Source: Methanoculleus marisnigri JR1 (GTDB taxonomy: Archaea > Halobacteriota > Methanomicrobia > Methanomicrobiales > Methanoculleaceae). From it: a DNA stretch of 64,000 nt. The notes below the pieces were generated by a model that saw only the letters and a list, made by a program, of their open reading frames with translations, did not search any database and had not been told where the DNA came from. Where the stretch lies: contig NC_009051.1 in the NCBI RefSeq assembly GCF_000015825.1, forward strand, positions 1,234,695 through 1,298,694. The letters run 5' to 3'. Positions 1-64,000 of this stretch are shown piece after piece. Made by a program: the position numbers and the translations under genes. Positions within the stretch are counted from its first letter, which is position 1. Each line of letters starts with the position of its first letter.

Positions 1-23
1 TCGCCTATTACGGAGTTGATTAA

Positions 24-338
24 CTGGCGAATACACGAGGAACACAGAACAACAGTGGAGAGATCGTACGAGTACGGTTACCGAAGAAGAGAAATCGGGA
101 GATCTTCGGCCGGGCCGACCTGATGCTCGGGGCAAACCACATCCGCGTCCGCTGTGAGGACGGCGTCACGCGCACGGGAAGGATCAAGGGCAAGATCAAA
201 AAGCGGCTCTGGATACGCGAAGGCGACCTTCTGATCATCGTTCCCTGGAGTTTCCAGGACGAGAAGTGCGATATCATCTACCGGTACATCAAACCCCAGG
301 TAGACTGGCTCAAGAAGCACAACTATCTCAGTCAATAA
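24..338 (+). CDS. eif1A: Translation initiation factor aIF-1A
   Basis: This is the archaeal homologue of eIF1A, an OB-fold protein that binds the A site of the small ribosomal subunit and helps select the start codon. The frame gives the family signature VRVRLPKKRNREIFGRAD, then MLGANHIRVRCEDG, TRTGRIKGKIKKR and WSFQDEKCDIIYRYIKPQVDWL. The in-frame ATG at 123 would cut off the first OB strand, so it is not the start. The conserved reading runs upstream to an in-frame TAA at 21-23 with no ATG, GTG or TTG available. The only plausible start is CTG at 24, preceded by GGAG at 12-15, which gives about 104 aa, a normal family length. The family assignment is certain. The CTG start is inference and could also be a sequencing error in an ATG. 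Confidence 0.93.
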   Translation: MANTRGTQNNSGEIVRVRLPKKRNREIFGRADLMLGANHIRVRCEDGVTRTGRIKGKIKKRLWIREGDLLIIVPWSFQDEKCDIIYRYIKPQVDWLKKHNYLSQ

Positions 339-415
339 CTTCCGCATTTTGCGCGCCGGGGTTGAGGCGTCGTCGCCTGCCTCCGGCAGGGCCCCGCGCC
401 TGATCGGGGATGAAC

Positions 416-1009
416 TCAATCCGGGTTTTGTTCTTTTCGAGAATCGTTAGCGATAGCGGCCGGGACATCCGCCGCGATATCGGTATGCACCAGTACGAAC
501 GTTCTGCTCACCGACGCCGTTACGCTTGCCGCTATCTGCATGGTGAGCATGATGAGACGCAGGGCATCCTGGATCGTTCCCCCTTCCCACATCCCCTGGA
601 TGCACTGGTTGGCAACCTCTTTCGTGGTATCGTTTCCCAGCACCACGAAGTTGCTCGCCTGCCCCTTTTGCATCACCCGCAGCCGGGAATCGACGATCTC
701 GGCAATCACGTAACTTCCTTTCGTAGCGTAGAGCCTTTTTCTCGAGGTCTTCGCCCCCTCCGTCTCGGTCACCTCGCCGACGAGCACCCCGTCCCGCTGC
801 GAGACCTTGGTTTTGTCGTCCCTGAGCTGGATCGTCACCCCGATCTCGTCTGCCCGTTTTGCGAGGTCGCTGTCGGAGGCGATCGAGCCGCCGTAGAGTT
901 CGCGCTCCAGGTCTTCGATGGAGGAATCGTCCCCTCCGAATGCGATCTCCCGCATATCCCCCGCCATCACGGCGCCCTGTTTTCCGATAAAGGCGATCAC
1001 AAGCGTCAT
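416..1009 (-). CDS. DUF2121 family protein (proteasome-like fold, methanogen-conserved)
   Basis: This is a 197-aa protein of the DUF2121/COG4079 family, which is restricted to methanogens and close relatives. The start MTLVIAFIGKQGAVMAGDMREIAFGG resembles the N-terminal strand-turn-strand of Ntn-hydrolase (proteasome-like) proteins, where the family is usually placed. No biochemical function is established. ATG at 1009 is preferred over an upstream TTG at 1024 because GAGGGG lies at suitable spacing before it and the family begins at MTLVIAF. It is convergent with aIF-1A, whose stop is 77 bases away across a GC-rich gap containing the hairpin-prone stretch GCCTGCCTCCGGCAGGGC. Family identity is fairly sure; the role is unknown. 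Confidence 0.8.
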   Translation of the reverse strand: MTLVIAFIGKQGAVMAGDMREIAFGGDDSSIEDLERELYGGSIASDSDLAKRADEIGVTIQLRDDKTKVSQRDGVLVGEVTETEGAKTSRKRLYATKGSYVIAEIVDSRLRVMQKGQASNFVVLGNDTTKEVANQCIQGMWEGGTIQDALRLIMLTMQIAASVTASVSRTFVLVHTDIAADVPAAIANDSRKEQNPD

Positions 1010-1405
1010 ACCATGACCCCTCAACCTCCGGCACGGGGCGGGAAGTTGCGCTCACCCCAACTCTTCCATGCCCGTATCAATCTGTCGATGCCCTTTCGGA
1101 TAGCTGTTTCACGCCGACCTTTTACAGTCCGAAGAGCGTCCCTCCGGCAGGATGCCGGGCACACCTGTGCGTGAAAAACATTCACGAATTGCAGTAGGTG
1201 TATGAACGATTTTCACCGGTACATATATACCGAACTTCACAGACACCGTGGTTTTCGGGATTTCCGGATATTATGTTTAAAGGTGCATAAAAATACCTGA
1301 AATCGTTTATTGACTATTTAGATCCATTAGAATTTGATATTTTACCCTGACATCACTTTTTGGTAAAGAATAACTTCATATACTAAAGTGAGAAAATACT
1401 CTCTC
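1010..1405. promoter_or_regulatory. Divergent intergenic region with AT-rich promoters
   Basis: This 396-base gap separates two divergent genes. The left part (1010-1190) is GC-rich and I see no gene in it. From about 1200 it is strongly AT-rich. The near-palindrome GGTACATATATACC at 1218-1231 offers a TATA-like core on both strands. A second TATA-like stretch, TTCATATACT near 1376-1385, lies about 25 nt before the ATG at 1406. That is the archaeal spacing expected for a leaderless or very short-leader transcript of the HAMP gene. Confidence 0.45.
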
Positions 1406-1834
1406 ATGGCTGAATCTTTCTCGCAAGAAATCGGGGTGTTCCAGGACGGCCTCACCGTCCAGATCCCAATGTTCTACAAACTCATGGCGAGCATGCTCAC
1501 CGTTGCAGTCATCCCCATCTTCCTGCTGGGAATCGTCTCGGCGGGGGACACCGGGAGCATCGTCGCCACGCTCGGCCTGCAGAACAGCATCATCGTCATG
1601 ACCCTGCTCACGGTCTTCGTGGTTTTCATGTGGAGTTTCTTCCTTGCGAAGAGCATCACGGATCCTGTCGAGCAGCTCTCGCAAGCCGCGACCAGTGCAA
1701 GCCAGGGGGATCTCGCAAACGTCGAGATCACGGTGACGAGCAACGATGAGATCGGCGAACTCGCAGTCGCGTTCAACCGCCTGATCAACTCCTACAGGAT
1801 CCTCGACACCCTTGCCAAGGACGACGCCGAGTAA
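1406..1834 (+). CDS. Small membrane-anchored HAMP-domain protein
   Basis: This is a 142-aa protein with two hydrophobic helices (about residues 19-40 and 50-72, cores FYKLMASMLTVAVIPIFLLG and IIVMTLLTVFVVFMWSFFLA). They are followed by a HAMP linker (KSITDPVEQLSQAATSASQG ... NDEIGELAVAFNRLI). It then stops: there is no kinase, methyl-accepting or cyclase output domain. HAMP domains normally relay conformational signals across the membrane, so this may be a stand-alone relay whose output is a partner protein. The roadblock/LC7 gene 62 bases downstream on the same strand is the obvious candidate. The ATG at 1406 is chosen because a TATA-like box sits about 25 nt upstream. A GTG at 1388 would add six residues. 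Confidence 0.7.
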   Translation: MAESFSQEIGVFQDGLTVQIPMFYKLMASMLTVAVIPIFLLGIVSAGDTGSIVATLGLQNSIIVMTLLTVFVVFMWSFFLAKSITDPVEQLSQAATSASQGDLANVEITVTSNDEIGELAVAFNRLINSYRILDTLAKDDAE

Positions 1835-1896
1835 GAGAAACGGGCGGTGAAGACGCTTGTTTTCGACACATTGGATGCAGTCGGGCAGGGTTGCGA

Positions 1897-2643
1897 ATGA
1901 CGGATAAATTACCGGAAGGGAAGGTCATCGGGGAGATGCAGGCACCGCTCCAGTGGATCTTCTCTCACACGACCAGGTTTTCCGGGGCGGTGCGGATCAC
2001 GATGCAGGACGGAAAAGGGTTCATGCTGGTGCAGAAGGGAGAGCCTCTCGCCGCACAGTTCATGCATCCGCTGAAATCCCTGAGCGGGCCGTCGGCGTTG
2101 AAATACTTCGGCAGCCAGCCGATCCTCGACTTCGGCCTCTTCCGGTACGAGCCCCGGGAGATGCAGGAGGCCCTCGCCGTATCGGCAGAGATGCAGGCCC
2201 TCCTGCAGCCCGGCCGCGAATCTCTCGTGGCCGACCATTCAGGGGAGAGCAACGGGCACGATATCGTGACCGAAACCGAGCACGAAGATACCGTACCCAA
2301 CGATGCATCTCCCGGAGAGGTACCCGATTCGCTCGGGACGTTGCTGAAGCACCCCGGGGTGACCGCGGTTGCCTGTTTTGCCGAAGGCCTCTGCACCTCA
2401 TCGGTCGGAAAGATCGATGCCGAATCTACCGTCGCCTTTGCCGAGGACCTGCTCCGGTGGGCGATCCGCCTGCCATCGGCTGCGCCGTCAAACGGGGCAT
2501 TCGTACAGATGACACTCTTTTATCGCGGCGGAAACGTCGTCATCGCCCCCTACGGCGATGAATATCTCTGTGTCTTTACCCGGCCGGAGGTGCAGTTCGG
2601 CCAGGTACGGCGAATGATCAGGGAGATGCACGGCGGAATATGA
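1897..2643 (+). CDS. DUF4388-like / roadblock-LC7 family protein
   Basis: This is a 248-aa soluble protein in two parts. Residues about 5-85 (IFSHTTRFSGAVRITMQDGKGFMLVQKGEPLAAQF) resemble the DUF4388/PATAN region, which responds to or reports signals in prokaryotic regulators. An acidic linker follows (about 105-140). Residues about 150-248 (TLLKHPGVTAVACFAEGLCTSSVG ... GGNVVIAPYGDEYLCVFTRPEVQFGQVRRMIREM) have the strand and helix pattern of roadblock/LC7 domains, which bind small GTPases or other signalling partners. It follows the HAMP protein and probably acts with it. ATG at 1897 is chosen over a TTG six bases upstream. Domain calls are by pattern recognition and no substrate can be inferred. 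Confidence 0.6.
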   Translation: MTDKLPEGKVIGEMQAPLQWIFSHTTRFSGAVRITMQDGKGFMLVQKGEPLAAQFMHPLKSLSGPSALKYFGSQPILDFGLFRYEPREMQEALAVSAEMQALLQPGRESLVADHSGESNGHDIVTETEHEDTVPNDASPGEVPDSLGTLLKHPGVTAVACFAEGLCTSSVGKIDAESTVAFAEDLLRWAIRLPSAAPSNGAFVQMTLFYRGGNVVIAPYGDEYLCVFTRPEVQFGQVRRMIREMHGGI

Positions 2644-2694
2644 GCATATCCCGCAGGGAACTCCTGGAATATCCATCCGTTTCACTGGACCGTT

Positions 2695-2735
2695 CTGCCT
2701 GAATCGGCAGAATTTTGCTGCCGAAGGCGGCAAAA
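2695..2735 (+). terminator. Tandem hairpins after the roadblock gene
   Basis: Two hairpins follow the stop at 2643. CTGCC/GGCAG lies at 2695-2710. A 10-bp stem follows, TTTTGCTGCC at 2713-2722 pairing with GGCGGCAAAA at 2726-2735, with a 3-nt loop and one G-T pair. They probably end the HAMP-roadblock transcript. The rest of this 303-base gap (2644-2946) holds the next promoter and a GC-rich leader without a convincing gene. Confidence 0.5.
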
Positions 2736-2740
2736 CAACC

Positions 2741-2750
2741 ATTTTATAAT
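2741..2750 (+). promoter_or_regulatory. TATA box for the KGG-repeat gene
   Basis: ATTTTATAAT lies directly after the hairpins. A transcript starting about 25 nt downstream would have an untranslated leader of roughly 170 nt before the KGG gene at 2947, which is long for this window. Confidence 0.4.
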
Positions 2751-2946
2751 AGTTGCTTCATTCACCCGCCCCTCATGGAGAGAGGCGGATGACGGCAGGG
2801 GAGAGCGTGAGCCCGAGAGGGGCGGCGGTCCGGCAGCATCGGCCGTCTCACAAACAGGCAAACCCCAATCGGCCACGCGAAAGAGAACGGCACGCCGGAG
2901 ATGCAAGAGGCGACCGGTGACACGGATGAACCGGAGAGGTGGCGAT

Positions 2947-3213
2947 ATGACCGGAAAGAAGAAATGGACAAAACGCGGTCTTGCATCGGCAGACGAAGCG
3001 ACCCGGCAGCGGGTCGCGAGAATCGGCGGGATGGCGCCGCACACCGAACGGGGCCTCCAGGCCGCAAGCATCGAGACCCGGCAGCGGGTCGCGAGTGCCG
3101 GGGGCAGGGCACCGCACGGAGCAAGAGGCCTTCAGGCCGCCGACGAAGAGACGCGGAAGCGTGTTGCACGGGCCGGCGGAAGATCCCCGCATGTTGAGCG
3201 GGGCCACCGGTAA
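2947..3213 (+). CDS. Small KGG-repeat (stress-type) protein
   Basis: This is an 88-aa basic, hydrophilic protein made of three tandem units of about 26 residues. Each follows the pattern RGL(A/Q)(A/S)A..ETR.RVA..GG.(A/S)PH (starting near residues 8, 34 and 60). The pattern matches the KGG or stress-induced acidophilic repeat of bacterial small stress proteins such as GsiB and YciG, in which GFASMD..KQREIA.KGG repeats are typical. No catalytic residue is evident, and the family is thought to be intrinsically disordered and linked to desiccation or general stress. GAGGTG lies six bases before the ATG. At DNA level units one and two share an identical 20-base stretch that can itself fold (GACCC/GGGTC). 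Confidence 0.7.
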   Translation: MTGKKKWTKRGLASADEATRQRVARIGGMAPHTERGLQAASIETRQRVASAGGRAPHGARGLQAADEETRKRVARAGGRSPHVERGHR

Positions 3214-3264
3214 GGATCGAAGGAGGGGCTCCTGTAAGGGCAACCGCTCCGCAATCGGCCGAAG

Positions 3265-3290
3265 GGGGTCCCCATAAGGCGGGGAACCCC
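3265..3290. terminator. GC-rich hairpin between convergent genes
   Basis: GGGGTCCCC at 3265-3273 pairs with GGGGAACCCC at 3281-3290 across a 7-nt loop. The hairpin lies between the KGG gene and the convergent 3' end of glgP and could terminate either transcript. Confidence 0.4.
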
Positions 3291-3305
3291 GGTGGTTCAC
3301 GTGCT

Positions 3306-5552
3306 TCACGGGGAGAAGAGATCGTCTGCTCCCTTTCCCTGCACCTGCGATTTCCAGGCCGGCGGCTTTTGGGGTTTCGCCGTTGCCGGGTAGCGGGCAT
3401 ATGCTGCCCCCGCACCCTTCAGGAGCGACGGGTAGTACCGGGCGACGTACTCCTTCACCATCCGGCGGGACGAGAACCGGGGGCCGTTGCTCTTGATCGA
3501 CTCTTTCATCATCTTCACCCAGCCGTGGGGAACGTCGTCGATGGAGCGGTCGTAGTAGAGCGGGACGACTTCGTTCTCCAGGAGGTCGTAGATCGCTGCG
3601 GCGTCGATGCCGTCCCTCGCCTCGCAGTCGGCCGCCGTTTCCCCGAACGCCCAGCCGTTTCTGCCGTTGTAGCCTTCGGTCCACCAGCCGTCCAGGATGG
3701 AGAGGTTCAGCACCCCGTTGAGCGATGCTTTCATCCCGCTCGTGCCGCTCGCCTCCATCGGGGGCAGGGGGTTGTTCAGCCATACGTCGACGCCGTGCAC
3801 CAGGTACCGGGCCACCTGGTCGTTGTAGTCCTCGATGAACGCGACCCGTCCGCCAAACCCCGGGTCCTGCGTGTAGCGGTAGATCCGCTGGAGCACTCCC
3901 TTGCCTTCGTTGTCGGACGGGTGGGCCTTGCCGGCGAAGATGATCTGGACGGGCTGCCAGGGGTTGTTTAAGATGCGTTTCAACCGCTCCAGGTCCTCGA
4001 AGATGAGGTATGCACGCTTGTAGGTCGAGAATCGCCGGGCAAACCCGATCGTCAGGATGGAGGGGTTGAGAAACGCGCCTTCGACCGCGGAGCTCGACGC
4101 CCCTCCGGGGCGCGTCGTCCACCGGAGCCGCTCGCGCTCCCGGAGCCGGTTGATGAGTTTCGCCTTCAGCCAGAGGTGAAGTTGCCAGAGTTCGGCGTCC
4201 GGGATCTCGTCGACGAGTTCCCATATCATCGGGTCGTCGTGCTCCGGGAGCCAGTCGGGCGAGGTCGGGCCGATATGCCGGTCGTAGAGCGCCTTCATCC
4301 GGGGGTTCAGCCAGGTCGGCACGTGGACGCCGTTCGTGACGTAGTCGATGGGCACCGCCGCTTCCGCGGGTCCGGGCCAGAGGCATTTCCACATATCGCA
4401 GGCGACGGCCCCGTTTGCACGCGAGACCCCGTTGTGATGCGCCGACGCGCGCAGGGCGAACGCAGTCATGTTGAACCCCGAAGCGGGGCTTTCCGGGTGG
4501 ACACCGAGCTGCAGGAACCTGATCCGGTCTATGCCGAGCGCCGCGTAGTAGGGCGCGAAGTAGCGGTCGATGAGGTCGACGTGGAAGACGTCGTGGCCTG
4601 CAGGAACGGGCGTATGCGTGGTGAAGACGGAGGTCGCCCGCACCTCCTCGAGCGCTTCCTCGAACTCCATCCCCCGCTCGACCCGCTCGCGGATCCGCTC
4701 GAGCAGCGCGAACGCCGGGTGGCCTTCGTTCAGGTGCACCGCCGCGTACTCGATGCCGAGGGCGTGGAGCACCTTCCTCCCGCCGATCCCGAGAACAATC
4801 TCCTGCCGGAGCCGCTGCTCCCGGTCGCCGGCATACAGCCGGGACGATATGCCCCGGTTTTCGGGGTCGTTGCAGGGGATATCCGTATCCAGGAGGTAGA
4901 GCGGGATCCTGCCGACCTGCACCTTCCGGACGGCGACGTAGATGGGCGGGTCGATGTGCGGAACCCGGACCACGAGGTCTTCGCCGTCGGCATCGAGCAC
5001 CGGGGTGACGGGCGCCGCATCGCGGTCGAGGGGTTCGGTGACGTCCTCCTGCCAGCCGTCGTGGTTGATCTGTTGGTGCAGGTAGCCCTGCGAGTAGAGG
5101 AACCCGACGGCGACCATCGGGAGGCCGAGGTCGCTTGCTTCTTTCAGGTGGTCTCCGGCGAGGAACCCGAGCCCCCCCGCGAAGATGGGAAGCGAGTGGT
5201 GAAGCCCGTACTCCGCCGAGAAGTAGGCGACCGTCAATGGAGGCCGGTCGGCGTACTCTTCGGAGAACCAGGTCCCGGCGGCGCTCATGTACTTCCTGAA
5301 CCGGTGCATGACGATGTCGTAGCGGTGGCAGAAGGCGGGATCCGCCGCCGCCCGGTTCAGGAACTCGACCGGGATCTCGTGCAGCATCCTGACCGGGTTG
5401 TGGACGCTTGCTTTCCACGCCTGATGGTTCAGTTGCTTGAAGAGCATCCGGGCTTCCGGGTTCCAGCTCCACCAGAGGTTGTATGCGAGGTCGACGAGCC
5501 CGGAGATCCGCTCCGGGACGTGATCGAATTGATTGGGTATGGAATGTTCCAT
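3306..5552 (-). CDS. glgP: Alpha-glucan (glycogen) phosphorylase
   Basis: This is a 748-aa GT35 phosphorylase that releases glucose-1-phosphate from alpha-1,4-glucan ends using phosphate and PLP. It is the shorter archaeal/bacterial form, beginning with a domain typified by LVDLAYNLWWSWNPEARMLF. Visible hallmarks are VAYFSAEYGLHHSLPIFAGGLGFLAGDHLKEASDLGLP, AAVHLNEGHPAFALLERI, FTTHTPVPAGHDVF, the phosphate-site region GFARRFSTYKRAYLI, and EASGTSGMKASLNG containing the PLP lysine. ATG at 5552 is preceded by GGGGGACAGG. An extended frame further upstream is not conserved. It is separated from the other glycogen genes by a palindromic repeat and has its own promoter. Its product would feed glucose-1-phosphate into glycolysis. 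Confidence 0.93.
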   Translation of the reverse strand: MEHSIPNQFDHVPERISGLVDLAYNLWWSWNPEARMLFKQLNHQAWKASVHNPVRMLHEIPVEFLNRAAADPAFCHRYDIVMHRFRKYMSAAGTWFSEEYADRPPLTVAYFSAEYGLHHSLPIFAGGLGFLAGDHLKEASDLGLPMVAVGFLYSQGYLHQQINHDGWQEDVTEPLDRDAAPVTPVLDADGEDLVVRVPHIDPPIYVAVRKVQVGRIPLYLLDTDIPCNDPENRGISSRLYAGDREQRLRQEIVLGIGGRKVLHALGIEYAAVHLNEGHPAFALLERIRERVERGMEFEEALEEVRATSVFTTHTPVPAGHDVFHVDLIDRYFAPYYAALGIDRIRFLQLGVHPESPASGFNMTAFALRASAHHNGVSRANGAVACDMWKCLWPGPAEAAVPIDYVTNGVHVPTWLNPRMKALYDRHIGPTSPDWLPEHDDPMIWELVDEIPDAELWQLHLWLKAKLINRLRERERLRWTTRPGGASSSAVEGAFLNPSILTIGFARRFSTYKRAYLIFEDLERLKRILNNPWQPVQIIFAGKAHPSDNEGKGVLQRIYRYTQDPGFGGRVAFIEDYNDQVARYLVHGVDVWLNNPLPPMEASGTSGMKASLNGVLNLSILDGWWTEGYNGRNGWAFGETAADCEARDGIDAAAIYDLLENEVVPLYYDRSIDDVPHGWVKMMKESIKSNGPRFSSRRMVKEYVARYYPSLLKGAGAAYARYPATAKPQKPPAWKSQVQGKGADDLFSP

Positions 5553-5595
5553 GAATCCTGTCCCCCGATTGTTGGTGTACTGTCCCTGTTTATTA

Positions 5596-5603
5596 TTATA
5601 TAT
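5596..5603 (-). promoter_or_regulatory. TATA box of glgP
   Basis: ATATATAA on the minus strand is centred about 47 nt before the glgP ATG. A start about 25 nt downstream would leave a leader of some 20 nt that still contains the ribosome-binding sequence. The rest of the 594-base gap to malQ (5553-6146) holds the repeat element at 5871-6064 and no gene that I recognise. Confidence 0.5.
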
Positions 5604-5870
5604 GTTTGCATATTTTCGCAAAACATTGGGGAAATAAAAAATAGATGATAATATGGGGTTGTTTAACGGGTGTGGCCGTCGGATTGACCGATCTGGCATA
5701 CGGTGTGCCGGGCGTCTGCGGGATGTCCGGAAAGGGAATGGGGGAGGGGGCTGGGGGTGCAGAAGTTGCTCGGCCATCTCCTGTTGTGACCCCTGTCACG
5801 AGGTGAGAAGGGGTCGGTGGTGAGTATCACGCCGTGGAACGTTGTTCTTGTGGCTATCATAGTTCCCATG

Positions 5871-6064
5871 CACGGCTTTCCATGGGATATCGCCACGCAG
5901 GGGGGTGGGGACAATGGGGAGTGCGAACGGAGTGAGCATGAGAAACTCGAAGAGTTTCGAGGGGGGATGCTCCCCCCTTCGCACCTATCGGTGCTCAAGC
6001 TCGCTTCACTCGCACTCCCCGTCAGCCCCTCCCCCTATGGCGATACTCCCACGGTCCACTGTAT
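5871..6064. repeat. Dispersed palindromic mosaic element, copy 1
   Basis: This is one of six related intergenic elements. The left end, CACGGCTTTCCATGGGATAT then CGCCA, is type A. The right end read on the minus strand is type B, CAGTGGACCGTGGGAGTAT then CGCCA. Inside are a G-rich run (GGGGGGTGGGG), an internal fold (CTCGAAGAGTTTCGAG), GGGGGGATGCTCCCCCC, GCACCTATCGGTGC and CGCACTCCCCGTCAGCCCCT, all seen again in other copies. No coding potential is apparent. It lies between the glgP start and the malQ end. Confidence 0.75.
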
Positions 6065-6146
6065 TGGGCTATTTTACATCTTCAGCCGTTCCTCCAGTCT
6101 CCACCCCGAGCGAAGCGACCTAAGGAAGTTGAAAACCCGCCTTCCT

Positions 6147-7643
6147 TCACCCCCTCCCATAAATCCCCGTCACCTCGGCGAACTCCCGCATGCTCTCTTC
6201 CCCTGCCTGGTCGGGCCGGAGCCGCCACTCCCAGTTCCCCTCCGTCGTGCCCGGGCGGTTCATCCGCGCCTCCTCCCCGAGACCGAGGATGTCCTGCATC
6301 GGGACGATGACGGTATCGGCGGGGGAGAGCATCGCGAGACGGATGAGGATCCGGTGTATCTCATCGCCGCTCACCGGTCCCCCGATGTAGCGGAACAGGA
6401 GGTTCTTCTGGTCGTCGGGGACCTCGCGCCCGAACCACCCCCGGACGGTGTTGTTGTCGTGCGTCCCCGTGTAGGCGACGGAACCTTCCGTGATGTTGTG
6501 GGGCGCATGGGGGTTCTGCGCGACGTCGCCGGAGAAGCCGAAGGTCAGGATCTTCATCCCCGGGAACCCGAAATACGCCATCATCTCGTGGACGTCGGGA
6601 GTGATGTGACCGAGGTCTTCGGCGATGATGGGAAGGCACGACCTGCTCCGTGCAAGCAGCGTGAAGAGGTCTCTGCCGGGCGCGTCGACCCAGTGCCCGT
6701 TCCGTGCGGTCTCTTCCCCGGCCGGCACCTCCCAGAACTGCACGAACCCCCGGAAGTGGTCGAGGCGCAGCCGGTCGACGAGGGCGAGGGTGCGATCGAT
6801 CCGGCTCTCCCACCACCCGAATCCCCGCTCCCGGTGCGCGTCCCAGTTGTAGACCGGGTTCCCCCAGAGCTGCCCGGCATCGCTGAACATATCCGGCGGC
6901 ACGCCCGCGACGGCAGTCGGCTTCTTCTGCTCGTCGAGTTTGAAGAGCCGCGGGTTTGCCCAGAGGTCGACGCTGTCGTAGGTGAGGTAGAACGGGATGT
7001 CCCCGACGATCTGGAGGTGGCGCATGCGGCAATGCTTCTTGAGCGTCTCCCACTGACGGTCGAAGACGTACTGGAGGAACTTCTCCCGAAAGATCCGGTC
7101 GGCAAGTTCCGTGCCGTACTTCCGCAACGCCTCATCGTGCCGGTCCCGGATTCCGGCCGGCCAGTCGCCCCAGACCTTTCCGGAGAACCGCTCCCTGAGT
7201 GCCATGAAGATGGCATAGTCGTTGAGCCACGACGTGTTGTCGGCCGCGAAATCTTCGTAGCGAAAATCCGAATCGCGTCCCTTGAACCGTTCGAACGCCG
7301 TATCGAAGAGACCGTTCTTGTAGTCGAGAACCGCCCGGTAGTCGACCCGGTCCGCAGGAAAGTCCGGCGGGTCTGCGATATCCTCCGGGGCGAGGAAACC
7401 GTCCGCGACCATCTGCTCGGGGCTGATGAGCCAGGTGTTTCCGGCGAACGCTGAGGTGCTCTGGTAAGGCGAGTTGGCGAACTCCGGGCACGTCGGGTTG
7501 AGGGGGAGGATCTGCCAGTAGCGCTGCCCGGCACGGCTGAGGAGATCCACGAACCGGTACGCCGCGGGTCCGAGATCGCCGATCCCGTACGGCGACGGCA
7601 GCGACGTGACGTGCAGGAGAACCCCGCTGCTCCGCCGGTTCAT
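6147..7643 (-). CDS. malQ: 4-alpha-glucanotransferase (amylomaltase)
   Basis: This is a 498-aa GH77 disproportionating enzyme that transfers alpha-1,4-glucan segments between chains and works with phosphorylase on short maltodextrins. The start RSSGVLLHVTSLPSPYGIGDLG and YWQILPLNPTCPEFANSPYQSTSAFAGN are family hallmarks. Catalytic-region blocks are LRLDHFRGFVQFWEVPAG (nucleophile Asp), IIAEDLGHITPDVHEMM (acid Glu) and YTGTHDNNTVRGWF. Length is normal for the family. GGAGACGGGC precedes the ATG. It is the last gene of the run that starts with the GH57 amylase and lies 13 bases after the DUF3536 gene. A palindromic repeat follows its stop. Confidence 0.94.
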   Translation of the reverse strand: MNRRSSGVLLHVTSLPSPYGIGDLGPAAYRFVDLLSRAGQRYWQILPLNPTCPEFANSPYQSTSAFAGNTWLISPEQMVADGFLAPEDIADPPDFPADRVDYRAVLDYKNGLFDTAFERFKGRDSDFRYEDFAADNTSWLNDYAIFMALRERFSGKVWGDWPAGIRDRHDEALRKYGTELADRIFREKFLQYVFDRQWETLKKHCRMRHLQIVGDIPFYLTYDSVDLWANPRLFKLDEQKKPTAVAGVPPDMFSDAGQLWGNPVYNWDAHRERGFGWWESRIDRTLALVDRLRLDHFRGFVQFWEVPAGEETARNGHWVDAPGRDLFTLLARSRSCLPIIAEDLGHITPDVHEMMAYFGFPGMKILTFGFSGDVAQNPHAPHNITEGSVAYTGTHDNNTVRGWFGREVPDDQKNLLFRYIGGPVSGDEIHRILIRLAMLSPADTVIVPMQDILGLGEEARMNRPGTTEGNWEWRLRPDQAGEESMREFAEVTGIYGRG

Positions 7644-7656
7644 GCCCGTCTCCTCC

Positions 7657-10032
7657 CTACGTCACCCGCACGCCGAGGCATGCTGCCGCTCTCCCGAAGG
7701 CTTCGGTCCACCGTTCTGCACCCCCGTCACCCCGGCCGGCACGCTCCCGCACCTCCGCATAGTGCCCGCGCATCCCGACGCAGATGTTCTGGCTCTCCCA
7801 TAGAGCAAGCAATAAAGGAAATATCTTTGCACACCCGACGATGCGGGAGACCTCTTCGAGCGGAGCGGGATCATCCGGGCGGGCCGCTGCCGCCCGGAGA
7901 GCGAACGTGATCCGCCTGCTCGCCGCCTCCCCGAGGGCCGCGAGATCGGGCTCGATGCTTCCCGCCCGCATCTCCTCCGCGAGCGCGTAAAACAGCCCGG
8001 GGTCGGGGCACCCCTCTCCAATCATCGCGAGCAGCCGTTCGGCGCGGGCGTGCGCCAGGAGACGGACGGCGGCTCCCGGCGCGGGGATCCCGAGATCGTC
8101 GAGCGCCCCGATTGTTGGCATCGCATCGCGGTAGACCGCGCAGACGGCGTCTCCGATCCCGGGCGCGATCTCGCGGGCGATCGTCCACCGCTCCTCGTCG
8201 GAGAGGTCGGGAGCGGTATAGACCCGGGAAAAGGCACCGGCTATCGCCCCTGCCGGATCGGAGCTCTCCCATACCGTCCAGAACGCCTCCCCGCCGCCGT
8301 CCTCGCGCACGCCGATGACGACCCGGTCGATCCCGGAGAAGCACACGGCCGCATCGAAGAGCGCCTCCTCCCCCGTCGCCCGGCACCGCACCCGGACGGT
8401 CCCGAGGATACGGCGTTCTTTTGCGTTCAGGCGGTACGGCCAGTCTCCGGCGACGTCGTAGATCCCCGACGCAGCCGCGGGGTGGTCGAGGCCGAAGAGC
8501 GCGTAGAGAGCGGTCCCGGCCGCGATCCGGGGGAGGTCGGCCGCCGCCGGCCGGACCAGGACGTCATAGACCTCCGCTCCGGTCGCGTAGCGCGGATCGT
8601 TCACCGGAGCGCGGCGGAGGATCTCGACGAACCGCGCCTCGAGGTCGAGCCCGAAAGCCTGCCGGGCGATATCCATAGCCCTTTTTGCGTGCCGCATCAC
8701 CTGGACGCCCCCCGGCTCGGTGATGTCGTCGAAGAACCAGCCGCAGCTCGTCTGCATCAGCATCGCCTGCCGCTCCGCTTCAAGGAGGGAGAGCGCCCGC
8801 CGCCGGCCTTCGGCATCGATGCCGCCGGGCGCGTGCCGGGAGAAGAACGCCGCCACGCTCTCGTCCGACCACCGGGCGAGGACGAGATCGACGGCGTTGT
8901 CGCGGGCCTCCGCCGGGTCGCGGACGAGAAGAGCGAGCGCCTCCTCCGACCGGGGAGCGAGAGCGTCCCTGACCATCTCGATCGCCTCCCGGAGCGGTCC
9001 GCGCCACGCCTGCGACCACCCGAGCTCTTTTCCGGTATGGCACCCGCACTCTCCCCGCCATCGTTCGATGCCGTGAGCGCAGCTCCACGATGTCTCTTCG
9101 CGAACCAGCGCCTCGTGCGTGGGCGGGTGGGCGGCGAGGTACTCGCCGTAGACCGTGAGGCGGATGTCCCGGTGCGCCTCGATAGCCCGGAGGCAGCGGG
9201 CGAGCGCCATCTCCCCGAACTCGCGGTGGTGGCCGTAGGTCTCGGCATCGGTTGCGATATGCACGAGTTCCGGGCGGCCTCTCTCCCGGGAGAACGCGCC
9301 CGTCAGCCGGTCGGCAAGCCGCCGCCCGTCGGAGAGCAGGTCGCCGAACGCGACGTCGCGGGCGATCGTCCCGTCGTAGAAGAAGACCGCGATGCTTCGC
9401 CCGGAAGGGAGCCGGCAGAGGTAGGGCATCCTCGTCTCGACCCCCCCGCCGGAGACGTCCATCCAGCCGTCTTCCCCGATCGCCCGCACGCCTGCGGCCT
9501 GATGGGGGGCGAGGATGGTGAACCGGATCCCCGCCGCCGCCAGCGCCTCCAGGGATTCGATATCGACCGCCGTCTCCGGGAGCCACATCCCTTCGGGTTC
9601 CCGGCCGAACCGTGACGCAAAGTCACGGACACCCCAGGCGACCTGGGCACGCTTGTCCCGCCGGGCCGCGAGCGGCATGATGACGTGGTTGTAGCAGCAG
9701 GCGATCGCGGACCCGTGGCCGCCGTAGCGCTCCCGGCTCTCGCGGTCGGCGTCGAGAATCGCACCGTAGATATCCGGCCGGTGGCGCTCGAGCCAGGCAA
9801 AAAGCGTCGGTGCGGCCGTGAAACTGATCCGTGCGTAGTTGTTCACGAGTTCCTCGATCATCCCGTCATCATCGAGGATGCGTGCGGCGGTGTTCGGGGC
9901 GTAACACTCCGCGGTCACCCGTTCGTTCCAGTCGTGGTACGGTGCGGCGGAACGCTGCACCCCCACCTCGCCGAGCCAGGGGTTCTCGCGCGGGGGCTGG
10001 TAGAAATGCCCGTGGATGCAGACGGCACGCAT
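7657..10032 (-). CDS. GH57-like glycoside hydrolase with DUF3536
   Basis: This is a 791-aa protein. The N-terminal half is a GH57-type (beta/alpha)7 barrel: CIHGHFYQPPRENPW, FTAAPTLFAWLERHRPDIY, the barrel-end motif GMWLPETAVDIESLEALA, and IATDAETYGHHREFGEMAL. The C-terminal half (about 300-790) corresponds to DUF3536 and is mostly helical. Relatives occur in glycogen gene clusters of methanogens and bacteria. A glucan-trimming or branching role is likely, but the exact reaction is not established. ATG at 10032 starts 4 bases after the glgB stop, with GAGGGGG inside the glgB 3' end as ribosome-binding site, so the two are probably co-translated. The family is sure; the substrate is inferred from context. 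Confidence 0.8.
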   Translation of the reverse strand: MRAVCIHGHFYQPPRENPWLGEVGVQRSAAPYHDWNERVTAECYAPNTAARILDDDGMIEELVNNYARISFTAAPTLFAWLERHRPDIYGAILDADRESRERYGGHGSAIACCYNHVIMPLAARRDKRAQVAWGVRDFASRFGREPEGMWLPETAVDIESLEALAAAGIRFTILAPHQAAGVRAIGEDGWMDVSGGGVETRMPYLCRLPSGRSIAVFFYDGTIARDVAFGDLLSDGRRLADRLTGAFSRERGRPELVHIATDAETYGHHREFGEMALARCLRAIEAHRDIRLTVYGEYLAAHPPTHEALVREETSWSCAHGIERWRGECGCHTGKELGWSQAWRGPLREAIEMVRDALAPRSEEALALLVRDPAEARDNAVDLVLARWSDESVAAFFSRHAPGGIDAEGRRRALSLLEAERQAMLMQTSCGWFFDDITEPGGVQVMRHAKRAMDIARQAFGLDLEARFVEILRRAPVNDPRYATGAEVYDVLVRPAAADLPRIAAGTALYALFGLDHPAAASGIYDVAGDWPYRLNAKERRILGTVRVRCRATGEEALFDAAVCFSGIDRVVIGVREDGGGEAFWTVWESSDPAGAIAGAFSRVYTAPDLSDEERWTIAREIAPGIGDAVCAVYRDAMPTIGALDDLGIPAPGAAVRLLAHARAERLLAMIGEGCPDPGLFYALAEEMRAGSIEPDLAALGEAASRRITFALRAAAARPDDPAPLEEVSRIVGCAKIFPLLLALWESQNICVGMRGHYAEVRERAGRGDGGAERWTEAFGRAAACLGVRVT

Positions 10033-10038
10033 CAATCG

Positions 10039-11994
10039 TCACGCCCCCTCGGGACAGAAGACGACCACCCCGAGCGGGGGCAGGGTGAGCGGAAGCGAAC
10101 ACGACCGGCCGTGGGCCGGGATTCGCTCCGCTTCCACCCCGCCGAGGTTCCCGACACCGCTCCCGCCGTACTCGACCGCATCGCTGTTGAGCACCTCTTT
10201 CCAGAACCCGCCGAACGGGACGCCGATCCGGTAGTCGTAGCGCGGCACCGGGGTGAAGTTGCAGATGACCAGGACGACGTCGTCGGCCGACCGCCCCCGC
10301 CGCAGGTAGCTGACGACGCTCTTCTCGACGTCCGAGAAATCGACCCACTCGAACCCCGCCTGATCGGCGTCCCGCTCGTGGAGGGCAGGCTTCCGCCGGT
10401 AGAGGCGGTTCAAATCGGTAACCCACCGGAGGATCCCCTGGTGCGGGGCGTACTGCAGGAGGTCCCACTCGAGCCCGGTCTCGTGGCTCCACTCCGGCCA
10501 CTGCCCGAACTCGCCCCCCATGAAGAGGAGTTTCTTGCCCGGGTGCGTGAACATATACCCATATAGGAGACGAAGATTCGCCCGTTTCCGCCACTCGTCG
10601 CCGGGCATCTTCCCGATGAGCGAACTTTTCTCGTGAACGACCTCGTCGTGCGAGAGGGGGAGGACATAACGCTCGGAGAACGCGTACCATATGCTGAACG
10701 TCAGGAGATCGGGGCGGTACTTCCGAAAGACCGGGTCGAGCGTGAAGTAGTCCAGCGCATCGTGCATCCAGCCCATGTTCCACTTCAGGTCGAACCCGAG
10801 CCCCCCGGTCGCGGTCGGGGCGGTCACCCCCGGCCAGGCGGTCGCCTCCTCGGCGATGACGAGGACGTCCGGGAAGTTGGCGTGGACAGTGTCGTTCACC
10901 TTCCGGAGAAACACCATCGCCTCGAGGTTCTCCCGCCCGCCGTAGACGTTCGGCGTCCATTCTCCGGCGCTCCGGGCGTAATCGAGGTAGAGCATCGAAG
11001 AGACCGCGTCGACCCGGAGACCGTCCGCGTGGTAGCGTTCGAGCCAGAAGACGGCGCTGCTGATGAGAAACGACCTGACCTCGTTCCTCGCGAGATTGAA
11101 GACGTAACTCTTCCATTCCGGGTGGTAGCGCCGGCCGGGGAGGGCATGCTCGTAGAGGTAGGTGCCGTCGAAGTAGGAGAGGCCGTAGCCGTCGGACGGG
11201 AAGTGGGACGGCACCCAGTCGAGGATTACCCCGATCCCGCGCAGGTGGAGGTGCTCGACGAGGTGCATGAAGTCCTGCGGGGTGCCGTACCTGCTCGTGG
11301 GGGCAAAGTAGCCGAGCGTCTGGTAGCCCCAGGAGGCGTAGAGCGGATGCTCCATGACCGGGAGAAACTCGACGTGCGTGAACCCCGCCTCGAGCAGGTA
11401 GTCGGCGAGTTCGGTTGCAAGCTCCCGGTAGCTCGTGCACCGTCTCTCCCCCTCCGGCATCCGCCACGAACCGATATGAACCTCATAGACGGATACCGGG
11501 GCGTCCGGGGTGTTCGCCTCTTCCCGGCAGCGCATCCACGACCGGTCGCGCCAGGCGTAGGCAGTGTCCCAGACAACGGACGCGGTCTTCGGCGGAACCT
11601 CCCAGAAGCGGGCGAACGGGTCGCCCTTCTCCACGCAGTAGTCGCGGTACCTGCTCCTGATGTGGTATTTGTAGAGCGCCCCCTGGCCGAGTTCCGGGAC
11701 GAACCCCTCCCAGATGCCGGAGTTGTCGCCCCGCGCCGTGAGCGGGTGTTCGCCCGCCTTCCATCCGTTGAAGTCCCCGATGACCGAGACTTCCGCGGCG
11801 TTCGGCGCCCAGACGGAAAAGAACGTCCCCTGCACACCGTCGGCGACGGCGGGATGCGCTCCCAGCTTCTCGTAGAGGCGGGTGTGGTTACCCTGCCGGA
11901 AGAGGTAGACATCGTAGTCGGTGACGAGAGTCCCGGTCTTCGTGATGTCGGGCAACGCCTGCTGCACGCTCTCACCCGTCCCAGGTATCTTCAT
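10039..11994 (-). CDS. glgB: 1,4-alpha-glucan branching enzyme
   Basis: This is a 651-aa GH13 branching enzyme that introduces alpha-1,6 branches into glycogen. An N-terminal CBM48-type domain ([21 protein letters not shown]) precedes the barrel. Catalytic blocks are visible: [29 protein letters not shown] (nucleophile Asp), [14 protein letters not shown] (acid/base Glu) and [12 protein letters not shown] (transition-state Asp). A C-terminal beta domain ends FCPEGA. The length matches GlgB. The 5' end overlaps the GT4 gene by 23 bases and the 3' end is 4 bases from the DUF3536 gene, which places it in the middle of the operon. Confidence 0.95.
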
Positions 11995-13144
11995 CGCGGC
12001 CCGCCAGGGGGATGTCCCTGTAGACGCCGAGCATCCGTTCCGTGACGACGCTCCACCGGAACGTATCCATCACTTTCCTGCGGCCGGCTCTCCCGAGTTT
12101 CTGCATGTAGGCCGGATCGTCGATGAGGTGGCAGACCCCCCAGGCGATCGAGTCCGACCGGACGGGAACCTTGATCCCGTTTTTGAAGTTGTCGATATTC
12201 TCGGCGAGCCCCCCGACGTCGGTCGCGACGACGCAGCGCTCCGCACTCCAGGCCCCCGTGAGGACGAGCCCGAACGGCTCGTTCCTGCTCGGGATGGCGA
12301 CAAGGTCGCACGCGTTCAGGAGCCGGACGTGATCCTCATCGGAGACGTAGCCGAGGAACTGCACGGGAAGACCGTTCGCCGTCCCTTCCAGGTAACCGCG
12401 CATATCCCCGGTGCCGGCGAAGAGAAACTGCACGTCCCAGCGTTTGGCGAGGATCTCGGGTATGGCCTGCATCAGGAGGTCGGGCCCTTTCTGGTAGGTG
12501 AGGCGCCCGACGAAGAGGACGACGGGTGCGAGCGGATGGATGCCGTAGTGCTTCTTCACCTCGCCCGGGTCGACCCGGGCGCGGTAGGCATCGGGATCGA
12601 TCCCGTTCGGGATGACGGTGACCTTCCATTCGGGGACGTTGTAGAGCCACATCACCTCGGTCTTCGTTGAATTGGAGACGGTCGTGACCGCCTTTGCGAT
12701 GTAGCCCCCGTACCACTCCTTGCCCGATATCTCCTGGAACTCCCACCAGCCGCCGAAATTCCCCCCGTGCCGGCCGTACTCGGTGGAGTGGAAGGAGAGA
12801 ACGGTGTTCCTGTCACGGAGAACATGCAGCGCCTCAACGAGGTGCCAGTCGTGGAAATGGAGGATGTCGAACGGCGGCGTGTCGTGAGCGCGGAACGCGT
12901 CCACGAGCATGTTGCTCATCGTCCTGCAGTACTCGATGACGTTGTCGCCGTACGGCAGGCAGTAGTGGTAGCGGACGCCGTTGATTGTCGCGTCGTCTCC
13001 CTCTCCCCGCGTGAAGAAATGGACCTCGTGCCCCATCAGGGCAAGGCGCTCGGCGAGATGGGTCGCCGCCGGCGCAAGGCCGCCCACCTTGAACGTGGAA
13101 TGGAGCGACTCCCAGCAGAAGAATGCTAACTTAAGCGTTTCCAT
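11972..13144 (-). CDS. GT4 family glycogen synthase-like glycosyltransferase
   Basis: This is a 390-aa GT-B transferase, probably elongating glycogen from a nucleotide sugar. The N-terminal domain starts [44 protein letters not shown], with the glycine-rich acceptor loop KVGGLAPA, and contains DILHFHDWH. The C-terminal donor domain has [29 protein letters not shown] and the EX7E-type stretch [15 protein letters not shown]. It is much closer to archaeal GT4 glycogen synthases than to the longer bacterial GlgA, so I give no symbol. It overlaps the genes on both sides. No ADP-glucose pyrophosphorylase lies nearby, so its sugar donor cannot be read from context. Confidence 0.85.
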
Positions 13145-14598
13145 AGTTTGTTGATCCTCTTCTGAATCATCGTTCGGAGTCTCCTGCGGTCGTAGATGCC
13201 CCAGATCTTCTCCGCCAGTTGCGTATCGCCGATGACCTGGGCGATCCAGCGGTTGAAGTCCTCCCGCTCCACGTGGTACCGGATGACATCGTCCGGGGCA
13301 AACTCGAGCATATTTGCGAGTTCCTGGAGACTGTGGGCGGCATACCCGGCCGGCCGGTCATATGACGAGAAGTAGAACGCCTTATCCGGGGGGACGCAAC
13401 GGAGCGAGAGAGCGGCCTTGGGCGACCGGGCGATGATTGCAGACCGCTCCTCGGCGTGCGAGAGGATCCGCATAAATGAGGCGAAGTAGTCGTAGGTCGC
13501 CTGGTGGCTGACGGCGTGAAGCGGTTTTCCGCACGAGGTCGAGCGCATGGCCATCCGGCGAATATGCTCGGTCTCAAGGAGGCAGCGCCAGATCTCCGGG
13601 TCTGTCACCAGGCCCCCGGCCTCCTCGAGTGCCTCGAGGGCGGACTGCTGCATAATGTTCCTCTGCCGGCCCAGCGAGCCGGTCGGGTCGCCGGTCTCCC
13701 CGATCTCCCCGATCTCCCCGATCTCCTCGTGCGGTGGAAGCCGGGCGGCGTCTGAGGGACGTATGGTCTCTATCCCCTCCGCGGCGAGGGCGGACGGGAG
13801 CGCACGCAGGAACTCGAGGATGCCCGCCTCGGCCCCGATGAAGTCCCCGAAGATGCGGTAGTCGAGGAAGAGCGTGATGTAGTCGCCGGGGGATACGGAG
13901 AGCCACCCCGCATACTGGCCGGCCATCAGCGGCCACTTGTCCCACCCCCGCCACGGAAACCGCACGGCGATATCGTCGGAGAGGTCGCAGTGGGTGACGA
14001 GGACCGGGAGGCCCCGGTAGGTGTAGGTATGGTTCGGGTCCCTCTCAAGAGCGGGGCCCTCCCCTCCCTCGATGATGGCCGCCTCAATTCCGGCCCCGGC
14101 AAGCGCCTCTGCGGTGGTCGGGGTGATCGGGTAATCGGTATGCGCAAACGTGGTCGGCGTGACCGAGAAGTGCTCCTTCATCAGGTTCCGGTGCATGAGA
14201 AGTTCGTCCGTGAACTCCGTGAGATCGGTGAACTGCCCGGCGACGCTGTGGTAGTAGGTTCCGGCGAGGAGTTCGGCGTTTGGGTGAGTTGCCGCACGGG
14301 AGAGAAGTTCGAGCATCTCCGGGTACCACGCATCGAGGTTCTCCACCACCGTTCCGGATATCGCAAAGGCGCACGTAAACCCCTCATCGAGGAGTTCGAG
14401 GAGGAGTTCCGTCGTCGGTCGGAAGGAGCGGTCGATGACCCCTCTCAGGTCTTCCTTCACGTCCGGGTTAAAGTAACTCTCTTTTACGTTTCTCTTTCCC
14501 TTTACCAGATCAGGTTGAAACCCGGGATTGAGATAGCATGGATAATGAATATCGAATCCCAGGCAGACCTTTGGTGGATTTGCGCCCTCGCCTGTCAT
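13126..14598 (-). CDS. GH57 alpha-amylase-type glycoside hydrolase
   Basis: This is a 490-aa GH57 protein. The N-terminus VCLGFDIHYPCYLNPGF carries the family His motif. Later blocks are FAISGTVVENLDAW, AELLAGTYYHSVAGQFTDL, FAHTDYPITPTTAEALAGAGIEAAIIEGG and DYITLFLDYRIFGDF. Such enzymes hydrolyse or rearrange alpha-glucans, and this is the first gene of the glycogen operon. ATG at 14598 is chosen because the protein family starts there and a clear TATA box is centred 26 nt upstream; a longer frame to 14697 is not supported. Residues about 330-345 contain a low-complexity run of E-I-G units made by 9-base tandem repeats near 13,696-13,728. Confidence 0.85.
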   Translation of the reverse strand: MTGEGANPPKVCLGFDIHYPCYLNPGFQPDLVKGKRNVKESYFNPDVKEDLRGVIDRSFRPTTELLLELLDEGFTCAFAISGTVVENLDAWYPEMLELLSRAATHPNAELLAGTYYHSVAGQFTDLTEFTDELLMHRNLMKEHFSVTPTTFAHTDYPITPTTAEALAGAGIEAAIIEGGEGPALERDPNHTYTYRGLPVLVTHCDLSDDIAVRFPWRGWDKWPLMAGQYAGWLSVSPGDYITLFLDYRIFGDFIGAEAGILEFLRALPSALAAEGIETIRPSDAARLPPHEEIGEIGEIGETGDPTGSLGRQRNIMQQSALEALEEAGGLVTDPEIWRCLLETEHIRRMAMRSTSCGKPLHAVSHQATYDYFASFMRILSHAEERSAIIARSPKAALSLRCVPPDKAFYFSSYDRPAGYAAHSLQELANMLEFAPDDVIRYHVEREDFNRWIAQVIGDTQLAEKIWGIYDRRRLRTMIQKRINKLWKRLS

Positions 14599-14620
14599 CG
14601 GGGGTAGATGGCCGTTTCCG

Positions 14621-14628
14621 TATATAAA
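14621..14628 (-). promoter_or_regulatory. TATA box of the glycogen operon (leaderless start)
   Basis: TTTATATA on the minus strand is centred about 26 nt before the ATG at 14598, and no purine-rich ribosome-binding sequence lies between them. This spacing puts transcription initiation at or next to the A of ATG, so the first gene is probably translated from a leaderless message. Confidence 0.6.
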
Positions 14629-14868
14629 TGTCGTCGACGTGGAATACCCGCCGACCCTCAGGCCCCTTCCGTGCTCCGATACCCGGGAAATTGGCAACCG
14701 TCATCCCCGGAGCGGATCGAGGCATCCCGGTGCCTGCGCGGAGAGCAAAACGACGGGATGCTCCGCGTTACCGGCCGTCTTCGCATATCCGGATGGGGCC
14801 GCATCCCGCGATCCTGCCGCAGCGCTCGACCGCCGGCACGACCCCCGTCTTCGAGAGCTTCAATCCCT

Positions 14869-15052
14869 CGAACAAAAAAGGCTTTGTGACTTACTGCACA
14901 TATTAGCACTACAGCGGTGGCGAAGCGGACTAAGGGCGGAATATACAGTTGATGTATTGCTAAAAATCTGTGCTGCCCTCAACTGCGATTTTGCCGACAT
15001 AACGAATGTCGACAGAAGCAAGAATAAATCTAAAGAGGAGGAGGCCGCCATA
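14869..15052 (+). pseudogene. Frameshifted XRE-type regulator remnant
   Basis: Joined across frames, the DNA reads like the core of a small Cro/C1 helix-turn-helix protein: LCDLLHI, then ISTTAVAKRTKG, then EYTVDVLLKICAALNCDFADI. The middle recognition-helix block is in a different frame from both flanks. The shifts fall near 14,902 and at an extra G near 14,938. Such regulators have a start and a first helix that are missing here, so this is a broken copy. The last part runs in frame into the DUF1016 gene without a stop. It is AT-rich like that gene and was probably acquired with it. Confidence 0.55.
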
Positions 15053-16117
15053 GTGAACGGGCGCAATGATAGCATACAACCCACAGTTACGGGCGAGTTG
15101 AATACAAGCATCTATCAAGGCATCCGCAATACCCTTGCGGAAGCACGGTCAAAAGCCTATTCTGCTGTTAATTCCGCTATGGTTGAGGCTTACTGGGAGA
15201 TCGGGCGGCAGATAGATGAAGCCGTTGGTGAACGCGCCGAATATGGAAAAGGTCTGCTGAGATATTTGGCGGGGCAGTTGACTTCAGAGTTTGGTAAAGG
15301 CTTTGATGAAAGCAGTTTACGCCGAATGCGTCAATTTTTCAAGACGTTTCCAATTCGTGCCACACTGTGGCACGAATTGAGTTGGTCTCACTATCGCCTG
15401 CTTATGAAGATCGAAGATCAGTCGCGGCGTGAGTTTTATGGACGTGAATGTGCTGAAGCGGCCTGGAGTGTTCGTCAATTGGAGCGGCAGATAAACTCGT
15501 TCCTTTATGAACGTCTGCTCGCCACACAAAAAAGCGGAGCTGAAAGCGTGAAAAACGAAATTCACACGCTTGAACCGAAAAATGATCCCGATTATATCCT
15601 CAAAGACCCCTATATTTTGGAGTTTTTGGATTTGAAAGAAAATCGTGATTATCACGAAAACGATTTGGAACAGGCTTTAATCAACAAACTGCAAGAGTTT
15701 TTGCTCGAACTTGGAAAGGGCTTTTCATTTGTGGCACGCCAAAAGCGGATAACAATTGAGGGCGACCATTACTATGTCGATCTCGTTTTTTACAACTATA
15801 TCCTTAAATGCTTTGTAGTCATCGATTTAAAGGCAGGAAAGCTGACTTATCAAGATGTCGGCCAAATGGACTTCTATGTCCGATATTTTGAGGATAAGGT
15901 GAAATTGCCGGGTGATAATCCCACCATAGGGATTATTCTCTGCACCGACAAAAACGATACGATGGCAAAATACTCTGTGCTGTCAGATAATGAAAATCTG
16001 TTTGCCTCAAAATATATGCTCTATCTTCCCACAGAGGAAGAATTGAAGCACGAATTAAAACGTGAACGCGAGCTTATTGAGCGTCAGAAGGCCATGGACG
16101 AGGGGGCAGACAAATGA
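15053..16117 (+). CDS. DUF1016 / YhcG-type PDDEXK nuclease family protein
   Basis: This is a 354-aa protein of the DUF1016 (YhcG) family, widespread in bacterial accessory islands. The N-terminal domain (SIYQGIRNTLAEARSKAYSAVNSAMVEAYWEIGRQIDEA ... LRRMRQFFKTFP ... LSWSHYRLLMKI) is followed by a C-terminal PD-(D/E)xK-like core: KRITIEGDHYYVDLVFYN and CFVVIDLKAGKLTYQDVGQMDFYV. The D..D.K residues fit a nuclease fold, but the cellular target is unknown. GTG at 15053 follows GGAGGAGG at good spacing and is the family start, although the frame is open further upstream into the broken regulator. Codon use is clearly AT-rich (AAA, TTT, GAA) against the GC-rich neighbours, a sign of transfer. Confidence 0.85.
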   Translation: MNGRNDSIQPTVTGELNTSIYQGIRNTLAEARSKAYSAVNSAMVEAYWEIGRQIDEAVGERAEYGKGLLRYLAGQLTSEFGKGFDESSLRRMRQFFKTFPIRATLWHELSWSHYRLLMKIEDQSRREFYGRECAEAAWSVRQLERQINSFLYERLLATQKSGAESVKNEIHTLEPKNDPDYILKDPYILEFLDLKENRDYHENDLEQALINKLQEFLLELGKGFSFVARQKRITIEGDHYYVDLVFYNYILKCFVVIDLKAGKLTYQDVGQMDFYVRYFEDKVKLPGDNPTIGIILCTDKNDTMAKYSVLSDNENLFASKYMLYLPTEEELKHELKRERELIERQKAMDEGADK

Positions 16118-16643
16118 GTGCCCTTACAAAGCATTCACGCATTATGGAGATACTGGAGCGAGAAACGGGAGGACACAGCTACAAATCTCACAAATACAGC
16201 CTTGACGATTCAGAGCGCTCCCCTGTCGAATATGGGGAATCAGGGAAGTCGACGCAGTGGACACGGCGTGGGGAAACAAAGGATATTAGAACAACTACGA
16301 TTATATGATTGGTGTATCAAAGAGATTCAATCCTGAAATGTGTCTCATGTTAGGTGATAAACCGAATCCCGGATTTATCGCCAAGTTGCCATTATATCAT
16401 CGGACTCCAGTGGCGTACTTTACAGATCCCGAAAGATGATTCAACTGTTAACGATGTCCTCCAATATTACTGCATAAAGCGGTATAACGAAATACCTGAG
16501 TTAGTCGCTGAAGATTGAGCTTGTTTAATCTCACCGACTTTATGAGAAAAAATAATTTGGTCTCTGACTTTATGAACGAAGTCGCCCGGACCGCAACATT
16601 CTAAAGAGACCTCTCCCGATCACCCTCCCGGGAGTGTGGCCGC
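16118..16643. other. AT-rich tail of the acquired patch, no firm gene
   Basis: This 526-base stretch keeps the low GC of the DUF1016 gene. An ATG at 16114 overlaps the nuclease stop and opens 64 codons that resemble nothing I know. A second short frame, GTG 16354 to TGA 16518 (54 codons, with a segment CHYIIGLQWRTLQIPKDD), is also unrecognised. A pair of direct repeats, GACTTTATGA, lies at about 16,532 and 16,566. Decayed remains of transferred DNA are more likely than functional genes. Confidence 0.35.
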
Positions 16644-18947
16644 ATGGACTATCTGGAGGAGTTTCCCGTTCTCGTCATCGACGACGAACTGCACTCGGAT
16701 ACCGCGGAAGGCCGGGCGTCGCGGGAGATCGTGATAGAACTGAAACATGAGGACTTCCCCGTCATCGAGGCTCTGACCGCCCGGGACGGGATCCATGCGT
16801 TCCTCTCGCACCCCCACGCGAGCTGCATCGTCATCGACTGGGAACTCTCCCCCGAGACGGCGGACGGCACGCTCACCGCCGCAGACGTCATCACCCTCAT
16901 CCGGGAGAGGAACCCGAAAGTCCCGATATTCTTAAACACCGAGAAACTGGCGATCTCTGCCATACCGCTCTCCGTCATATCCCGGATCGACGGGTATATC
17001 TGGAAGCTCGAAGATACTCCCGGCTTCATCGCCGGCCACATCAAGCGGGCGGCAGCGAACTATCTCGCCGACGTACTCCCGCCGTTCTTCCGGGGAATGA
17101 TGGACTACGTCGAGGAGTACAAATACTCCTGGCACACGCCGGGGCACATGGGCGGCGTCGCGTTCCTCAAGAACGCCGCCGGCCGGATCTTCTACAACTT
17201 CTTTGGGGAGAACGCTCTCCGGGCCGACCTCTCTGCCTCGGTGCCGGAACTCGGTTCGCTCCTGGAGCACTCCGGCGCCGTCGGGGAGGCGGAGCGGAAG
17301 GCCGCGGAGGTCTTCGGGGCAGACCGGACTTACTTCGTCACCGGCGGCACGTCGGCCGCGAACAAGATCGTCTGGCTCAGCACCGTTACCAGCGGCGATG
17401 TCGTTCTGGTGGACCGGAACTGCCACAAGTCCGTGATGCACGCGATCATCATGACCGGCGCCGTCCCGATTTACCTCATCCCGTCCCGGAACGAGTACGG
17501 GATCATCGGCCCCATCATGAGCCGCGAGTTCCGCCCGGAGGTCATCGCGGAGAAGGTCCGGAACTGCCCGCTCATCGAGGAACCCGCGTCGCGGACGGTC
17601 AGGATGGCCGCGATCACGAACTCCACCTACGACGGGATCTGCTACAGTACGGAGAGGATCGAGGAGCACCTGCGCGACCGTGTTCCATACCTCCATTACG
17701 ACGAGGCGTGGTTCGGCTACGCCCGGTTCCATCCCCTCTATGCCGGCCGGTTCGGGATGCACCCAACCGACGAGGTCGGGCCGACGGTCTTTGCCACCCA
17801 GTCGACCCACAAAGTTCTCGCCGCATTCTCGCAGGGCTCGATGCTCCACGTCAGGCAGGACCGGGGTCCCGTCGACCACCCGCGGTTCAACGAGGCGTTC
17901 ATGATGCTCACCTCGACCTCTCCCCAGTACACCATCATTGCGTCGCTCGACGTCGCCGCCAGGATGATGGCCGGGCACTCGGGGAGGTTTCTCGTCGAAG
18001 AGGCGATCGAGGAGGCGATCGTCTTTAGAAAGAAGATGGTGACGGTGGCCGAAGAGATCCGGGCAGGAAGTCGGGCCGGGGAGGACTACTGGTGGTTCAC
18101 CGTCTGGCAGCCCGACTGCATCATGGACGAGGAGACGGAGAGGCCGCTTGGTGAGGCGGACGCTGCGCTCCTCCGGGAGCACGCCGGCTGCTGGCTCTTA
18201 AACCCCCACGATACGTGGCACGGCTTTCCGGGCATCGAGGAGGGGTACGCCATGCTCGACCCGATCAAGGTGACGATCCTCACCCCGGGGATCGGGCCGG
18301 GCGGAAGGATGGAGGAGCGGGGGATACCGGCGGCCGTCGTCACGAAGTACCTCAGGAAGAGCGGGATCGTCGTCGAGAAGACCGGGTACTACTCGTTTTT
18401 GGTCCTCTTCACGCTCGGGATCACCAAGGGCAAGTCCGGGACGCTGCTTGCGGAACTCTTCCAGTTCAAGGCCCTCTACGACCGCAACAGCCCGCTCGAG
18501 GAGGTCTTCCCCGATCTCGTGCGGGAACACCCGGCCCGGTACTCCGGGCGGGGGCTCGCCGACCTCTGCCGGGAGATGCACGGCTACCTGCGGGACGGGT
18601 CGATCGCCGGGACGCTCAGGAACGTCTACGCGACGCTGCCGGAACCGGTGATGACGCCTGCGGAGGCATACCGCCACCTGGTGCGCGGGGAGGTGGCGCC
18701 GGTGCCGGCAGGCGAGATCGAGGGGAGGACGGTCGCGGTGATGGTCGTCCCCTACCCGCCCGGGATCCCGGTCATCATGCCGGGGGAGCGGTGCGGGGCG
18801 GCCACGCGGGCGATCGTCGATTACCTCGTCTCCCTGCAGGAGTTCGACGCCCTCTTCCCCGGGTTCGAGAGCGAGGTGCACGGGGTGGATGTTGTCGTGG
18901 CAGAGGACGGGCAGAGGGTCTACTACGTCTACTGCGTTACGGAGTGA
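16644..18947 (+). CDS. PLP-dependent Orn/Lys/Arg decarboxylase (bacterial type)
   Basis: This is a 767-aa fold-type I decarboxylase of the AdiA/CadA/SpeC superfamily that converts a basic amino acid to its amine and CO2. The N-terminal wing domain (about 1-120, flavodoxin-like: FPVLVIDDELHSDT ... SCIVIDWELSP) is present. The core has YSWHTPGHMGGVAFLKN, TYFVTGGTSAANKIV, VDRNCHKSVMHAI, LHYDEAWFGYARFHPLY and ATQSTHKVLAAFSQGSMLH, with the PLP lysine. The C-terminal domain ends YYVYCVTE. The length matches AdiA-type arginine decarboxylase, but the substrate cannot be fixed from these motifs. GGGAGTG lies before the ATG. The class is bacterial; archaea commonly use a pyruvoyl-type ArgDC for polyamines, so acquisition by transfer is likely. 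Confidence 0.88.
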   Translation: MDYLEEFPVLVIDDELHSDTAEGRASREIVIELKHEDFPVIEALTARDGIHAFLSHPHASCIVIDWELSPETADGTLTAADVITLIRERNPKVPIFLNTEKLAISAIPLSVISRIDGYIWKLEDTPGFIAGHIKRAAANYLADVLPPFFRGMMDYVEEYKYSWHTPGHMGGVAFLKNAAGRIFYNFFGENALRADLSASVPELGSLLEHSGAVGEAERKAAEVFGADRTYFVTGGTSAANKIVWLSTVTSGDVVLVDRNCHKSVMHAIIMTGAVPIYLIPSRNEYGIIGPIMSREFRPEVIAEKVRNCPLIEEPASRTVRMAAITNSTYDGICYSTERIEEHLRDRVPYLHYDEAWFGYARFHPLYAGRFGMHPTDEVGPTVFATQSTHKVLAAFSQGSMLHVRQDRGPVDHPRFNEAFMMLTSTSPQYTIIASLDVAARMMAGHSGRFLVEEAIEEAIVFRKKMVTVAEEIRAGSRAGEDYWWFTVWQPDCIMDEETERPLGEADAALLREHAGCWLLNPHDTWHGFPGIEEGYAMLDPIKVTILTPGIGPGGRMEERGIPAAVVTKYLRKSGIVVEKTGYYSFLVLFTLGITKGKSGTLLAELFQFKALYDRNSPLEEVFPDLVREHPARYSGRGLADLCREMHGYLRDGSIAGTLRNVYATLPEPVMTPAEAYRHLVRGEVAPVPAGEIEGRTVAVMVVPYPPGIPVIMPGERCGAATRAIVDYLVSLQEFDALFPGFESEVHGVDVVVAEDGQRVYYVYCVTE

Positions 18948-18956
18948 CGGGTGGGG

Positions 18957-19158
18957 TCACTTCCGCACCCTGCCGCGGGCGAGCGAGGCGAAGATGCTCA
19001 GGGTGCAGAAGGCGGCGAAGACGAGGAAGATCGCGGTCGCGAGGAGGTGGACAGGTGGACGAGGCTACGATACTGAGCGAGACGGCGTCGAGAGCGAACT
19101 CAGCGGCGATGGATGGGAGCGCGATGTTCACTGCCGAGCCCATAAACGGAGTGACCAC
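18957..19158 (-). pseudogene. Collapsed MFS (DHA2-type) transporter remnant
   Basis: The minus strand starts with VVTPFMGSAVNIALPSIAAE and FALDAVSLSIVASS, the typical first helix of a 14-helix drug:proton antiporter. After a frameshift near 19,055 it reads HLLATAIFLVFAAFCTLSIF and ASLARGRVRK followed by a stop, which looks like the last helix and tail of the same family. About 400 internal residues are missing. A short direct repeat, TCCACCTG/TCCACCTC, marks the junction and could have mediated the deletion. The initiator region is also absent. It lies convergent with the decarboxylase, 9 bases from its stop. Confidence 0.65.
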
Positions 19159-19614
19159 GCGCTGAGTGCAGGGTGGTCGGGATGATGCCGGATCACCTGC
19201 CGGGAGGTACGGTACTGGGCAGGAACCTGTCCGGGAGAGAACAATGAAGGGGAGAGGAGCGGGTTAGCCAGTGGTACTCTTTTACGCTAACTGATAACAT
19301 ATGCAAATTATTTACACGTCCGGGTTTTATTGGAGAAAGAGCCCTGGTTCCGTCGTGAGTAATCTCTTGCTTCAACGGTTATTTTTCGGAAAAGCCCCTT
19401 GAGGTGGGGTTTAGTATTCCGCGCAACACCTTCCCCGCACTGCGCTTGTCCTTCAGAAAGGTGCGGAGTGGACGATTCCCGGCGAAATGCCCGTGAATCT
19501 ACATGTTATTCCAGAGACGCTCGGGTGATCTCTCACGCACCGAGATCGACGTACTTCTTGCGTATATAAAACGTGTAAAGAAATTGGACAGAATTTTTAT
19601 ACGGAGGTCTTCCG
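19159..19614. promoter_or_regulatory. Intergenic region with promoter of the PPC-like gene
   Basis: No gene is evident in this 456-base gap. At its right end are TATA candidates GTATATAAAA (19,562-19,571) and TTTTTATA (19,594-19,601). Between them is the motif CGTGTAAAGAAATTGGACAG (from about 19,572), which recurs before the protease, the small membrane protein and the third leader downstream. Confidence 0.5.
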
Positions 19615-20070
19615 ATGTCTCATCGGTGGATTCTGATGAAGATCAGTCGCATTATAGGACTTCTGGCTGCCGTCGCCTTCATCGTGCCGGTGGTTTCAGC
19701 TGCAGGTATCGGAAACGAAAATGACGGAGTCGCGGGACTTCTCTCGCAGGCGGACGGGTACGGAACCCGTGAGTATTTTACGATTACACAGGGGGAGACT
19801 GATACTCATCTGCTCAATGTACCAGCTGGGATGTCCTTACTGAATGTTTACTTAAACTGGTTTACCCCGGACCACTCCCTGAGATTAGAGATCTACAGAC
19901 CGGATGGGAGCCTGTATGGTTCGTACCATGACAATTATGGTGGACGTCTGGATGGGCGGATTCGTGTAGATATAAGCAGCCCTGTATCAGGTACCTGGAG
20001 ACTTGAAGTGCATGGCGAGAGTGTGACAGGAACCATTCCGTATATTTTGAATTGCAATGCTTATGCTTAA
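19615..20070 (+). CDS. Secreted PPC-like (pre-peptidase C-terminal) domain protein
   Basis: This is a 151-aa exported protein. A signal peptide (KISRIIGLLAAVAFIVPVVSA) is followed by a single beta-sandwich: YFTITQGETDTHLLNVPAGM, LNVYLNWFTPDHSLRLEIYRPDGSLYG, SPVSGTWRLEVHGESVTG. This is the pattern of PPC domains that accompany secreted peptidases, here as a stand-alone protein. GGAGGT seven bases before ATG 19615 favours that start. An internal ATG at 19633, after GGTGG, gives a cleaner signal peptide and fits the second TATA candidate. It shares the conserved promoter motif of the region and could be a partner of the S8 protease 2 kb downstream. Confidence 0.65.
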   Translation: MSHRWILMKISRIIGLLAAVAFIVPVVSAAGIGNENDGVAGLLSQADGYGTREYFTITQGETDTHLLNVPAGMSLLNVYLNWFTPDHSLRLEIYRPDGSLYGSYHDNYGGRLDGRIRVDISSPVSGTWRLEVHGESVTGTIPYILNCNAYA

Positions 20071-20153
20071 ATGATTACCTCTCACACGCTTTCAACAAAG
20101 CCGAACACCTACCAGGCCAAACCTTTTTACTGATACCGGTTTTATATAAATCC

Positions 20154-20927
20154 ATGGTCACGCGGGTGCGGATTGCCGGAATCGCTCTGGCCATCTTCTG
20201 CCTCGCACTGCTGCCGTCTGCCGCATGTGCTACTGTCGTTCAGAACGCATATCCGGAGAAGGTGCCGTTGGATCCTATGCCGGTGTACGTCTGGAATCTC
20301 CCCCTGGAGATTGTTATTCTCGGACTCGTATCCATATTCGTTCCGGTGCTCTTTATCCCGATGCAACTTGTATTCTCGCTGCTCACATGGTTGCATTTCG
20401 GCCATAAGAGGGTCCTGCACAATAACGTCCTTGAGAACGAAACCCGGAATGCAATGTACCTATGCATACGCGATAATCCGGGAATCAATACAAGCTCTCT
20501 CTCCCGGTTGCTCGGGATGAATATTGGAACCCTCCGCTACCATGTAGAGATGTTATGCAAGATGGGAACGGTCGTCCCCGAGCCGAACTGCAGTGGTATG
20601 AGATATTACGTCAGCACGGGCGCCTGTCCCGGTCTGGAACGAAAGGTGGCGGGATATCTCAACGAGCAGTCGAAGAGTCGGATACTCAATATCGTTTTGC
20701 AACACCCGGGAAGCACGAGAAAAGAGATCGCGTCCCGGCTCATAATGTCGGGCGCGAACGTCACCTGGCATATGAAACCGCTGCTCCGGGATGGTATTGT
20801 CAGAGACGAGAAGAAAGGACGGTTCATACACTACTACCTCTGCGCCGATGCGAAAGAGTGTGTACAAGCCCACGGATCGTGGAAGCCCGCGATCGCCGGG
20901 GGGCGTGTGTCCGGCACCGGTATCTGA
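20154..20927 (+). CDS. Membrane-anchored tandem winged-helix regulator
   Basis: This is a 257-aa protein with a signal-like N-terminus (RIAGIALAIFCLALLPSAACA), a second hydrophobic helix (about 45-72: LPLEIVILGLVSIFVPVLFIPMQLVFSLLTW) and two cytoplasmic winged helix-turn-helix domains. Domain 1 covers about 90-155 (NAMYLCIRDNPGINTSSLSRLLGMNIGTLRYHVEML). Domain 2 covers about 170-235 (ILNIVLQHPGSTRKEIASRLIMSGANVTWHMKPLLRDGIV). This architecture is common in Methanomicrobia and suits direct signalling from membrane to DNA. It sits among the exported-protein genes with a shared promoter motif, so it is a candidate regulator of them. TTTATATAA ends four bases before the ATG, which is too close for a standard start, so another promoter or the GTG at 20166 may be used. 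Confidence 0.75.
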   Translation: MVTRVRIAGIALAIFCLALLPSAACATVVQNAYPEKVPLDPMPVYVWNLPLEIVILGLVSIFVPVLFIPMQLVFSLLTWLHFGHKRVLHNNVLENETRNAMYLCIRDNPGINTSSLSRLLGMNIGTLRYHVEMLCKMGTVVPEPNCSGMRYYVSTGACPGLERKVAGYLNEQSKSRILNIVLQHPGSTRKEIASRLIMSGANVTWHMKPLLRDGIVRDEKKGRFIHYYLCADAKECVQAHGSWKPAIAGGRVSGTGI

Positions 20928-21031
20928 TTGCCGTTCGACAGTTCTCCATAACTACACCGTTTGCCCCTTTTCCCGGATCGCCCCGCGGCTTATCGAGGAT
21001 GCGTTCAGAGTCTCCGGGCGCCGCCTGCACG

Positions 21032-21724
21032 TCATGCATGGACGACGGAGTCGGCCCGGGCGATCTCCTGCTCGGGAAAGAGGATGATGTGATCCGATAT
21101 GCTCTCTGCGGTCGTAATCCCGCCCGACTGCTCGATCTCCAGGAAGATCTCGATCATATGCCGGGAGGCTTCGGAAGAGAACGTGGCCTCCTTCAGGGGA
21201 CGAAGCGATCCGTCCGCGAAGGCGTACAGGTCGCCGTTGGTTTTGTTGTAGGTCATTGGACCGTCGTGTTTGAACGTCGTGAGCGTTATGTTGTATTCTC
21301 CGTGAATAAGATCGTCAAACTCGATCCTGTCGACCTCGCGTAATATGGCGAGGGGATGTACCCCCTGCATGGGGAAGTCAAATACCTGGTCGTTATAATA
21401 TACGTTGCCGCTCTGGTGGACATATATCTCGTACGCGTGCTCCTCCCCGTCTACGTAGCCGATCCAGTGGAGTTCGGTGCACTGCACTGTTCCGTCTTTG
21501 TCGATATACTGGTTCAGCTGGATGAGCACGGCCGACTCGTTCGAAAACGCCTGCTCCTGTACGAACGTATTCCAGAGGTCAACCAGGTCGGGTCGGCACT
21601 CCCGGGAGTCGAAAGAGATATGCATCTCTCCCTTGGTGACCTCGGGCTGCTCGGGCATGTAGAAGTAATGCACAAAGACGAGAGCGATGAGGATACTCCA
21701 GATGACAATCTGGCTCCTTTTCAT
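21032..21724 (-). CDS. Single-pass membrane protein of unknown function
   Basis: This is a 230-aa protein with one N-terminal anchor (SQIVIWSILIALVFVHYFYM) and an acidic outward-facing domain. The domain contains a beta-rich stretch (VQCTELHWIGYVDGEEHAYEIYVHQSGNVYYNDQVFDF) and a C-terminal helical part (ASRHMIEIFLEIEQSGGITTAESISDHIILF). No known domain is recognisable. ATG at 21724 follows GGAGGT; a longer frame to 21985 runs through non-conserved sequence. It is convergent with the winged-helix regulator (104-base gap), and its 5' end faces the promoter region of the protease. Confidence 0.6.
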   Translation of the reverse strand: MKRSQIVIWSILIALVFVHYFYMPEQPEVTKGEMHISFDSRECRPDLVDLWNTFVQEQAFSNESAVLIQLNQYIDKDGTVQCTELHWIGYVDGEEHAYEIYVHQSGNVYYNDQVFDFPMQGVHPLAILREVDRIEFDDLIHGEYNITLTTFKHDGPMTYNKTNGDLYAFADGSLRPLKEATFSSEASRHMIEIFLEIEQSGGITTAESISDHIILFPEQEIARADSVVHA

Positions 21725-21993
21725 GGGACCTCCGGATAGGAGCGTTCTGGTTTCGACGGGTTTTTGTACAGGTTGAAGGTACTGTCGCTCATGGCTGATA
21801 CAGTTTATGCAATCGGCCGGCAGGCCTGCCTGTCCATCGACAGAACCCAGTAGTTCGGGTGCAGGGCGCGCGCAAGTGCGGCAGTCTGAGGCTGCTGCGT
21901 CCTGTACGGCATTACCGCCGTGAGAATGGGTTCTCTCCTGTGCCCTCGTCTTCCGGGGAGGGTTCTCTCCGTTCATTTTCGGCAAATATCTGC

Positions 21994-22208
21994 CGACGTG
22001 TAAAGAAATTGGACAGAATTTCTAAATAGATCACTGTTCATGTCATTGTGTGGATGCTTCAGAGCGGCGTCTGCAAAAGATGTGGGGCTACCCATCCCTG
22101 GTTGACGACCGGATGACGCGCCCCGCATGCCCGGAGGCATGACGATCTGGGCTTTCGAACTGTAAAAGCGTTGCGTCGTGCCTCCACCAATCTACACGGA
22201 GGTGAACA
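21994..22208 (+). promoter_or_regulatory. Conserved promoter plus structured leader, copy 1 (S8 protease)
   Basis: The motif GACGTGTAAAGAAATTGGAC (21,996-22,015) is followed by the TATA-like CTAAATA (22,022-22,028). Within it GAAATT and AATTTC form an inverted repeat with a 6-base spacer. About 95 bases (from GTCATTGTGTGG to CCCGGAGGCA) are almost identical to the leader at 24.98 kb. CCTCC at 22,181-22,185 can pair with the Shine-Dalgarno GGAGG at 22,198-22,202 seven bases before the protease ATG. The remaining part of the gap (21,725-21,993) shows no gene. Confidence 0.6.
22054..22116 (+). CDS. Putative 20-codon leader peptide, copy 1
   Basis: ATG at 22054 opens 20 codons reading MLQS, then GVCKRCGATHPWLTTG, then TGA. 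The identical peptide is encoded at 24,987. The ATG lies about 30 nt after the centre of the TATA-like box, so it would be at or very near the 5' end of the RNA and translated as a leaderless or near-leaderless frame. The CxxC pair plus His could bind metal or sense redox state. This is inference from conservation of the same frame in two copies, though the DNA around it is also nearly identical, so selection on the peptide is not proven. Confidence 0.4.
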   Translation: MLQSGVCKRCGATHPWLTTG

Positions 22209-24149
22209 ATGCAACCAAAAACAATCGGGGGATTGCCCATCGTTCTGGCACTCCTCCTCGCGGGAATGGTAACTGTGCCGACGGTGAGCGCACAGACAGG
22301 TATCGAAGGTTCGTTTGATCTGCAGACCTATCGAGCGGAAGCACTCGAACACGTATCCGCGCAGGAGGGCATTCCCGTAGGAGAGTTAACCATCATAAAC
22401 GAGGCTTTTGCCGCATTCCCCCTTACGGGCCGGACCCTCTGGGGGGCAAAGATACTGGACGAAAAGTCGTCCGCTATCTACGGGATTTATCTGGACGAAG
22501 AGGGGAAGGCTGCCGATATCGATGCTGTCAGAGAGGCCGAAGCGGCTGAAAGCAGCAAACGATACGGAAAACTGGACCCGGAACTTGCGGATCGCGTCTC
22601 AACCATGCGCTCCGACGAGAAGGTCGTCGTCTGGATCTGGTTAACAGAGCCCTCCATGGACCGGTCGCGGTTCCAGGGCAACCTGAGCGAGGAGCAGCAC
22701 CAGGAACTACTGAGCCTGCAGAGGACCGCGTATGCCGCCCACGAGGCGCCGGTGATCGACTTCCTGAAGGAACAGGACTCGACCGTGGTCTATGCCAGCC
22801 AGTACGCCCCGGTGGTCTTCGCGGAGGTCTCCAGGGAGGCGATCCAGGACCTGAGCAAGCGGTCGGACGTCGTATCGCTGGACATCACCCGGAGCTACGA
22901 ACCTGCGCTCAATAGTGCAGCGCCGACCGTGAAGGCAGACGTCGTCTGGGGAAGAGGGAAGACCGGCACCGGCATCAAGGTCGCGATTGTGGAAGTGCCG
23001 GAGTCGGGTGAAAGTTCAAGAGTAGAATTCTCAAACCCCTACCTGCCTGACGGATCAGCGTATCGCCCCGATCTGCCCGTGAGTTCCCATGCAACCGAAG
23101 TGGCCGGTATCGTTGCAAGTACCCACTCAACGTACAAGGGCATCTCCTACGGTGTACCGGCACTGCTTTCAGCGAATGCCAACACAGGGTATGATTCTAG
23201 TATTGTCCCTGCAACGGAATGGGCGATAACACAGGGTGCGAACATTCTCAGTTGTAGTCTCGGCAGAAACACATCGAGGGAACTCGACAGTCTAGCCCAA
23301 TACTACGATCATGTCGTCTGGAGCAATCACCTGACTGTGGTTGCCGCCGCAGGCAACTCGCCCGACGACGGTAAGGTAAAGTCCCCGGGACTCGCGTACA
23401 ACGTCGTTGCCGTTGGCGCTTTTGATGATGGAGACACATCGACCTGGACAGACGATGCCATGCTGGGAAACTCCGGCTATAACGATCCGATATCGCAGCA
23501 CGGTGATCGAGAGAAACCGGAAGTAGCCGCCGTTGGGGCCGGGATGATATCCACACTAGCTGCCAGCCCCTGGGTCGGTTATTGCGACGACTTTGGAACA
23601 AGTTATGCCACACCGGCAGTATCCGGCGAGGCCGCCCTGCTGATGCACCGGCAGAGCCAGCTCACGTCCTGGCCGGAAGCCATCAAGGCCGCCATCATGG
23701 CGGGAGCGATCCACAACATCGAGGGTGCCAGCAGGTTGAGCGACCGCGACGGCGCGGGAGGGATCGACTGTTCGATCGCCGACGACACTATCTCGAACAA
23801 CCGCTGGTGGGCGAACACCGTGACCTACGGCGACTTCCCGAAGACCTACGTCCTGAGCGGCATCCCCGCCGGGAAGAAGGTCAGGGTCGTCGCCGCGTGG
23901 GACTCGCATCCGCCGGATCTACACCCCCCCTACGGCACGATCAACGATCCGCTGCAATCCGACTTCGATCTCCTCATCTACGATCCGAACGGCGAGCGGG
24001 TTGAAGTCTCGTCGTCCTACGACAACAACTACGAGATCGGCCAGTTCGAGACGGAAATGAGCGGGAACTATCAGGCGAGGGTTGTTAAATACCGGTTCGA
24101 AGACGCATCCGAGCGTCTCGCGCTGGCCTACAGCATCAGCGACCCCTGA
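22209..24149 (+). CDS. Secreted S8 (subtilisin-like) serine peptidase
   Basis: This is a 646-aa exported protein. A signal peptide (about 1-28, ending VPTVSA) is followed by a propeptide-like region to about 235 (PVVFAEVSREAIQDLSKRSDVVSLDITRSYEP resembles an I9-type inhibitor end). The catalytic domain spans about 245-500, and a C-terminal beta domain about 535-646 (VRVVAAWDSHPPD ... FDLLIYDPNGERVEVSSSYDN). The His motif SSHATEVAGIVAS (His294) and the Ser motif GTSYATPAVSGEAALL (Ser465) are present, as is the oxyanion Asn region VVAAAGNSP. The usual Asp block reads KVAIVEVPESGE, so Glu262 occupies the place of the triad Asp. GGAGG precedes the ATG but can be sequestered by the leader. Confidence 0.85.
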   Translation: MQPKTIGGLPIVLALLLAGMVTVPTVSAQTGIEGSFDLQTYRAEALEHVSAQEGIPVGELTIINEAFAAFPLTGRTLWGAKILDEKSSAIYGIYLDEEGKAADIDAVREAEAAESSKRYGKLDPELADRVSTMRSDEKVVVWIWLTEPSMDRSRFQGNLSEEQHQELLSLQRTAYAAHEAPVIDFLKEQDSTVVYASQYAPVVFAEVSREAIQDLSKRSDVVSLDITRSYEPALNSAAPTVKADVVWGRGKTGTGIKVAIVEVPESGESSRVEFSNPYLPDGSAYRPDLPVSSHATEVAGIVASTHSTYKGISYGVPALLSANANTGYDSSIVPATEWAITQGANILSCSLGRNTSRELDSLAQYYDHVVWSNHLTVVAAAGNSPDDGKVKSPGLAYNVVAVGAFDDGDTSTWTDDAMLGNSGYNDPISQHGDREKPEVAAVGAGMISTLAASPWVGYCDDFGTSYATPAVSGEAALLMHRQSQLTSWPEAIKAAIMAGAIHNIEGASRLSDRDGAGGIDCSIADDTISNNRWWANTVTYGDFPKTYVLSGIPAGKKVRVVAAWDSHPPDLHPPYGTINDPLQSDFDLLIYDPNGERVEVSSSYDNNYEIGQFETEMSGNYQARVVKYRFEDASERLALAYSISDP

Positions 24150-24189
24150 ACCCACTTATTTTTGTATACACGCTAACGAAGGGACTGCA

Positions 24190-24756
24190 ATGAAGTTGCA
24201 CACTTACTCATACATCGCGACGATAATCCTCGCCGTCCTCGCGAGCGCCGGGTGCCTGGGACCGGCCGATACCAACCTGACCGCAAACGTCACGCTGGAA
24301 CCGACACCGGAGCCCTGCGAGACGTGCACCGTCCCCGAAGGATTCTGCGGCCCGCCCGCGGTCTGCCCGGGGGAGCCGGTGGACGGCGTCTATGCCTTCA
24401 CGGACAAGAACGTCTACCACATCGGGGAGGTGGTGGAGTTCGGCATCGTCAACTGCGGCGATGAGCCGGTGGAATTCGGCAGCCCACGCCCATGGTGGAT
24501 TGACAGATGGGTCACGAACGAATCAGGATGCATGCCGGGCAATTGCACCGGCGGCACGTGGGAGCTCGTCGGCAATGCGGGATGTGCTCCGACCGTGGTG
24601 TGCTTCCTCGACCCCGGAGAGAACTGGACGGTGCGGTGGGATACTTCAGGGGCGAACCAAAGTGAGACCATAGACATGGGGGCGGACAACCCCACTCCCG
24701 GGATATACTGCATCTGGTACGAAGGCGGCTACGCCAAGGAGTTCGAGTTCGTGTGA
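24190..24756 (+). CDS. Cys-rich lipoprotein with immunoglobulin-like domain
   Basis: This is a 188-aa protein. The N-terminus KLHTYSYIATIILAVLASAGCLG carries a lipobox (ASAGC), so it is probably anchored outside the cell membrane. The mature part has a short Cys-rich segment (CETCTVPEGFCGPPAVC) and then a beta-sandwich resembling bacterial intracellular-proteinase-inhibitor-like folds (GVYAFTDKNVYHIGEVVEFGIVNCGDEPVEFGSPRPWWID ... ENWTVRW ... PGIYCIWYEGGYAKEFEFV). That resemblance would fit an inhibitor of, or partner for, the adjacent protease, but it is only a pattern-level guess. It starts 40 bases after the protease stop behind its own TATA-like TGTATACAC. Confidence 0.6.
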   Translation: MKLHTYSYIATIILAVLASAGCLGPADTNLTANVTLEPTPEPCETCTVPEGFCGPPAVCPGEPVDGVYAFTDKNVYHIGEVVEFGIVNCGDEPVEFGSPRPWWIDRWVTNESGCMPGNCTGGTWELVGNAGCAPTVVCFLDPGENWTVRWDTSGANQSETIDMGADNPTPGIYCIWYEGGYAKEFEFV

Positions 24757-24928
24757 GCGTAACGGCGGCACAGGCATGCTACGGCTTCCGTGTGCGGATG
24801 CGCTGCGGCAGCAACGCAGACGGGGTTGCCGATGGTGGACACTAGTGTACCTTATACGGCGGCGCCGTGATAAGGGTTTCATCTCCAGAAAGGGGATCAA
24901 ACCCCTCACTTTTGGCAAAAACCTGCCG

Positions 24929-25147
24929 ACGTGTAAATGAATCGGACAGAATTTCTAAATAGATCGCCGCTCACGTCATTGTGTGGATGCTTCAGAGCGG
25001 CGTCTGCAAAAGATGTGGGGCTACCCATCCCTGGTTGACGACCGGATGACGCGCCCCGCATGCCCGGAGGCAAAGGGAACGTACGCATTCTGCGTACTTA
25101 AGGTTGTGCCTCTTTTGCCTCCTGGGAAAGAAACAGGAGGAAAGCAA
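24929..25147 (+). promoter_or_regulatory. Conserved promoter plus structured leader, copy 2
   Basis: This copy has the motif GACGTGTAAATGAATCGGAC, then TTTCTAAATA (24,952-24,961), then the same 95-base block as copy 1. After CCCGGAGGCA it continues with a 7-bp hairpin GTACGCA/TGCGTAC (25,081-25,097). A second 7-bp hairpin follows, CCTCCTG (25,118-25,124) with CAGGAGG (25,134-25,140), which contains the Shine-Dalgarno of the gene at 25,148. The second half is shared with copy 3 at 26.85 kb. The stretch 24,757-24,928 shows no gene. Confidence 0.6.
24987..25049 (+). CDS. Putative 20-codon leader peptide, copy 2
   Basis: This is the same 20-residue frame as at 22,054, containing GVCKRCGATHPWLTTG. 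The ATG lies about 30 nt after the centre of the TATA-like box. The downstream gene starts 98 bases after this stop, beyond the two hairpins. Confidence 0.4.
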   Translation: MLQSGVCKRCGATHPWLTTG

Positions 25148-25435
25148 ATGGCGTCCCTTGCATACTCCATCAACCAGATATTCTGGCTCCCTGTCCTTGT
25201 CATCCTCGGCCTGCTTCTGACGCGCATCGTCTTCATCGATGGTGGGGAGCGCCACATCACCTTCGCACGATCGGCCATCTTCTACCTCGGAGCAACTGGG
25301 ATCGTCCTTCTGCGCTACCTGGTACTGGGGTACCCCGTTCTCCCCCTCCTCCAGGCAATCGCGCTTGTTGGTATCGTTGCTTTTCCCATCCTCTATATCT
25401 GGGAACGACGGCGCGCACCGGAGGGAGCGGATTGA
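25148..25435 (+). CDS. Small three-helix membrane protein
   Basis: This is a 95-aa hydrophobic protein with three predicted membrane helices (about 10-27 IFWLPVLVILGLLLTRIVF, 40-60 AIFYLGATGIVLLRYLVLGY and 63-84 VLPLLQAIALVGIVAFPILYI). It ends with a basic, charged tail. I recognise no family. AGGAGG seven bases before the ATG is unambiguous but lies within a hairpin. It is followed 66 bases later by the interrupted CcdA-like gene, with which it may be transcribed. Confidence 0.65.
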   Translation: MASLAYSINQIFWLPVLVILGLLLTRIVFIDGGERHITFARSAIFYLGATGIVLLRYLVLGYPVLPLLQAIALVGIVAFPILYIWERRRAPEGAD

Positions 25436-25501
25436 TGGCTGATGGATGACCAGCAGAGTGATCGATGTGTTCTGCGCACCCCTGTGAGAGGTAGAGGGCT
25501 C

Positions 25502-26506
25502 ATGACCGTAAAGGCAGTGCAGGTACTGGCCGCTCTGCTCATCGCATGCACTCTGTGCATTCCTGCAGTCGCGGCCTCAACGATCCCCCTCGAATACTAA
25601 CACATGGACCGGTGCCCGGACTGCAAACTGACTGATCCGCTGATTGCGGACCTGGAAAGCACCTACGACGGCGCCCTCACGATCGAATGGATCGACGTCG
25701 AGACTGTGGACAGTTGGGAGCGATGGAACGCGTACGCATTTCTCGAAGTCCCGGCCGTAGTCGTGAACGGCACCGTCACAATTCCCAAAGAGGAGATCAC
25801 CGACGAGAACCTCAGGGCGGCGATCGAGCAGTCCCTTGCCGGTGCTGAGCCGCAGGAGAACTCGCCGCCGATTAACTGGAATATCCCGTTTGCATTCTCC
25901 CTGGGCCTTTTCTCCGGGTTCTCACCCTGCCTGATGGCAATACTCGGATTCATACTGGTGTACGTCACCGGGTCGGGCAAAGGGCTGAGAAGCAGTCTCC
26001 TGAACTCTGTAATATTCGGTCTGGGGCTGGTAGCCGCGTATATCGTCCTGGGGTGCTGCTTCCTGCTGGCAGGGATGTCCCTTGGTGGTTTCGGTCCGTA
26101 CCTCGCCGTCGCGGCAGGACTGATCACGATACTCACCGGGGTGAACCTGCTTGGGTTGATAAAACTCCCGATCTCCGCGGACGACTACGTTAAGTCATCC
26201 ATACGGAAGCATGCAACCACGCTTGCCGGGTTGTTCATTCTGGGCATGATATTTTCAATCGTCAAGGCCCCGTGCGCCGCACCGATGCTCCTCGTCCTGC
26301 TGAGCAGAATCCTGATCGACGGCACCGTACAGGATTTATCGCTCCTGCTGGTCTTCGGAGCCGGGGTGCTCACGCCGTTTCTCGGCGTCGGAGTCCTCGG
26401 TGGATACGCCTCATCAAGCAGGATACGGGAGTACAGGGACGTTATTCGAGCGGGAAGCGGGATCCTGTTGATAGGATTCGGGGTCTGGCTCATCTTCTGG
26501 GGGTAA
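25502..26506 (+). pseudogene. CcdA/DsbD-like thiol-disulfide transporter with in-frame stop at codon 33
   Basis: ATG 25502 starts a clear signal peptide (VQVLAALLIACTLCIPAVAA) and STIPLEY, followed by TAA at 25,598-25,600. The same frame then continues HMDRCPDCKLTDP, a thioredoxin-type CxxC. It goes on through a thioredoxin-like domain (VPAVVVNGTVTIPKEEI) into a six-helix CcdA-like domain with its two key cysteines (GFSPCLMAIL and VKAPCAAPMLL). The gene would normally reduce periplasmic-side disulfides by passing electrons across the membrane. One base change (TAC or TAT to TAA) explains the break. Internal initiation at ATG 25604 would give 300 aa without an export signal for the thioredoxin part. 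It is either a recent pseudogene or a sequencing error. Confidence 0.75.
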
Positions 26507-26646
26507 ACACTGCTGGATCAGCAGATACCCATCCTCCGGATCGACTGGCGTACCTTGCACGATCTTCCTTGCCGCGAGAATATCCGTTACCCTGCACCTG
26601 CATCCTTCAGGATGAGACCGAATGCCTCATTTTTGCAAGCAGTCGA

Positions 26647-26925
26647 TGGACGTGTAAAGAAAAAGGACAGAAAACATAAATGCCCAGACGTCTAGGCTAG
26701 AGTGCGGAGGCTCAAAACAGCGTTCGCAAAATCGCGGAGGCTCAAAACAGCGTTCGCAAAATCGCGGAGGCTCAAAACAGCGTTCGCAAAACCGCGGAGG
26801 CTCACCCTATCCGTCCAAGACCGGATGAGCTCCCCACTGCCCGAAGGTAAAGGGAACGTACGCGTTCTGCTTACTTAAGGTTGTGCCTCTTTTGCCTCCG
26901 GGAAAAGAAGCTGGAGGAAAAACAA
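26647..26925 (+). promoter_or_regulatory. Conserved promoter plus structured leader, copy 3
   Basis: GACGTGTAAAGAAAAAGGAC (26,648 onward) matches the regional promoter motif, with AACATAAATG behind it as the TATA-like part. The leader replaces the CxxC peptide block by 30-base tandem repeats. It then rejoins copy 2 from ACCGGATGA and from AAAGGGAACGTACGC to the start codon. The Shine-Dalgarno hairpin is kept with changes: CCTCCGG (26,895-26,901) pairs with CTGGAGG (26,911-26,917). The stretch 26,507-26,646 shows no gene. Confidence 0.55.
26704..26803 (+). repeat. 30-base tandem repeat, three copies plus partial
   Basis: The unit GCGGAGGCTCAAAACAGCGT followed by TCGCAAAATC starts at 26,704, 26,734 and 26,764, with a partial fourth unit at 26,794. 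In the frame opened by GTG 26,702 each unit encodes SRRLKTAFAK, and the frame stays open to TAA 26,876-26,878 (58 codons). The unit aligns with GGATGCTTCAGAGCGGCGTC and the following CAAAA of leaders 1 and 2. So the array amplifies the segment that encodes the start of their leader peptide. Confidence 0.7.
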
Positions 26926-27102
26926 ATGAATGGAAACATTGGAATGCGGGCACTCTCCGCGCTCCTGGCAATGCTGCTGGTGAGCGCGGGTGTTGTGCCG
27001 GTAATGGCTTGCAACCCCCTTGAACCAGGAGCCTGCACCGGTTACTCGTTTACCGAGAGCAGTGGTGTTGTGGATGACTCCAAGGGGGCAGGGTTATGCT
27101 GA
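26926..27102 (+). CDS. Short exported peptide (58 aa), possibly truncated
   Basis: GGAGG nine bases upstream marks ATG 26926. The product has a typical signal peptide (MRALSALLAMLLVSAGVVPVMA) and a mature part of about 30 residues with three cysteines (CNPLEPGACTGYSFTESSGV ... GAGLC). It stops just inside the next gene (7-base overlap). It may be a genuine small secreted peptide. Alternatively it is the N-terminal scrap of a larger exported protein whose remainder is lost, for example the transglutaminase gene 320 bases downstream, which lacks a signal peptide. I cannot tell which. Confidence 0.5.
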   Translation: MNGNIGMRALSALLAMLLVSAGVVPVMACNPLEPGACTGYSFTESSGVVDDSKGAGLC

Positions 27103-27404
27103 GATCACTCAAACTATTTTTTAGTTTTCTGGCCCTTTTTATAGTCGCTACAGTTATCCGGTTCGGCGCTCTGATCTGGTATCCGGAATACATAGATCCG
27201 GCACACCTGTTATCATCGATATTGCTTGGACTGGCCGTAATTCCCATAGTTCTCATAGTCCTGCTCTCACGTTCCTTCACCGCCAAATTTACTGCTGCAA
27301 ATCTCAGCCCTCGCGCTACACGTTTGCTCGCGATCATGGCCTCTGCTTTATTTGCTGTTATGACGTTCCTGGGGATTTACTATGGAAATCCGCCGCCGTT
27401 GTGA
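27096..27404 (+). CDS. Small membrane protein of unknown function
   Basis: This is a 102-aa protein with three hydrophobic helices (about 6-28 LKLFFSFLALFIVATVIRFGAL, 38-57 LLSSILLGLAVIPIVLIVLL and 78-96 LLAIMASALFAVMTFLGIYYG). No family is recognised. GGGGGCAGGG lies just before the ATG. It overlaps the preceding short peptide gene by 7 bases and the next frame follows closely, suggesting one transcript under leader 3. Confidence 0.55.
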   Translation: MLRSLKLFFSFLALFIVATVIRFGALIWYPEYIDPAHLLSSILLGLAVIPIVLIVLLSRSFTAKFTAANLSPRATRLLAIMASALFAVMTFLGIYYGNPPPL

Positions 27405-27420
27405 TGGCGAAGGAGCCACT

Positions 27421-27837
27421 ATGTTAAAAAAAGGGATTAACATGATAGATCATCCATCCTCCATCGATGGGAAATATTTAGGAGTTTGTGACGAATATGG
27501 GACCCTGTATACCGCCTTCGCCCGGGCGCTGGGCATCCCGACGCGGTTCCTGTCGTTCACCATGGAAGAAGTTGCTACCGGCAATGTATCGGGGCATGCC
27601 ACTGCGGAGTCGTGGAATGGAAATGTCTGGATACACTCGGATCCGACATGGAATGTATTTGACAATCCACAGGTTTACAGGACGGCAGGAAATGATCACA
27701 TCAACATTACGGTCTACGGTGACGCCGACGACTCCTATTACACACAGGATCCAAACGACCCGACCGGCGACGGCATTCTCAGGTACGAAGATTTCAGAAC
27801 ACAGATCTTCCTCGGTGAGGTTCCGAGGTACAATTAA
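27421..27837 (+). CDS. Transglutaminase-like domain protein, apparently N-terminally short
   Basis: This is a 138-aa protein containing the transglutaminase/protease core triad: Cys in YLGVCDEYGTLYTAFARALGIPTRFL, His in SGHATAESWNGNVW and Asp in IHSDPTWNVFDNP. Archaeal members are usually exported and have an extra N-terminal helix and signal peptide. Here only about 26 residues precede the Cys and there is no export signal. GGAG six bases before ATG 27421 gives a plausible local start. It could be a cytoplasmic variant, or a fragment separated from its signal peptide (compare 26,926-27,102). Whether it acts as a protease or cross-linking enzyme is unknown. Confidence 0.65.
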   Translation: MLKKGINMIDHPSSIDGKYLGVCDEYGTLYTAFARALGIPTRFLSFTMEEVATGNVSGHATAESWNGNVWIHSDPTWNVFDNPQVYRTAGNDHINITVYGDADDSYYTQDPNDPTGDGILRYEDFRTQIFLGEVPRYN

Positions 27838-27845
27838 CCCTTTTT

Positions 27846-28706
27846 ATGACGAGAAGTCTCACCCTCCTGGCGTTCGGGCTCATCCTTGCGGTGCTCGTCG
27901 GCAGTATCCCTGCAAGTGCGGTAGTGACGCCCCTCCCCGGGCAGGGGAACCAGACCCATATCCTTTATGGGGTCCACCCAAATGCGAAGACCAACGAGAC
28001 GATCACCGCATTCATCGCTGAACATGGGGAGATCTGGTGGCATGAGAGCACGTACAACCACACGCATGAGTACGTGTACATCGTGCCGGCGAACGCCTGC
28101 GAAGAACAGCTCGTCTATTTAAACAAGATTAGAGCCGATGAACACGGCGGCGAACAGTCCATCGGGCAAATCTGGATTATCGGCTGCGATGAGGCGCTGC
28201 CCCTGGCCGCGGAACTCACCTTCCCGAAGATTTTTGCGAAGTACCCGGCGCTCAGCAACGACGGCGGGGTGCGGTCGTACGTCGAGAATCAATCCCCCAA
28301 CCGCTATGAGGAGATCACGTCCAAACCTTCTCGGGCGCAGGTCTACTTCATCAACGATACCGGCGTGTTCACGGAGTACATCGTCGACCTCTCGGGAGGA
28401 GAGATCGTCTCCACCACCTACATCTCGGAAGAGAACCTCACGGTCGGGAGAGCCGAAGCGGAGGCGCAGGCCATCTCCGGGCAGTCTCCGGGCGCCTGCG
28501 TCGAGAACGTCGTGCTGAAAGTCTACGACAGCGACCGGATAGTCTGGGAGATCACCGTTCGGGCCGGTCGGGAGACGGACATCGTGCAGGTTCCCTCGGA
28601 CCTGGCGCCCGGGCAGTCGCTCCGGACGACGACGCCGGGGTTCGAAACGATCCTCGCGGCTTTTGGCGTAGGGATGAGTTTCGTCCTGTACCGGAAGCGG
28701 AGATAG
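27846..28706 (+). CDS. Exported PGF-CTERM-type surface protein
   Basis: This is a 286-aa protein. A signal peptide (LTLLAFGLILAVLVGSIPASA) is followed by an extracellular domain with several N-x-S/T sequons (QTHILY, NETITAF, NHTHEY, NDTGVF, NLTVGR). The C-terminus reads TPGFETILAAFGVGMSFVLY, then RKRR: a PGF tripeptide, a hydrophobic helix and a basic tail. This is the layout of archaeosortase A substrates, which are cleaved and lipid-anchored to the surface. The domain itself is unrecognised, although the stretch VGRAEAEAQAISGQSPG resembles PepSY-like helices. It begins 8 bases after the transglutaminase stop and ends the exported-protein region. Confidence 0.7.
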   Translation: MTRSLTLLAFGLILAVLVGSIPASAVVTPLPGQGNQTHILYGVHPNAKTNETITAFIAEHGEIWWHESTYNHTHEYVYIVPANACEEQLVYLNKIRADEHGGEQSIGQIWIIGCDEALPLAAELTFPKIFAKYPALSNDGGVRSYVENQSPNRYEEITSKPSRAQVYFINDTGVFTEYIVDLSGGEIVSTTYISEENLTVGRAEAEAQAISGQSPGACVENVVLKVYDSDRIVWEITVRAGRETDIVQVPSDLAPGQSLRTTTPGFETILAAFGVGMSFVLYRKRR

Positions 28707-28875
28707 GGTCGGGGCGGCGGATACGCCCTTTGCAAACGCTCCTGTCCGGCATGCGCGCCTGCCCATCCGGGCATGAGGGGGCATCCCGCTCGAACTCCGC
28801 TTTGGTGAAACATCGCCCCTCCAGGCGGCACACCTGAAGAACGGGTTGGACCCGGCCTTGTCCCCGGGCCGATCC

Positions 28876-28885
28876 AAAAAAAAAA
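28876..28885 (-). terminator. T-run terminator of the gltA operon
   Basis: A run of ten A on the plus strand gives a U-tract immediately after the gltA stop on the minus strand. Such U-tracts are the usual intrinsic terminator in archaea. Confidence 0.5.
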
Positions 28886-28886
28886 G

Positions 28887-30230
28887 TTACTCTCCCTTCA
28901 GCATCGCGTCGATCGCCGCGGCCGCCTTCTTCGCCGAGCCCATCGCCTCGATCACCGTCGCTGCGCCGGTGGCGATGTCCCCGCCGGCGTAGACGTGGGG
29001 GATGGACGTCCGGCCGTTCTCGTCGACGACAACGTTGCCCTTCCGCCCGCGCTCGAGCCCCGGGATCAGGGAGACGAGGAGCGGGTTCGGGCTCGTGCCG
29101 ATCGCCTGGACGACCATGTCCACGTCGAGGGTGAACTCGCTCCCCTCGATCGGCTTCGGCGACCGGCGGCCGCTTGCATCGATGCCGCAGAGCGACATCT
29201 TCACGCACTCGATCCCCGCGACGCACTGCTCGCCGAGGATCCGGGTCGGGTTCGTGCAGGTGTAAAACTCGATCCCCTCCTCCTGTGCGTGCAGAACCTC
29301 GGCCCTCCGTGCCGGCATCTCCTCCTCGCCGCGCCGGTAGACGAGCGAGACCTTCGCCCCCAGGCGGCGTGCCACCCGGGCGGAGTCCATCGCGACGTTT
29401 CCGCCGCCGATCACCGCGACGCGGGCTCCGTGCATGACCGGCGTGTCGAACTCGGGGAACGCCTCGGCGTGCATCAGGTTCACCCTTGTGAGGAACTCGT
29501 TTGCCGAGTAGACACCGCTCAAGTTCTCGCCGGGGATGCACATGAACGCGGGGAGCCCCGCCCCGGTCGCGAGGAAGACCGCATCGTAAGCGAGGAGCTC
29601 GTCGACGCTGACGCTCCGGCCCACGAGGTGGTTCTTCTTCAGCCGGGCGCCGAGGGCGAGAACCTGGTCGATCTCTGCCCTGACGACGTCTTTCGGGAGC
29701 CGGAATGCGGGGATGCCGTAGGTCAGGACGCCGCCGGCCTCGTGGAGCGATTCATAGATCGTGACGGCGTGGCCGGCACGGGCGAGCTCGGCCGCAGCCG
29801 TCAGCCCTGCGGGACCGGAGCCCACGATCGCCACCCGCTTCCCGGTCGGCTTCGCCACGTCGGGGAGGGTGGGGTCGTTCTCCCGCTCCCGGTCGGCCAC
29901 GAACCGCTCGAGCGCGCCGATCCGGATAGGGGTCTCCTTGTTGCCGAGGATGCAGACGCCCTCGCACTGGGTCTCCTGCGGGCAGACACGCCCGCAGATG
30001 GCCGGGAGCATGTTCTGCTCCTTGAGCGCCCGTGCGGCCGCGGGGAAGTTCCCCTCCGCGACATGCCCGATGAACGCAGGGATGTCGATGTTGACCGGAC
30101 AGCCCGTTACGCAGAAGGGTTTCTTGCACTGCAGGCACCGCTCCGCCTCGGCGACGGCTTCTTCGGCGGAGAGGCCGCAGTCGACCTCCCCAAAGTCCTT
30201 GATCCGGACGTCGGCCGGCCGGTCACTCAT
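28887..30230 (-). CDS. gltA: GltA/NfnB/SudA-type flavin oxidoreductase
   Basis: This is a 447-aa NAD(P)-dependent flavoprotein of the glutamate synthase small-subunit family. The N-terminal Fe-S domain has ERCLQCKKPFCVTGCPVNIDIP and CGRVCPQETQCEGVC. Two Rossmann motifs follow (VAIVGSGPAGLTAAAELARAG near residue 133 and VAVIGGGNVAMDSARVARRLGA near 272), then YAGGDIATGAATVIEAMGSAKKAA. Paired with the SudB-like gene upstream (8-base overlap), it matches NADH-dependent ferredoxin:NADP oxidoreductase or sulfide dehydrogenase pairs. No glutamate synthase large subunit is adjacent, so an electron-transfer role is more likely than glutamate synthesis alone. Confidence 0.87.
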   Translation of the reverse strand: MSDRPADVRIKDFGEVDCGLSAEEAVAEAERCLQCKKPFCVTGCPVNIDIPAFIGHVAEGNFPAAARALKEQNMLPAICGRVCPQETQCEGVCILGNKETPIRIGALERFVADRERENDPTLPDVAKPTGKRVAIVGSGPAGLTAAAELARAGHAVTIYESLHEAGGVLTYGIPAFRLPKDVVRAEIDQVLALGARLKKNHLVGRSVSVDELLAYDAVFLATGAGLPAFMCIPGENLSGVYSANEFLTRVNLMHAEAFPEFDTPVMHGARVAVIGGGNVAMDSARVARRLGAKVSLVYRRGEEEMPARRAEVLHAQEEGIEFYTCTNPTRILGEQCVAGIECVKMSLCGIDASGRRSPKPIEGSEFTLDVDMVVQAIGTSPNPLLVSLIPGLERGRKGNVVVDENGRTSIPHVYAGGDIATGAATVIEAMGSAKKAAAAIDAMLKGE

Positions 30231-31074
30231 GGTGGTGGCCTCCCTCGCCGCACCGGCACCGGTGCTCCGCGAACCTCTCGAGCGACTCCTTCTCCTGCGT
30301 GGTGTAGATCCGCTGCCGCTGCATCAGTTCGGCAAAATCGACCTGGTGGGCGTCGAACTCGGGGCCGTCGACGCAGGCGAACTTCGTCTCTCCTGCGACG
30401 GTCACCCGGCAGGAGCCGCACATCCCCGTCCCGTCGACCATGATCGGGTTGAGGCTGACGTAGGTCTTCACGCCGTAGGGCACCGTCGCGCCGGAGGTGA
30501 CCTTCATCATGATCGCGGGGCCGATGATCCAGACCCGGTCGATCTTCCGCTCCTCGAGCAGTTTTTTCAGGACGTCGGCTGCAAACCCGTGGACGCCCTT
30601 GCTCCCGTCGTCGGTCGTGATGTAGAACTCGTCGCAGATCTCCTCCATCTCGTCCTCCAGGATGAGGAGATCGGCGTTCCTCGCCCCGATGATGCCGATG
30701 ACGTGGTTGCCCGCCTCTTTCAGCTCCTTTGCGATGAGGGGGGTGCTCGCGATCCCGACACCGCCGCCGATGACGCAGCAGGTGCCGTAGTTCTCGATCT
30801 CGCTCGGTTTGCCGAGCGGCCCCACGACATCGCTGATGCTGTCGCCCGCGCCGAGGGTCGCAAGCTCCTCGGTCGTCTTGCCGACGGTCATGAAGATCAC
30901 CCGGACGGTGTCCCCCCTGACCGCAGAGATGGTGAGCGGTATCCGCTCGCCTTTCTCATGCAGGCGCAGGATAACAAACTGGCCCGCCCGTGCGTGCTCG
31001 GCCACCTGCGGCGCACGTATCCAGTATTCGTAAACCCGGTCGGCGAGTTTTGTCGCCAATTCTATCGTATACAA
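30223..31074 (-). CDS. Sulfide dehydrogenase/NfnA-like FAD and [2Fe-2S] subunit
   Basis: This is a 283-aa ferredoxin-NADP reductase-like protein. The FAD domain covers about 1-95 (GQFVILRLHEKGERIPLTIS), the NAD(P) domain is CVIGGGVGIASTPLIAKELKEAG, and a C-terminal [2Fe-2S] cluster segment is GTGMCGSCRVTVAGETKFACVDGPEFDAHQVDF. The tail is His-rich (CRCGEGGHHHE). It forms the partner of GltA. The TTG at 31074 is the likely start because GGAGTG sits at proper spacing. GTG at 31083 would overlap the ribosome-binding site. The long frame further upstream covers promoter sequence. Confidence 0.85.
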   Translation of the reverse strand: MYTIELATKLADRVYEYWIRAPQVAEHARAGQFVILRLHEKGERIPLTISAVRGDTVRVIFMTVGKTTEELATLGAGDSISDVVGPLGKPSEIENYGTCCVIGGGVGIASTPLIAKELKEAGNHVIGIIGARNADLLILEDEMEEICDEFYITTDDGSKGVHGFAADVLKKLLEERKIDRVWIIGPAIMMKVTSGATVPYGVKTYVSLNPIMVDGTGMCGSCRVTVAGETKFACVDGPEFDAHQVDFAELMQRQRIYTTQEKESLERFAEHRCRCGEGGHHHE

Positions 31075-31264
31075 CCGCTTCACTCCTGATGATGTTGGTC
31101 GTCGTAACGTCGAAATGCATCTAACGCTTCGTACATATTGTGGCTTCAGCCTCTTTACTGCAGCTCCTCTACCTTGAATTAGTACCCCGTGACCGGCCGG
31201 AGCGAAGACGGATACAGAGTTAAAAACGCGAACGATTATCCGTTGATCCGTCACAGGAATTGGT

Positions 31265-31420
31265 ATGCGGAGCCAGGTAATCTGGGGTATTGCACTGACC
31301 GTCATCGGCGTGGTGCTCGCACTGCTAATTCCTATCTTCGGCATCCCGCTCGTCGTGATCGGCCTCGCGCTGATCATCTGGCGGGGGCGCGAGGAGACCA
31401 TCGAAGCAATCAAGGAGTGA
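31265..31420 (+). CDS. Small two-helix membrane protein (51 aa)
   Basis: ATG 31265 after AGGA starts a 51-residue frame. Two hydrophobic stretches (VIWGIALTVIGVVLALLIPIF and GIPLVVIGLALIIWRG) are separated by a short turn. A charged tail follows (REETIEAIKE). Such small membrane proteins are common in methanogens and have no assigned role. It ends three bases before the YbjQ gene, so the two are probably co-transcribed. Confidence 0.6.
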   Translation: MRSQVIWGIALTVIGVVLALLIPIFGIPLVVIGLALIIWRGREETIEAIKE

Positions 31421-31423
31421 ACA

Positions 31424-31747
31424 ATGATACTGACGACGACTGAAGAAGTGCCGGGCTACGCCGTAGGGGAAGTCCTCGGCGTGGTCTCCGGCAACACCGT
31501 ACGGGCGAAGAACGTAGGAAGGGATATCACTGCAGGGCTCAAGAGCCTTGTCGGCGGGGAACTCGAGGAGTATACCGCCATGCTCGCCGACGCCCGGACC
31601 GAGGCGTACAACCGGATGGCCAATGCCGCGCGCGATCTCGGCGCCGACGCGGTGGTGAACGTCCGGTTCGCGACATCCCAGACGATGGCGGCGGCGGCGG
31701 AACTTCTTGCCTACGGAACGGCAGTGAAGCTCGTTCCGAGGAAGTAA
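31424..31747 (+). CDS. YbjQ family (DUF74) protein
   Basis: This is a 107-aa protein of the YbjQ/DUF74 family, annotated elsewhere as a heavy-metal-binding domain and forming pentameric rings in crystal structures of relatives. Hallmarks are PGYAVGEVLGVVSGNTVRAKNVGRDITAGLKSLVGGELEEYT, AYNRMANAARDLGADAVVNVRFATS and ELLAYGTAVKL. The family length is exact. Biological function is unsettled. It follows the small membrane protein and is itself followed by a T-rich stretch (31,795-31,804) that fits a terminator. Confidence 0.85.
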   Translation: MILTTTEEVPGYAVGEVLGVVSGNTVRAKNVGRDITAGLKSLVGGELEEYTAMLADARTEAYNRMANAARDLGADAVVNVRFATSQTMAAAAELLAYGTAVKLVPRK

Positions 31748-31794
31748 GGGATTTTCGGGGTTTTTGGGGTTTTCGGGGCAGGGGATCCTGTCGT

Positions 31795-31804
31795 TCTTTT
31801 TTTG
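31795..31804 (+). terminator. T-run after ybjQ-like gene
   Basis: The sequence TTCTTTTTTTGTTGG ends the short GGGGTTTT-rich stretch after the stop and fits an archaeal U-tract terminator. The following 700 bases to the arcS 3' end are taken up mainly by the repeat element at 31,902-32,370. Confidence 0.4.
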
Positions 31805-31901
31805 TTGGGATTGGCAGCACGGATTTGAGGCCGTGGGTATCGGGAACGTGTTTGACCTCTTGCTGGGGGTTAAAACTCTTGCTACTCACACATTTCCGTA
31901 A

Positions 31902-32370
31902 CACGGATTTCCATCGGCTTCGCACCTTCGGTGCTCTAGCTCCGGTTCTCCGAACCATCGCTTCTCGCCACGCACTGCCCCCGCCCCCCGGGGCGGGGTG
32001 CGATGGGCCATAGGGCCGGAGCATGGGCACCGAAGGTGCGGGGGAGGAGGCCGAAGGCCGGGCGGGGTGCGACGGACGGGACGTCCGGAGCATGGGCACC
32101 GAAGGTGCGGGGGAGGAGGCCGAAGGCCGGGCGGGGTGCGACGGACGGGACGTCCGGAGCTTGAGAAGACCGAAGGTCTTCGAGTGGGGGTACAGGTATA
32201 GCCTTCTGGGTAGAGACAGGGGAGGGGGCATGCCCCCTCGCACCTGTCGGTGCTCAAGCTCGCTACGCTCGCACTTCCCACCTGACGGTGGTCGAGCTCC
32301 GGTTCTACGAACCATCGCACTCCCCGTCAGCCCCACCCCCAATGGCGATATCCACCACGGTCCACTGTAC
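31902..32370. repeat. Dispersed palindromic mosaic element, copy 2 (largest)
   Basis: The type A end (CACGGATTTCCATCGG) is at the left and the type B end (minus strand GTACAGTGGACCGTGG) at the right. An extra palindrome-rich block (GCACCTTCGGTGC and CGGTTCTCCGAACC) splits the left end from TCGCCACGCACTGCCCCCGC. Internal modules shared with other copies include GGTAGAGACAGGGGAGGGGG, CACCTGACGGTGGTCGA, CGCACTCCCCGTCAGCCCCA and CCAATGGCGATATCC. It lies between the convergent ybjQ-like and arcS genes. Confidence 0.75.
32023..32160. repeat. 69-base tandem duplication inside copy 2
   Basis: A 69-base unit beginning ATGGGCACCGAAGGTGCGGG occurs twice back to back (32,023-32,091 and 32,092-32,160) with no visible difference. 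It contains the folds GCACCGAAGGTGC, GGCCGAAGGCC and GGACGGGACGTCC. The identity indicates a recent duplication. Confidence 0.8.
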
Positions 32371-32499
32371 CGGGATTTTTCCTCGCTCGCCAGTTTCAAC
32401 CCTTGAACGTCGCAGGCGCAAAAGACAATGGATCTCGATGATTCTAAATTTGAGCGCCACAAAACATGAGCCCAGGGGGAAGCGAATCCCCCGGCTCAT

Positions 32500-34134
32500 T
32501 CACTCCCCGATCTTCTTCACCTTCCGCACCCGCACCGCGACACCGCGCTTCGACCGGAGCATCTCGTCCGCGCCCATCATCGCCCGGCCGGTGGCGATCG
32601 CGAGCGGTCCTTCGACCAGCACCTCGTCGCCCTCCCGTATCCGGGGGTCGCAGTCGGTGATGCCCGGGGCGAGGACGTCGCCCTGCGGCACGAACTCGTC
32701 GATCTTGATCCGGTAGCCCTCGGGTATCAGGTCCCATCCCGCAAACGTCGGGCGGAACAGCCCGGTCCCGGGGTCGATGCTGAAGAGCTGCTGCTTCCCG
32801 CGGAGCACCGCCATCTGCATGCTCCTCCCCCGGAGCTGGAGGCCCTTCGTGTTGATATCGGTCGCGAACTGCCAGGAGACCGTGCCGCGGATGGTGTCGG
32901 TCTGCATCCGCCGCTCGCCTTCGAGGGCGGCATCCAGGGCATGCAGGGACCCCGGCGCCGTCGGATGGCCCTCGCAGGTCACCTCGAGGTCGATCCCGCA
33001 GGCTTCCGCCGCCATCTCTGCAACCGTGAGCGCCCCGCCCTCGAGGTGCGCGATCACCCGGCGGTAGGGGTGTGCAGCCAAGTAGCGGGCGAGGATATCG
33101 GCGATGAAGGCGCACTCCTCACGGTCCCAGTATCCGGTCACCGGCACGTCGTAATGGCCCGCCGGGTAGACCCGCTCGAGTTCTCTCGGCACGAGGCCGA
33201 GGGGCGAGGTGACGATCAGTTCGTGCGCCCGCCGGTTCACCGTGTTCACAAAAAGCCGGTGACTCCGGGAGAGCGAGTAGGGCTTCCGTGCCGAGCAGGG
33301 GAGGAGAACCGCGACGTCCGTCCGGGTCGGGACGAACCGCTCGATCACCCGGTCGGCGAACCGCCGGACTTCCGCCCTGTTCTGCGACTCGGCGGTGTTG
33401 GCCCGCATCGGCACTGACCGCGCCACCGGAAGGGAGCGTTCCATCAACGCGTAGTTCCGGTCGAGGAACCGGAGGATGCCGACCTGCGCGGCGTCCGCGC
33501 GGCACCGGGCCTCCATCAGTTCCCGGAGCCTGCCCGCCTCGATGTAGTGCCGCACGAGGGCAAGTTCGCGGTCGAGCGCGAGACGGTTGTGCCGGAGAAG
33601 GTCGCCATCCCGGCAGCCCTCGCACCCGCAGGCGCCGGTCTCCATCAGCGATGCGGGGAACTCGCCTTCGGGGAGGCAGAACTTCTTCTGCGCCGTGGCG
33701 AGGTCGACCGCCCGGTAGTCGAAGAGGTCGAAACCCGAGTAGACGAGGAGGCAGGCGGTCGAGGGGAGCGCCGATGCCGGGGCGTACCACGCGGTGTCCG
33801 GCGGGATCTTCTCTTTCAGCGTGTTAAGCCACGTCGCGTAGTTCCGGGGGTTCTTCTCCGCCGTGTGCCAGTTCGCGACCAGGACGCAGTCACCGGACTC
33901 CGCCGAGGCGGCGAGCGGGTGGACGGTCACCGGCTGCCCCTCGCCGGGGCTGAAGTAGTTCTCCACGAACGCCGGGTCGATGGCGAGCGGGACGTTCGAG
34001 AGAGCCCGGTCGCGGAGCGTGGGGAAGAGGGCGTCCGTATCGAGGGCGGCGGGGAGGGATACGCTCGCCTCTTCGTGTTCATAGGTTCCTACCCGGGCAA
34101 GGCCGTCGCGCTTCTGCGCCTCATACCTGCTCAT
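32500..34134 (-). CDS. arcS: Archaeosine synthase (preQ0-tRNA amidinotransferase)
   Basis: This is a 544-aa TgtA2/ArcS protein that converts preQ0 at position 15 of tRNA to archaeosine. It has lost the transglycosylase catalytic Asp but keeps the ArcS signature [14 protein letters not shown] in the middle (about residue 285) and a Cys cluster (CGCEGC). A C-terminal PUA domain for tRNA binding is present ([19 protein letters not shown] ... [20 protein letters not shown]). The 5' end overlaps tgtA by 14 bases, so the two steps of the pathway are translated together. ATG at 34134 ([15 protein letters not shown]) is preferred to the longer open frame. Confidence 0.9.
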
Positions 34135-35572
34135 GGAGCACCTCCGCGTCCGGAACCTCTTCGAGAACGAGGCGCGTCCATACCTCGCCACATTGAACCG
34201 TAAACCGGCTCTCCGGGTGCGCCTCCATCAGCGACCGGATGCCTGCGCATCCCGACCGGACCATATCGTCGTCCCACTCCGGGACCTCGCTCTGGCCTAC
34301 CGGGAAGGTTTCCGCGAGTTCCACGGGGTAGGGCCCGAAGGGCGGCTTGAAGTTCAGGACGGTGTCGAACCCGGGCGCACCCTGCCCGTCGAACGAGACG
34401 AGCACCCGCTCGCCGAGGGGGATGCGGGGGATGACCTCATGGAACCGGAGCACCTCGGTTCTCCGGCAGGTCTCCGAGCCCCGGTAGAAGAACCGGCGCT
34501 TGGAGACGGGGTCGTCGCGTTCGAGTTCCGCAACGTGGGCGAGGAGTTCCCGGTAGCCGTCGAGCAGGCGCGGGTGGCTCCGGCACCGCTCGTCGACGAG
34601 CTCCCAGAGCGTCCCGTCCTGGATCGCCTGCCGGATGCGGGCGATCTCTGCAAGAGTGACGTGCAGGTTGTGGAGGGCGAGCAGCCGCTCCCGGTCCTCG
34701 GACTTCCGGAGTTCGTCAGCGGTCATCGAGCGGCAGACCCGGCAGGCGCAGGGGAGTTCCGCGAGCTCGTCGATCTTGAGGCTCCCGTGGGGGGTGATGT
34801 AGCGCCCCTCCCGCGCGAAGAGGGCGTATGCAGCCGAGTCGAAGAGGTCGCAGCCCATCGCGACGGCGAGGGCGAACATCGACGGGTGGCCTGCACCGAA
34901 GAGGTGGACGGCGGTACCCGGGGAGAGGCCGCGTTTCGCCGCAAGGACGACCTGCACGAGTTCTTTGTAGCGGTAACTCTCCATCAGCGGCACCACGGCG
35001 CCGATGGGAGCGAAGGTGAAGTCGAGGTCCCGGACGGCGCGTCCCGCCTCCTCGCGGAGGTCGGTGAAGATGCCGCCCTGCACCGGCGCTGCCAGGTTCG
35101 CATCCGGGAAGAGAGCCTGTGCCTCGCGGATCCGCTCCATCGTGACCGCGAGTTCCCGTGCCGCCCTCCCGGGCCCTGCGTCCGGCGGGGTCGGGAGATC
35201 CAGAGGGACGACGATGTCGCTTTTTATCGCCTGCTGGAACTCGAGCGTGTCCCGGTTGCTCACCTCGACCTCCCCGTAGACGGAGAGCTGGAACGAGCCC
35301 GAGTCGGTCATGATGACGCCGTCGAAGTCGAGGACGCCATGAAGCCCTTCTGCAAGCGCCCGGTCGTGGAATTCGGTGCTCCGCCTGAAGATGTAGGCGT
35401 TCGTGATCAGCGCCTCGACGCCCATCTCCCGCATCTCGCGGGGAGTGACCAGGGGGAGGTGGGGATTGACGACAGGGAGGAGCGCGGGCGTCCGGACTGT
35501 TTTATCGTTCACCCTGAGTTTGCCGACCCTGCCTGCGATATCTTTGTGTATGACTTCAAAAGTAATTGCCAT
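34121..35572 (-). CDS. tgtA: tRNA-guanine(15) transglycosylase
   Basis: This is a 483-aa archaeal TGT that replaces guanine-15 of tRNA with preQ0, the first step of archaeosine formation. The catalytic core shows [20 protein letters not shown] with the key Asp and [15 protein letters not shown]. The Zn site is CACRVC, followed 21 residues later by LALHNLH (C-x-C-x2-C and His). The C-terminal domains lack a full PUA, which is carried by ArcS instead. ATG at 35572 lies 5 bases after the AMMECR1 stop; upstream open sequence is not family-like. Confidence 0.93.
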
Positions 35573-35577
35573 TCGGG

Positions 35578-36144
35578 TTAAACCGCCTTTTCTTCGAATA
35601 TCTGCCCCTCGAACGTCTGCACGGCGACGTCGCCGCGTTGCCAGCACCCGGGCGAAAGCCCGGCCTTGACGCAGGTCTGGTCGAGGAACTCTCTGCTGTC
35701 CCAGCCGTACTCGGTCGGAACCTGCGGCAGGAGGAGCCCCCCTCTTCCGAGGCCGCTGACGATCAGGCCGTGCTTCCCGACCTCGACGCAGTTGGGGCGC
35801 TCCTCCGGCGGGCAGTCGAGCGGCCGCGGGGGCGTGAGCACCGTCACCTCGAGATCGAGGTCGGCGAGTTCCCGCCGCGATACCGGGGGAAACCGGGGAT
35901 CCTTGAGAGCCGCCGATGCGGCCGCTTCGAGGATCGCATCGCCGAGCGGTTTTACCGGGTACGGGAGGCCGATGCATCCGCGGAGGCGTCCCTGCCGCTT
36001 GATCGTGACGAAGACGCCGCGTTTCTCCCCAAAAACAGGGGGGAGATCGGGCAGCATCATCCGTTCGCCGTCGACGGCTTTCTCGACGGCTTTGCGTGCC
36101 AGACGAACTGCCGTTCTGCCTTCTTCCGGGGTCAGCATTTCCAT
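35578..36144 (-). CDS. AMMECR1 family protein
   Basis: This is a 188-aa protein of the universal AMMECR1 family, whose function is unknown but which is often linked to RNA or translation genes. The family signature is complete: [76 protein letters not shown] and [17 protein letters not shown]. In this family the LRGCIG block is the most conserved. ATG 36144 is chosen (MEMLTPEEG). It leads the archaeosine genes and may share their transcript. Confidence 0.88.
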
Positions 36145-36173
36145 CAAAATGGGTTGTATGATATTGAATACTT

Positions 36174-36734
36174 TTAGTCTTTCTCGGGAGAAGAGGGAGT
36201 ACAAACACCGGGCGACGAGATGATGGAACAGGGTGCATTGCCCTCGGGGCGCACCAGAACGGTCAGGGACTCGCCTGCGGGGATCGGCCGGTCGAGGCGG
36301 AGCCGGATCGTGCACTCCTCCCCGGCACCGAGGAGGTTGTCGCCCCGGGGTGTTGCCGCCGACCACGTCCCCGGTTCCGGAAGGGTGTCTTTGGACGGGG
36401 CGAGGATCTCAAGATACGTCCCTGCCATGACCGTCACGGTGGCCCGGGCAAGGTCGACCGGATCGCCTTCCCCGGTATGGGCGACGCGGACGGCGACGGT
36501 ATCGACGAAGGTGCCGGAGAGCCCCGGAATCGACGAGGAGCCGGTGACCTCCCCGGCCGGTTCAAGATACGGTTCGCCTGCGGCAAAGACAGGATACATA
36601 TCCGAATCGGGCGAAGAGCCGCCGCCCATAGCGCCCACCCCGTACGAGACGAGCGAGAAGAGTGTGGTGACGGCGACGAACGCCGCAAAGATTGCTGCAA
36701 GCTCCAGGTGTGTATGAACTTCGCTTCCCCCCAT
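36174..36734 (-). CDS. Archaellin/pilin-like secreted protein
   Basis: This is a 186-aa protein with a short polar start and an N-terminal hydrophobic helix ([31 protein letters not shown]) of the archaellin/type IV pilin kind. A beta-rich head ends [20 protein letters not shown], resembling the beta-barrel of archaellins and ArlF/ArlG-type proteins (which typically read ..LVPETGAP..). A filament or archaellum-associated role is inferred. No other archaellum gene is in the window. It is divergent from the RNase P RNA and lies 29 bases upstream of AMMECR1 on the same strand. Confidence 0.6.
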
Positions 36735-36872
36735 GGTAACGCCAATGGTAAGACCTCGGAACCAGTATATAATCCTATCTGCTGTTAGGATATGCGCGGC
36801 CGATCCAGAAACGCCCGTACAATGGTTCCATTTTCGGCGGCCCCGGATGAACCCGGGCGGAGCACCCGTACG

Positions 36873-36882
36873 GGTATATACT
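36873..36882 (+). promoter_or_regulatory. TATA box of RNase P RNA
   Basis: GGTATATACT, flanked by ACGGG and CCCGT as an imperfect inverted repeat, is centred about 30 nt before the inferred 5' helix of the RNase P RNA. A second AT stretch (TATTATAT at 36,894) is too close for that 5' end. Confidence 0.4.
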
Positions 36883-36909
36883 CCCGTGGTGAAGTATTAT
36901 ATGGGAGAG

Positions 36910-37249
36910 GGAGAGTGCGGCCGACGGTGGCACATCCTGTGCCGCTGAGGAAAGTCCTCCCACCGGCCAGACACGCAGCCGCATGCAAGTGCGGGTGGCG
37001 AGAGTCACGGCAATGACACAGAAACGACACGGCCCGCCGTCAGTGATGAAACGATCGAGCCCCCGTCCGGGGGCAAGCGGCGCGGGTTTCCGCGCAACTC
37101 GTTGAACGCAGCGGCGGGAAACGATGAAACGGTGAATCCCTGCGGGTGCAAGCCAGAATCGGGCATATGGATCGTCTGGTATCCGCCCAGGTATGGCGCG
37201 TAGCTGAATGCCGCACCGAACAGAAGGAGGCTTACTCCTCCCACTCTTC
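36910..37249 (+). ncRNA. rnpB: RNase P RNA (archaeal type A)
   Basis: This is the catalytic RNA that matures tRNA 5' ends. Conserved elements in order are GGAGAGTG (5' P1), the CRI core GCTGAGGAAAGTCCTCCCAC near 36,943, CACGGCAATGACACAGAAACG, a long P12-type arm, GGGTGCAAGCC, GGTATGGCGCGTAGCTGAAT and the P4 3' strand ACAGAAGGAGGCTTACTCC. CACTCTTC at 37,242-37,249 closes P1 with the 5' end (8 bp). The ends are inferred from P1 pairing. The remaining parts of the 36,735-37,290 gap hold the promoter and no gene. Confidence 0.93.
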
Positions 37250-37290
37250 ACAACATTCCGAGTTCTTTTCAAGGAAACCGTTATAGAGCC

Positions 37291-37551
37291 TCAGCCGCTT
37301 CGTGGTTTCAGTTCGATCTCATCAAACGTCACGACGTGCGAATCGAAGACGTCGCCCCGTTCGTTAACGGAGAGCTGGACGAAGATCTCGGCGGGTGTGT
37401 TTTCCATGGATACGACGTCGGCGTGCTCCGCCCTGACGTCGAACCCGAGAACCTCCAGTTCGCTCCGAACGGCGTCCCGGGTGTAGTAGGTCGAGAGGAT
37501 ATCCCTAACCTTTGCAAGGACGGTCTGCTGCTCCTCCTCTGTTACGGCCAT
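37291..37551 (-). CDS. Conserved hypothetical protein (86 aa)
   Basis: This is an acidic 86-aa protein with an alpha-beta layout (EEEQQTVLAKVRDILSTYYT, RDAVRSELEVLGFDVRAEHADVVSMENTPAEIFVQLSVNERGDVFDSHVVTFDEIEL). It has a helix followed by paired strands and no cysteine or obvious catalytic residue. I do not recognise the family. ATG at 37551 follows GGGGTGAG. A TATA-like TTAATATA lies about 25 nt upstream, so a leaderless start is possible. It is divergent from the XRE-CBS regulator. Confidence 0.6.
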   Translation of the reverse strand: MAVTEEEQQTVLAKVRDILSTYYTRDAVRSELEVLGFDVRAEHADVVSMENTPAEIFVQLSVNERGDVFDSHVVTFDEIELKPRSG

Positions 37552-37601
37552 ACTCACCCCATGCATCCGGGGGTATATTAACCTCTCCAGTGCCTACAGG
37601 C

Positions 37602-37637
37602 AAATATATATGTAAAAAAATTACTAATAGTAATAAG
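37602..37637 (+). promoter_or_regulatory. Promoter and candidate operator of the XRE-CBS gene
   Basis: AAATATATAT at about 37,602-37,611 is centred some 30 nt before the ATG. Between TATA box and ATG lies TTACTAATAGTAA (37,621-37,633), a nearly perfect palindrome with TTACT/AGTAA arms. A dimeric HTH protein could bind it and block initiation, and the adjacent XRE regulator is the likeliest candidate (autoregulation). There is no ribosome-binding sequence, so the message is probably leaderless or nearly so. Confidence 0.45.
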
Positions 37638-38192
37638 ATGGAGATACCCACCCCGGCGGAACTTCGGGAAAAACGACTTCGAATGGGCTTAAAGCAGGCC
37701 GATGTGGCCCGTATGGCCGGAATCAGCCAGTCCATGGTCGCGCGGATCGAGGCAGGCAGCGTGGACCCGAGGGTGAGCACGCTCGCCAAGATCGTGGACG
37801 TCCTGCGGGCAGCGGAGCACTCGGCGATCACGGCGGCCGATGTGATGCACACCCCGGTGCTCTCCGTCGCCCCGGACGATCCTGTCGGCCGTGCCGTCGA
37901 GATCATGGGCACAAACGGTATCTCCCAGCTGCCGGTGCTCGAGAAGGACGTGCCCGTCGGGTGCATATCCGAATCGGCTATCATGAACGCCATGGAAGAA
38001 GGAGGGCTCCACCATACGCACCGGAGACTGGTGCAGGACTACCTGGAGCCCGGGTTCCCGACAGTTCCCCCGACGGCGCCGATCGACACGGTCGTCCACC
38101 TCCTGCACCACAGCCACGCGGTCGTCGTTATCGAGAAGGGGAAGGTGCAGGGCGTGATCACCAAGCACGACCTGATATCGTTGATCACCTGA
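37638..38192 (+). CDS. XRE helix-turn-helix regulator with CBS pair
   Basis: This is a 184-aa protein. Residues about 7-58 form a Cro/C1-type HTH (LREKRLRMGLKQADVARMAGISQSMVARIEAGSVDPRVSTLAKIVDVL). Residues about 68-184 form two CBS motifs (VMHTPVLSVAPDDPVGRAVEIMGTNGISQLPVLEKDVPVGCISE and PTVPPTAPIDTVVHLLHHSHAVVVIEKGKVQGVITKHDLI). CBS pairs bind adenine nucleotides or S-adenosyl compounds, so DNA binding is probably tuned by energy or methyl-donor state. Such fusions are widespread in methanogens. It ends two bases from the convergent tpiA. Confidence 0.87.
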   Translation: MEIPTPAELREKRLRMGLKQADVARMAGISQSMVARIEAGSVDPRVSTLAKIVDVLRAAEHSAITAADVMHTPVLSVAPDDPVGRAVEIMGTNGISQLPVLEKDVPVGCISESAIMNAMEEGGLHHTHRRLVQDYLEPGFPTVPPTAPIDTVVHLLHHSHAVVVIEKGKVQGVITKHDLISLIT

Positions 38193-38194
38193 TT

Positions 38195-38869
38195 TTAGAG
38201 CAGCGAGACCAGGTCCCGGAGGACCGCTTCGGGATCGTCGGCCTTGACCACGCTTGAGGCGAGGAGAACACCGCATGTCCCGAGGTCGACGGCGATCTTC
38301 ACGCACTCGCCCGACTGGATGCCCGCCCCGGTCAGGACGTTCACGTCCGGGTTCACCGCCCGGACGGCGTTGACCGACCGCTCGATGATCCCCGGGTCGG
38401 CCTTCGAGACCGAGACCCCGCTCCCGATCAGCTCCGGGGGCTCAATCGCCACGTAGTCGGGCCGGAGCGCTGCGGCGGCGGCGCTCGTCGCGTCGTTGTT
38501 CGTGCAGACGACCGTCTCGAGGTGGAGCCTCCGGGCGCTCTCGACGCAGGCGCCGATATCGGCCAGGGTGAGGCGGCGCTCGGAGTGGTTGATCAGGGTG
38601 CCGCGTGCGCCCGCCGACCGGACGGCTTCCGGGAGAATATGCCCGGTATGGGCGCCTGGGGTGATCGCGTCGATATGCTGGGCGTAGACCGGGATCGCGT
38701 AGTGGTGGCTCATCGGGTGAAGCTCGGTGAAGGCCGGCGCGATGCCGATGACGGCTCCGCTCTCTTTTGCCACGGTCTCGGCCGCAGCGGCGATCCGGTG
38801 AGCGTTGCTGCCCATGCCTTCCTGATAGGTCTTGAGATTGACCAGAACGAACGGGGAATCCATATTCAT
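38195..38869 (-). CDS. tpiA: Triosephosphate isomerase (archaeal type)
   Basis: This is a 224-aa TIM barrel interconverting dihydroxyacetone phosphate and glyceraldehyde-3-phosphate. The archaeal form is shorter than the bacterial one. Catalytic residues are visible: VNLKTYQ (Asn/Lys), LINHSERR (His) and [12 protein letters not shown] (Glu). The phosphate loop is [10 protein letters not shown] ... [17 protein letters not shown] 38869 lies about 30 nt after a TTAATAT box; ATG 38863 is an alternative two codons on. Confidence 0.93.
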
Positions 38870-39105
38870 CACGTCTGCCTGATAGGTTGCTCCTCTTGAT
38901 ATTAACTCTGATGCTGGTGGCGGGGGCTGAGAGGACGGTGGGAAGGTGGATCGCTTGGTGACTTGCAATATTCTGAAGCAACTGAGCGCTGGATGACAGC
39001 GACTTGTGTCCAGCGGAATTTGCGAAGCGTTGGTTTAAGTGAAGACGGTAAGTTCGAAGCTTTTCAGTTGAAAACAACAGAACAGCCTGACATGAGAATG
39101 TCCCC

Positions 39106-39353
39106 GTATAGTGGACCGTGGGAGAATCGCCACGGGGGGTGGGGACAGGGGAGGGGGGAGACCCCCCTCCCCACCTGACGGTGGTTGAGCTCCGTTCCTT
39201 CGCACCTTCGGTGCTCACGCTCCGGTTCTAACGATCCGTCGCGCTTCGGAACGTCGCACCTCGCACCTAACGGTGCTCATGCTCCGGCCGTCCCGCCCGT
39301 CGCACTCCCCGTCAGCCCCTCCCCACATGGCGATACTAGGCAAACGCCGTTTC
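39106..39353. repeat. Dispersed palindromic mosaic element, copy 3
   Basis: The type B end is at the left (GTATAGTGGACCGTGGGAGA then ATCGCCA). A decayed end at the right reads ATGGCGATACTAGGCAAACG. Inside are GGGGAGGGGGGAGACCCCCC, CACCTGACGGTGGTTGA, GCACCTTCGGTGC, GCACCTAACGGTGC and CGCACTCCCCGTCAGCCCCT. The element is in opposite orientation to copies 1, 2 and 5. It fills most of the gap between tpiA and the 111-aa gene; no other gene is seen in 38,870-39,454. Confidence 0.7.
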
Positions 39354-39454
39354 CACATTCCATCTTTGTTATAGCCCTAGTCGGGGAAAACTCGCATGTA
39401 CATGTTTCGATCAAAGACAGAAAATATTTACATGAACAGAGTTCAAGGGGACGT

Positions 39455-39790
39455 ATGAGACGGACCATGTATATAAGGTTTAGTCAAGGGTTCAGACCCG
39501 CGGAATCTGTTGCACCAAAGTTTCATCAGAAGGAGGAGGTATCTGCTCAAATGATGGCAGTAATCGGCTTCTTTCTTGGAAGAAATGAGATCGCTGGCCT
39601 GGTGAAGAAGTCGGATGGAAATGTATATGCACGAATTAAAGGTGAGATTGATCACACGCACCTTATGGGACAATATGAAGAAATTCGTTTAAACTGGTTG
39701 AATTTGATCGATTCTCCGGAAACAGGGTTATCCAGTTCCGAGTGCGAATGGTGTAAAGAACAGCTTGGCATGATCCGCTTAGTCGAGTAG
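39455..39790 (+). CDS. Hypothetical protein (111 aa)
   Basis: This is a mixed alpha/beta protein of 111 aa, rich in charged residues, with helices around SAQMMAVIGFFLGRNEIAGLVKK and MGQYEEIRLNWLNLIDS. It has two C-terminal cysteines (SSECEWCKEQLG). No family is recognised. AGGGG precedes ATG 39455, and AAAATATTTA about 30 nt upstream may serve as TATA box. Base composition is lower in GC than its neighbours, which hints at an accessory origin. Confidence 0.5.
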   Translation: MRRTMYIRFSQGFRPAESVAPKFHQKEEVSAQMMAVIGFFLGRNEIAGLVKKSDGNVYARIKGEIDHTHLMGQYEEIRLNWLNLIDSPETGLSSSECEWCKEQLGMIRLVE

Positions 39791-39875
39791 TTTTTCACGT
39801 TCTCTGCGGATCAAAAAACTGTGTGCCTAGATTCCTCGCGGATGATTCCGGCACAAGTTCTCTTCGTAACCAGCC

Positions 39876-42395
39876 TCACTCCTCTATCCCCCTGACAAAA
39901 TGCCCGCCGGTGATGCCGCCGAGCGCCCGCCGTTTCACCTCGTCCTTGAGCCCGGGAAGGACGCCGTGGTCTCCCCGGGCCGCGGCGTCGATGCCCGTCC
40001 GGTAGAGCCGGGTCATCTCCGCTGCGTAGCGCGGCCCCCGTCCCCGTGCGTCGATGGCGACGGCGTCGATGCCCATCGCGGCGATTTGAGGCAGGCGGTC
40101 GATGAGACAGGTCTCGACGGCGTTTGCGATGTATGTCCGCCCCTCGCCGTCGCACCGGAGCGGGAAGACGCGGTTTCTTCCGTCCTGGAGACCCAGGAAC
40201 TCTTCTCCGGCGACCGCCGCCGCGAGCCTGTCCTCGGTCACCATCGCCTCGACGTTGCCCTGCACGAGCACCTCGAGTCCGGGGGCATCCCCGGCCAGGG
40301 CCGCAAGCCCGGCAAGGTCGTCGGCCGGGAGTTCGGGGGATGCCGTGCACCGCAGGAAGAGCGGCGCCAGTTCCGCGGCGGTGCGGTGATTCCAGAGGTT
40401 CAGCCCGGCGGCGCCGTAGAGCGCCATCCGGGGTTCGGCCCGCCGCACCGCGTCCGCTGCGCCCGTCCCGCTCACCATCACCCTGCGGACGCCCGCATCG
40501 TAAAGCGATGGGAGGAGGGGAGCCGCCGCGTCGAGGAAGGTGCGCCGGGTGATCGACGGCCATTTCCAGACGAGGTCCGCACCCCCCTCCCGACAGACGC
40601 CGGCGGCCTCTTCGAGGATGCCCGGAGCGGATACCTCCAGGTAGACGGTGCGTGCGCCGCCCCGGACGGCGGCCTGTGCACCCTCGAGGGTATCGGTGTA
40701 GACCGAGACCGACGGAACCCGCGGGTTCCGGTGAGAACCTGCAGGCTGTTCCAGCACGGCAACTGCCGCTTCGGCCCTCTCCCGGGCGGCACGCACCGCG
40801 TCTTCCCCGGGTCGCCGTGCAGCGAGCATGGCCTCCTCGACCCTCTCGAGGAATGCCCGCCTGACCCGGTTCAGTTCCCCGAGCGGTGCAAAGAGCCCGC
40901 CGGGGTAGCGGAGCGTCAGGTTCCGTATCGTAAACGGCGTCCCCCCGGTCTTTGTCAGCTGCTCCGCAATCTGCTCTCCGGTAATCGGCCGGCTCCGTGC
41001 AGGCTCCATCATGAGATCCGGGCGGTAGCGCACCCGGAGCGGTTCGCTCCCCTGCAGATCGATGACCGCCTCCAGGCAGGGCGTGCCGTCCTCCCAGACG
41101 GCCGTCACGTCGAGCGGGAGCGGCTGCAGGGGTCTCTTCATGATCCGCTTCGCCCGCTCCTCGAGATCCGCGCTCTTCGTCAGGAAGACCCGGGCGCCGG
41201 GATCGACGGGTGCGGGAACGGAAAGCCGCACCGTTCCGCGGCGGACGGCGGGCGTGCCGCGGACGACCGCTCCTGTGTCGCGGTCGGGGTCGTCGGTGCA
41301 GAAGGCGAGCCCGTCGCCGGAACGCGGCACGAGATCGCCCGTAAGGCGCACGGTCGCCTCCTGCCGCCGCGGGTCGTAGCCAATGGCCGTGCCGAGCGGG
41401 ACGCCCCGGTTCCCGGGCCGGTCGCGGGCCATGATATCGCGGGCGCCGAGGATGTAGCCCTCCGTGAACTCCCGGTTGAACGCGAGCGCAAGGTCGCGCA
41501 TATCCTCCCGCGAGGGCGACCAGTCTTCCCCGGCGGCGATCGCGTCGAGAGCGCGCCGGTAGATGGCCGTCACCGTGGCCACGTACTCCACCGAGCGCAT
41601 CCTCCCCTCGATCTTGAGCGAGGCCACCGGCGAACGTGCAAGGAGGTCGAGGCGCGGGTATACCGAGAGGTCACGGGTCGAGAGCAGGTAACGGTCCGAT
41701 CCGGACCTCGCCCGCAGGTCTTTCGGGCGCCCGTACTCGTCCGTCCCGGCGGCCATGAGCCGATAGGGCTTCCGGCAGGGCTGGGCGCACATCCCGCGGT
41801 TCCCGCTCCGTCCCCCGATGACCGAGGAGAGGAGGCACTGGCCCGAGTAGCAGTAGCAGAGCGCCCCGTGGGCGAAGACCTCGATGCCGATCCCCCGTGC
41901 CTCCGCATCCTCTGCGATACCCTCGATCTCGGACAGCGTGAGTTCCCGGGCGAGCACCACGCGGGAGAACCCCTCCCGTGCCGCCCGCACCACGCCTTCG
42001 CGGTTGTGGATCGTCATCTGGGTCGAGGCGTGGAGTATGAGGTCCGGGACGACCTCCCGGGCAAGCGCCGCCACACCGATATCCTGCACCAGAACGGCAT
42101 CGACCCCGAGCTCGTAGAGCCGGAGGAGGTAGCGGGCGACGTCGGGGAGTTCGGCGTCCCGGACGAGGACGTTTACGGTGACGTAAACCCTGACTCCATG
42201 GAGGTGCGCGTAACCGACGGCGGATTCGAGTTCCTCGTCGGAGAAGTTCGCCGCGTAGTGCCTGGCCCCGAACCGTCGCCCGGCAAGGTAGACGGCATCG
42301 GCGCCGGCGGCAACCGCTGCGGCCAGGGCCTCCGGCGACCCGGCCGGCGCAAGCAGTTCCGGCGACCCGGACGTCTTATGGTGATCGTGCGGCAT
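39876..42395 (-). CDS. U32 family peptidase-like protein with DUF3656
   Basis: This is an 839-aa protein. The N-terminal TIM-barrel U32 domain (about 10-260) has PELLAPAGSPEALAAAVAAGADAVYLAG, VFAHGALCYCYSGQCLLSSVIGGRSGNRGMCAQPCRKPY with the Cys cluster, and LKIEGRMRSVEYVATVT. A middle DUF3656-type region and a second barrel-like half (about 560-839) follow. Relatives of this Cys-rich class (RlhA, UbiU/UbiV, TrhP) are Fe-S proteins for hydroxylation of RNA or quinones rather than true peptidases, so an oxygen-independent hydroxylation role is plausible. A TATATA box at about 42,424-42,431 lies roughly 30 nt before the ATG. Confidence 0.82.
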   Translation of the reverse strand: MPHDHHKTSGSPELLAPAGSPEALAAAVAAGADAVYLAGRRFGARHYAANFSDEELESAVGYAHLHGVRVYVTVNVLVRDAELPDVARYLLRLYELGVDAVLVQDIGVAALAREVVPDLILHASTQMTIHNREGVVRAAREGFSRVVLARELTLSEIEGIAEDAEARGIGIEVFAHGALCYCYSGQCLLSSVIGGRSGNRGMCAQPCRKPYRLMAAGTDEYGRPKDLRARSGSDRYLLSTRDLSVYPRLDLLARSPVASLKIEGRMRSVEYVATVTAIYRRALDAIAAGEDWSPSREDMRDLALAFNREFTEGYILGARDIMARDRPGNRGVPLGTAIGYDPRRQEATVRLTGDLVPRSGDGLAFCTDDPDRDTGAVVRGTPAVRRGTVRLSVPAPVDPGARVFLTKSADLEERAKRIMKRPLQPLPLDVTAVWEDGTPCLEAVIDLQGSEPLRVRYRPDLMMEPARSRPITGEQIAEQLTKTGGTPFTIRNLTLRYPGGLFAPLGELNRVRRAFLERVEEAMLAARRPGEDAVRAARERAEAAVAVLEQPAGSHRNPRVPSVSVYTDTLEGAQAAVRGGARTVYLEVSAPGILEEAAGVCREGGADLVWKWPSITRRTFLDAAAPLLPSLYDAGVRRVMVSGTGAADAVRRAEPRMALYGAAGLNLWNHRTAAELAPLFLRCTASPELPADDLAGLAALAGDAPGLEVLVQGNVEAMVTEDRLAAAVAGEEFLGLQDGRNRVFPLRCDGEGRTYIANAVETCLIDRLPQIAAMGIDAVAIDARGRGPRYAAEMTRLYRTGIDAAARGDHGVLPGLKDEVKRRALGGITGGHFVRGIEE

Positions 42396-42421
42396 CTGCT
42401 TCGTACCGTTCGCTCTGGCGG

Positions 42422-42431
42422 CCTATATACC
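42422..42431 (-). promoter_or_regulatory. TATA box of the U32 gene
   Basis: TATATAGG on the minus strand is centred about 30 nt before ATG 42395. No ribosome-binding sequence is seen, which suggests a short leader or leaderless transcript. Confidence 0.45.
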
Positions 42432-42492
42432 CACCCCGGGTGAAGCGGGTATCCTTTTTGCACAGGAGAACGATCTGGAGAGGGGCTTGTGT

Positions 42493-43293
42493 ATGGATTG
42501 TATAGGGGTTATCGGCTACGGACACATGGGCAGCATGCTGGTGGATGGGTTTCTCTCGTCCGGCGTGCTCGGCGTCGATGAGGTCGTGGTAACGTCCAGG
42601 AGGCAGGAGAGCCGGGATGCATGCGCCGCAGCATGGCCGGGCATCGGCATCGCCGCAACAAACAGTGAACTCGCACGACAGTGCCGCACGATCATCCTCG
42701 CCGTCAGGCCGCAGGAGGTGAAAGACGTCCTCCATGAGATTTTTCCGGCAATGGACGGCGACGAGCATATCGTCTCGCTTGCCGCAGGCGTCGGCCTCAC
42801 GGAGCTTGAGGGGCTGTTTTCAGGTTCGGTCACCCGGGCCATTCCCACGATCACCTCAACGATCGGACAGGGGACGACGCTCGTCTGCCACGGGCGGCAG
42901 GTGGGCATGCACGACGCTCTCCGGATTGAGGGACTCTTCTCGTCCATCGGGAACGTGATGCTTGTCGGGGAGGAAGAACTCCCGGCGGCCACCATACTCT
43001 CGAGCTGCGGGCCGGGGCTGCTCGCCGCAGTCATCGAGGAACTGGCGGGCGCGGCTGCCCATGCGAGCAGTCTTTCGGGGGATCGGGCGCTTGAACTCGC
43101 AACGGAGACGGCTGCGGCTACGGCCGCCTACCTCCGGGAGACCGGCGAGACCCCCGGCGACCTGGTCGGGCGGGTCGCGACCGGCGGCGGCGTCACGGAG
43201 GTTGGGGTGAAAGGGATCCGGGAACGGCTGCCGGAAGTCTTCGACGAGGCGGTCGCCGCCATGCTGGAGCGCTACGGTGCGGTGGGGAAGTGA
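42493..43293 (+). CDS. proC: Pyrroline-5-carboxylate reductase
   Basis: This is a 266-aa NAD(P)H-dependent enzyme of the last step of proline synthesis. The N-terminal Rossmann motif is CIGVIGYGHMGSMLVDGFL. IILAVRPQEVKDVL and IVSLAAGVGLTELEGLF follow, and the C-terminal dimer domain begins RAIPTITSTIGQGTTLV with the conserved SSCGPGLLAAVIEELAGAA block. ATG 42493 follows GAGAGGGG; the TTG six bases upstream is less likely. It is divergent from the U32 gene. Confidence 0.87.
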   Translation: MDCIGVIGYGHMGSMLVDGFLSSGVLGVDEVVVTSRRQESRDACAAAWPGIGIAATNSELARQCRTIILAVRPQEVKDVLHEIFPAMDGDEHIVSLAAGVGLTELEGLFSGSVTRAIPTITSTIGQGTTLVCHGRQVGMHDALRIEGLFSSIGNVMLVGEEELPAATILSSCGPGLLAAVIEELAGAAAHASSLSGDRALELATETAAATAAYLRETGETPGDLVGRVATGGGVTEVGVKGIRERLPEVFDEAVAAMLERYGAVGK

Positions 43294-43374
43294 CGGCGGG
43301 CCGGGCCCGCTCCCGATCTCCTGAAGACCGCAGGCAGACTTTTAAGTGATAGGGCGGGAATACATCCGGTAAGT

Positions 43375-44004
43375 ATGAAGATCGTCGTCTCTGTGGAGAA
43401 TGCCGCCGCTATCAACGAAGTGGCGGAGTACAACCCGACGTTCATCGAGATCAGGCTCGATCGGATGGAGGGGGATCTGCAGGATCAGGTTCGTGCCATC
43501 CGGGAGAAGACCGATATCCCGCTGATTGCCACGCTCAGGAGCAGGGACGAGGGAGGCCGGTTTGTCGGCGATGCGGATCTCTGGGCCCGGATCGTCGGGC
43601 CGATAGCACGATACGTCGATATCGTGGACGTGGAAGCACGGTACCGGGATCACGCGCCGTTCATCAAGAGCCAGGGAGTCCAGATTCTTGCATCGCTCCA
43701 CACGAACGAGATGCCCACCGTGCCCGAGCTCGGGAGGATCGACGAGATGCTCCGGTCATACGGCGATATCCCGAAGATCGTCGTGCGGCCTAAAACCCGG
43801 GAAGACCTCTTCGAACTCGTCCTCTTCACCCACCAGGCCCAGAAACCGATCTGCACGAGCATCATGGGCGCCGAGTTCCGCTACGCCCGCGCAATCCTGC
43901 CCCTCTTCGGGTCGGAGTTCACGTTCAGCCATGCCGGCGCCCCGACGGCCGAAGGGCAGTACCACATACGGGAGATGCGGCAACTTGCGGATCTGTTGAA
44001 GTGA
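43375..44004 (+). CDS. aroD: 3-dehydroquinate dehydratase, type I
   Basis: This is a 209-aa Schiff-base enzyme removing water from 3-dehydroquinate in the shikimate pathway. Motifs are [33 protein letters not shown], the catalytic His in [13 protein letters not shown] and the Schiff-base Lys in [38 protein letters not shown] follows. The length is short, as usual for archaeal type I enzymes. It faces the aromatic operon in a convergent arrangement across a repeat element and supplies the one step missing from that operon. Confidence 0.93.
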
Positions 44005-44198
44005 AGGGGGAGACGGGGCGGCACGGGCTGGGGTGGGCTTTTGGAAGGCGATGGCCTTCTTGAAACCCAGGTGTGCCGCGGTTCTAAGTGTCGCAAATAG
44101 GGGCAGGTAGTTTGCGAAGAAAGAACCGTTTGTTCGATGTCGCTCACACCTGACGGTGCCTGTGCCTCTCTTCGGACAGTGTAACGAGAAAAACCCGG

Positions 44199-44312
44199 TG
44201 CAGTGGACCGTGGGAATATCGCCATAGGGGGAGGGGTTGCAGGGGAGGGGGGATGCTCCCCCCTCCCCTGTCCCCACCCCCCTGCGTGGCGATATCCAGT
44301 GGAAATCCGTGG
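44199..44312. repeat. Dispersed palindromic mosaic element, copy 4 (compact hairpin)
   Basis: This is the smallest and most symmetrical copy. The type B end is CAGTGGACCGTGGGAATATC then GCCA, and the type A end on the other strand is CACGGATTTCCACTGGATAT then CGCCA. In the centre AGGGGAGGGGGG (44,241-44,252) pairs with CCCCCCTCCCCT (44,258-44,269), a perfect 12-bp stem, with further complementary GGGG/CCCC outside. It lies between the convergent aroD and aroC genes. Confidence 0.78.
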
Positions 44313-44439
44313 ACGGGTATTTAGTGAGTCCCAATGCAGATCTGAAACTTGAGAACCGCCAGGTTTTCGTTGAACGGCCAGCGGAACGGCAGGAGTAGGA
44401 ACATAGTGGACGCAGGCCGGGGATCCTGGAATCCCCTCC

Positions 44440-44552
44440 CTTTACTCCCCGCTCGAAGACCTCTGGTCTTCTCGAACTCCTTCCCCTGCGGGGAAGTCGT
44501 CCTTCGCACCTTAACGGTTCTCACGCTCCTGCCCTACGGGCAGTCGCGCCCT
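44440..44552. repeat. Detached mosaic modules next to copy 4
   Basis: Short folds of the same kind as those inside the repeat family follow each other here: CGAAGACCTCTGGTCTTCTC, CCCCTGCGGGG, CGCACCTTAACGGTTCTCAC and GCCCTACGGGC. They run up to the aroC stop codon. They look like the interior of an element that has lost its ends. The remainder of the gap (44,005-44,198 and 44,313-44,439) shows no gene. Confidence 0.5.
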
Positions 44553-45557
44553 TCAGCCCATCGCGCCAAATCCCCGATACTTCCCCTGCTCGAGCATCGC
44601 GTCTAGGATAACCATCGCGAGCATGCACTCCGCAACCGGGACGACCCGCGGCGCGATGCAGGGGTCGTGCCGCCCTTCGACCGTTATCTCCCGCTCCTTC
44701 CCGGCGATATCGACGGTCCGTTGCGCCTTGCGGATCGAGGGCGTCGGCTTGACGGCAAGCCGGACGACGATATCCTGCCCGGTGCTGATTCCGCCAAGAA
44801 CGCCGCCCGCATGGTTGCTCGAAAACCCTTCTGCGGTGATCGGATCGTTCATCTCGCTCCCGAAGAACCTCGCGGCGCCGAACCCCTCGCCAAGCTCGAC
44901 ACCCTTCACCGCACCGATGCCCATCATCGCCCCGGCGATGGCGGCGTCGAGCTTTCCGAATACCGGGTCGCCGAGCCCCGCCGGGCACCCGGAGGCCGTC
45001 ACCTCAACGATGCCGCCCACGGAGTCGCCCGCATCCCGGGCGGCACGGATCTCCGCTTCCATCGTTTCCGGATCCGTCGCGGCGTGCACCTCGACGACCC
45101 TCCCCCGGACCGTGATGCCGCTGGGTTCGAGGCAGCGAATCGCCACCGCTCCCGCCGCGACCCGCGCAAGGGTCTCCCGGCCCGAACTCCTCCCGCCGCC
45201 GCGGTGGTCACGAAGCCCGTACTTCGCCTGCCAGGTGTAGTCCGCGTGCCCCGGCCGGAAGACGTCCCGGAGTGCGTCATAGTCCTCCGACCGGACATCC
45301 CGGTTCCTGACGAGGAGCGCGATCGGAGCGCCGGTCGTCTTTCCCTCAAAAATTCCCGAGAGGATCTCCACCCTGTCCGCCTCCTGCCGCCCGGACGCAA
45401 GCGGGCTCTTCCCCGGCCGCCTGCGGTCGAGGTAGGGCTGGATATCCGCCTCCGCGAGGGGGACATTGGGCGGGCAGCCGTCGACGACCGCACCCACCGC
45501 CAACCCGTGGCTCTCGCCGAACGTCGTGCACCTGAAATTTCTTCCGAACGTGTTCAT
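44553..45557 (-). CDS. aroC: Chorismate synthase
   Basis: This is a 334-aa FMN-dependent enzyme making chorismate from EPSP. Hallmarks are FGRNFRCTTFGESHGLAVGAVVDG, RRRPGKSPLASGRQEADRVEILSGIFEGKTTGAPIALLV, DYTWQAKYGLRDHRGGGRSSGRETLARVAAGAVA and SSNHAGGVLGGISTGQDIVVRLAVKPTPSI. ATG 45557 overlaps the stop of the upstream aroKE gene (ATGA), the coupling used through most of this operon. It is the last gene of the operon. Confidence 0.96.
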   Translation of the reverse strand: MNTFGRNFRCTTFGESHGLAVGAVVDGCPPNVPLAEADIQPYLDRRRPGKSPLASGRQEADRVEILSGIFEGKTTGAPIALLVRNRDVRSEDYDALRDVFRPGHADYTWQAKYGLRDHRGGGRSSGRETLARVAAGAVAIRCLEPSGITVRGRVVEVHAATDPETMEAEIRAARDAGDSVGGIVEVTASGCPAGLGDPVFGKLDAAIAGAMMGIGAVKGVELGEGFGAARFFGSEMNDPITAEGFSSNHAGGVLGGISTGQDIVVRLAVKPTPSIRKAQRTVDIAGKEREITVEGRHDPCIAPRVVPVAECMLAMVILDAMLEQGKYRGFGAMG

Positions 45558-46930
45558 GCAAGCATCTCCCGAACCAGTTCCGGCGTGACCGCAAGTCCGG
45601 TTATCAGCCGGAACTGCTCCGTCGCCTGGTGGACGAACATCTCCGTGCCGGGTATCGTCTCGCACCCGGCCTCTCTCGCCGCCCGGATGAGCGGCGTCTC
45701 CGGTGGCGTGTAGACGAGGTCAAATACGGTCGTCCCACGCTCGAGGTCGTCCGCGGCAAGCAGGCTCCGGGTGTCGGGCTCCATCCCGACCGGGGTTGCG
45801 TGTACCACTACATCGGCGTCGCCCCCTTTGAACTCTTCGAGACCGCCCCACCGACAGTCGAACCGCTCTGCAAGCCCCCGCGCTGCACCCGGAGCCCGGG
45901 CAAGCACCGTGACGTCCATATCAAGCGTTCTGAGCGCGTAGACCGCCGCGGCCGCCGCGCCCCCGGCGCCGAGCACCGCCGCCCGGCCGCCCCGCCGGTG
46001 GGCGAGCGGGATCTGTACCCCCAGCCAGTCGGTGTTGTGGCCGTACATCCTCCCGCCACACCGGACAATGGTGTTCACCGCCCCGATCGCTGTCGCGTGC
46101 TCGTCGATCTCATCGAGATGGCGCATCACGTCGGTCTTGAACGGGATGGTTACGGATAAGCCCTTCAGGGGGAGGAGGGTCGCGAGGCGGACGATGGTTC
46201 CCGCATCCGGCCACTCGAAGCGCGTGTAGTGATAGTTCATCCCGAAGTGTTGAAAGAGCCGGTTGTAGAGGAGCGGGCTCCTGCTGTGGGCGCAGGGGTT
46301 GCCGGCGATGGCGCATACCATAAGGCCCGGGTTCCGGTCGATCATAGCCCCGAGGCCCGAAAGGCCGAACCGTTCAAGGAGGGCGTCGCGCTCAGGCCTT
46401 CGCGTCTTCGCGTCTTCGCGTGCGGTCACATTCCCATACCCTTGCTCCCGGACGATCATATCCGCGACCTCCCCGGGCGTGCGCCTCCCGGTATCGATGC
46501 AGGCGTCGGCCGCGCCGAGGTAGGCCTCCTTTCTCCGGAGAAGGAGCGTGCGCACCTCCTCTTCGGGGGCCAGATCGGTCAGCCCCGGCCGGTCGCTCCC
46601 GGCGATCCGCTCAACGATGACCCCGGGCGGGGCGGTCAGGAGGAAGACCCTGCCGTGCCGCCGGAGGTCGGCGACGTTTGCCGGGTCGCATACCGCCCCG
46701 CCGCCGGTGCCGATCACGCCCTCCGCCGTCCGGAGCGCCGCGACGACCTCCCGCTCGAGGGCGCGGAAGTGCGCTTCCCCGTGCTGCCGGAAGATCTCCG
46801 GGATCGGCATCCCGGCCCGGCGCTCGATCATCGCATCGGTGTCGTAGAACGGCAGCCCGAGGCGATCCGCGAGGATCAGTCCGACCGATGTCTTCCCGGT
46901 CCCCCGGAAGCCGGTAAGGACGACCTTCAC
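45554..46930 (-). CDS. Shikimate kinase-shikimate dehydrogenase fusion
   Basis: This is a 458-aa bifunctional protein. Residues 1-165 form a bacterial-type P-loop shikimate kinase (VVLTGFRGTGKTSVGLILADRLGLPFYDTDAMIERRAG, VIGTGGGAVC). Residues about 190-458 form NADP-dependent shikimate dehydrogenase (AHSRSPLLYNRLF, SVTIPFKTDVMRHLDEID with catalytic Lys/Asp, AIGAVNTIVR, GHNTDWLGVQIPL, AAVLGAGGAAAAAVYAL). Many archaea use a GHMP-type kinase instead, so this kinase half is probably of bacterial origin. The linker contains a short repeat (CGCGTCTT three times). GTG 46930 overlaps the aroA stop as GTGA. Confidence 0.92.
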   Translation of the reverse strand: MKVVLTGFRGTGKTSVGLILADRLGLPFYDTDAMIERRAGMPIPEIFRQHGEAHFRALEREVVAALRTAEGVIGTGGGAVCDPANVADLRRHGRVFLLTAPPGVIVERIAGSDRPGLTDLAPEEEVRTLLLRRKEAYLGAADACIDTGRRTPGEVADMIVREQGYGNVTAREDAKTRRPERDALLERFGLSGLGAMIDRNPGLMVCAIAGNPCAHSRSPLLYNRLFQHFGMNYHYTRFEWPDAGTIVRLATLLPLKGLSVTIPFKTDVMRHLDEIDEHATAIGAVNTIVRCGGRMYGHNTDWLGVQIPLAHRRGGRAAVLGAGGAAAAAVYALRTLDMDVTVLARAPGAARGLAERFDCRWGGLEEFKGGDADVVVHATPVGMEPDTRSLLAADDLERGTTVFDLVYTPPETPLIRAAREAGCETIPGTEMFVHQATEQFRLITGLAVTPELVREMLA

Positions 46931-48195
46931 AGCAGCCCCTCCCCGTAGAGCGCCTCCCAGAACCCGGGGAACGACTTCTCCACGCATTCGGGGTCACGGA
47001 TCGCCATCCCCCCGACCGCGAGCCCGAGCACGGCAAACGCCATCGCCGTCCGGTGGTCGTCGTGCGGGTCGACGGCCACCCCGTGGAGGGGCGCGGGCGT
47101 GATCGTGAGGGAATCCTCCGTGACCTCGACCCCCGCACCCATCCGCCGGAGGGTGTCCGCCGTCACCCCGACGCGGTCGCTCTCCTTGTACTGCAGGTGC
47201 GCCGTCCCGGTGATCGTCGTTGGCGACCCTGCCGTCGCCGCCACCGCCGCGAGCGTCTGGACGGTGTCGGGGGACGAGGACATATCGATCTCGATGCCTT
47301 TGAGATCGCCCGTCCGCTCCACCGTCACTGCGTCGGTGCCGGCGGCGACGCTGCACCCCATCGCCTCGAGGGCGTCGAGGAACCGGCGGTCGCCCTGGAC
47401 GGAAGTCGGGTTCAGGCCCGTGACCGCGACCCTCCCGCCGCAGACGGCCGCGACCGCGAAGAGATAGGAGGCCGAGGAGTAGTCGCCCTCGACCCGGTAA
47501 TCCCTCCCCCGGTAGGCTCTACCGCTCTCCACCCGGAACCGGTCGTAGCCCTGCCGCTCGATATGCGCACCGAACCGGAGCATCACGTCCGCGGTCACGT
47601 CGAGATACGACCGCGAGGCCGGGGTCGCCGGGAGCGTGAGTTCCACGTCCTCCTCTGCGTAGGGCGCCGCCATCAGGATGGACGAGACGAACTGGCTGCT
47701 GATGCTTCCGTCGATCGTCGCCCTCCCGCCCCGGAGTCTCCCGGAGATGCGGATGGGCGGGTAGCCGGGCTGACCGGTGAACGCGACGTCACCCCCGAGG
47801 GCCCGGAGCGCCCCCGCAAGGGGGCCGACCGGCCGCTCGAGCATCCGTGGGCTCCCCGTCAGCACCACCGGGTGCTGCGAGAGGAGCGCCGCCGAGGTGA
47901 GGAGCCGCAGCGTCGTCCCGGAGTTCCCGCAGTCGATGGTGACCTCTCCCGCCGCCGGGAAGGTGCCGCTGCAGCCGGCGACGGCGATCTCCCCCGGCAG
48001 CCACTCGAGCGGCACCCCGAGGGCTTCGAGCCCCCGGGCGGTCAGTTCTGTATCGGCCGCCCGGAGCGGCCGTGCGATTCGCGTTCTTCCCAAGGCGAGC
48101 GCTCCCGCGATCAGCGCCCGGTGGGTGTAACTCTTGGAGGGCGGCGCCGGAAACGCCGCGTCGACCGGGCCGGTCTGCGAGACGCGGACGATCAT
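46927..48195 (-). CDS. aroA: EPSP synthase (3-phosphoshikimate 1-carboxyvinyltransferase)
   Basis: This is a 422-aa enzyme joining PEP and shikimate-3-phosphate. Motifs are PPSKSYTHRALIAGALA, DCGNSGTTLRLL, GSPRMLERPVGPL, GSISSQFVSSILMAAPY, DYSSASYLFAVAAVCGG and LQYKESDRVGVTADTLRRMG. It shows the archaeal length and two-domain organisation. ATG 48195 overlaps the pheA stop (ATGA). Confidence 0.95.
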   Translation of the reverse strand: MIVRVSQTGPVDAAFPAPPSKSYTHRALIAGALALGRTRIARPLRAADTELTARGLEALGVPLEWLPGEIAVAGCSGTFPAAGEVTIDCGNSGTTLRLLTSAALLSQHPVVLTGSPRMLERPVGPLAGALRALGGDVAFTGQPGYPPIRISGRLRGGRATIDGSISSQFVSSILMAAPYAEEDVELTLPATPASRSYLDVTADVMLRFGAHIERQGYDRFRVESGRAYRGRDYRVEGDYSSASYLFAVAAVCGGRVAVTGLNPTSVQGDRRFLDALEAMGCSVAAGTDAVTVERTGDLKGIEIDMSSSPDTVQTLAAVAATAGSPTTITGTAHLQYKESDRVGVTADTLRRMGAGVEVTEDSLTITPAPLHGVAVDPHDDHRTAMAFAVLGLAVGGMAIRDPECVEKSFPGFWEALYGEGLL

Positions 48196-48983
48196 ATCGG
48201 CACCTCCATGCGGGCGTAGCACCCGAGTTCCCTGACGGTGGTCATGCTCTTGAGTTCCTCCTTTGCTTCCCGCCATCCTTCGGCGATCTCCATGTCGATG
48301 AAGAACAGATACTTCCCCATGCCCCGGCGGGACGGCCGCGACTCGATCCGGGTCAGGTTGATCCCGCGCCGGGCGAAGACCGCGAGGATATCGGCAAGGA
48401 GCCCGACCCGGTCGAGTTCGGGGTCTACGAGGAGGCTGCACTTCGTGGCTCCCGCGATCTCACGGGGGAGAGCAGATATCTCGACGAACCGGGTGGTGTT
48501 GTCCCTGCTGTTCTGGACATCCCGGACGGCAATCGGGAGACCGTAGATCCGTGCCGCCGTCTCCGAGACGACCGCGCCGGCGCGGCTCTCTCTCTGCATC
48601 GCCATCGCGCTCGCCGCATTGCTGCTCGTGTGCACGACCTCCACCCCGAGTCCGTCGAGGAGGACGGAGCACTGCTCGTGCGTCTGCGGGTGGGCGTAGA
48701 TGACCGGGAGGCGTGCGGGGTCTCCCCTGGCCGCGAGGTGGTGCCGGACGGGCATGTAAGCCTCTCCGGTGATCGAGACATCGAACTCCATCAGCCCCTG
48801 GAGGGTCTCCCCCACGCCGCCGGCCTCCGAGTTCTCGATCGGGACGAGCCCTTTCGCTCCGCCGGACGCCACGCGTTTGATGATGGCGCGGATCGTCGGC
48901 AGGAGTTCGATATCGTCACCGTAGAGCCTGGCCGCGAGTTCGTGGCTGACCGTCCCGGCCGGTCCGAGCGTTGCGACGGTCAT
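48192..48983 (-). CDS. pheA: Prephenate dehydratase
   Basis: This is a 263-aa enzyme producing phenylpyruvate for phenylalanine synthesis. The catalytic domain starts VATLGPAGTVSHELAARLYG and contains GLVPIENSEAGGVGETLQGL and SRDNTTRFVEIS (TRF motif). The C-terminal ACT domain (CSLLVDPELDRVGLLADILAVFARRGINLTRIESRPSRRGMGKYLFFIDME) provides phenylalanine feedback binding. No chorismate mutase domain is attached. Overlaps of 4 bases link it to aroA and tyrA. Confidence 0.94.
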   Translation of the reverse strand: MTVATLGPAGTVSHELAARLYGDDIELLPTIRAIIKRVASGGAKGLVPIENSEAGGVGETLQGLMEFDVSITGEAYMPVRHHLAARGDPARLPVIYAHPQTHEQCSVLLDGLGVEVVHTSSNAASAMAMQRESRAGAVVSETAARIYGLPIAVRDVQNSRDNTTRFVEISALPREIAGATKCSLLVDPELDRVGLLADILAVFARRGINLTRIESRPSRRGMGKYLFFIDMEIAEGWREAKEELKSMTTVRELGCYARMEVPI

Positions 48984-49804
48984 CGGCTCACCACGTGGCT
49001 GATGAGGTCGTCGGTCTCTTCCGTCGCGGCCCGGAGGTACGAGGCATAATGGCCGGCGTTCGCGGTAAAGAAGTCCCGGAACCGTTCGGCGTCCCCGGAC
49101 TCGACGATCTCGCGGAGCGTCCGGACAGCCTCCTCGAACTGTGCAAGCACTTCCGGGACGGCCGGGTTCATCTGCAGCATGTCGCCGTAGAGCCCCGCAT
49201 CCTGGGCGAGGAGCCGTCCGACGAGCCCCATCTCGATCCGGTAGACGGGGCTCGTGAACCGGAGGGTCTCCGCGACGTCGGCGCCGGTCCGGCGGATGGC
49301 CTCCGCCTTCGCGAGCGTCCCGAAGTGGGTGAGCCCCTGGATCACCGCCATCATCCGGTCGTGGTCTTCCGGTGTCGAGAGGGTGATCGCCGCCCCCTGG
49401 TCGCGGAAGACGGATAAGAGTCCTTCAAGGGTCTCCGGGCTGCACCTGGCCGGGGTCGCGACGATCGTCTGGCCCCGGAGCGACGCGGCACCCGGCCCGA
49501 ACATCGGGTGGAGCCCGATCACCTCCGCACGGGAGGCGAGCATCGCCCTGACCGGTTCGACCTTGAGGGAGGTGAGGTCGCAGAAGACCTGCTCCTCCGA
49601 GAGGAGCGGCGCGACCTCGCGGATCACCCCGACGGTGGCGCGGATGGGAACCGAGACCATGACGAGATCTGCCGTCTCCGCGACGGCGCGGTTCGTGAGG
49701 GAGGTCGCAGTCCCCGAGACAATCGTCTCCCAGCCGGCGGCCTGAAAGACCCCGGCAAAGAACCGCCCCATCTGTCCCGTGCCGCCGATGATGCCTGCAA
49801 GCAT
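48980..49804 (-). CDS. tyrA: Prephenate dehydrogenase
   Basis: This is an enzyme of about 274 aa converting prephenate to 4-hydroxyphenylpyruvate for tyrosine. It has a Rossmann start LAGIIGGTGQMGRFFAGVFQAAGW, ADLVMVSVPIRATVGVI, VFCDLTSLK, VIGLHPMFGPGAASLRGQTIV and DHDRMMAVIQGLTHF, then a helical C-terminal domain. ATG 49804 is chosen for its spacing to GGAG. A GTG at 49813 that overlaps the upstream stop as GTGA, like its neighbours, is a real alternative and adds three residues. Confidence 0.9.
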   Translation of the reverse strand: MLAGIIGGTGQMGRFFAGVFQAAGWETIVSGTATSLTNRAVAETADLVMVSVPIRATVGVIREVAPLLSEEQVFCDLTSLKVEPVRAMLASRAEVIGLHPMFGPGAASLRGQTIVATPARCSPETLEGLLSVFRDQGAAITLSTPEDHDRMMAVIQGLTHFGTLAKAEAIRRTGADVAETLRFTSPVYRIEMGLVGRLLAQDAGLYGDMLQMNPAVPEVLAQFEEAVRTLREIVESGDAERFRDFFTANAGHYASYLRAATEETDDLISHVVSR

Positions 49805-49809
49805 TCCCG

Positions 49810-50796
49810 TCACTTCTCCAGGATCGTCTCTTTGACGGCGACGCCGAAGTGCCGGCCGCCCTCCGCGACGCTGCCGAGCACCCTGTCGCCGACCGTGAGG
49901 GCGGCGACCGATACGGCCGTCCCGTCCTCCCGGACGAGCCGGATCGTCTCGGCGTTCTGGAGAACCAGGCTCACTGTCGCGTCGCCGGCCTTCGCCTCGA
50001 CGAGGAGGAGCGGGCGGCGCTCGATCTTCACCCTGCCGACGACCGCGTCGTGGGTCGGGCCGGTATGCTCCGCGACGAGCACCCTGTCACCCACCGCGAG
50101 GTCGGCGAGGTACGCGGTCTTCCCGCCGGGGAGGAGGATGTAGGCGTGCACCGCCCCGGCGTTCACCCGGAACGGGCGCGGCGCCACGTAAGGGTTCTCC
50201 AGGGTCTCGGGATGGACCATCAGGAACGCCGAGGAGGTGTTGCCGACGAGCATCCCTTCTCCGTCGGCGAGGATCGAGCAGGTGTCGACGCAGACCCTAT
50301 CGCCCATCCCGACGGGGACAATCCGGGTCACCTCGAACGGGACGAGAGGAACAGACGCGCCGGCGCCGGCAATCGTCTTCGCGACCCGCCGGACCTCCGC
50401 CGGATCGTCGGTCGCAAGAAGGATGCCCGCCGTCCCGCGTTCGAGGACGGTCAGGGCGACCTTCGCCTCGTCGGCGTTCCCGACCGCGGCGACGATCCGG
50501 TCGGACTGCGCGACGAGGTTCTCGAGCGGGATGACCGTCCAGTCTCCTGTCCGGACGATGACAAGACCCTCGCGGGAGAGCCGGAGCGCCTCCTCTTCGG
50601 ATTCCTTGTCGACGATCTCGATCTCGAAGACGTCTTTTCCGGGGACGAGATCGCCGTTCTCCGCGATCGCCGTCACCCGGCCGAGTTTTCGCACGCGCTC
50701 TGCGTCCTCGACAACCAGGGCGTCTGCTCCGCTCTCGATCGCGGTCGTCGCGAGATCCTTCCTCCACGGCCGGAGATCGACCCAGAAGAGTTTCAT
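49810..50796 (-). CDS. 3-dehydroquinate synthase II
   Basis: This is a 328-aa member of the archaeal aroB' (MJ1249-type) family that oxidatively deaminates and cyclises 2-amino-3,7-dideoxy-threo-hept-6-ulosonate to 3-dehydroquinate with NAD. Characteristic blocks are MKLFWVDLRPWRKDLATTAIESGADALVVED, VPFEVTRIVPVGMGDRVCVDTCSILADGEGMLVGNTSSAFLMVHPE, ENPYVAPRPFRVNAGAVHAYI and GRVKIERRPLLLVEA. It is unrelated to bacterial AroB. ATG 50796 overlaps the upstream stop by four bases. Confidence 0.93.
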   Translation of the reverse strand: MKLFWVDLRPWRKDLATTAIESGADALVVEDAERVRKLGRVTAIAENGDLVPGKDVFEIEIVDKESEEEALRLSREGLVIVRTGDWTVIPLENLVAQSDRIVAAVGNADEAKVALTVLERGTAGILLATDDPAEVRRVAKTIAGAGASVPLVPFEVTRIVPVGMGDRVCVDTCSILADGEGMLVGNTSSAFLMVHPETLENPYVAPRPFRVNAGAVHAYILLPGGKTAYLADLAVGDRVLVAEHTGPTHDAVVGRVKIERRPLLLVEAKAGDATVSLVLQNAETIRLVREDGTAVSVAALTVGDRVLGSVAEGGRHFGVAVKETILEK

Positions 50797-51584
50797 CGCT
50801 CAGTCTCCAGGGCTTCGGCCGGACTTGCTCTCCCATGCACGACCCGTGATATCGCAGCGATGAACCGGGCAGGGTCGTCGCGCTGGAAAGCGTTCCTGCC
50901 CATACAGACGCCTGCCGCCCCCGCATCGATCGCGTCGCGGATGGTCGTGAGCGTCTCCATATCCCCGCCCTTCTCGCCGCCGGCGATCATCACCGGCACC
51001 GAGCAGGCGGCAGTGATCCGGCGGAACGTCTCGGGATCCCCGGTGTAGTTCGTCTTGATCAGGTCGGCCCCGAGCTCTTCCGCCACCCGGACGCAGTGCC
51101 CGATCGACTGCGGCGAGGTGGGATCGATCCCCTTGCCGCGGGGGTAGATCATGATCAGGAGCGGTATCCCCCAGCGGTTGCAGTCCCGCACCACCTCGCC
51201 CGCCGATTCGAGCATCCGTGACTCGTTGGGCGCGCCGAGGTTGATGTGGATCGAGACCGCGTCGGCACCGAGCGCGACCGCCTCCTCCACGGTGCAGACG
51301 ATTACCTTATCATTGGGATCGGGGTTCATCGATGTGCTCGCGGAGAGGTGCACGATAAGCCCGATATCCTTTCCGTGCTTCCGGTGCCCTCCCTTCACCA
51401 TGCCCTTGTGGAGGACGATCGCATTTGCCCCGCCCTCGCTCACCGCGTTGACCGTCTCTGTCATGTTGCAGAGCCCTTCGATCTGGCCCATCGTGAACCC
51501 GTGATCCATGGGAATGACCACGGCGCGGCCGGTGTTCCTGTCCATTATCCGCTCAAGGCGGATCTCTTTTCCTATCATATCCAT
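50793..51584 (-). CDS. ADH synthase / class I aldolase family protein, paralogue 2
   Basis: This is a 263-aa protein of the archaeal DhnA-type class I aldolase family, which includes 2-amino-3,7-dideoxy-threo-hept-6-ulosonate synthase (aroA'), the first step of the archaeal route to dehydroquinate. Key blocks are VVIPMDHGFTMGQIEGL, GGHRKHGKDIGLIVHLSASTSMNPDPNDK, IPLLIMIYPRG, the Schiff-base Lys in ADLIKTNYTGDPETF and VPVMIAGGEKGGD. The family includes fructose-bisphosphate aldolases, so the two tandem paralogues may split aldolase and transaldolase tasks. Its ATG overlaps the stop of the preceding paralogue by one base (TGATG). Confidence 0.85.
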   Translation of the reverse strand: MDMIGKEIRLERIMDRNTGRAVVIPMDHGFTMGQIEGLCNMTETVNAVSEGGANAIVLHKGMVKGGHRKHGKDIGLIVHLSASTSMNPDPNDKVIVCTVEEAVALGADAVSIHINLGAPNESRMLESAGEVVRDCNRWGIPLLIMIYPRGKGIDPTSPQSIGHCVRVAEELGADLIKTNYTGDPETFRRITAACSVPVMIAGGEKGGDMETLTTIRDAIDAGAAGVCMGRNAFQRDDPARFIAAISRVVHGRASPAEALETER

Positions 51585-52381
51585 CACGTCCGGAGAATCT
51601 CAACCGCTTCTTCTGCCGACCGCCCTTCATGAATGATCAGTGCTGCAGCACGGATAAGACGATCGGGCGCCGGGTGCTGGAAGGCGTTCCTCCCGATCGA
51701 TATCCCGGCGGCACCCCCCTCCATCGCACCCTCGACCAGATCGAGGATCGCCCGATCATCGGTCTTCGAGCCGCCCGCGACCACGACCGGCACCGGGCAT
51801 CCTCTCGTTACTTCGCGGAACGAGTCCGCATCCCCGGTGTAGACGGTCTTCACGATATCGGCGCCGAGCTCCGCCGCCACCCGTGCGGAGAGTTTGACGC
51901 ACTCAAGGTCGTGCTCGTCCGCGACCTTCCTGCCCCGCGGGTACATCATCGCGAGGAGCGGCATCCCCCACTCCATGCACGTGACCGCAACCCGCCCGAG
52001 GTCCTCGAGCATCTGTGCCTCGGAGTCGGCGCCGACGTTGATGTGCACCGAGACGCCGTCGGCGCCCATCTTCAGGGCGTTCGTGACGGTGTTGACGAGC
52101 ACCTTGTCGTTCGGGTCCGGGCCGATGCTGGTGCTCGCCGAGAGATGCATGATGAGGCCGACGTCCCGCCCGTGCCCCCTATGGCCGTGCAGCGCAAGCC
52201 CAACGTGGCCGATGACCGCGTTCGCTCCGCCCTCGGCGACGAGGTCGATGGTTCTCCCTACGTCGACCAGCCCGGGGATAGGGCCGAGCGTCACCCCGTG
52301 GTCGAGCGGCACGATGATGGTCCTGCCGGTGTTCCGATCCATGATACGTTCCAGACGAATCTCTTTTCCTCTCATAACCAT
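51584..52381 (-). CDS. ADH synthase / class I aldolase family protein, paralogue 1
   Basis: This is the first gene of the aromatic operon, 265 aa, clearly homologous to the next gene (both contain [37 protein letters not shown] and K-T-x-YTGD). Catalytic Lys lies in [15 protein letters not shown], and the His/Asp block is [17 protein letters not shown]. One of the two probably makes the amino-dideoxy-heptulosonate from deoxyketofructose phosphate and aspartate semialdehyde. Which one cannot be decided by eye. GGGGAGG just before ATG 52381 is the strongest ribosome-binding site of the operon, and a TTTTAATTACT box lies near 52,420. Confidence 0.85.
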
Positions 52382-52688
52382 AGTCCTCCCCGGATTTTGA
52401 TGATGCAGTCTTTCCGGGAGTAATTAAAACTGGATAAACCAGGTAAAATAGCGATAAAACGCTGCCGCTCCGGAGTTACGGATATCGGCTGTCAAAAACT
52501 GGCAAATCGCTTCTGTACACGCGGCGGTTACTTCGTTAACCGAGGTAAAAACGGTCACCGGCGAAAAAACATCCACCACGCATTGGCAATACCGTTATGC
52601 GTTCTTGTATAAAAACATGCCGGATTTGCACACGGGAGGAGAATCCGGGGCAGGAGATGGCCCGGCGGAAAAAATATGGCGGTTTGCC
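52382..52688. other. Intergenic region upstream of the aromatic operon
   Basis: This gap of 307 bases holds the operon promoter near 52,420 and a 6-bp hairpin CGGTTA/TAACCG with a small loop near 52,528-52,545. An A-run at 52,668-52,674 would act as U-tract terminator for the minus-strand mbf1. I found no tRNA and no short gene here. Confidence 0.45.
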
Positions 52689-53180
52689 TTATTTCCGGCT
52701 CTTCTTGAACGATATGACGTCGCCGACGGTCATGGTCACCCGACCGGGTCCGCCCGTGGAGGTGCTGTCTTCGGCCGAGTCGATCAGCCTGATATTGAGT
52801 GCTTTCTCGAGTTTCTTCCGGACATCGTCTTCGGGGATGAGGTCGCCCTTCTCGATCTTCTTGACCAGGATCTCACGCTCTTTGATCGCATGTGCGAGGT
52901 CGAGCGTGGACCACTCCTTCTCTTCCCGGGCGGCGCGGATGCGGTCGGCGTAATCGTCGACGAGTTCTCCTTCCATCAGGTCAAAGACGTCCCGGGGCCT
53001 CCTCCTGGAGCCCTGTGGGGCTGCGACTCCCGGCTTCTTCTGCGGGGCACCTCTTCGTCGCGATTGCTGGACTTCTGTACCGTGTTTCGCACATCGAACG
53101 CAGACGCAGAGTTCTGCACCCTCGATCTGGATGGTTTTCGACGGTCCCACTATAGGAGCGCCGCATAGTTCGCACTGCAT
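52689..53180 (-). CDS. mbf1: Multiprotein bridging factor 1 homologue
   Basis: This is a 163-aa archaeal MBF1. A zinc ribbon at the N-terminus (QCELCGAPI ... AELCVCVRCAKHG) is followed by a basic linker (QQSRRRGAPQKK) and a C-terminal Cro-type HTH (YADRIRAAREEKEWSTLDLAHAIKEREILVKKIEKGDLIPEDDVRKKLEKALNI). Archaeal MBF1 associates with ribosomes or transcription machinery; its exact role is debated. ATG 53180 is chosen because the zinc ribbon begins there. It is divergent from pan across only 57 bases, in which both promoters must lie. Confidence 0.9.
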   Translation of the reverse strand: MQCELCGAPIVGPSKTIQIEGAELCVCVRCAKHGTEVQQSRRRGAPQKKPGVAAPQGSRRRPRDVFDLMEGELVDDYADRIRAAREEKEWSTLDLAHAIKEREILVKKIEKGDLIPEDDVRKKLEKALNIRLIDSAEDSTSTGGPGRVTMTVGDVISFKKSRK

Positions 53181-53237
53181 AAGTCTCGCAAACAACTTTA
53201 TATTCATTTTAACCTATATAATTAATCGAGGAGACCT

Positions 53238-54476
53238 ATGGGAGATATCGCTCGGCAGGCACCAGACAAGGATACCGGTGAAGACATCTACCAGTACCTC
53301 CTGGAACGGATTACGAACCTCGAAAACCGAAACCTGGAGCTACGCGAGCAGTTCCGCCAGATGGAGTCCGAGAAACGATACGTTGAGACCCAGAAGATCC
53401 GCTACGAACGGGAACTCCGAAAACTCAAGAGCGAGATCGAACAGCTGAGAAGCCCTCCTCTCGTGATCGGAACCGTTACCGACGTTATCGACAACAGCCG
53501 GGTGATCGTGCGAAGCAGTGCAGGACCGCGATTCCTGGTCCGTACGTCCCAGCTTATCGACCCCGATCTCCTCAAACCGGGTGTGCGGTGTACGCTCAAC
53601 CAGCAGTCCCTCGCGATCGTGGATGTGCTCCCCACGAGCTACGACGCGCAGATCTACGGTATGGAGCTGGTGGAGTCCCCGGAGGAGACCTACGAGAACA
53701 TCGGCGGCCTTGAACCGCAGATCGAGGAGATCCGGGAAGCCGTCGAGCTCCCCCTGACAAAACCGCAGCTCTTCGAGAAGGTCGGCATCTCCCCGCCGAA
53801 GGGCGTTCTCCTCTACGGCCCGCCCGGCACGGGGAAGACCCTCCTCGCGCGGGCGGTGGCCCACCAGACGAACGCGCATTTCCTCCGCGTGGTCGGTTCG
53901 GAGCTGGTGCAGAAGTACATCGGCGAGGGCGCCCGCCTGGTCCGGGAGCTCTTCGACCTCGCGAAGCAGAGGGCGCCGTCGATCATCTTCATCGACGAGA
54001 TCGACGCAATCGGCGCGCACCGGAACGACTCGACCACCTCCGGCGACCGCGAGGTCCAGCGGACGCTGATGCAGCTCCTGGCGGAGATGGACGGGTTCGA
54101 CAACCGCGGGGACGTCAAGATCGTCGCGGCGACCAACCGGATCGATATCCTCGATCGTGCCCTCCTCCGCCCGGGCCGGTTCGATCGGATGATTGAGATC
54201 CCGCTCCCCGACCACCAGGGGAGGCTTGCGATCTTAAAGATCCACACCCAGTACATGAACATCGGCGAAGACGTCAACCTCTCGGAGGTCTCGCGGCTCA
54301 CGGAAGGCAAGAACGGTGCCGACCTCCGGGCGATATGCATGGAGGCGGGGATGTTCGCCATCAGGATGGAGCGCGATGCGGTCAACAGCGAAGATTTCAT
54401 GAAGGCGATCGACAAACTCGCGCTTGACTTCGATCGCCACCACTTCCACACCACCTTCGGCGAGATGTTCGCCTGA
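53238..54476 (+). CDS. pan: Proteasome-activating nucleotidase (PAN), copy 1
   Basis: This is a 412-aa hexameric AAA ATPase that unfolds proteins for the 20S proteasome. It has an N-terminal coiled coil (about 14-72: [30 protein letters not shown]), an OB domain (about 75-130), Walker [16 protein letters not shown], Walker [13 protein letters not shown], the sensor [19 protein letters not shown] and a helical AAA lid. The C-terminus ends [12 protein letters not shown] and therefore lacks the hydrophobic-Tyr-x (HbYX) tail that PANs use to dock and open the proteasome gate. A TATATAA box and GAGGAG lie directly before ATG 53238. Confidence 0.93.
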
Positions 54477-54480
54477 AGGA

Positions 54481-54495
54481 CACCTTTTTTTTGTT
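54481..54495 (+). terminator. T-run after pan copy 1
   Basis: ACCTTTTTTTTGTTGTT immediately follows the stop codon and fits an archaeal U-tract terminator. The convergent acetyltransferase gene ends next to it. Confidence 0.5.
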
Positions 54496-54496
54496 G

Positions 54497-55108
54497 TTAA
54501 ACCTCAGCCGAATGCTCTGTCGTGAACATCTCCCCCAGTCCCGACAGGCGTTCCGGGGCAAGATCGGTCTTTAGAAGGCCGAAGATCAGACGATCGTGAT
54601 ATTCGCCCCCGGCATGCCAGTACTGCCTCTGGATACCCTCCAGGACAAAACCGCAACTCTCCATCACCCGCTGTGATGTCGTATTGCCGGCAACGGTGTC
54701 GCCGTTCAGCCGGTAACCGTCGAGCACGGTGAACGCGAAGTAGACCAGAAAGGTGCAGGCCCGGGTGCCGTAGCCTCTTTTCCAGCACGCGTCGTCGAGC
54801 TGGTAGCCGATCAGAAACGATCCGGGGCTGAAATCGATCGGAAACAGTGCACACTGCCCGACGAAGTCCCCGGTATCCTCCAGTCTTACCGTGAAGACAT
54901 GGTGATCCGGCATCCTTCCCGCCCGGAACGCCGTCCGCATCTCCTCGATCAGGGGGAGGAAATAGGATCGCGTGGCCTCATCCGTATTCGGCCCGAAAAA
55001 CAGCCACCTGCAGACCGACTCCTTCGCGAGCATCCGGGATATAGCGGGAAGGTCGTGCTCGGTGCAGTAGGAGAACCTCAGACCGCCGCCGATCCAGGCG
55101 TGTTGCAT
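54497..55108 (-). CDS. GNAT acetyltransferase (RimJ/RimL type)
   Basis: This is a 203-aa N-acetyltransferase. The fold is visible as FSYCTEHDLPAISRMLAKESVCRWLFFGP, DTGDFVGQCALFPIDFSPGSFLIGYQLDDACWKRGYGTRACTFLVYFAF (acetyl-CoA loop region KRGYGT), and NTTSQRVMESCGFVLEGIQRQYWHAGGEYHDRLIFGLLK. The pattern is typical of enzymes acetylating N-terminal or other amines of proteins or small molecules. The substrate cannot be told. ATG 55108 is the only reasonable start. Confidence 0.85.
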   Translation of the reverse strand: MQHAWIGGGLRFSYCTEHDLPAISRMLAKESVCRWLFFGPNTDEATRSYFLPLIEEMRTAFRAGRMPDHHVFTVRLEDTGDFVGQCALFPIDFSPGSFLIGYQLDDACWKRGYGTRACTFLVYFAFTVLDGYRLNGDTVAGNTTSQRVMESCGFVLEGIQRQYWHAGGEYHDRLIFGLLKTDLAPERLSGLGEMFTTEHSAEV

Positions 55109-55195
55109 ATACCAGGGTTCGACCTTCCCGCATATAAGAAAGAGAGTACTGAGATAAGGAAAAAACTGCCCCGGCAGACGTGCGCGTACACCCGC

Positions 55196-55639
55196 CTACT
55201 CTGCCGGGTACTCCTCTTCGGCGCACCAGATCTCGAGCACCGTATCCTCAGGGTCTGTCCGGTCGGCATACGCCTCCGGCGTCGTGCCCTCGTCCATCCA
55301 TATGGTGTCGACCATGTGGTCGCCCACGATCCGGTAGAGACAGCGGTACCTCCACGGTTCGGCAGGCATCACGTCCCGCTCGTAGATCTGCCGGGCAAGC
55401 CCGGACGAGCAGAATATACCGTCTCCGGGCTCGAAGAGAACCTCATCGACGTAGCGCTGGATATACCACCGGAGTTCGGAGACGAGGGCGAGCGCACTCC
55501 CGAGCGACGCCGTTCTGATCCGTATGCCGTACGCGAGCCGGTCAGGCTGATAAAAACGGAGAACGCCTCTGCTGGTCTCGGACTTGAGCAGGGTGTCGTA
55601 GAGGTCAACCCCCTCCGACTGAATGAGGAGGACGTTCAT
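55196..55639 (-). CDS. Hypothetical protein (about 147 aa)
   Basis: This is a soluble alpha/beta protein without a recognised domain. Notable stretches are VDLYDTLLKSETSRGVLRFYQPDRLAYGIRIRTASL, VSELRWYIQRYVDEVLFEPGDGIFCSSGLARQIYE and EAYADRTDPEDTVLEIWCAEEEYPAE. The latter half looks like a ligand or chorismate-lyase-type fold, but that is a weak impression. ATG 55639 lacks a clear ribosome-binding site. The reading upstream (KETLSTSRAHNYA from a TTG near 55,675) looks coding and may be the true N-terminus. Confidence 0.5.
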   Translation of the reverse strand: MNVLLIQSEGVDLYDTLLKSETSRGVLRFYQPDRLAYGIRIRTASLGSALALVSELRWYIQRYVDEVLFEPGDGIFCSSGLARQIYERDVMPAEPWRYRCLYRIVGDHMVDTIWMDEGTTPEAYADRTDPEDTVLEIWCAEEEYPAE

Positions 55640-55790
55640 TGCATAGTTGTGGGCGCGTGAGGTCGATAAGGTTTCCTTCAAGGTTGCACCGGGGCTTTGT
55701 CGGTGGGAATGCGGATGAGACGCCGCATCCCGGGACAATCTCACTACAGTGCCGTCAAGTTTCCGAACATTCGCACATGTGAAGTATGAT

Positions 55791-56079
55791 GCACGGATTT
55801 CCGGTGGATATCGCCATTGGGGAGTGCGACTGGCTGGAGGGCAGGAACATGAGCACCGTTAGGAACGACGTTCCATAGGAACGGAGTTCGAGCACCGGAG
55901 GTGCGAGGTGCGAGGGGCTGACGGGGAGTGCGATGTTCCGACAGGAACGGAGCTCGATCACCGTCAGGTGGGGAGGGGGGTCTCCCCCCTCAAAACTCTT
56001 CGAGTTTCTCATGCTCGCTGCGCTCGCACTCCCCTTTGTCCCCACCCCCCGAGGCGATATTCCCACGGTCCAGTGTACC
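55791..56079. repeat. Dispersed palindromic mosaic element, copy 5
   Basis: The type A end is at the left (GCACGGATTTCCGGTGGATA then TCGCCA). The type B end is at the right (minus strand CACTGGACCGTGGGAATATC then GCC). Inside are AACGACGTTCCATAGGAACG, GGGCTGACGGGGAGTGCGAT, ATCACCGTCAGGTGGGGAGG, GGGGGGTCTCCCCCC and CTCTTCGAGTTTCTCATGCTCGC, the last shared with copy 1. It fills much of the gap between the hypothetical gene and pan copy 2; the flanks (55,640-55,790 and 56,080-56,276) show no gene. Confidence 0.75.
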
Positions 56080-56276
56080 GAGATTTTCCGTCGTTTCGGT
56101 CATTTAATTCGCGAAAAACCCGGAAGAGGTCCAAGCGTGCTGACGGTTCACCCGTGCATATGCGAGCGCCCAGGAAATCCTCGAACCCCTCGGCATCAGG
56201 ATTTCAGGATGCTCCCTTTCATACTCCGGCAGCAGGTTGCAAACAAAAAAGATTGGCAGGGGAAGAGCGGTTCCCA

Positions 56277-57449
56277 TCAGAGATACATGCGGCTGTCCGG
56301 CGCCGCCGTCTCGCGCTTCACCTTCTTTATTGCCGCGAGGAAGTCTTCGCGCTCGACGGCATCGGCATCCCGCCGGATCGCCATCATCCCGGCCTCGCGG
56401 CAGATCGCCTGCAGCTCGGCGCCGGTGGTGTCTCCGGCGAGCTCCGCAAGTGAGGGGAGGTCAACGCTCCCGGCAAGCGACATCTTCGCGGTGTGGATCT
56501 TTAAGATCTCGAGGCGTGCTCCGGCATCGGGCAGCGGAACCTCGATGATCCGGTCGAACCGGCCGGGGCGGAGGAGGGCCGGGTCAAGCATATCGATCCG
56601 GTTCGTCGCCGCCATGATCCGAATATTGCCGCGGTTCCCGAACCCGTCCATCTCGGCCAGGAGCTGCATCAGCGTCCGCTGGACCTCGGCGCTCCCGGAG
56701 GTCCCGTCGTTCGTTCGCATGCTCCCGATCGCGTCGATCTCGTCGATGAAGACGATCGCCGGGGCGCGCTCCCGGGCGAGGATAAAGAGCTCGCGCACGA
56801 GCTGCGCCCCTTCCCCGATGTACTTGTGGACGAGTTCGCTCCCGGACATCCTGATGAACCGTGCCTGGGACTGGCGGGCAACCGCCTTTGCAATCAGGGT
56901 CTTTCCCGTGCCGGGCGGGCCGTAGAGGAGGATGCCCTTCGGGGGCTCGACGCCCACGCGCTCGTAGATCTCGGGCTTCGTGAGCGGGTACTCGACCGCT
57001 TCCCGGACCTCCTCGATCTCCTCCTTCAGGCCGCCGACCTGCTCGAACGTCACGCTCGGCTGCTCGTCGAGTTCCATGACCCTGACTCTCGCGTCGAAGA
57101 TGTTGCCGATCGTCTTGACGATGGAGAGGGTGTTGTTCACCGCCACCTTCATCCCGGGTTTGAGGGTGCGGTGGAGTTTCTCGCTGACCGCGGTGACGTA
57201 TTCCTGGTTGTTGCCCTGCTGCCGGAGATACACTTCGCCGTTCTCAAGTACATCGACCACAGCGGCAACAAACAGCGGCACCCGTTTTAACTGGGCGTTC
57301 TCTTTCCGGAGCTGCAGAAGCTCCTTTTCCAGCAACTCGTTCTTGAGTTTGTAGTCCAGGATCTGTGCCTTCAGGTCCTGGATCTGGAGAGTAAGCATGT
57401 CGTGCTCGCTGCCGGGAGTGTTGCCAATGGTTTCGTCCATGTCACTCAT
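56277..57449 (-). CDS. Proteasome-activating nucleotidase (PAN), copy 2 with HbYX tail
   Basis: This is a 390-aa AAA ATPase paralogous to the one at 53.2 kb. It has a coiled coil (about 18-55: LTLQIQDLKAQILDYKLKNELLEKELLQLRKENAQLK), an OB domain, Walker [16 protein letters not shown], Walker [13 protein letters not shown] and the sensor [19 protein letters not shown]. It ends DSRMYL, so the last three residues M-Y-L fit the HbYX proteasome-docking motif that copy 1 lacks. ATG 57449 lies 25 nt from the centre of a perfect 26-base palindrome containing TTATAA, suggesting a leaderless, operator-controlled message. Confidence 0.92.
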   Translation of the reverse strand: MSDMDETIGNTPGSEHDMLTLQIQDLKAQILDYKLKNELLEKELLQLRKENAQLKRVPLFVAAVVDVLENGEVYLRQQGNNQEYVTAVSEKLHRTLKPGMKVAVNNTLSIVKTIGNIFDARVRVMELDEQPSVTFEQVGGLKEEIEEVREAVEYPLTKPEIYERVGVEPPKGILLYGPPGTGKTLIAKAVARQSQARFIRMSGSELVHKYIGEGAQLVRELFILARERAPAIVFIDEIDAIGSMRTNDGTSGSAEVQRTLMQLLAEMDGFGNRGNIRIMAATNRIDMLDPALLRPGRFDRIIEVPLPDAGARLEILKIHTAKMSLAGSVDLPSLAELAGDTTGAELQAICREAGMMAIRRDADAVEREDFLAAIKKVKRETAAPDSRMYL

Positions 57450-57460
57450 ATAGTTGGTTC

Positions 57461-57486
57461 TCCAACCACATTATAATGTGGTTGGA
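57461..57486. promoter_or_regulatory. Perfect 26-base palindrome with central TATA between divergent genes
   Basis: Half-site TCCAACCACATTA is followed immediately by its exact reverse complement. The centre reads ATTATAAT and can serve as TATA box in both directions. It lies 11 bases from the pan copy 2 ATG and 6 bases from the ATG of the divergent dehydratase subunit. This is a candidate shared promoter whose TATA box would be covered by a dimeric repressor bound to the palindrome. Confidence 0.65.
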
Positions 57487-57492
57487 GTGATC

Positions 57493-57891
57493 ATGCAAGG
57501 CAGAAGCATATCCAGGGGTATCGGAACCGGAGAACTCCTCGTTTCATCCGAACCCATATCGTTCCTCTCGGGTGTCGACCCCGAGACCGGCATCGTCGTC
57601 GAGCACGGGCACCCGCTCGAGGGGCAATCCATCGCCGGACGGGTGCTGGCCTTCCCCTACGGGAAGGGTTCGACGGTCGGATCCTACGTGATCTACGCGC
57701 TGAAACAGAACGGGCTCGCCCCCGCCGCGATCATCAATACGGAAACCGAACCGATCATCGCGGTCGGCGCAATCATCGCGGAGATCCCCATGATCGACCG
57801 CCTCCCGCCGGAGTTCTCCGATCTCCCGCCCGGCACCACCGTGACGGTGAACGGCGATACGGGCGAGGTCTCCTGCGACGGGACTTCGTGA
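57493..57891 (+). CDS. Phosphomevalonate dehydratase small subunit (DUF126)
   Basis: This is a 132-aa swivelling-domain protein of the aconitase X small-subunit type. In archaea the pair PMDh-L/PMDh-S dehydrates 5-phosphomevalonate in the modified mevalonate pathway to isoprenoid lipids. The family signature is complete: GRSISRGIGTGELLVSSEPISFLSGVDPETGIVVEHGHPLEGQSIAGRVLAFPYGKGSTVGSYVIYALKQNGLAPAAIINTETEPIIAVGAIIAEIPMID. The large subunit is not in the window. ATG 57493 lies 6 bases after the palindrome, very close to the central TATA, so start placement is slightly uncertain. Confidence 0.88.
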   Translation: MQGRSISRGIGTGELLVSSEPISFLSGVDPETGIVVEHGHPLEGQSIAGRVLAFPYGKGSTVGSYVIYALKQNGLAPAAIINTETEPIIAVGAIIAEIPMIDRLPPEFSDLPPGTTVTVNGDTGEVSCDGTS

Positions 57892-57897
57892 GGCGCC

Positions 57898-58329
57898 GTG
57901 GAGACCCATTACGAGATCCTGGGCGTCTCCAGTGATGCCGCGCCCGACGAGATCCGGGCGGCCTACCGGAGTCTCGCGAAACAGTACCACCCGGACATAA
58001 ACCACGACCCGGATGCAGGCGAGCGGTTCATCGCGATCCAGCAGGCCTACGAGACGTTGATCGACCCCGATGCCCGGGCGCGCTACGACCTCGCTCTCCG
58101 GGGCGGCGCCACAGCAGGACCGCATGACGCATACCAGCGGTACCGTTCCGACGGGCAGACAGTCTGGGCGCGGGGATTCTCATGGAACGGGCCGGCACCG
58201 GCTTCCCGGATCGGCAGGCTCGGCGTTCTGCTTTTCCTCTTCCTCGGAGGGGTCCTGATCGTCTTCATGCTCGTCCTGTCACTCCTCGTTCGTGCCGTCT
58301 TTGGCGGCAAACGGCAGCAGGATTCCTGA
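57898..58329 (+). CDS. Membrane-anchored DnaJ-domain protein
   Basis: This is a 143-aa protein. An N-terminal J domain (about 1-66) has HYEILGVSSDAAPDEIRAAYRSLAKQYHPDINHDPDAGERFIAIQQAYETLIDPDARARYD with the HPD motif that stimulates Hsp70 ATPase. A linker and a C-terminal membrane helix follow (LGVLLFLFLGGVLIVFMLVLSLLVRAVF). It lacks the zinc and C-terminal domains of full DnaJ, so it probably recruits DnaK to the membrane. GTG 57898 starts six bases after the dehydratase stop, so the genes are likely co-transcribed. A T-run follows at about 58,335. Confidence 0.83.
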   Translation: METHYEILGVSSDAAPDEIRAAYRSLAKQYHPDINHDPDAGERFIAIQQAYETLIDPDARARYDLALRGGATAGPHDAYQRYRSDGQTVWARGFSWNGPAPASRIGRLGVLLFLFLGGVLIVFMLVLSLLVRAVFGGKRQQDS

Positions 58330-58483
58330 AACCCTTTTTTTATCGGACGATTCCCTCTCCCGGAACCAACCGGCACCGCGACACGGAGAATAGGAAAAGA
58401 TCCCCCCCGGCCCGGTCGGATCACGGGAAACCTTATCTGGTGAAACCTCCTTCGTGCCGGGTGATTATCGCGAGGTGAACGTG

Positions 58484-58876
58484 ATGCCCATGGAGAAAGT
58501 GAAACGATACCGGTGCAAGTACTGCAACTACATCTACTCCCCGATGCGGGGTGAGCCGCACCGCGGCATCCCGGCGGGTACCGCGTTTGAAGACGTGCCG
58601 GAGGACTACGTATGCCCTGTCTGCGGTGCGACCGGAAAGGGACAGATCGGGAAGTGGGGGTTCGAGCTCTGGGAGCCGACCAAGTACGTCTGCAAGATCT
58701 GCGGCTACGTCTACGACAAAAAGCGCGGCGAGCCCCTCCGCGGCTATCCGAAGGGCACCGCATTCGAGGATTTGCCGGAGGACTACGTATGCCCGGTCTG
58801 CGGGATGGATCCGCAGATCTCGAAGTTCCACGGTCCGGTCGGCAAATCGCAGTTCGAACCCATCCTGGACGTCTAA
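58484..58876 (+). CDS. Double rubredoxin
   Basis: This is a 130-aa protein of two rubredoxin domains. Domain 1 has [17 protein letters not shown] and [12 protein letters not shown]. Domain 2 has [17 protein letters not shown] and [12 protein letters not shown]. Each has the two CxxC pairs that hold one Fe. Rubredoxins pass single electrons, in methanogens often to oxygen-detoxifying flavodiiron or rubrerythrin partners; none is adjacent here. GAGGTGA before ATG 58484 decides the start. The DNA of the two domains shares long near-identical stretches (for example TTGCCGGAGGACTACGTATG), so the second arose by duplication. Confidence 0.93.
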
Positions 58877-59171
58877 AGGGGTAGGGGCGCTTCCGCCTCT
58901 CTCCCGGAACCGTGCCGGCCGGCATCCCGCGGGCTGAGGGGGGATCCAGTGATTCGGCACGATACCGGATTTTTACGGCAGCACTCTTTTATGAATCCCG
59001 AACACCCATTATAACCTGAGTCAGTCCGTTCACTCAAGATCGGTCCTTTCAAATACTGGCCGGCGCATCAATGTTAGAAAAACACCGGCCGCCTTCTTTA
59101 CGGGCAGCTGCCCACGGAGAATGCGGCGTCGAATAGTCACGTATCAAACGAGCAGCGGCAGATGATGTCGG
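58877..59171. other. Intergenic region before the TPR gene
   Basis: This is nearly 300 bases without a recognisable gene. It turns AT-richer from about 58,975 (CACTCTTTTATGAATCC, CCCATTATAACCTGAG), which probably contains promoter elements for the TPR gene, but no single TATA box at the right distance stands out. Confidence 0.35.
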
Positions 59172-62100
59172 ATGGATTTCTTCGGTAATATTCTGGGTCA
59201 GGGGAAGAACGCAAACCCCTCGATACAGCAGGGGACCTCTCAGTTCGAGGCCGGAAACTACGGCGAGGCGGTGAAGAGTTTCGAGAAAGCGCTCAAGATC
59301 GAGCCTGAAAATGGCTTTTCCCGGCTGTATATGGGGCGGGCGCTTGCCTGTCTCGGCAGGGACGGCGAAGCCGCGGAGTGGCTGAAGAAAGCCCTCGAGT
59401 CGGCTCCCGGCGATGCCGGGACGCTGCGGGTGCTGGGACATGTCCTCGCCAGAACCGGTGAGTACAAGGAGGCGGCCGGGTGTTTCGCCCGGATCGTCGA
59501 AGAGAAACCCATGGACGCGAACGCCTCCTACTGGCACGGGGAGATGCTTGAACGGCTCGGCCGGTATGCCGACGCGGCGTCGGCCTATGCACGGGCGCTG
59601 GCAGGAGACCCGGAGAATACCGTCCTGCGGGAGAGGTGCGGGAGGATGTTCGAGCGGATCGGCGACTTCCGGGAAGCGGCGGCATGCTTTGAGAAGATCC
59701 TCAGGACAAATCCCGGCAGCACCGATCTGCTCTCTCGAATCGGGGCCGCATACCTCAACCAGGGCGATTACTCGAAAGCCGTCGGTCTCTTCGACCGGGT
59801 GCTCGATACAGAGCCGCAGAACATCGACGCGCTTTACGGAAAAGCCCGGGCGCTCGAGCACCTCGGCCTGTTCCAGGAAGCTGCCGACTGCGGCGCCGGG
59901 ATCGTTGCCCTCGAACCCGAGAACATCCCTGCCTGGTATCACCGCGGCTCAATGCTTCTCCGCGCAGGAAAGCACGAAGACGCACTGGAGTGCTTCGAGA
60001 AGGTCGCTCTCGCCGACCCGGATCACGTCCCGGTTCGCTACGCCATGGGAATGGTCTACGACGCCCTCGGCCGCTACGAGCGGGCGGTCAAGAGTTTCGA
60101 CCGGATCCTGAAGCACGACCAGGGTCAGGTCCAGATATGGTACGCACGCGGCATGGCGCTCTTCCGGTTCGGCCAGTACGCCGAGGCAATCCGGTCGTTC
60201 GACCGCGTGCTCGAGAGCCGGGCGACGACCGGGATGAAGTGGATCGGAGACGGCACCGACCTTGCGCTCTTCGAGCGGGACGAAGGGGGAGCCCCCCGGA
60301 GACAGAAGCCGCTGAAGTTCGATGCGTTGAACGAGCTCGTTCACAACTGCCGGGGAACTGCGCTCCTCCACCTCGGGCGGTATGCCGAGGCGCAGAAGGA
60401 GTTCGAGCATGTCCTTGATGCCGATCCCGGGAACGTCTCCGTCCTGCAGCGGAGCGGCACCGCGCTCCTCCATCTCGGCAGATACGAGGAGGCCGCACGC
60501 TGCCTGGATGCGGTCCTTGAGAAAGAGCCGCATAACGCCGTCGCCGGGTCGATGAAAGCGGACGCGCTCATGAACCTCGGCAGGCACGACGATGCGCTGG
60601 CGTGCCTTGATTCGGTGCAGGGAGCCGGCGGCGCCGAACCCCATCTTCTTTACCGGAAGGGAGCCGCCCTCCTGCACATCGGACGATATACGGAGGCGGT
60701 AGAGGCGTTCGAAGCCCTCCTCAACGTCAATCCCGCCGATGCAGCAGCGGAGAACAGCAGGGGAGAAGCGCTCGTGCACCTCGGACGGTACGAGGAGGCG
60801 CTCGCCTGCTATGACCGGGCGCTCTCGGCCGTCCCGGCCGACCGTGCCGCTCTGCTCGGCCGGAGCACGGCGCTCGAACGCCTCGGGCGGTATGAAGAGG
60901 CGCTCGAATCCATCGACCGGTTGACACAGGCCGGTCCCGGGGACACCGGGACGCTTCTTCGGAAGGCATGGATCCTCGAAGCTCTCGGCCGCTATGATGC
61001 AGCCGTCGAGTGTTACGAGGCCCTCCTTGCAGCCGATCCGAAAACCGGATACCCGGTGAATCTCGGGTTTGTTCTCGCCATGCTCGGGCGGTACGAGGAG
61101 GCCGCCGGACGGTTCGAGGAAGCCACGCGTGCCGACCCGGACAACTTCTTTGCGTGGTTCAACCGGGGCCGGGCGCTGGAGAGGATGGGGCAGTACGCGG
61201 ATGCGGCCGGGTGCTACGCAAAAGTGGCCGAAGGCCGACCGGAGGACACCGGCGCCTGCTTTGCGCTCGCCGTCACCTTCGCACGGCTCGGCAGACATCA
61301 GAAGGCGATCGAGTGCTGCGACCGGGTGCTCGCCGCCGACGCCTCGAACGCCGCGGTTGCAAGGATCCGGGCGGATATGCTGGAAGCCGTCGGCAAGCAC
61401 GAAGAGGCGGCGGAAGCATACGAGCAGTACCTGAAGAACTCTCCCGACGACCGCGACGCCAGGATGGCGTTCGGTATGGCGCTCGAGCGGGACGGGAAGT
61501 TCGGCGACGCGATAAAGCAGTATGCGCTGGTGCTCGAGGGCGACGAACGCGACACCGAAGCGTGGTACACCCTCGAGAGCGCGCTCGTGCACATGGGACG
61601 ATACGAAGAGGCGCTCGAGTGTTCCGACAGCATCGTCGAGGCGAGCCCGGAGAGCTGGGCCGCCTGGCAGCGGCGCGGAGAGATCTTCATGTGGCTTGGC
61701 CGCTACGCCGACGCGGTGGAGTGCTTCGAGAAGGTGATCAAGGCCGATCCCGCCGACGTTCTCACCCTCAGAAGACTCGGCGAGGCCCACGAAAAGGCCG
61801 GCAGGTACGAGGATGCCCTCGCCGCCTACACGCAGGTGCTCGACCGGGAACCGACCAGCATCGAGACCCTCCATGCCCGCTCGTCGGCCCTCATCCATCT
61901 CGGGCGATACAATGAGGCGGTCAAGTCGATCGACAAGATCATCGTTCTCCAGGACGAGAACCCCGCAGCGCTCTTCATGCGGGGGACGGTGCTCGAGAAG
62001 GCGGGCAGGCACGACGACGCTCTCGCAAGCTACGAGAAAGCGCTCTCGATCGACCCGAAGAACGCGGCCGTCTGGAACGCGGCGGGGAGGCTCAAGGATG

Positions 62101-62381
62101 CGCTGGGACGGCACGAAGACGCCGTCAAAGCGTTCGACAAGGCCATCGATCTGGACGGGGGAGACATTCATGCCTGGCTCGCGAAGGGACTCGCTCTCGG
62201 CCACCTGGGTAAACCCGACCGGGCGACGACCTGCTTTGAGAAGGTCCTGGAGGGTGACCCCCGCCACGCCCGGGCATGGTACCTGAAAGGGAGAGCGCTC
62301 GATAAGCAGGGCAGATTTGCCGAAGCGGTGGAGTGCTTCAAAGAGGCGCTCGAGAACGGGGACGGAGGCGAAGAAGAATGA
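59172..62381 (+). CDS. Large TPR-repeat protein (1069 aa)
   Basis: This is a cytoplasmic protein built almost entirely of tetratricopeptide repeats of 34 residues, about 29-30 units. They follow patterns such as A..CFEKVL..DP.....W...G.AL..LGRY.EA. The start MDFFGNILGQGKNANPSIQQ has no signal peptide. The array is broken once, at about residues 345-385 (DLALFERDEGGAPRRQKPLKFDALNELVHNC), where a charged insert replaces part of a repeat. TPR solenoids act as protein-protein scaffolds and no enzymatic domain is present. Its stop overlaps the start of the FKBP lipoprotein gene (ATGA), so the two are translationally coupled and may act together in protein folding or assembly. Confidence 0.85.
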   Translation: MDFFGNILGQGKNANPSIQQGTSQFEAGNYGEAVKSFEKALKIEPENGFSRLYMGRALACLGRDGEAAEWLKKALESAPGDAGTLRVLGHVLARTGEYKEAAGCFARIVEEKPMDANASYWHGEMLERLGRYADAASAYARALAGDPENTVLRERCGRMFERIGDFREAAACFEKILRTNPGSTDLLSRIGAAYLNQGDYSKAVGLFDRVLDTEPQNIDALYGKARALEHLGLFQEAADCGAGIVALEPENIPAWYHRGSMLLRAGKHEDALECFEKVALADPDHVPVRYAMGMVYDALGRYERAVKSFDRILKHDQGQVQIWYARGMALFRFGQYAEAIRSFDRVLESRATTGMKWIGDGTDLALFERDEGGAPRRQKPLKFDALNELVHNCRGTALLHLGRYAEAQKEFEHVLDADPGNVSVLQRSGTALLHLGRYEEAARCLDAVLEKEPHNAVAGSMKADALMNLGRHDDALACLDSVQGAGGAEPHLLYRKGAALLHIGRYTEAVEAFEALLNVNPADAAAENSRGEALVHLGRYEEALACYDRALSAVPADRAALLGRSTALERLGRYEEALESIDRLTQAGPGDTGTLLRKAWILEALGRYDAAVECYEALLAADPKTGYPVNLGFVLAMLGRYEEAAGRFEEATRADPDNFFAWFNRGRALERMGQYADAAGCYAKVAEGRPEDTGACFALAVTFARLGRHQKAIECCDRVLAADASNAAVARIRADMLEAVGKHEEAAEAYEQYLKNSPDDRDARMAFGMALERDGKFGDAIKQYALVLEGDERDTEAWYTLESALVHMGRYEEALECSDSIVEASPESWAAWQRRGEIFMWLGRYADAVECFEKVIKADPADVLTLRRLGEAHEKAGRYEDALAAYTQVLDREPTSIETLHARSSALIHLGRYNEAVKSIDKIIVLQDENPAALFMRGTVLEKAGRHDDALASYEKALSIDPKNAAVWNAAGRLKDALGRHEDAVKAFDKAIDLDGGDIHAWLAKGLALGHLGKPDRATTCFEKVLEGDPRHARAWYLKGRALDKQGRFAEAVECFKEALENGDGGEEE

Positions 62382-62881
62382 GGGGGAGACATGCGTGCGG
62401 CATCCTGCTGCTGATCGCGTGCGTCCTGGCCCTCTGTTCGGGCTGCATCGCGGGCGAAGAGGTGCGGGTGAAGTCCGGAGACACGGTGCTGGTCCACTAC
62501 ACCGGCACCCTCGAGAACGGAACGGTCTTCGACAGTTCCGCCGGGCGCGAACCACTCCGGTTTACCGTCGGGACCGGCAAAGTGATCCCGGGGTTCGATG
62601 AGGGTGTCGTCGGGATGCAGGTCGGGGAGGAAAAAACTCTTCATATTCCGGCCGACCGGGCATACGGACCATACCGCGAGGATCTCGTCTTCAACACGAC
62701 CGAGACTGCCGGTACGGAGAACCTGACGGTCGGCGATCAGGTCGGATTACCCCTGCAGAACGGACAGGTGCTGCCCGCAAAGGTCGTCGCCGTATCGGCC
62801 GATGCAGTCACCGTCGATGCGAACCACCATCTCGCGGGCGAGGATCTTACGTTCAATGTCAGTCTGGTTGAGATTGTGTAG
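62378..62881 (+). CDS. FKBP-type peptidyl-prolyl isomerase lipoprotein
   Basis: This is a 167-aa exported PPIase. The N-terminus ILLLIACVLALCSGCIAG is a lipoprotein signal with lipobox (CSGC). The FKBP domain follows: GDTVLVHYTGTLENGTVFDSSAGREPLRFTVGTGKVIPGFDEGVVGMQVGEEKTLHIPADRAYG. An insert-in-flap part of the archaeal long type follows (VGDQVGLPLQNGQVLPAKVVAVSADAVTVDANHHLAGEDLTFNVSLVEI). It would catalyse proline isomerisation of proteins on the outer face of the cell membrane. Confidence 0.92.
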   Translation: MRGRHACGILLLIACVLALCSGCIAGEEVRVKSGDTVLVHYTGTLENGTVFDSSAGREPLRFTVGTGKVIPGFDEGVVGMQVGEEKTLHIPADRAYGPYREDLVFNTTETAGTENLTVGDQVGLPLQNGQVLPAKVVAVSADAVTVDANHHLAGEDLTFNVSLVEIV

Positions 62882-62937
62882 GGATTGCTCAACACTTTTT
62901 TGGAACTCCCTCTAGAGGATCGTCAATCATATTCTAA

Positions 62938-63162
62938 GCACGGATTTCCATCGGCTATCGCCACGCACTGCCCCCGCCCCTCAGGGGGCGGGGGAGGAGC
63001 GCGAAGCGCGGGTGGGGTGGGGGTCGCAGGCATAGTCTTACGGGGTAGAGACAGGGGAGGGGGGGCCCCTCCCCACCTGACGGTGGTCGAACTCCGTTCC
63101 TGCGGAACGTCGTCCTCCCCGTCAGCCCCACCCCCAGGGCGATACTCCCACTGAAGCCGTGC
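62938..63162. repeat. Dispersed palindromic mosaic element, copy 6
   Basis: Type A-like ends are on both sides: GCACGGATTTCCATCGGCTA then TCGCCA at the left, and on the minus strand GCACGGCTTCAGTGGGAGTA then TCGC at the right. Inside are CTGCCCCCGCCCC paired with GGGGCGGGGG, GCGCGAAGCGCG, GGTAGAGACAGGGGAGGGGG, CACCTGACGGTGGTCGA, GTTCCTGCGGAAC and CGTCCTCCCCGTCAGCCCCA. It lies between the convergent FKBP and CBS-domain genes; the remaining parts of this gap (62,882-62,937 and 63,163-63,391) show no gene. Confidence 0.75.
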
Positions 63163-63391
63163 TTTGTGTAGTCACAAGAAATCGGCAGACTTGAAGGGCA
63201 GCAGCGCAAGCACTGGAGATGTGAGTTACGGCGGATATTACCAGAATTCGAGCACCGCCAGGTCGAGTCGATGTTCCGGGCAGAAACAGAGTATGAGACA
63301 CCATCAGGCCTCGCATCGTACAATCCCCAAAACCCATCTCCGCGATGCAACCGACGACGCTTTCCGGAGAGAATTTCAGCGAGGCCAATAG

Positions 63392-64000
63392 TCACCCATT
63401 CTTCTCCTTCCCGGCCCCCGCCGGCGTGACGAGCACCTTATCGACCCGGTGGCCGTCCATATCGAGCACCTCGAACCGGAATCCGTTCCAGGCGAACCGG
63501 TCGCCGGCCTCCGGCGTCCGTTCGAGATACATCATCACGAACCCGCCGAGCGTCTGGTAGTAGCCGCGCCCCTCTCCGGGCAGGGTAGCCGCCACATCGA
63601 GGAGGTCGTGGAACTCGTCGACCGGGAGCATCCCGTCGAGGAGCCACGACCCGTCCGGACGAAGGACCGCCGGACCCTCTGGCGGGTGCTCGGGCGACGG
63701 GATGCCGCCGACGATCGACTCCATGATATCGTGGATGGTAACCAGCCCCTGGATACTCCCGTACTCGTCGGTGACGAGGGCGATCCGCGCCCCGGAAGTC
63801 TTGAACTCGTCGAGAACCGAGAGTGCCGGGACGCTCTCGGGCACGAAGAAGGCGGGATCGATGGCATTCGACAGGTCAGGGGATTCGCCCGCGATCATCC
63901 GCGCCCAGAGGCTGCGGACCGAGACGGTGCCGAGCAGGTTGTCGAGATGGTCGCGGTAGACCGGGAAATAGACATGCCCGGAATCCACCATCTTTTGCCA
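63392..64000 (-). CDS. CBS-pair / CorC_HlyC domain protein (CNNM/TlyC type), truncated by window
   Basis: Only the C-terminal 203 codons are inside the window. A CBS pair is followed by a linker and a CorC_HlyC transporter-associated domain. The CBS pair includes GHVYFPVYRDHLDNLLGTVSVRSLWARM and FFVPESVPALSVLDEFKTSGARIALVTDEYGSIQGLVTIHDIMESIVGGI. The last domain reads DGSWLLDGMLPVDEFHDLLDVAATLPGEGRGYYQTLGGFVMMYLERTPEAGDRFAWNGFRFEVLDMDGHRVDKVLV. Full-length members have an N-terminal DUF21 membrane domain and are implicated in Mg2+/Co2+ or Na+ transport. The N-terminal part lies beyond position 64,000. Confidence 0.87.
   Translation of the reverse strand, partial: WQKMVDSGHVYFPVYRDHLDNLLGTVSVRSLWARMIAGESPDLSNAIDPAFFVPESVPALSVLDEFKTSGARIALVTDEYGSIQGLVTIHDIMESIVGGIPSPEHPPEGPAVLRPDGSWLLDGMLPVDEFHDLLDVAATLPGEGRGYYQTLGGFVMMYLERTPEAGDRFAWNGFRFEVLDMDGHRVDKVLVTPAGAGKEKNG

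Follow-up and report, generated by a model that had tools for sequence, protein, structure and literature searches.

Among described systems, ParB and Noc with their sites parS and NBS are the nearest in mechanism to the arrangement reported here. The parS site is 16 bp long and nearly constant in sequence, and one parS site lies inside the spo0J gene. According to the available text of PMC7383237, base 1 of the parS half-site is read by ParB residue 173 and base 6 by residue 201, and Arg204 also contacts parS. The nuclease analysed in the present study shares with these proteins a match to the HTH_ParB profile, probably the fold and, by profile alignment, equivalents of specificity residue 201 and contact residue 204, and the site found in its gene family is two-fold symmetric and appears to be read near 3 and 7–8 bp from the dyad. 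However, it carries a nuclease instead of the CTP-binding ParB domain, and its site, unlike parS, diversifies among relatives. For the C-terminal domain, the best Foldseek rows were EndoMS and a Pyrococcus repair endonuclease, which we take to be NucS; to our knowledge, EndoMS/NucS has no ParB-like domain. By both of its domains, the protein is a member of the DUF1016/YhcG family (PF17761 plus PF06250; PDC-S02 in PADLOC), for which the open-licence literature searched, including the available text of PMC11341870, yielded neither an embedded coevolving site nor an established function. Palindromes inside coding sequences are also known from Rickettsia palindromic elements, which insert into many kinds of sequence (PMC4316617, available text), and from PARCELs, which are tandem 25-residue repeats (PMC2996958, available text); the DUF1016 palindrome, by comparison, stays at one place in one family and was not found across many unrelated genes. 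Both the family and the ParB fold have been described before, but no nuclease family with a coevolving address inside its own genes appeared in the open-licence papers searched.

The whole stretch of 64,000 nucleotides analysed, hereafter the window, is part of the 2.48 Mb, single-contig genome of Methanoculleus marisnigri JR1. The preliminary description had noted a sharp drop from GC-rich to AT-rich DNA at approximately 14,870–16,600 and had taken this patch to be acquired. The GC fraction of positions 14870–16600 was 0.443 compared with 0.629 for the remaining window, and 0 of 312 sliding segments of patch length were as GC-poor, confirming the drop. Nucleotide similarity to the bacterial relative L034 ran from ~14,870 to 16,177, with the low GC content continuing to ~16,600. 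Related loci (184) were obtained from a pattern-based scan of species genomes, and among the best 80 that were kept the closest relatives of the nuclease were those of Lutispora, Anaerobacterium and a Peptococcaceae bacterium, 87–89% identical. Within the genus, the palindrome pattern described below was present in two of 35 genomes, and patch DNA in two of the 30 loci fetched on the right flank, namely in the window genome and in a sister species (G019); 20 of the 30 had both flanking genes and no patch, with a gap of ~200–520 bases in ten and ~1.0–1.1 kb in the other ten. The sister-species patch was ~95% identical, and its nuclease is broken because window positions 15,411–16,419 are deleted there. 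The close bacterial relatives and the scarcity of the patch in the genus bear out its acquisition, and these comparisons identify positions 14,870–16,600 as a bacterial import nearest to clostridial proteins. The gap between the GH57 and Orn/Lys/Arg decarboxylase genes (window positions 14606–14869) varies across the genus, and at one locus (L380:413-1444) it contains an ORF of 343 aa, which looks GNAT-like by its motif. The start of this ORF (MSVSVYKCRR) resembles that of a window ORF at 14608 (MAVSVYKCRR), suggesting that the patch may sit in the remnant of such a gene.

At the left end of the patch, a degraded XRE (HTH_26) gene occupies positions 14875–15046 of the forward strand (ends approximate), with its 5′-end missing, its frame broken and the stop codon before the nuclease lost. 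In three bacterial relatives (L033, L034 and L037), an intact HTH_26-like gene stands on its own at this position; compared with these, the window copy has been deprived of its 5′ part, including the start codon, and contains small indels. The remnant had been described as readable with two frame corrections, and both of the peptides quoted in support are there in different frames, but the damage revealed by the three intact bacterial XRE-DUF1016 loci is larger than two corrections. It does run in frame into the nuclease gene (ORF 14639–16117), as had been stated, because it has lost the stop codon that comes between regulator and nuclease in L033 and L034. The locus alignment with bacterial relatives and the conservation of the nuclease likewise upheld the earlier picture of a dead regulator beside an intact nuclease. 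The remnants in two further relatives (L035 and L045) were broken too, showing that the XRE loss in the window is not special, and no gene of this type was seen in the ORF listings of L036 and L038. These alignments indicate that the XRE gene has been lost repeatedly and that the nuclease is kept in its absence.

The nuclease gene (354 aa; 15053–16117, forward strand) is intact. Its GTG start at 15053 is the one used by relatives, and alignment with these relatives supported a Shine–Dalgarno-like AGGAGGAGG at 15036–15044 on the same strand. Since both are kept, the fused frame is not the normal N-terminus of the nuclease, a possibility that the preliminary description had raised against its own reading. 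DUF1016_N (E 7e-45) and YhcG_C (E 1e-59) were both matched over the Pfam cut-offs. The YhcG_C domain (15596–16057, forward strand) is a predicted PD-(D/E)XK nuclease domain; the best Foldseek rows for the whole-protein model (pLDDT 76) were the Pyrococcus repair endonuclease and EndoMS, and the C-terminal domain gave E values of 4e-4 and 4e-3 for its two best rows (EndoMS and the Pyrococcus enzyme). The acidic and lysine residues of this domain were invariant across 42 aligned proteins. Against four bacterial relatives, dN/dS was 0.05–0.06 with dS near or at saturation (0.98–2.58), and against the sister-species remnant it was 0.29 over 119 codons, one partner being a broken gene. The suggested link with defence holds as a match to the profile of the PADLOC defence candidate PDC-S02 (E 4e-144). 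Plasmid records with a match numbered 458. On conjugative plasmids (L357:1-1305 and L359:1-1305), the last 4 bases of a site-specific integrase gene are shared with a DUF1016 gene. The same genome has, outside the window, a second, distant DUF1016 gene (G000:C1:1201147-1202205; a frame of 390 aa) that is 44% identical to the window nuclease over the C-terminal part, as well as a weaker fragment at C1:161576-161764.

The first reading of the sequence had overlooked that the nuclease gene holds its own candidate control or target site. When the genome was searched with the patch, a second, reverse-strand match surfaced within the query itself, corresponding to a perfect 29-bp palindrome, CAATTCGTGCCACACTGTGGCACGAATTG, at 15,351–15,379 (14 of 14 pairs). 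It lies inside codons 100–109 and is a candidate binding site of the encoded protein. The 19-bp core of the palindrome had no second copy in the window genome, even with up to 3 mismatches allowed.

In related genes from several phyla, a palindrome sat at the equivalent codons, its arms differing between genes and covarying with each other. To count such genes without bias, we took those that protein or profile searches had identified in the family (40 genomes), in the species collection and in 665 genomes sampled from the phyla of four relatives, with at most 30 loci fetched per search and pattern-fetched loci left out; 209 of 222 ORF stretches were distinct. A stem score of at least 12 was reached by 60 of the 209 genes and by none of 627 codon-shuffled copies, and a score of at least 9 by 129 genes and 14 shuffled copies. 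The Trp motif was present in 104 of these 129 genes, with the palindrome centre exactly 12 bases before the Trp in 85 of the 104. We then fixed the register by this conserved Trp (183 genes with the Trp out of 192 aligned). At least 10 of the 14 pairs were formed in 137 of the 183 genes, at least 12 in 91 and all 14 in 23, compared with 2.4% (at least 10) and 0.08% (at least 12) under a synonymous-codon null using each gene's own codon use. Swapping arms among genes gave 16.7% with at least 10 pairs, and none of ten shifted registers gave at least 12. With one gene per 50%-identity cluster, at least 10 pairs were retained in 22 of 34. The remaining 46 of the 183 genes had fewer than 10 pairs at the fixed register; by eye, several contained a displaced, even-centred or repeated palindrome, and in others none was visible. 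A further 44 ORF hits from viral, plasmid and phage records, which include fragments, near duplicates and one contig found by pattern, contained 21 with a score of at least 10.

We also looked for flanking operators. Another copy of the 17-bp core (up to 2 mismatches) occurred in the DNA retrieved around only two of 93 genes with at least 11 pairs, one of these copies being in the same gene and the other in an inverted second gene. Control cores gave 1 of 178, and flanking operators were rejected. Ten genomes were checked for paralogues, of which four (G041, G248, G672 and G675) had two genes in the set; the two palindromes differed in all four, which in this small sample fits an avoidance of cross-talk. 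Several genes, mostly of Bacteroidota (L112:2775-2951, L097, L292 and L273), contained more than one palindrome or palindrome-like peptide; the cores resembled each other, which would fit duplication of the site within the gene.

Next, we compared protein residues with palindrome arms in a set of 147 distinct, well-covered genes (effective number ~73), each with 10 or more pairs. Pattern-fetched loci were included here because they cannot bias the pairing between residues and bases. When alignment columns were ranked by their tendency to differ where the arms differ, with overall identity removed, the top four were 87, 91, 85 and 88, all on or just before the helix that follows a GF motif, with column 317 fifth and 90 sixth. 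Mutual information over 2,673 residue-by-base pairs, corrected for column means, placed residue 87 with base 7 first (z 9.6), followed by 112 with 11, 115 with 10, 140 with 11 and 91 with 9. Arg87 occurred with G7 in 66 of 66 genes, and G7 was found in four of the other 81 (two Ser87 and two Glu87 genes); after clustering at 60% identity the figures were 16/16 and 1/19. Similarly, Ser112 went with A11 in 47 of 50 genes (0/97 in the others) and Arg115 with C10 in 88 of 89 (3/58 in the others), the letters of these two pairs having been picked after the mutual-information ranking was seen. Looser pairs were T112/G11 (51/64 against 7/83), G112/C11 (12/12 against 18/135), R91/G8 (16/22 against 24/125), Y91/C8 (41/52 against 25/95) and N91/A9 (32/32 against 88/115). 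A further 48 rows comprised palindromes that were displaced or even-centred, gene fragments, and members of the set listed under another locus identifier, and are therefore only partly independent; in these, Arg accompanied G in 16 of 16 odd and five of five even palindromes, and G was also present in six of 27 odd palindromes lacking Arg.

In the window gene, codons 83–98 (15299–15346, forward strand) encode the GF motif and a helix that aligns with the ParB recognition helix according to models, covariation and profile alignment; within them, the residue 87 codon at 15311–15313 specifies Ser. Codons 112–115 (15386–15397, forward strand) encode Ser-His-Tyr-Arg, which profile alignment places on the Gly-His-Ala-Arg of ParB. 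Arm bases 7, 10 and 11 are positions 15358, 15361 and 15362, so that Ser87 is found with T7, Ser112 with A11 and Arg115 with C10. A relative 88% identical to the window protein (L035) has Arg87 with G7. The codons of residues 87, 112 and 115 are all outside the palindrome.

These associations recurred on trees. On a tree of the C-terminal domain only, R87 changed 31 times, G7 30 times and their joint state 32 times, and greedy pair contrasts (n=31) gave 29 in agreement, none opposed and two uninformative. Each of 44 control columns with 20–45 changes of its own had at least 14 extra joint changes with G7. An N-terminal tree built without residues 80–112 gave 21 contrasts in agreement, none opposed and one uninformative. 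For S112 and A11, the changes numbered 30 and 29 (joint 31), and for R115 and C10 they numbered 10 and 8 (joint 11). These counts suggest that the palindrome address has switched about 30 times in the sample.

The N-terminal domain resembled ParB by several measures of differing strength. Modelled alone it had a pLDDT of 91, and its 18 best Foldseek rows were all ParB, Noc or Spo0J, at a best E value of 0.16 that is not significant. The 14 best VIA rows were ParB, Noc, Spo0J, VirB and SopB (Z 4.7–8.2 over 85–103 residues, where a Z of ~8 can arise for helical domains), and lower rows were other proteins, mostly helical. HTH_ParB matched the window domain at 23.0 bits, above the cut-off of 22.6; over the full fused ORF the score was 20.6 bits, below it. 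The same profile matched 24 of 40 N-terminal domains of members at E 0.01 or better. Sequence searches of the PDB gave nothing better than E 0.07, and an N-terminal CTP-binding ParB domain had no Pfam match at E 0.001 in the ORF, so that the protein does not qualify as a canonical ParB. Profile alignment (hhalign) with four ParB proteins from the sampled genomes (E 1.4e-4, probability 53%) matched residues 112 and 115 to the Gly and the Arg, respectively, of the ParB GHAR motif; residue 87 fell immediately behind the KSR-like beginning of the recognition helix. In the numbering used in the available text of PMC7383237, residues 112, 115 and 87 would correspond to ParB 201, 204 and 174. By this alignment, the three residues are parS-reading ParB positions or are next to one. 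In a 16-bp parS, bases 6 and 1 are the third and eighth pairs from the dyad. The pairs tracked in the DUF1016 palindrome are the third, by residue 112, and the seventh, by residue 87.

The family position is also occupied in E. coli, where K-12 yhcG (L362:7828-8955) has three palindromes in tandem. Among 5,426 E. coli genomes, the K-12 gene had a match in 4,417, with at least 80% of the gene covered in 3,310; two other DUF1016 genes used as queries matched nothing in E. coli, and a third matched two plasmids only. In 12 records, picked by eye among 60 listed and then read, yhcG alleles (L363–L374) varied in palindrome number and arms. Two of them, L366 and L374, were 96.95% identical, and five of their 34 differences were inside one palindrome; those at positions 344 and 360 of the gene form a compensatory pair, and a change at 354 breaks a pair. 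Palindromes 2 and 3 were absent out of frame in two of the 12 alleles and in frame in one, and another allele diverged at the 3′ edge of palindrome 3. IS genes adjoined partial yhcG copies in three records.

Taken together, our results argue that the protein recognizes a site in its own gene, a reading to which we give a probability of roughly 0.86. On this reading, the gene encodes a PD-(D/E)XK nuclease joined to a ParB/Noc-like DNA-binding domain, and the palindromic site that this domain would recognize is embedded in the coding sequence itself, flanked on one side by the recognition-helix codons and on the other by those of a second specificity helix. The N-terminal domain, presumably in a dimer, very probably reads this palindrome in the manner of ParB; physical binding is what we infer from the sequence comparisons. 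A point against own-gene recognition is that recombination of the whole block could move the helix, the palindrome and residues 112–115 together.

What such recognition would be used for is a more tentative matter. Autoregulation, with the bound palindrome acting as an intragenic operator, is to us the simplest and likeliest use, although we would put it at slightly under an even chance, with nuclease targeting or self-cleavage next. Such control would continue to operate in a new host after transfer and might replace the lost XRE gene; it would explain how the imported nuclease survived the loss of its XRE partner. However, repression from an operator that lies some 300 bp into the coding sequence would be unusual.

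Alternatively, and more boldly, self-recognition may be real but serve the nuclease rather than repression of transcription: the enzyme would cut further copies of its gene that arrive on incoming DNA, or the gene itself. DUF1016 genes would then be self-addressed, with an address of 19–29 bp that is a target on other copies in trans, as in exclusion, incompatibility or homing-like conversion. We regard both the cutting and this trans form of it as rather unlikely, even though the invariant acidic and lysine residues of the nuclease domain, the ~30 changes of base 7, the PDC-S02 match and the 458 plasmid records all favour targeting. The E. coli records lacking palindromes 2 and 3 (three of 12) or diverging at the edge of palindrome 3 (one) would also suit targeting, but such breaks may be ordinary IS or deletion events, given the adjoining IS genes. 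Moreover, an enzyme able to cut its own gene would require some form of protection, and none was seen here.

The remaining explanations do without recognition by the encoded domain. If the palindrome were an RNA hairpin or a DNA cruciform, only pairing would matter and the arms would drift, as is consistent with arms that differ widely while pairing is kept and with the placement of the YhcG nuclease near Holliday junction resolvases in the available text of PMC1189080. Over all 14 pairs, G·T mismatches are slightly more frequent than A·C (48 compared with 36), in line with a hairpin, but the bias is reversed at inner pairs 2–11 (11 compared with 22); codon position confounds both counts. More importantly, the arm bases follow residues 87, 112 and 115. 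The Holliday-junction-resolvase account was dropped as a main reading because residues outside the palindrome track the arms, and we consider a hairpin or cruciform improbable. Template switching (quasipalindrome correction) could match the arms without selection, and covariation of the arms alone would follow from it; the two E. coli alleles with five changes inside one palindrome could be taken the same way. Such a bias, however, predicts neither a link to residues encoded outside the palindrome nor a fixed place in one gene family across the four phyla sampled, making it very improbable as an explanation.

A mobile coding palindrome akin to the Rickettsia elements is suggested by the several copies in some genes, such as the three in K-12 yhcG and those in L112. 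Against this, the pattern CAATT-N7-CASTG-N7-AATTG occurred at 13 places in 31 genomes chosen for their DUF1016 genes, all 13 in DUF1016 genes (one of them, L212, a broken copy), and the reversed control at none. Of 91 stretches matching the same pattern in IMG/VR, exactly six had perfectly paired arms, and all six were in DUF1016 genes, with six different arms; one near-perfect case was elsewhere. The latter, on a viral contig (L194:7241-7269), has one arm mismatch and lies outside any DUF1016 gene. On these counts a mobile element is highly implausible. Finally, a need for the octapeptide itself, its codons pairing by chance, would fit the fixed frame at the common register and the recurring hydrophobic positions, but is scarcely credible when 2.4% of synonymous-codon copies pair as well as 137 of 183 genes do and when the peptide varies as widely as ATLWHE, HTLCAE, ALRSE, QQAVGQ and QTLSAQ.

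For DUF1016/YhcG, a widespread uncharacterised nuclease family that includes an E. coli K-12 gene, recognition of the own gene would predict a DNA target for most sampled members, with a recognition code of three positions that is testable at once. As the address and its reader lie within ~100 bp, they move together and can switch together, and a protein and its DNA site within one gene appear to have switched specificity together ~30 times in the sample. This provides a natural experiment on the evolution of DNA-binding specificity and, if true, self-addressing would give many mutually blind specificities.
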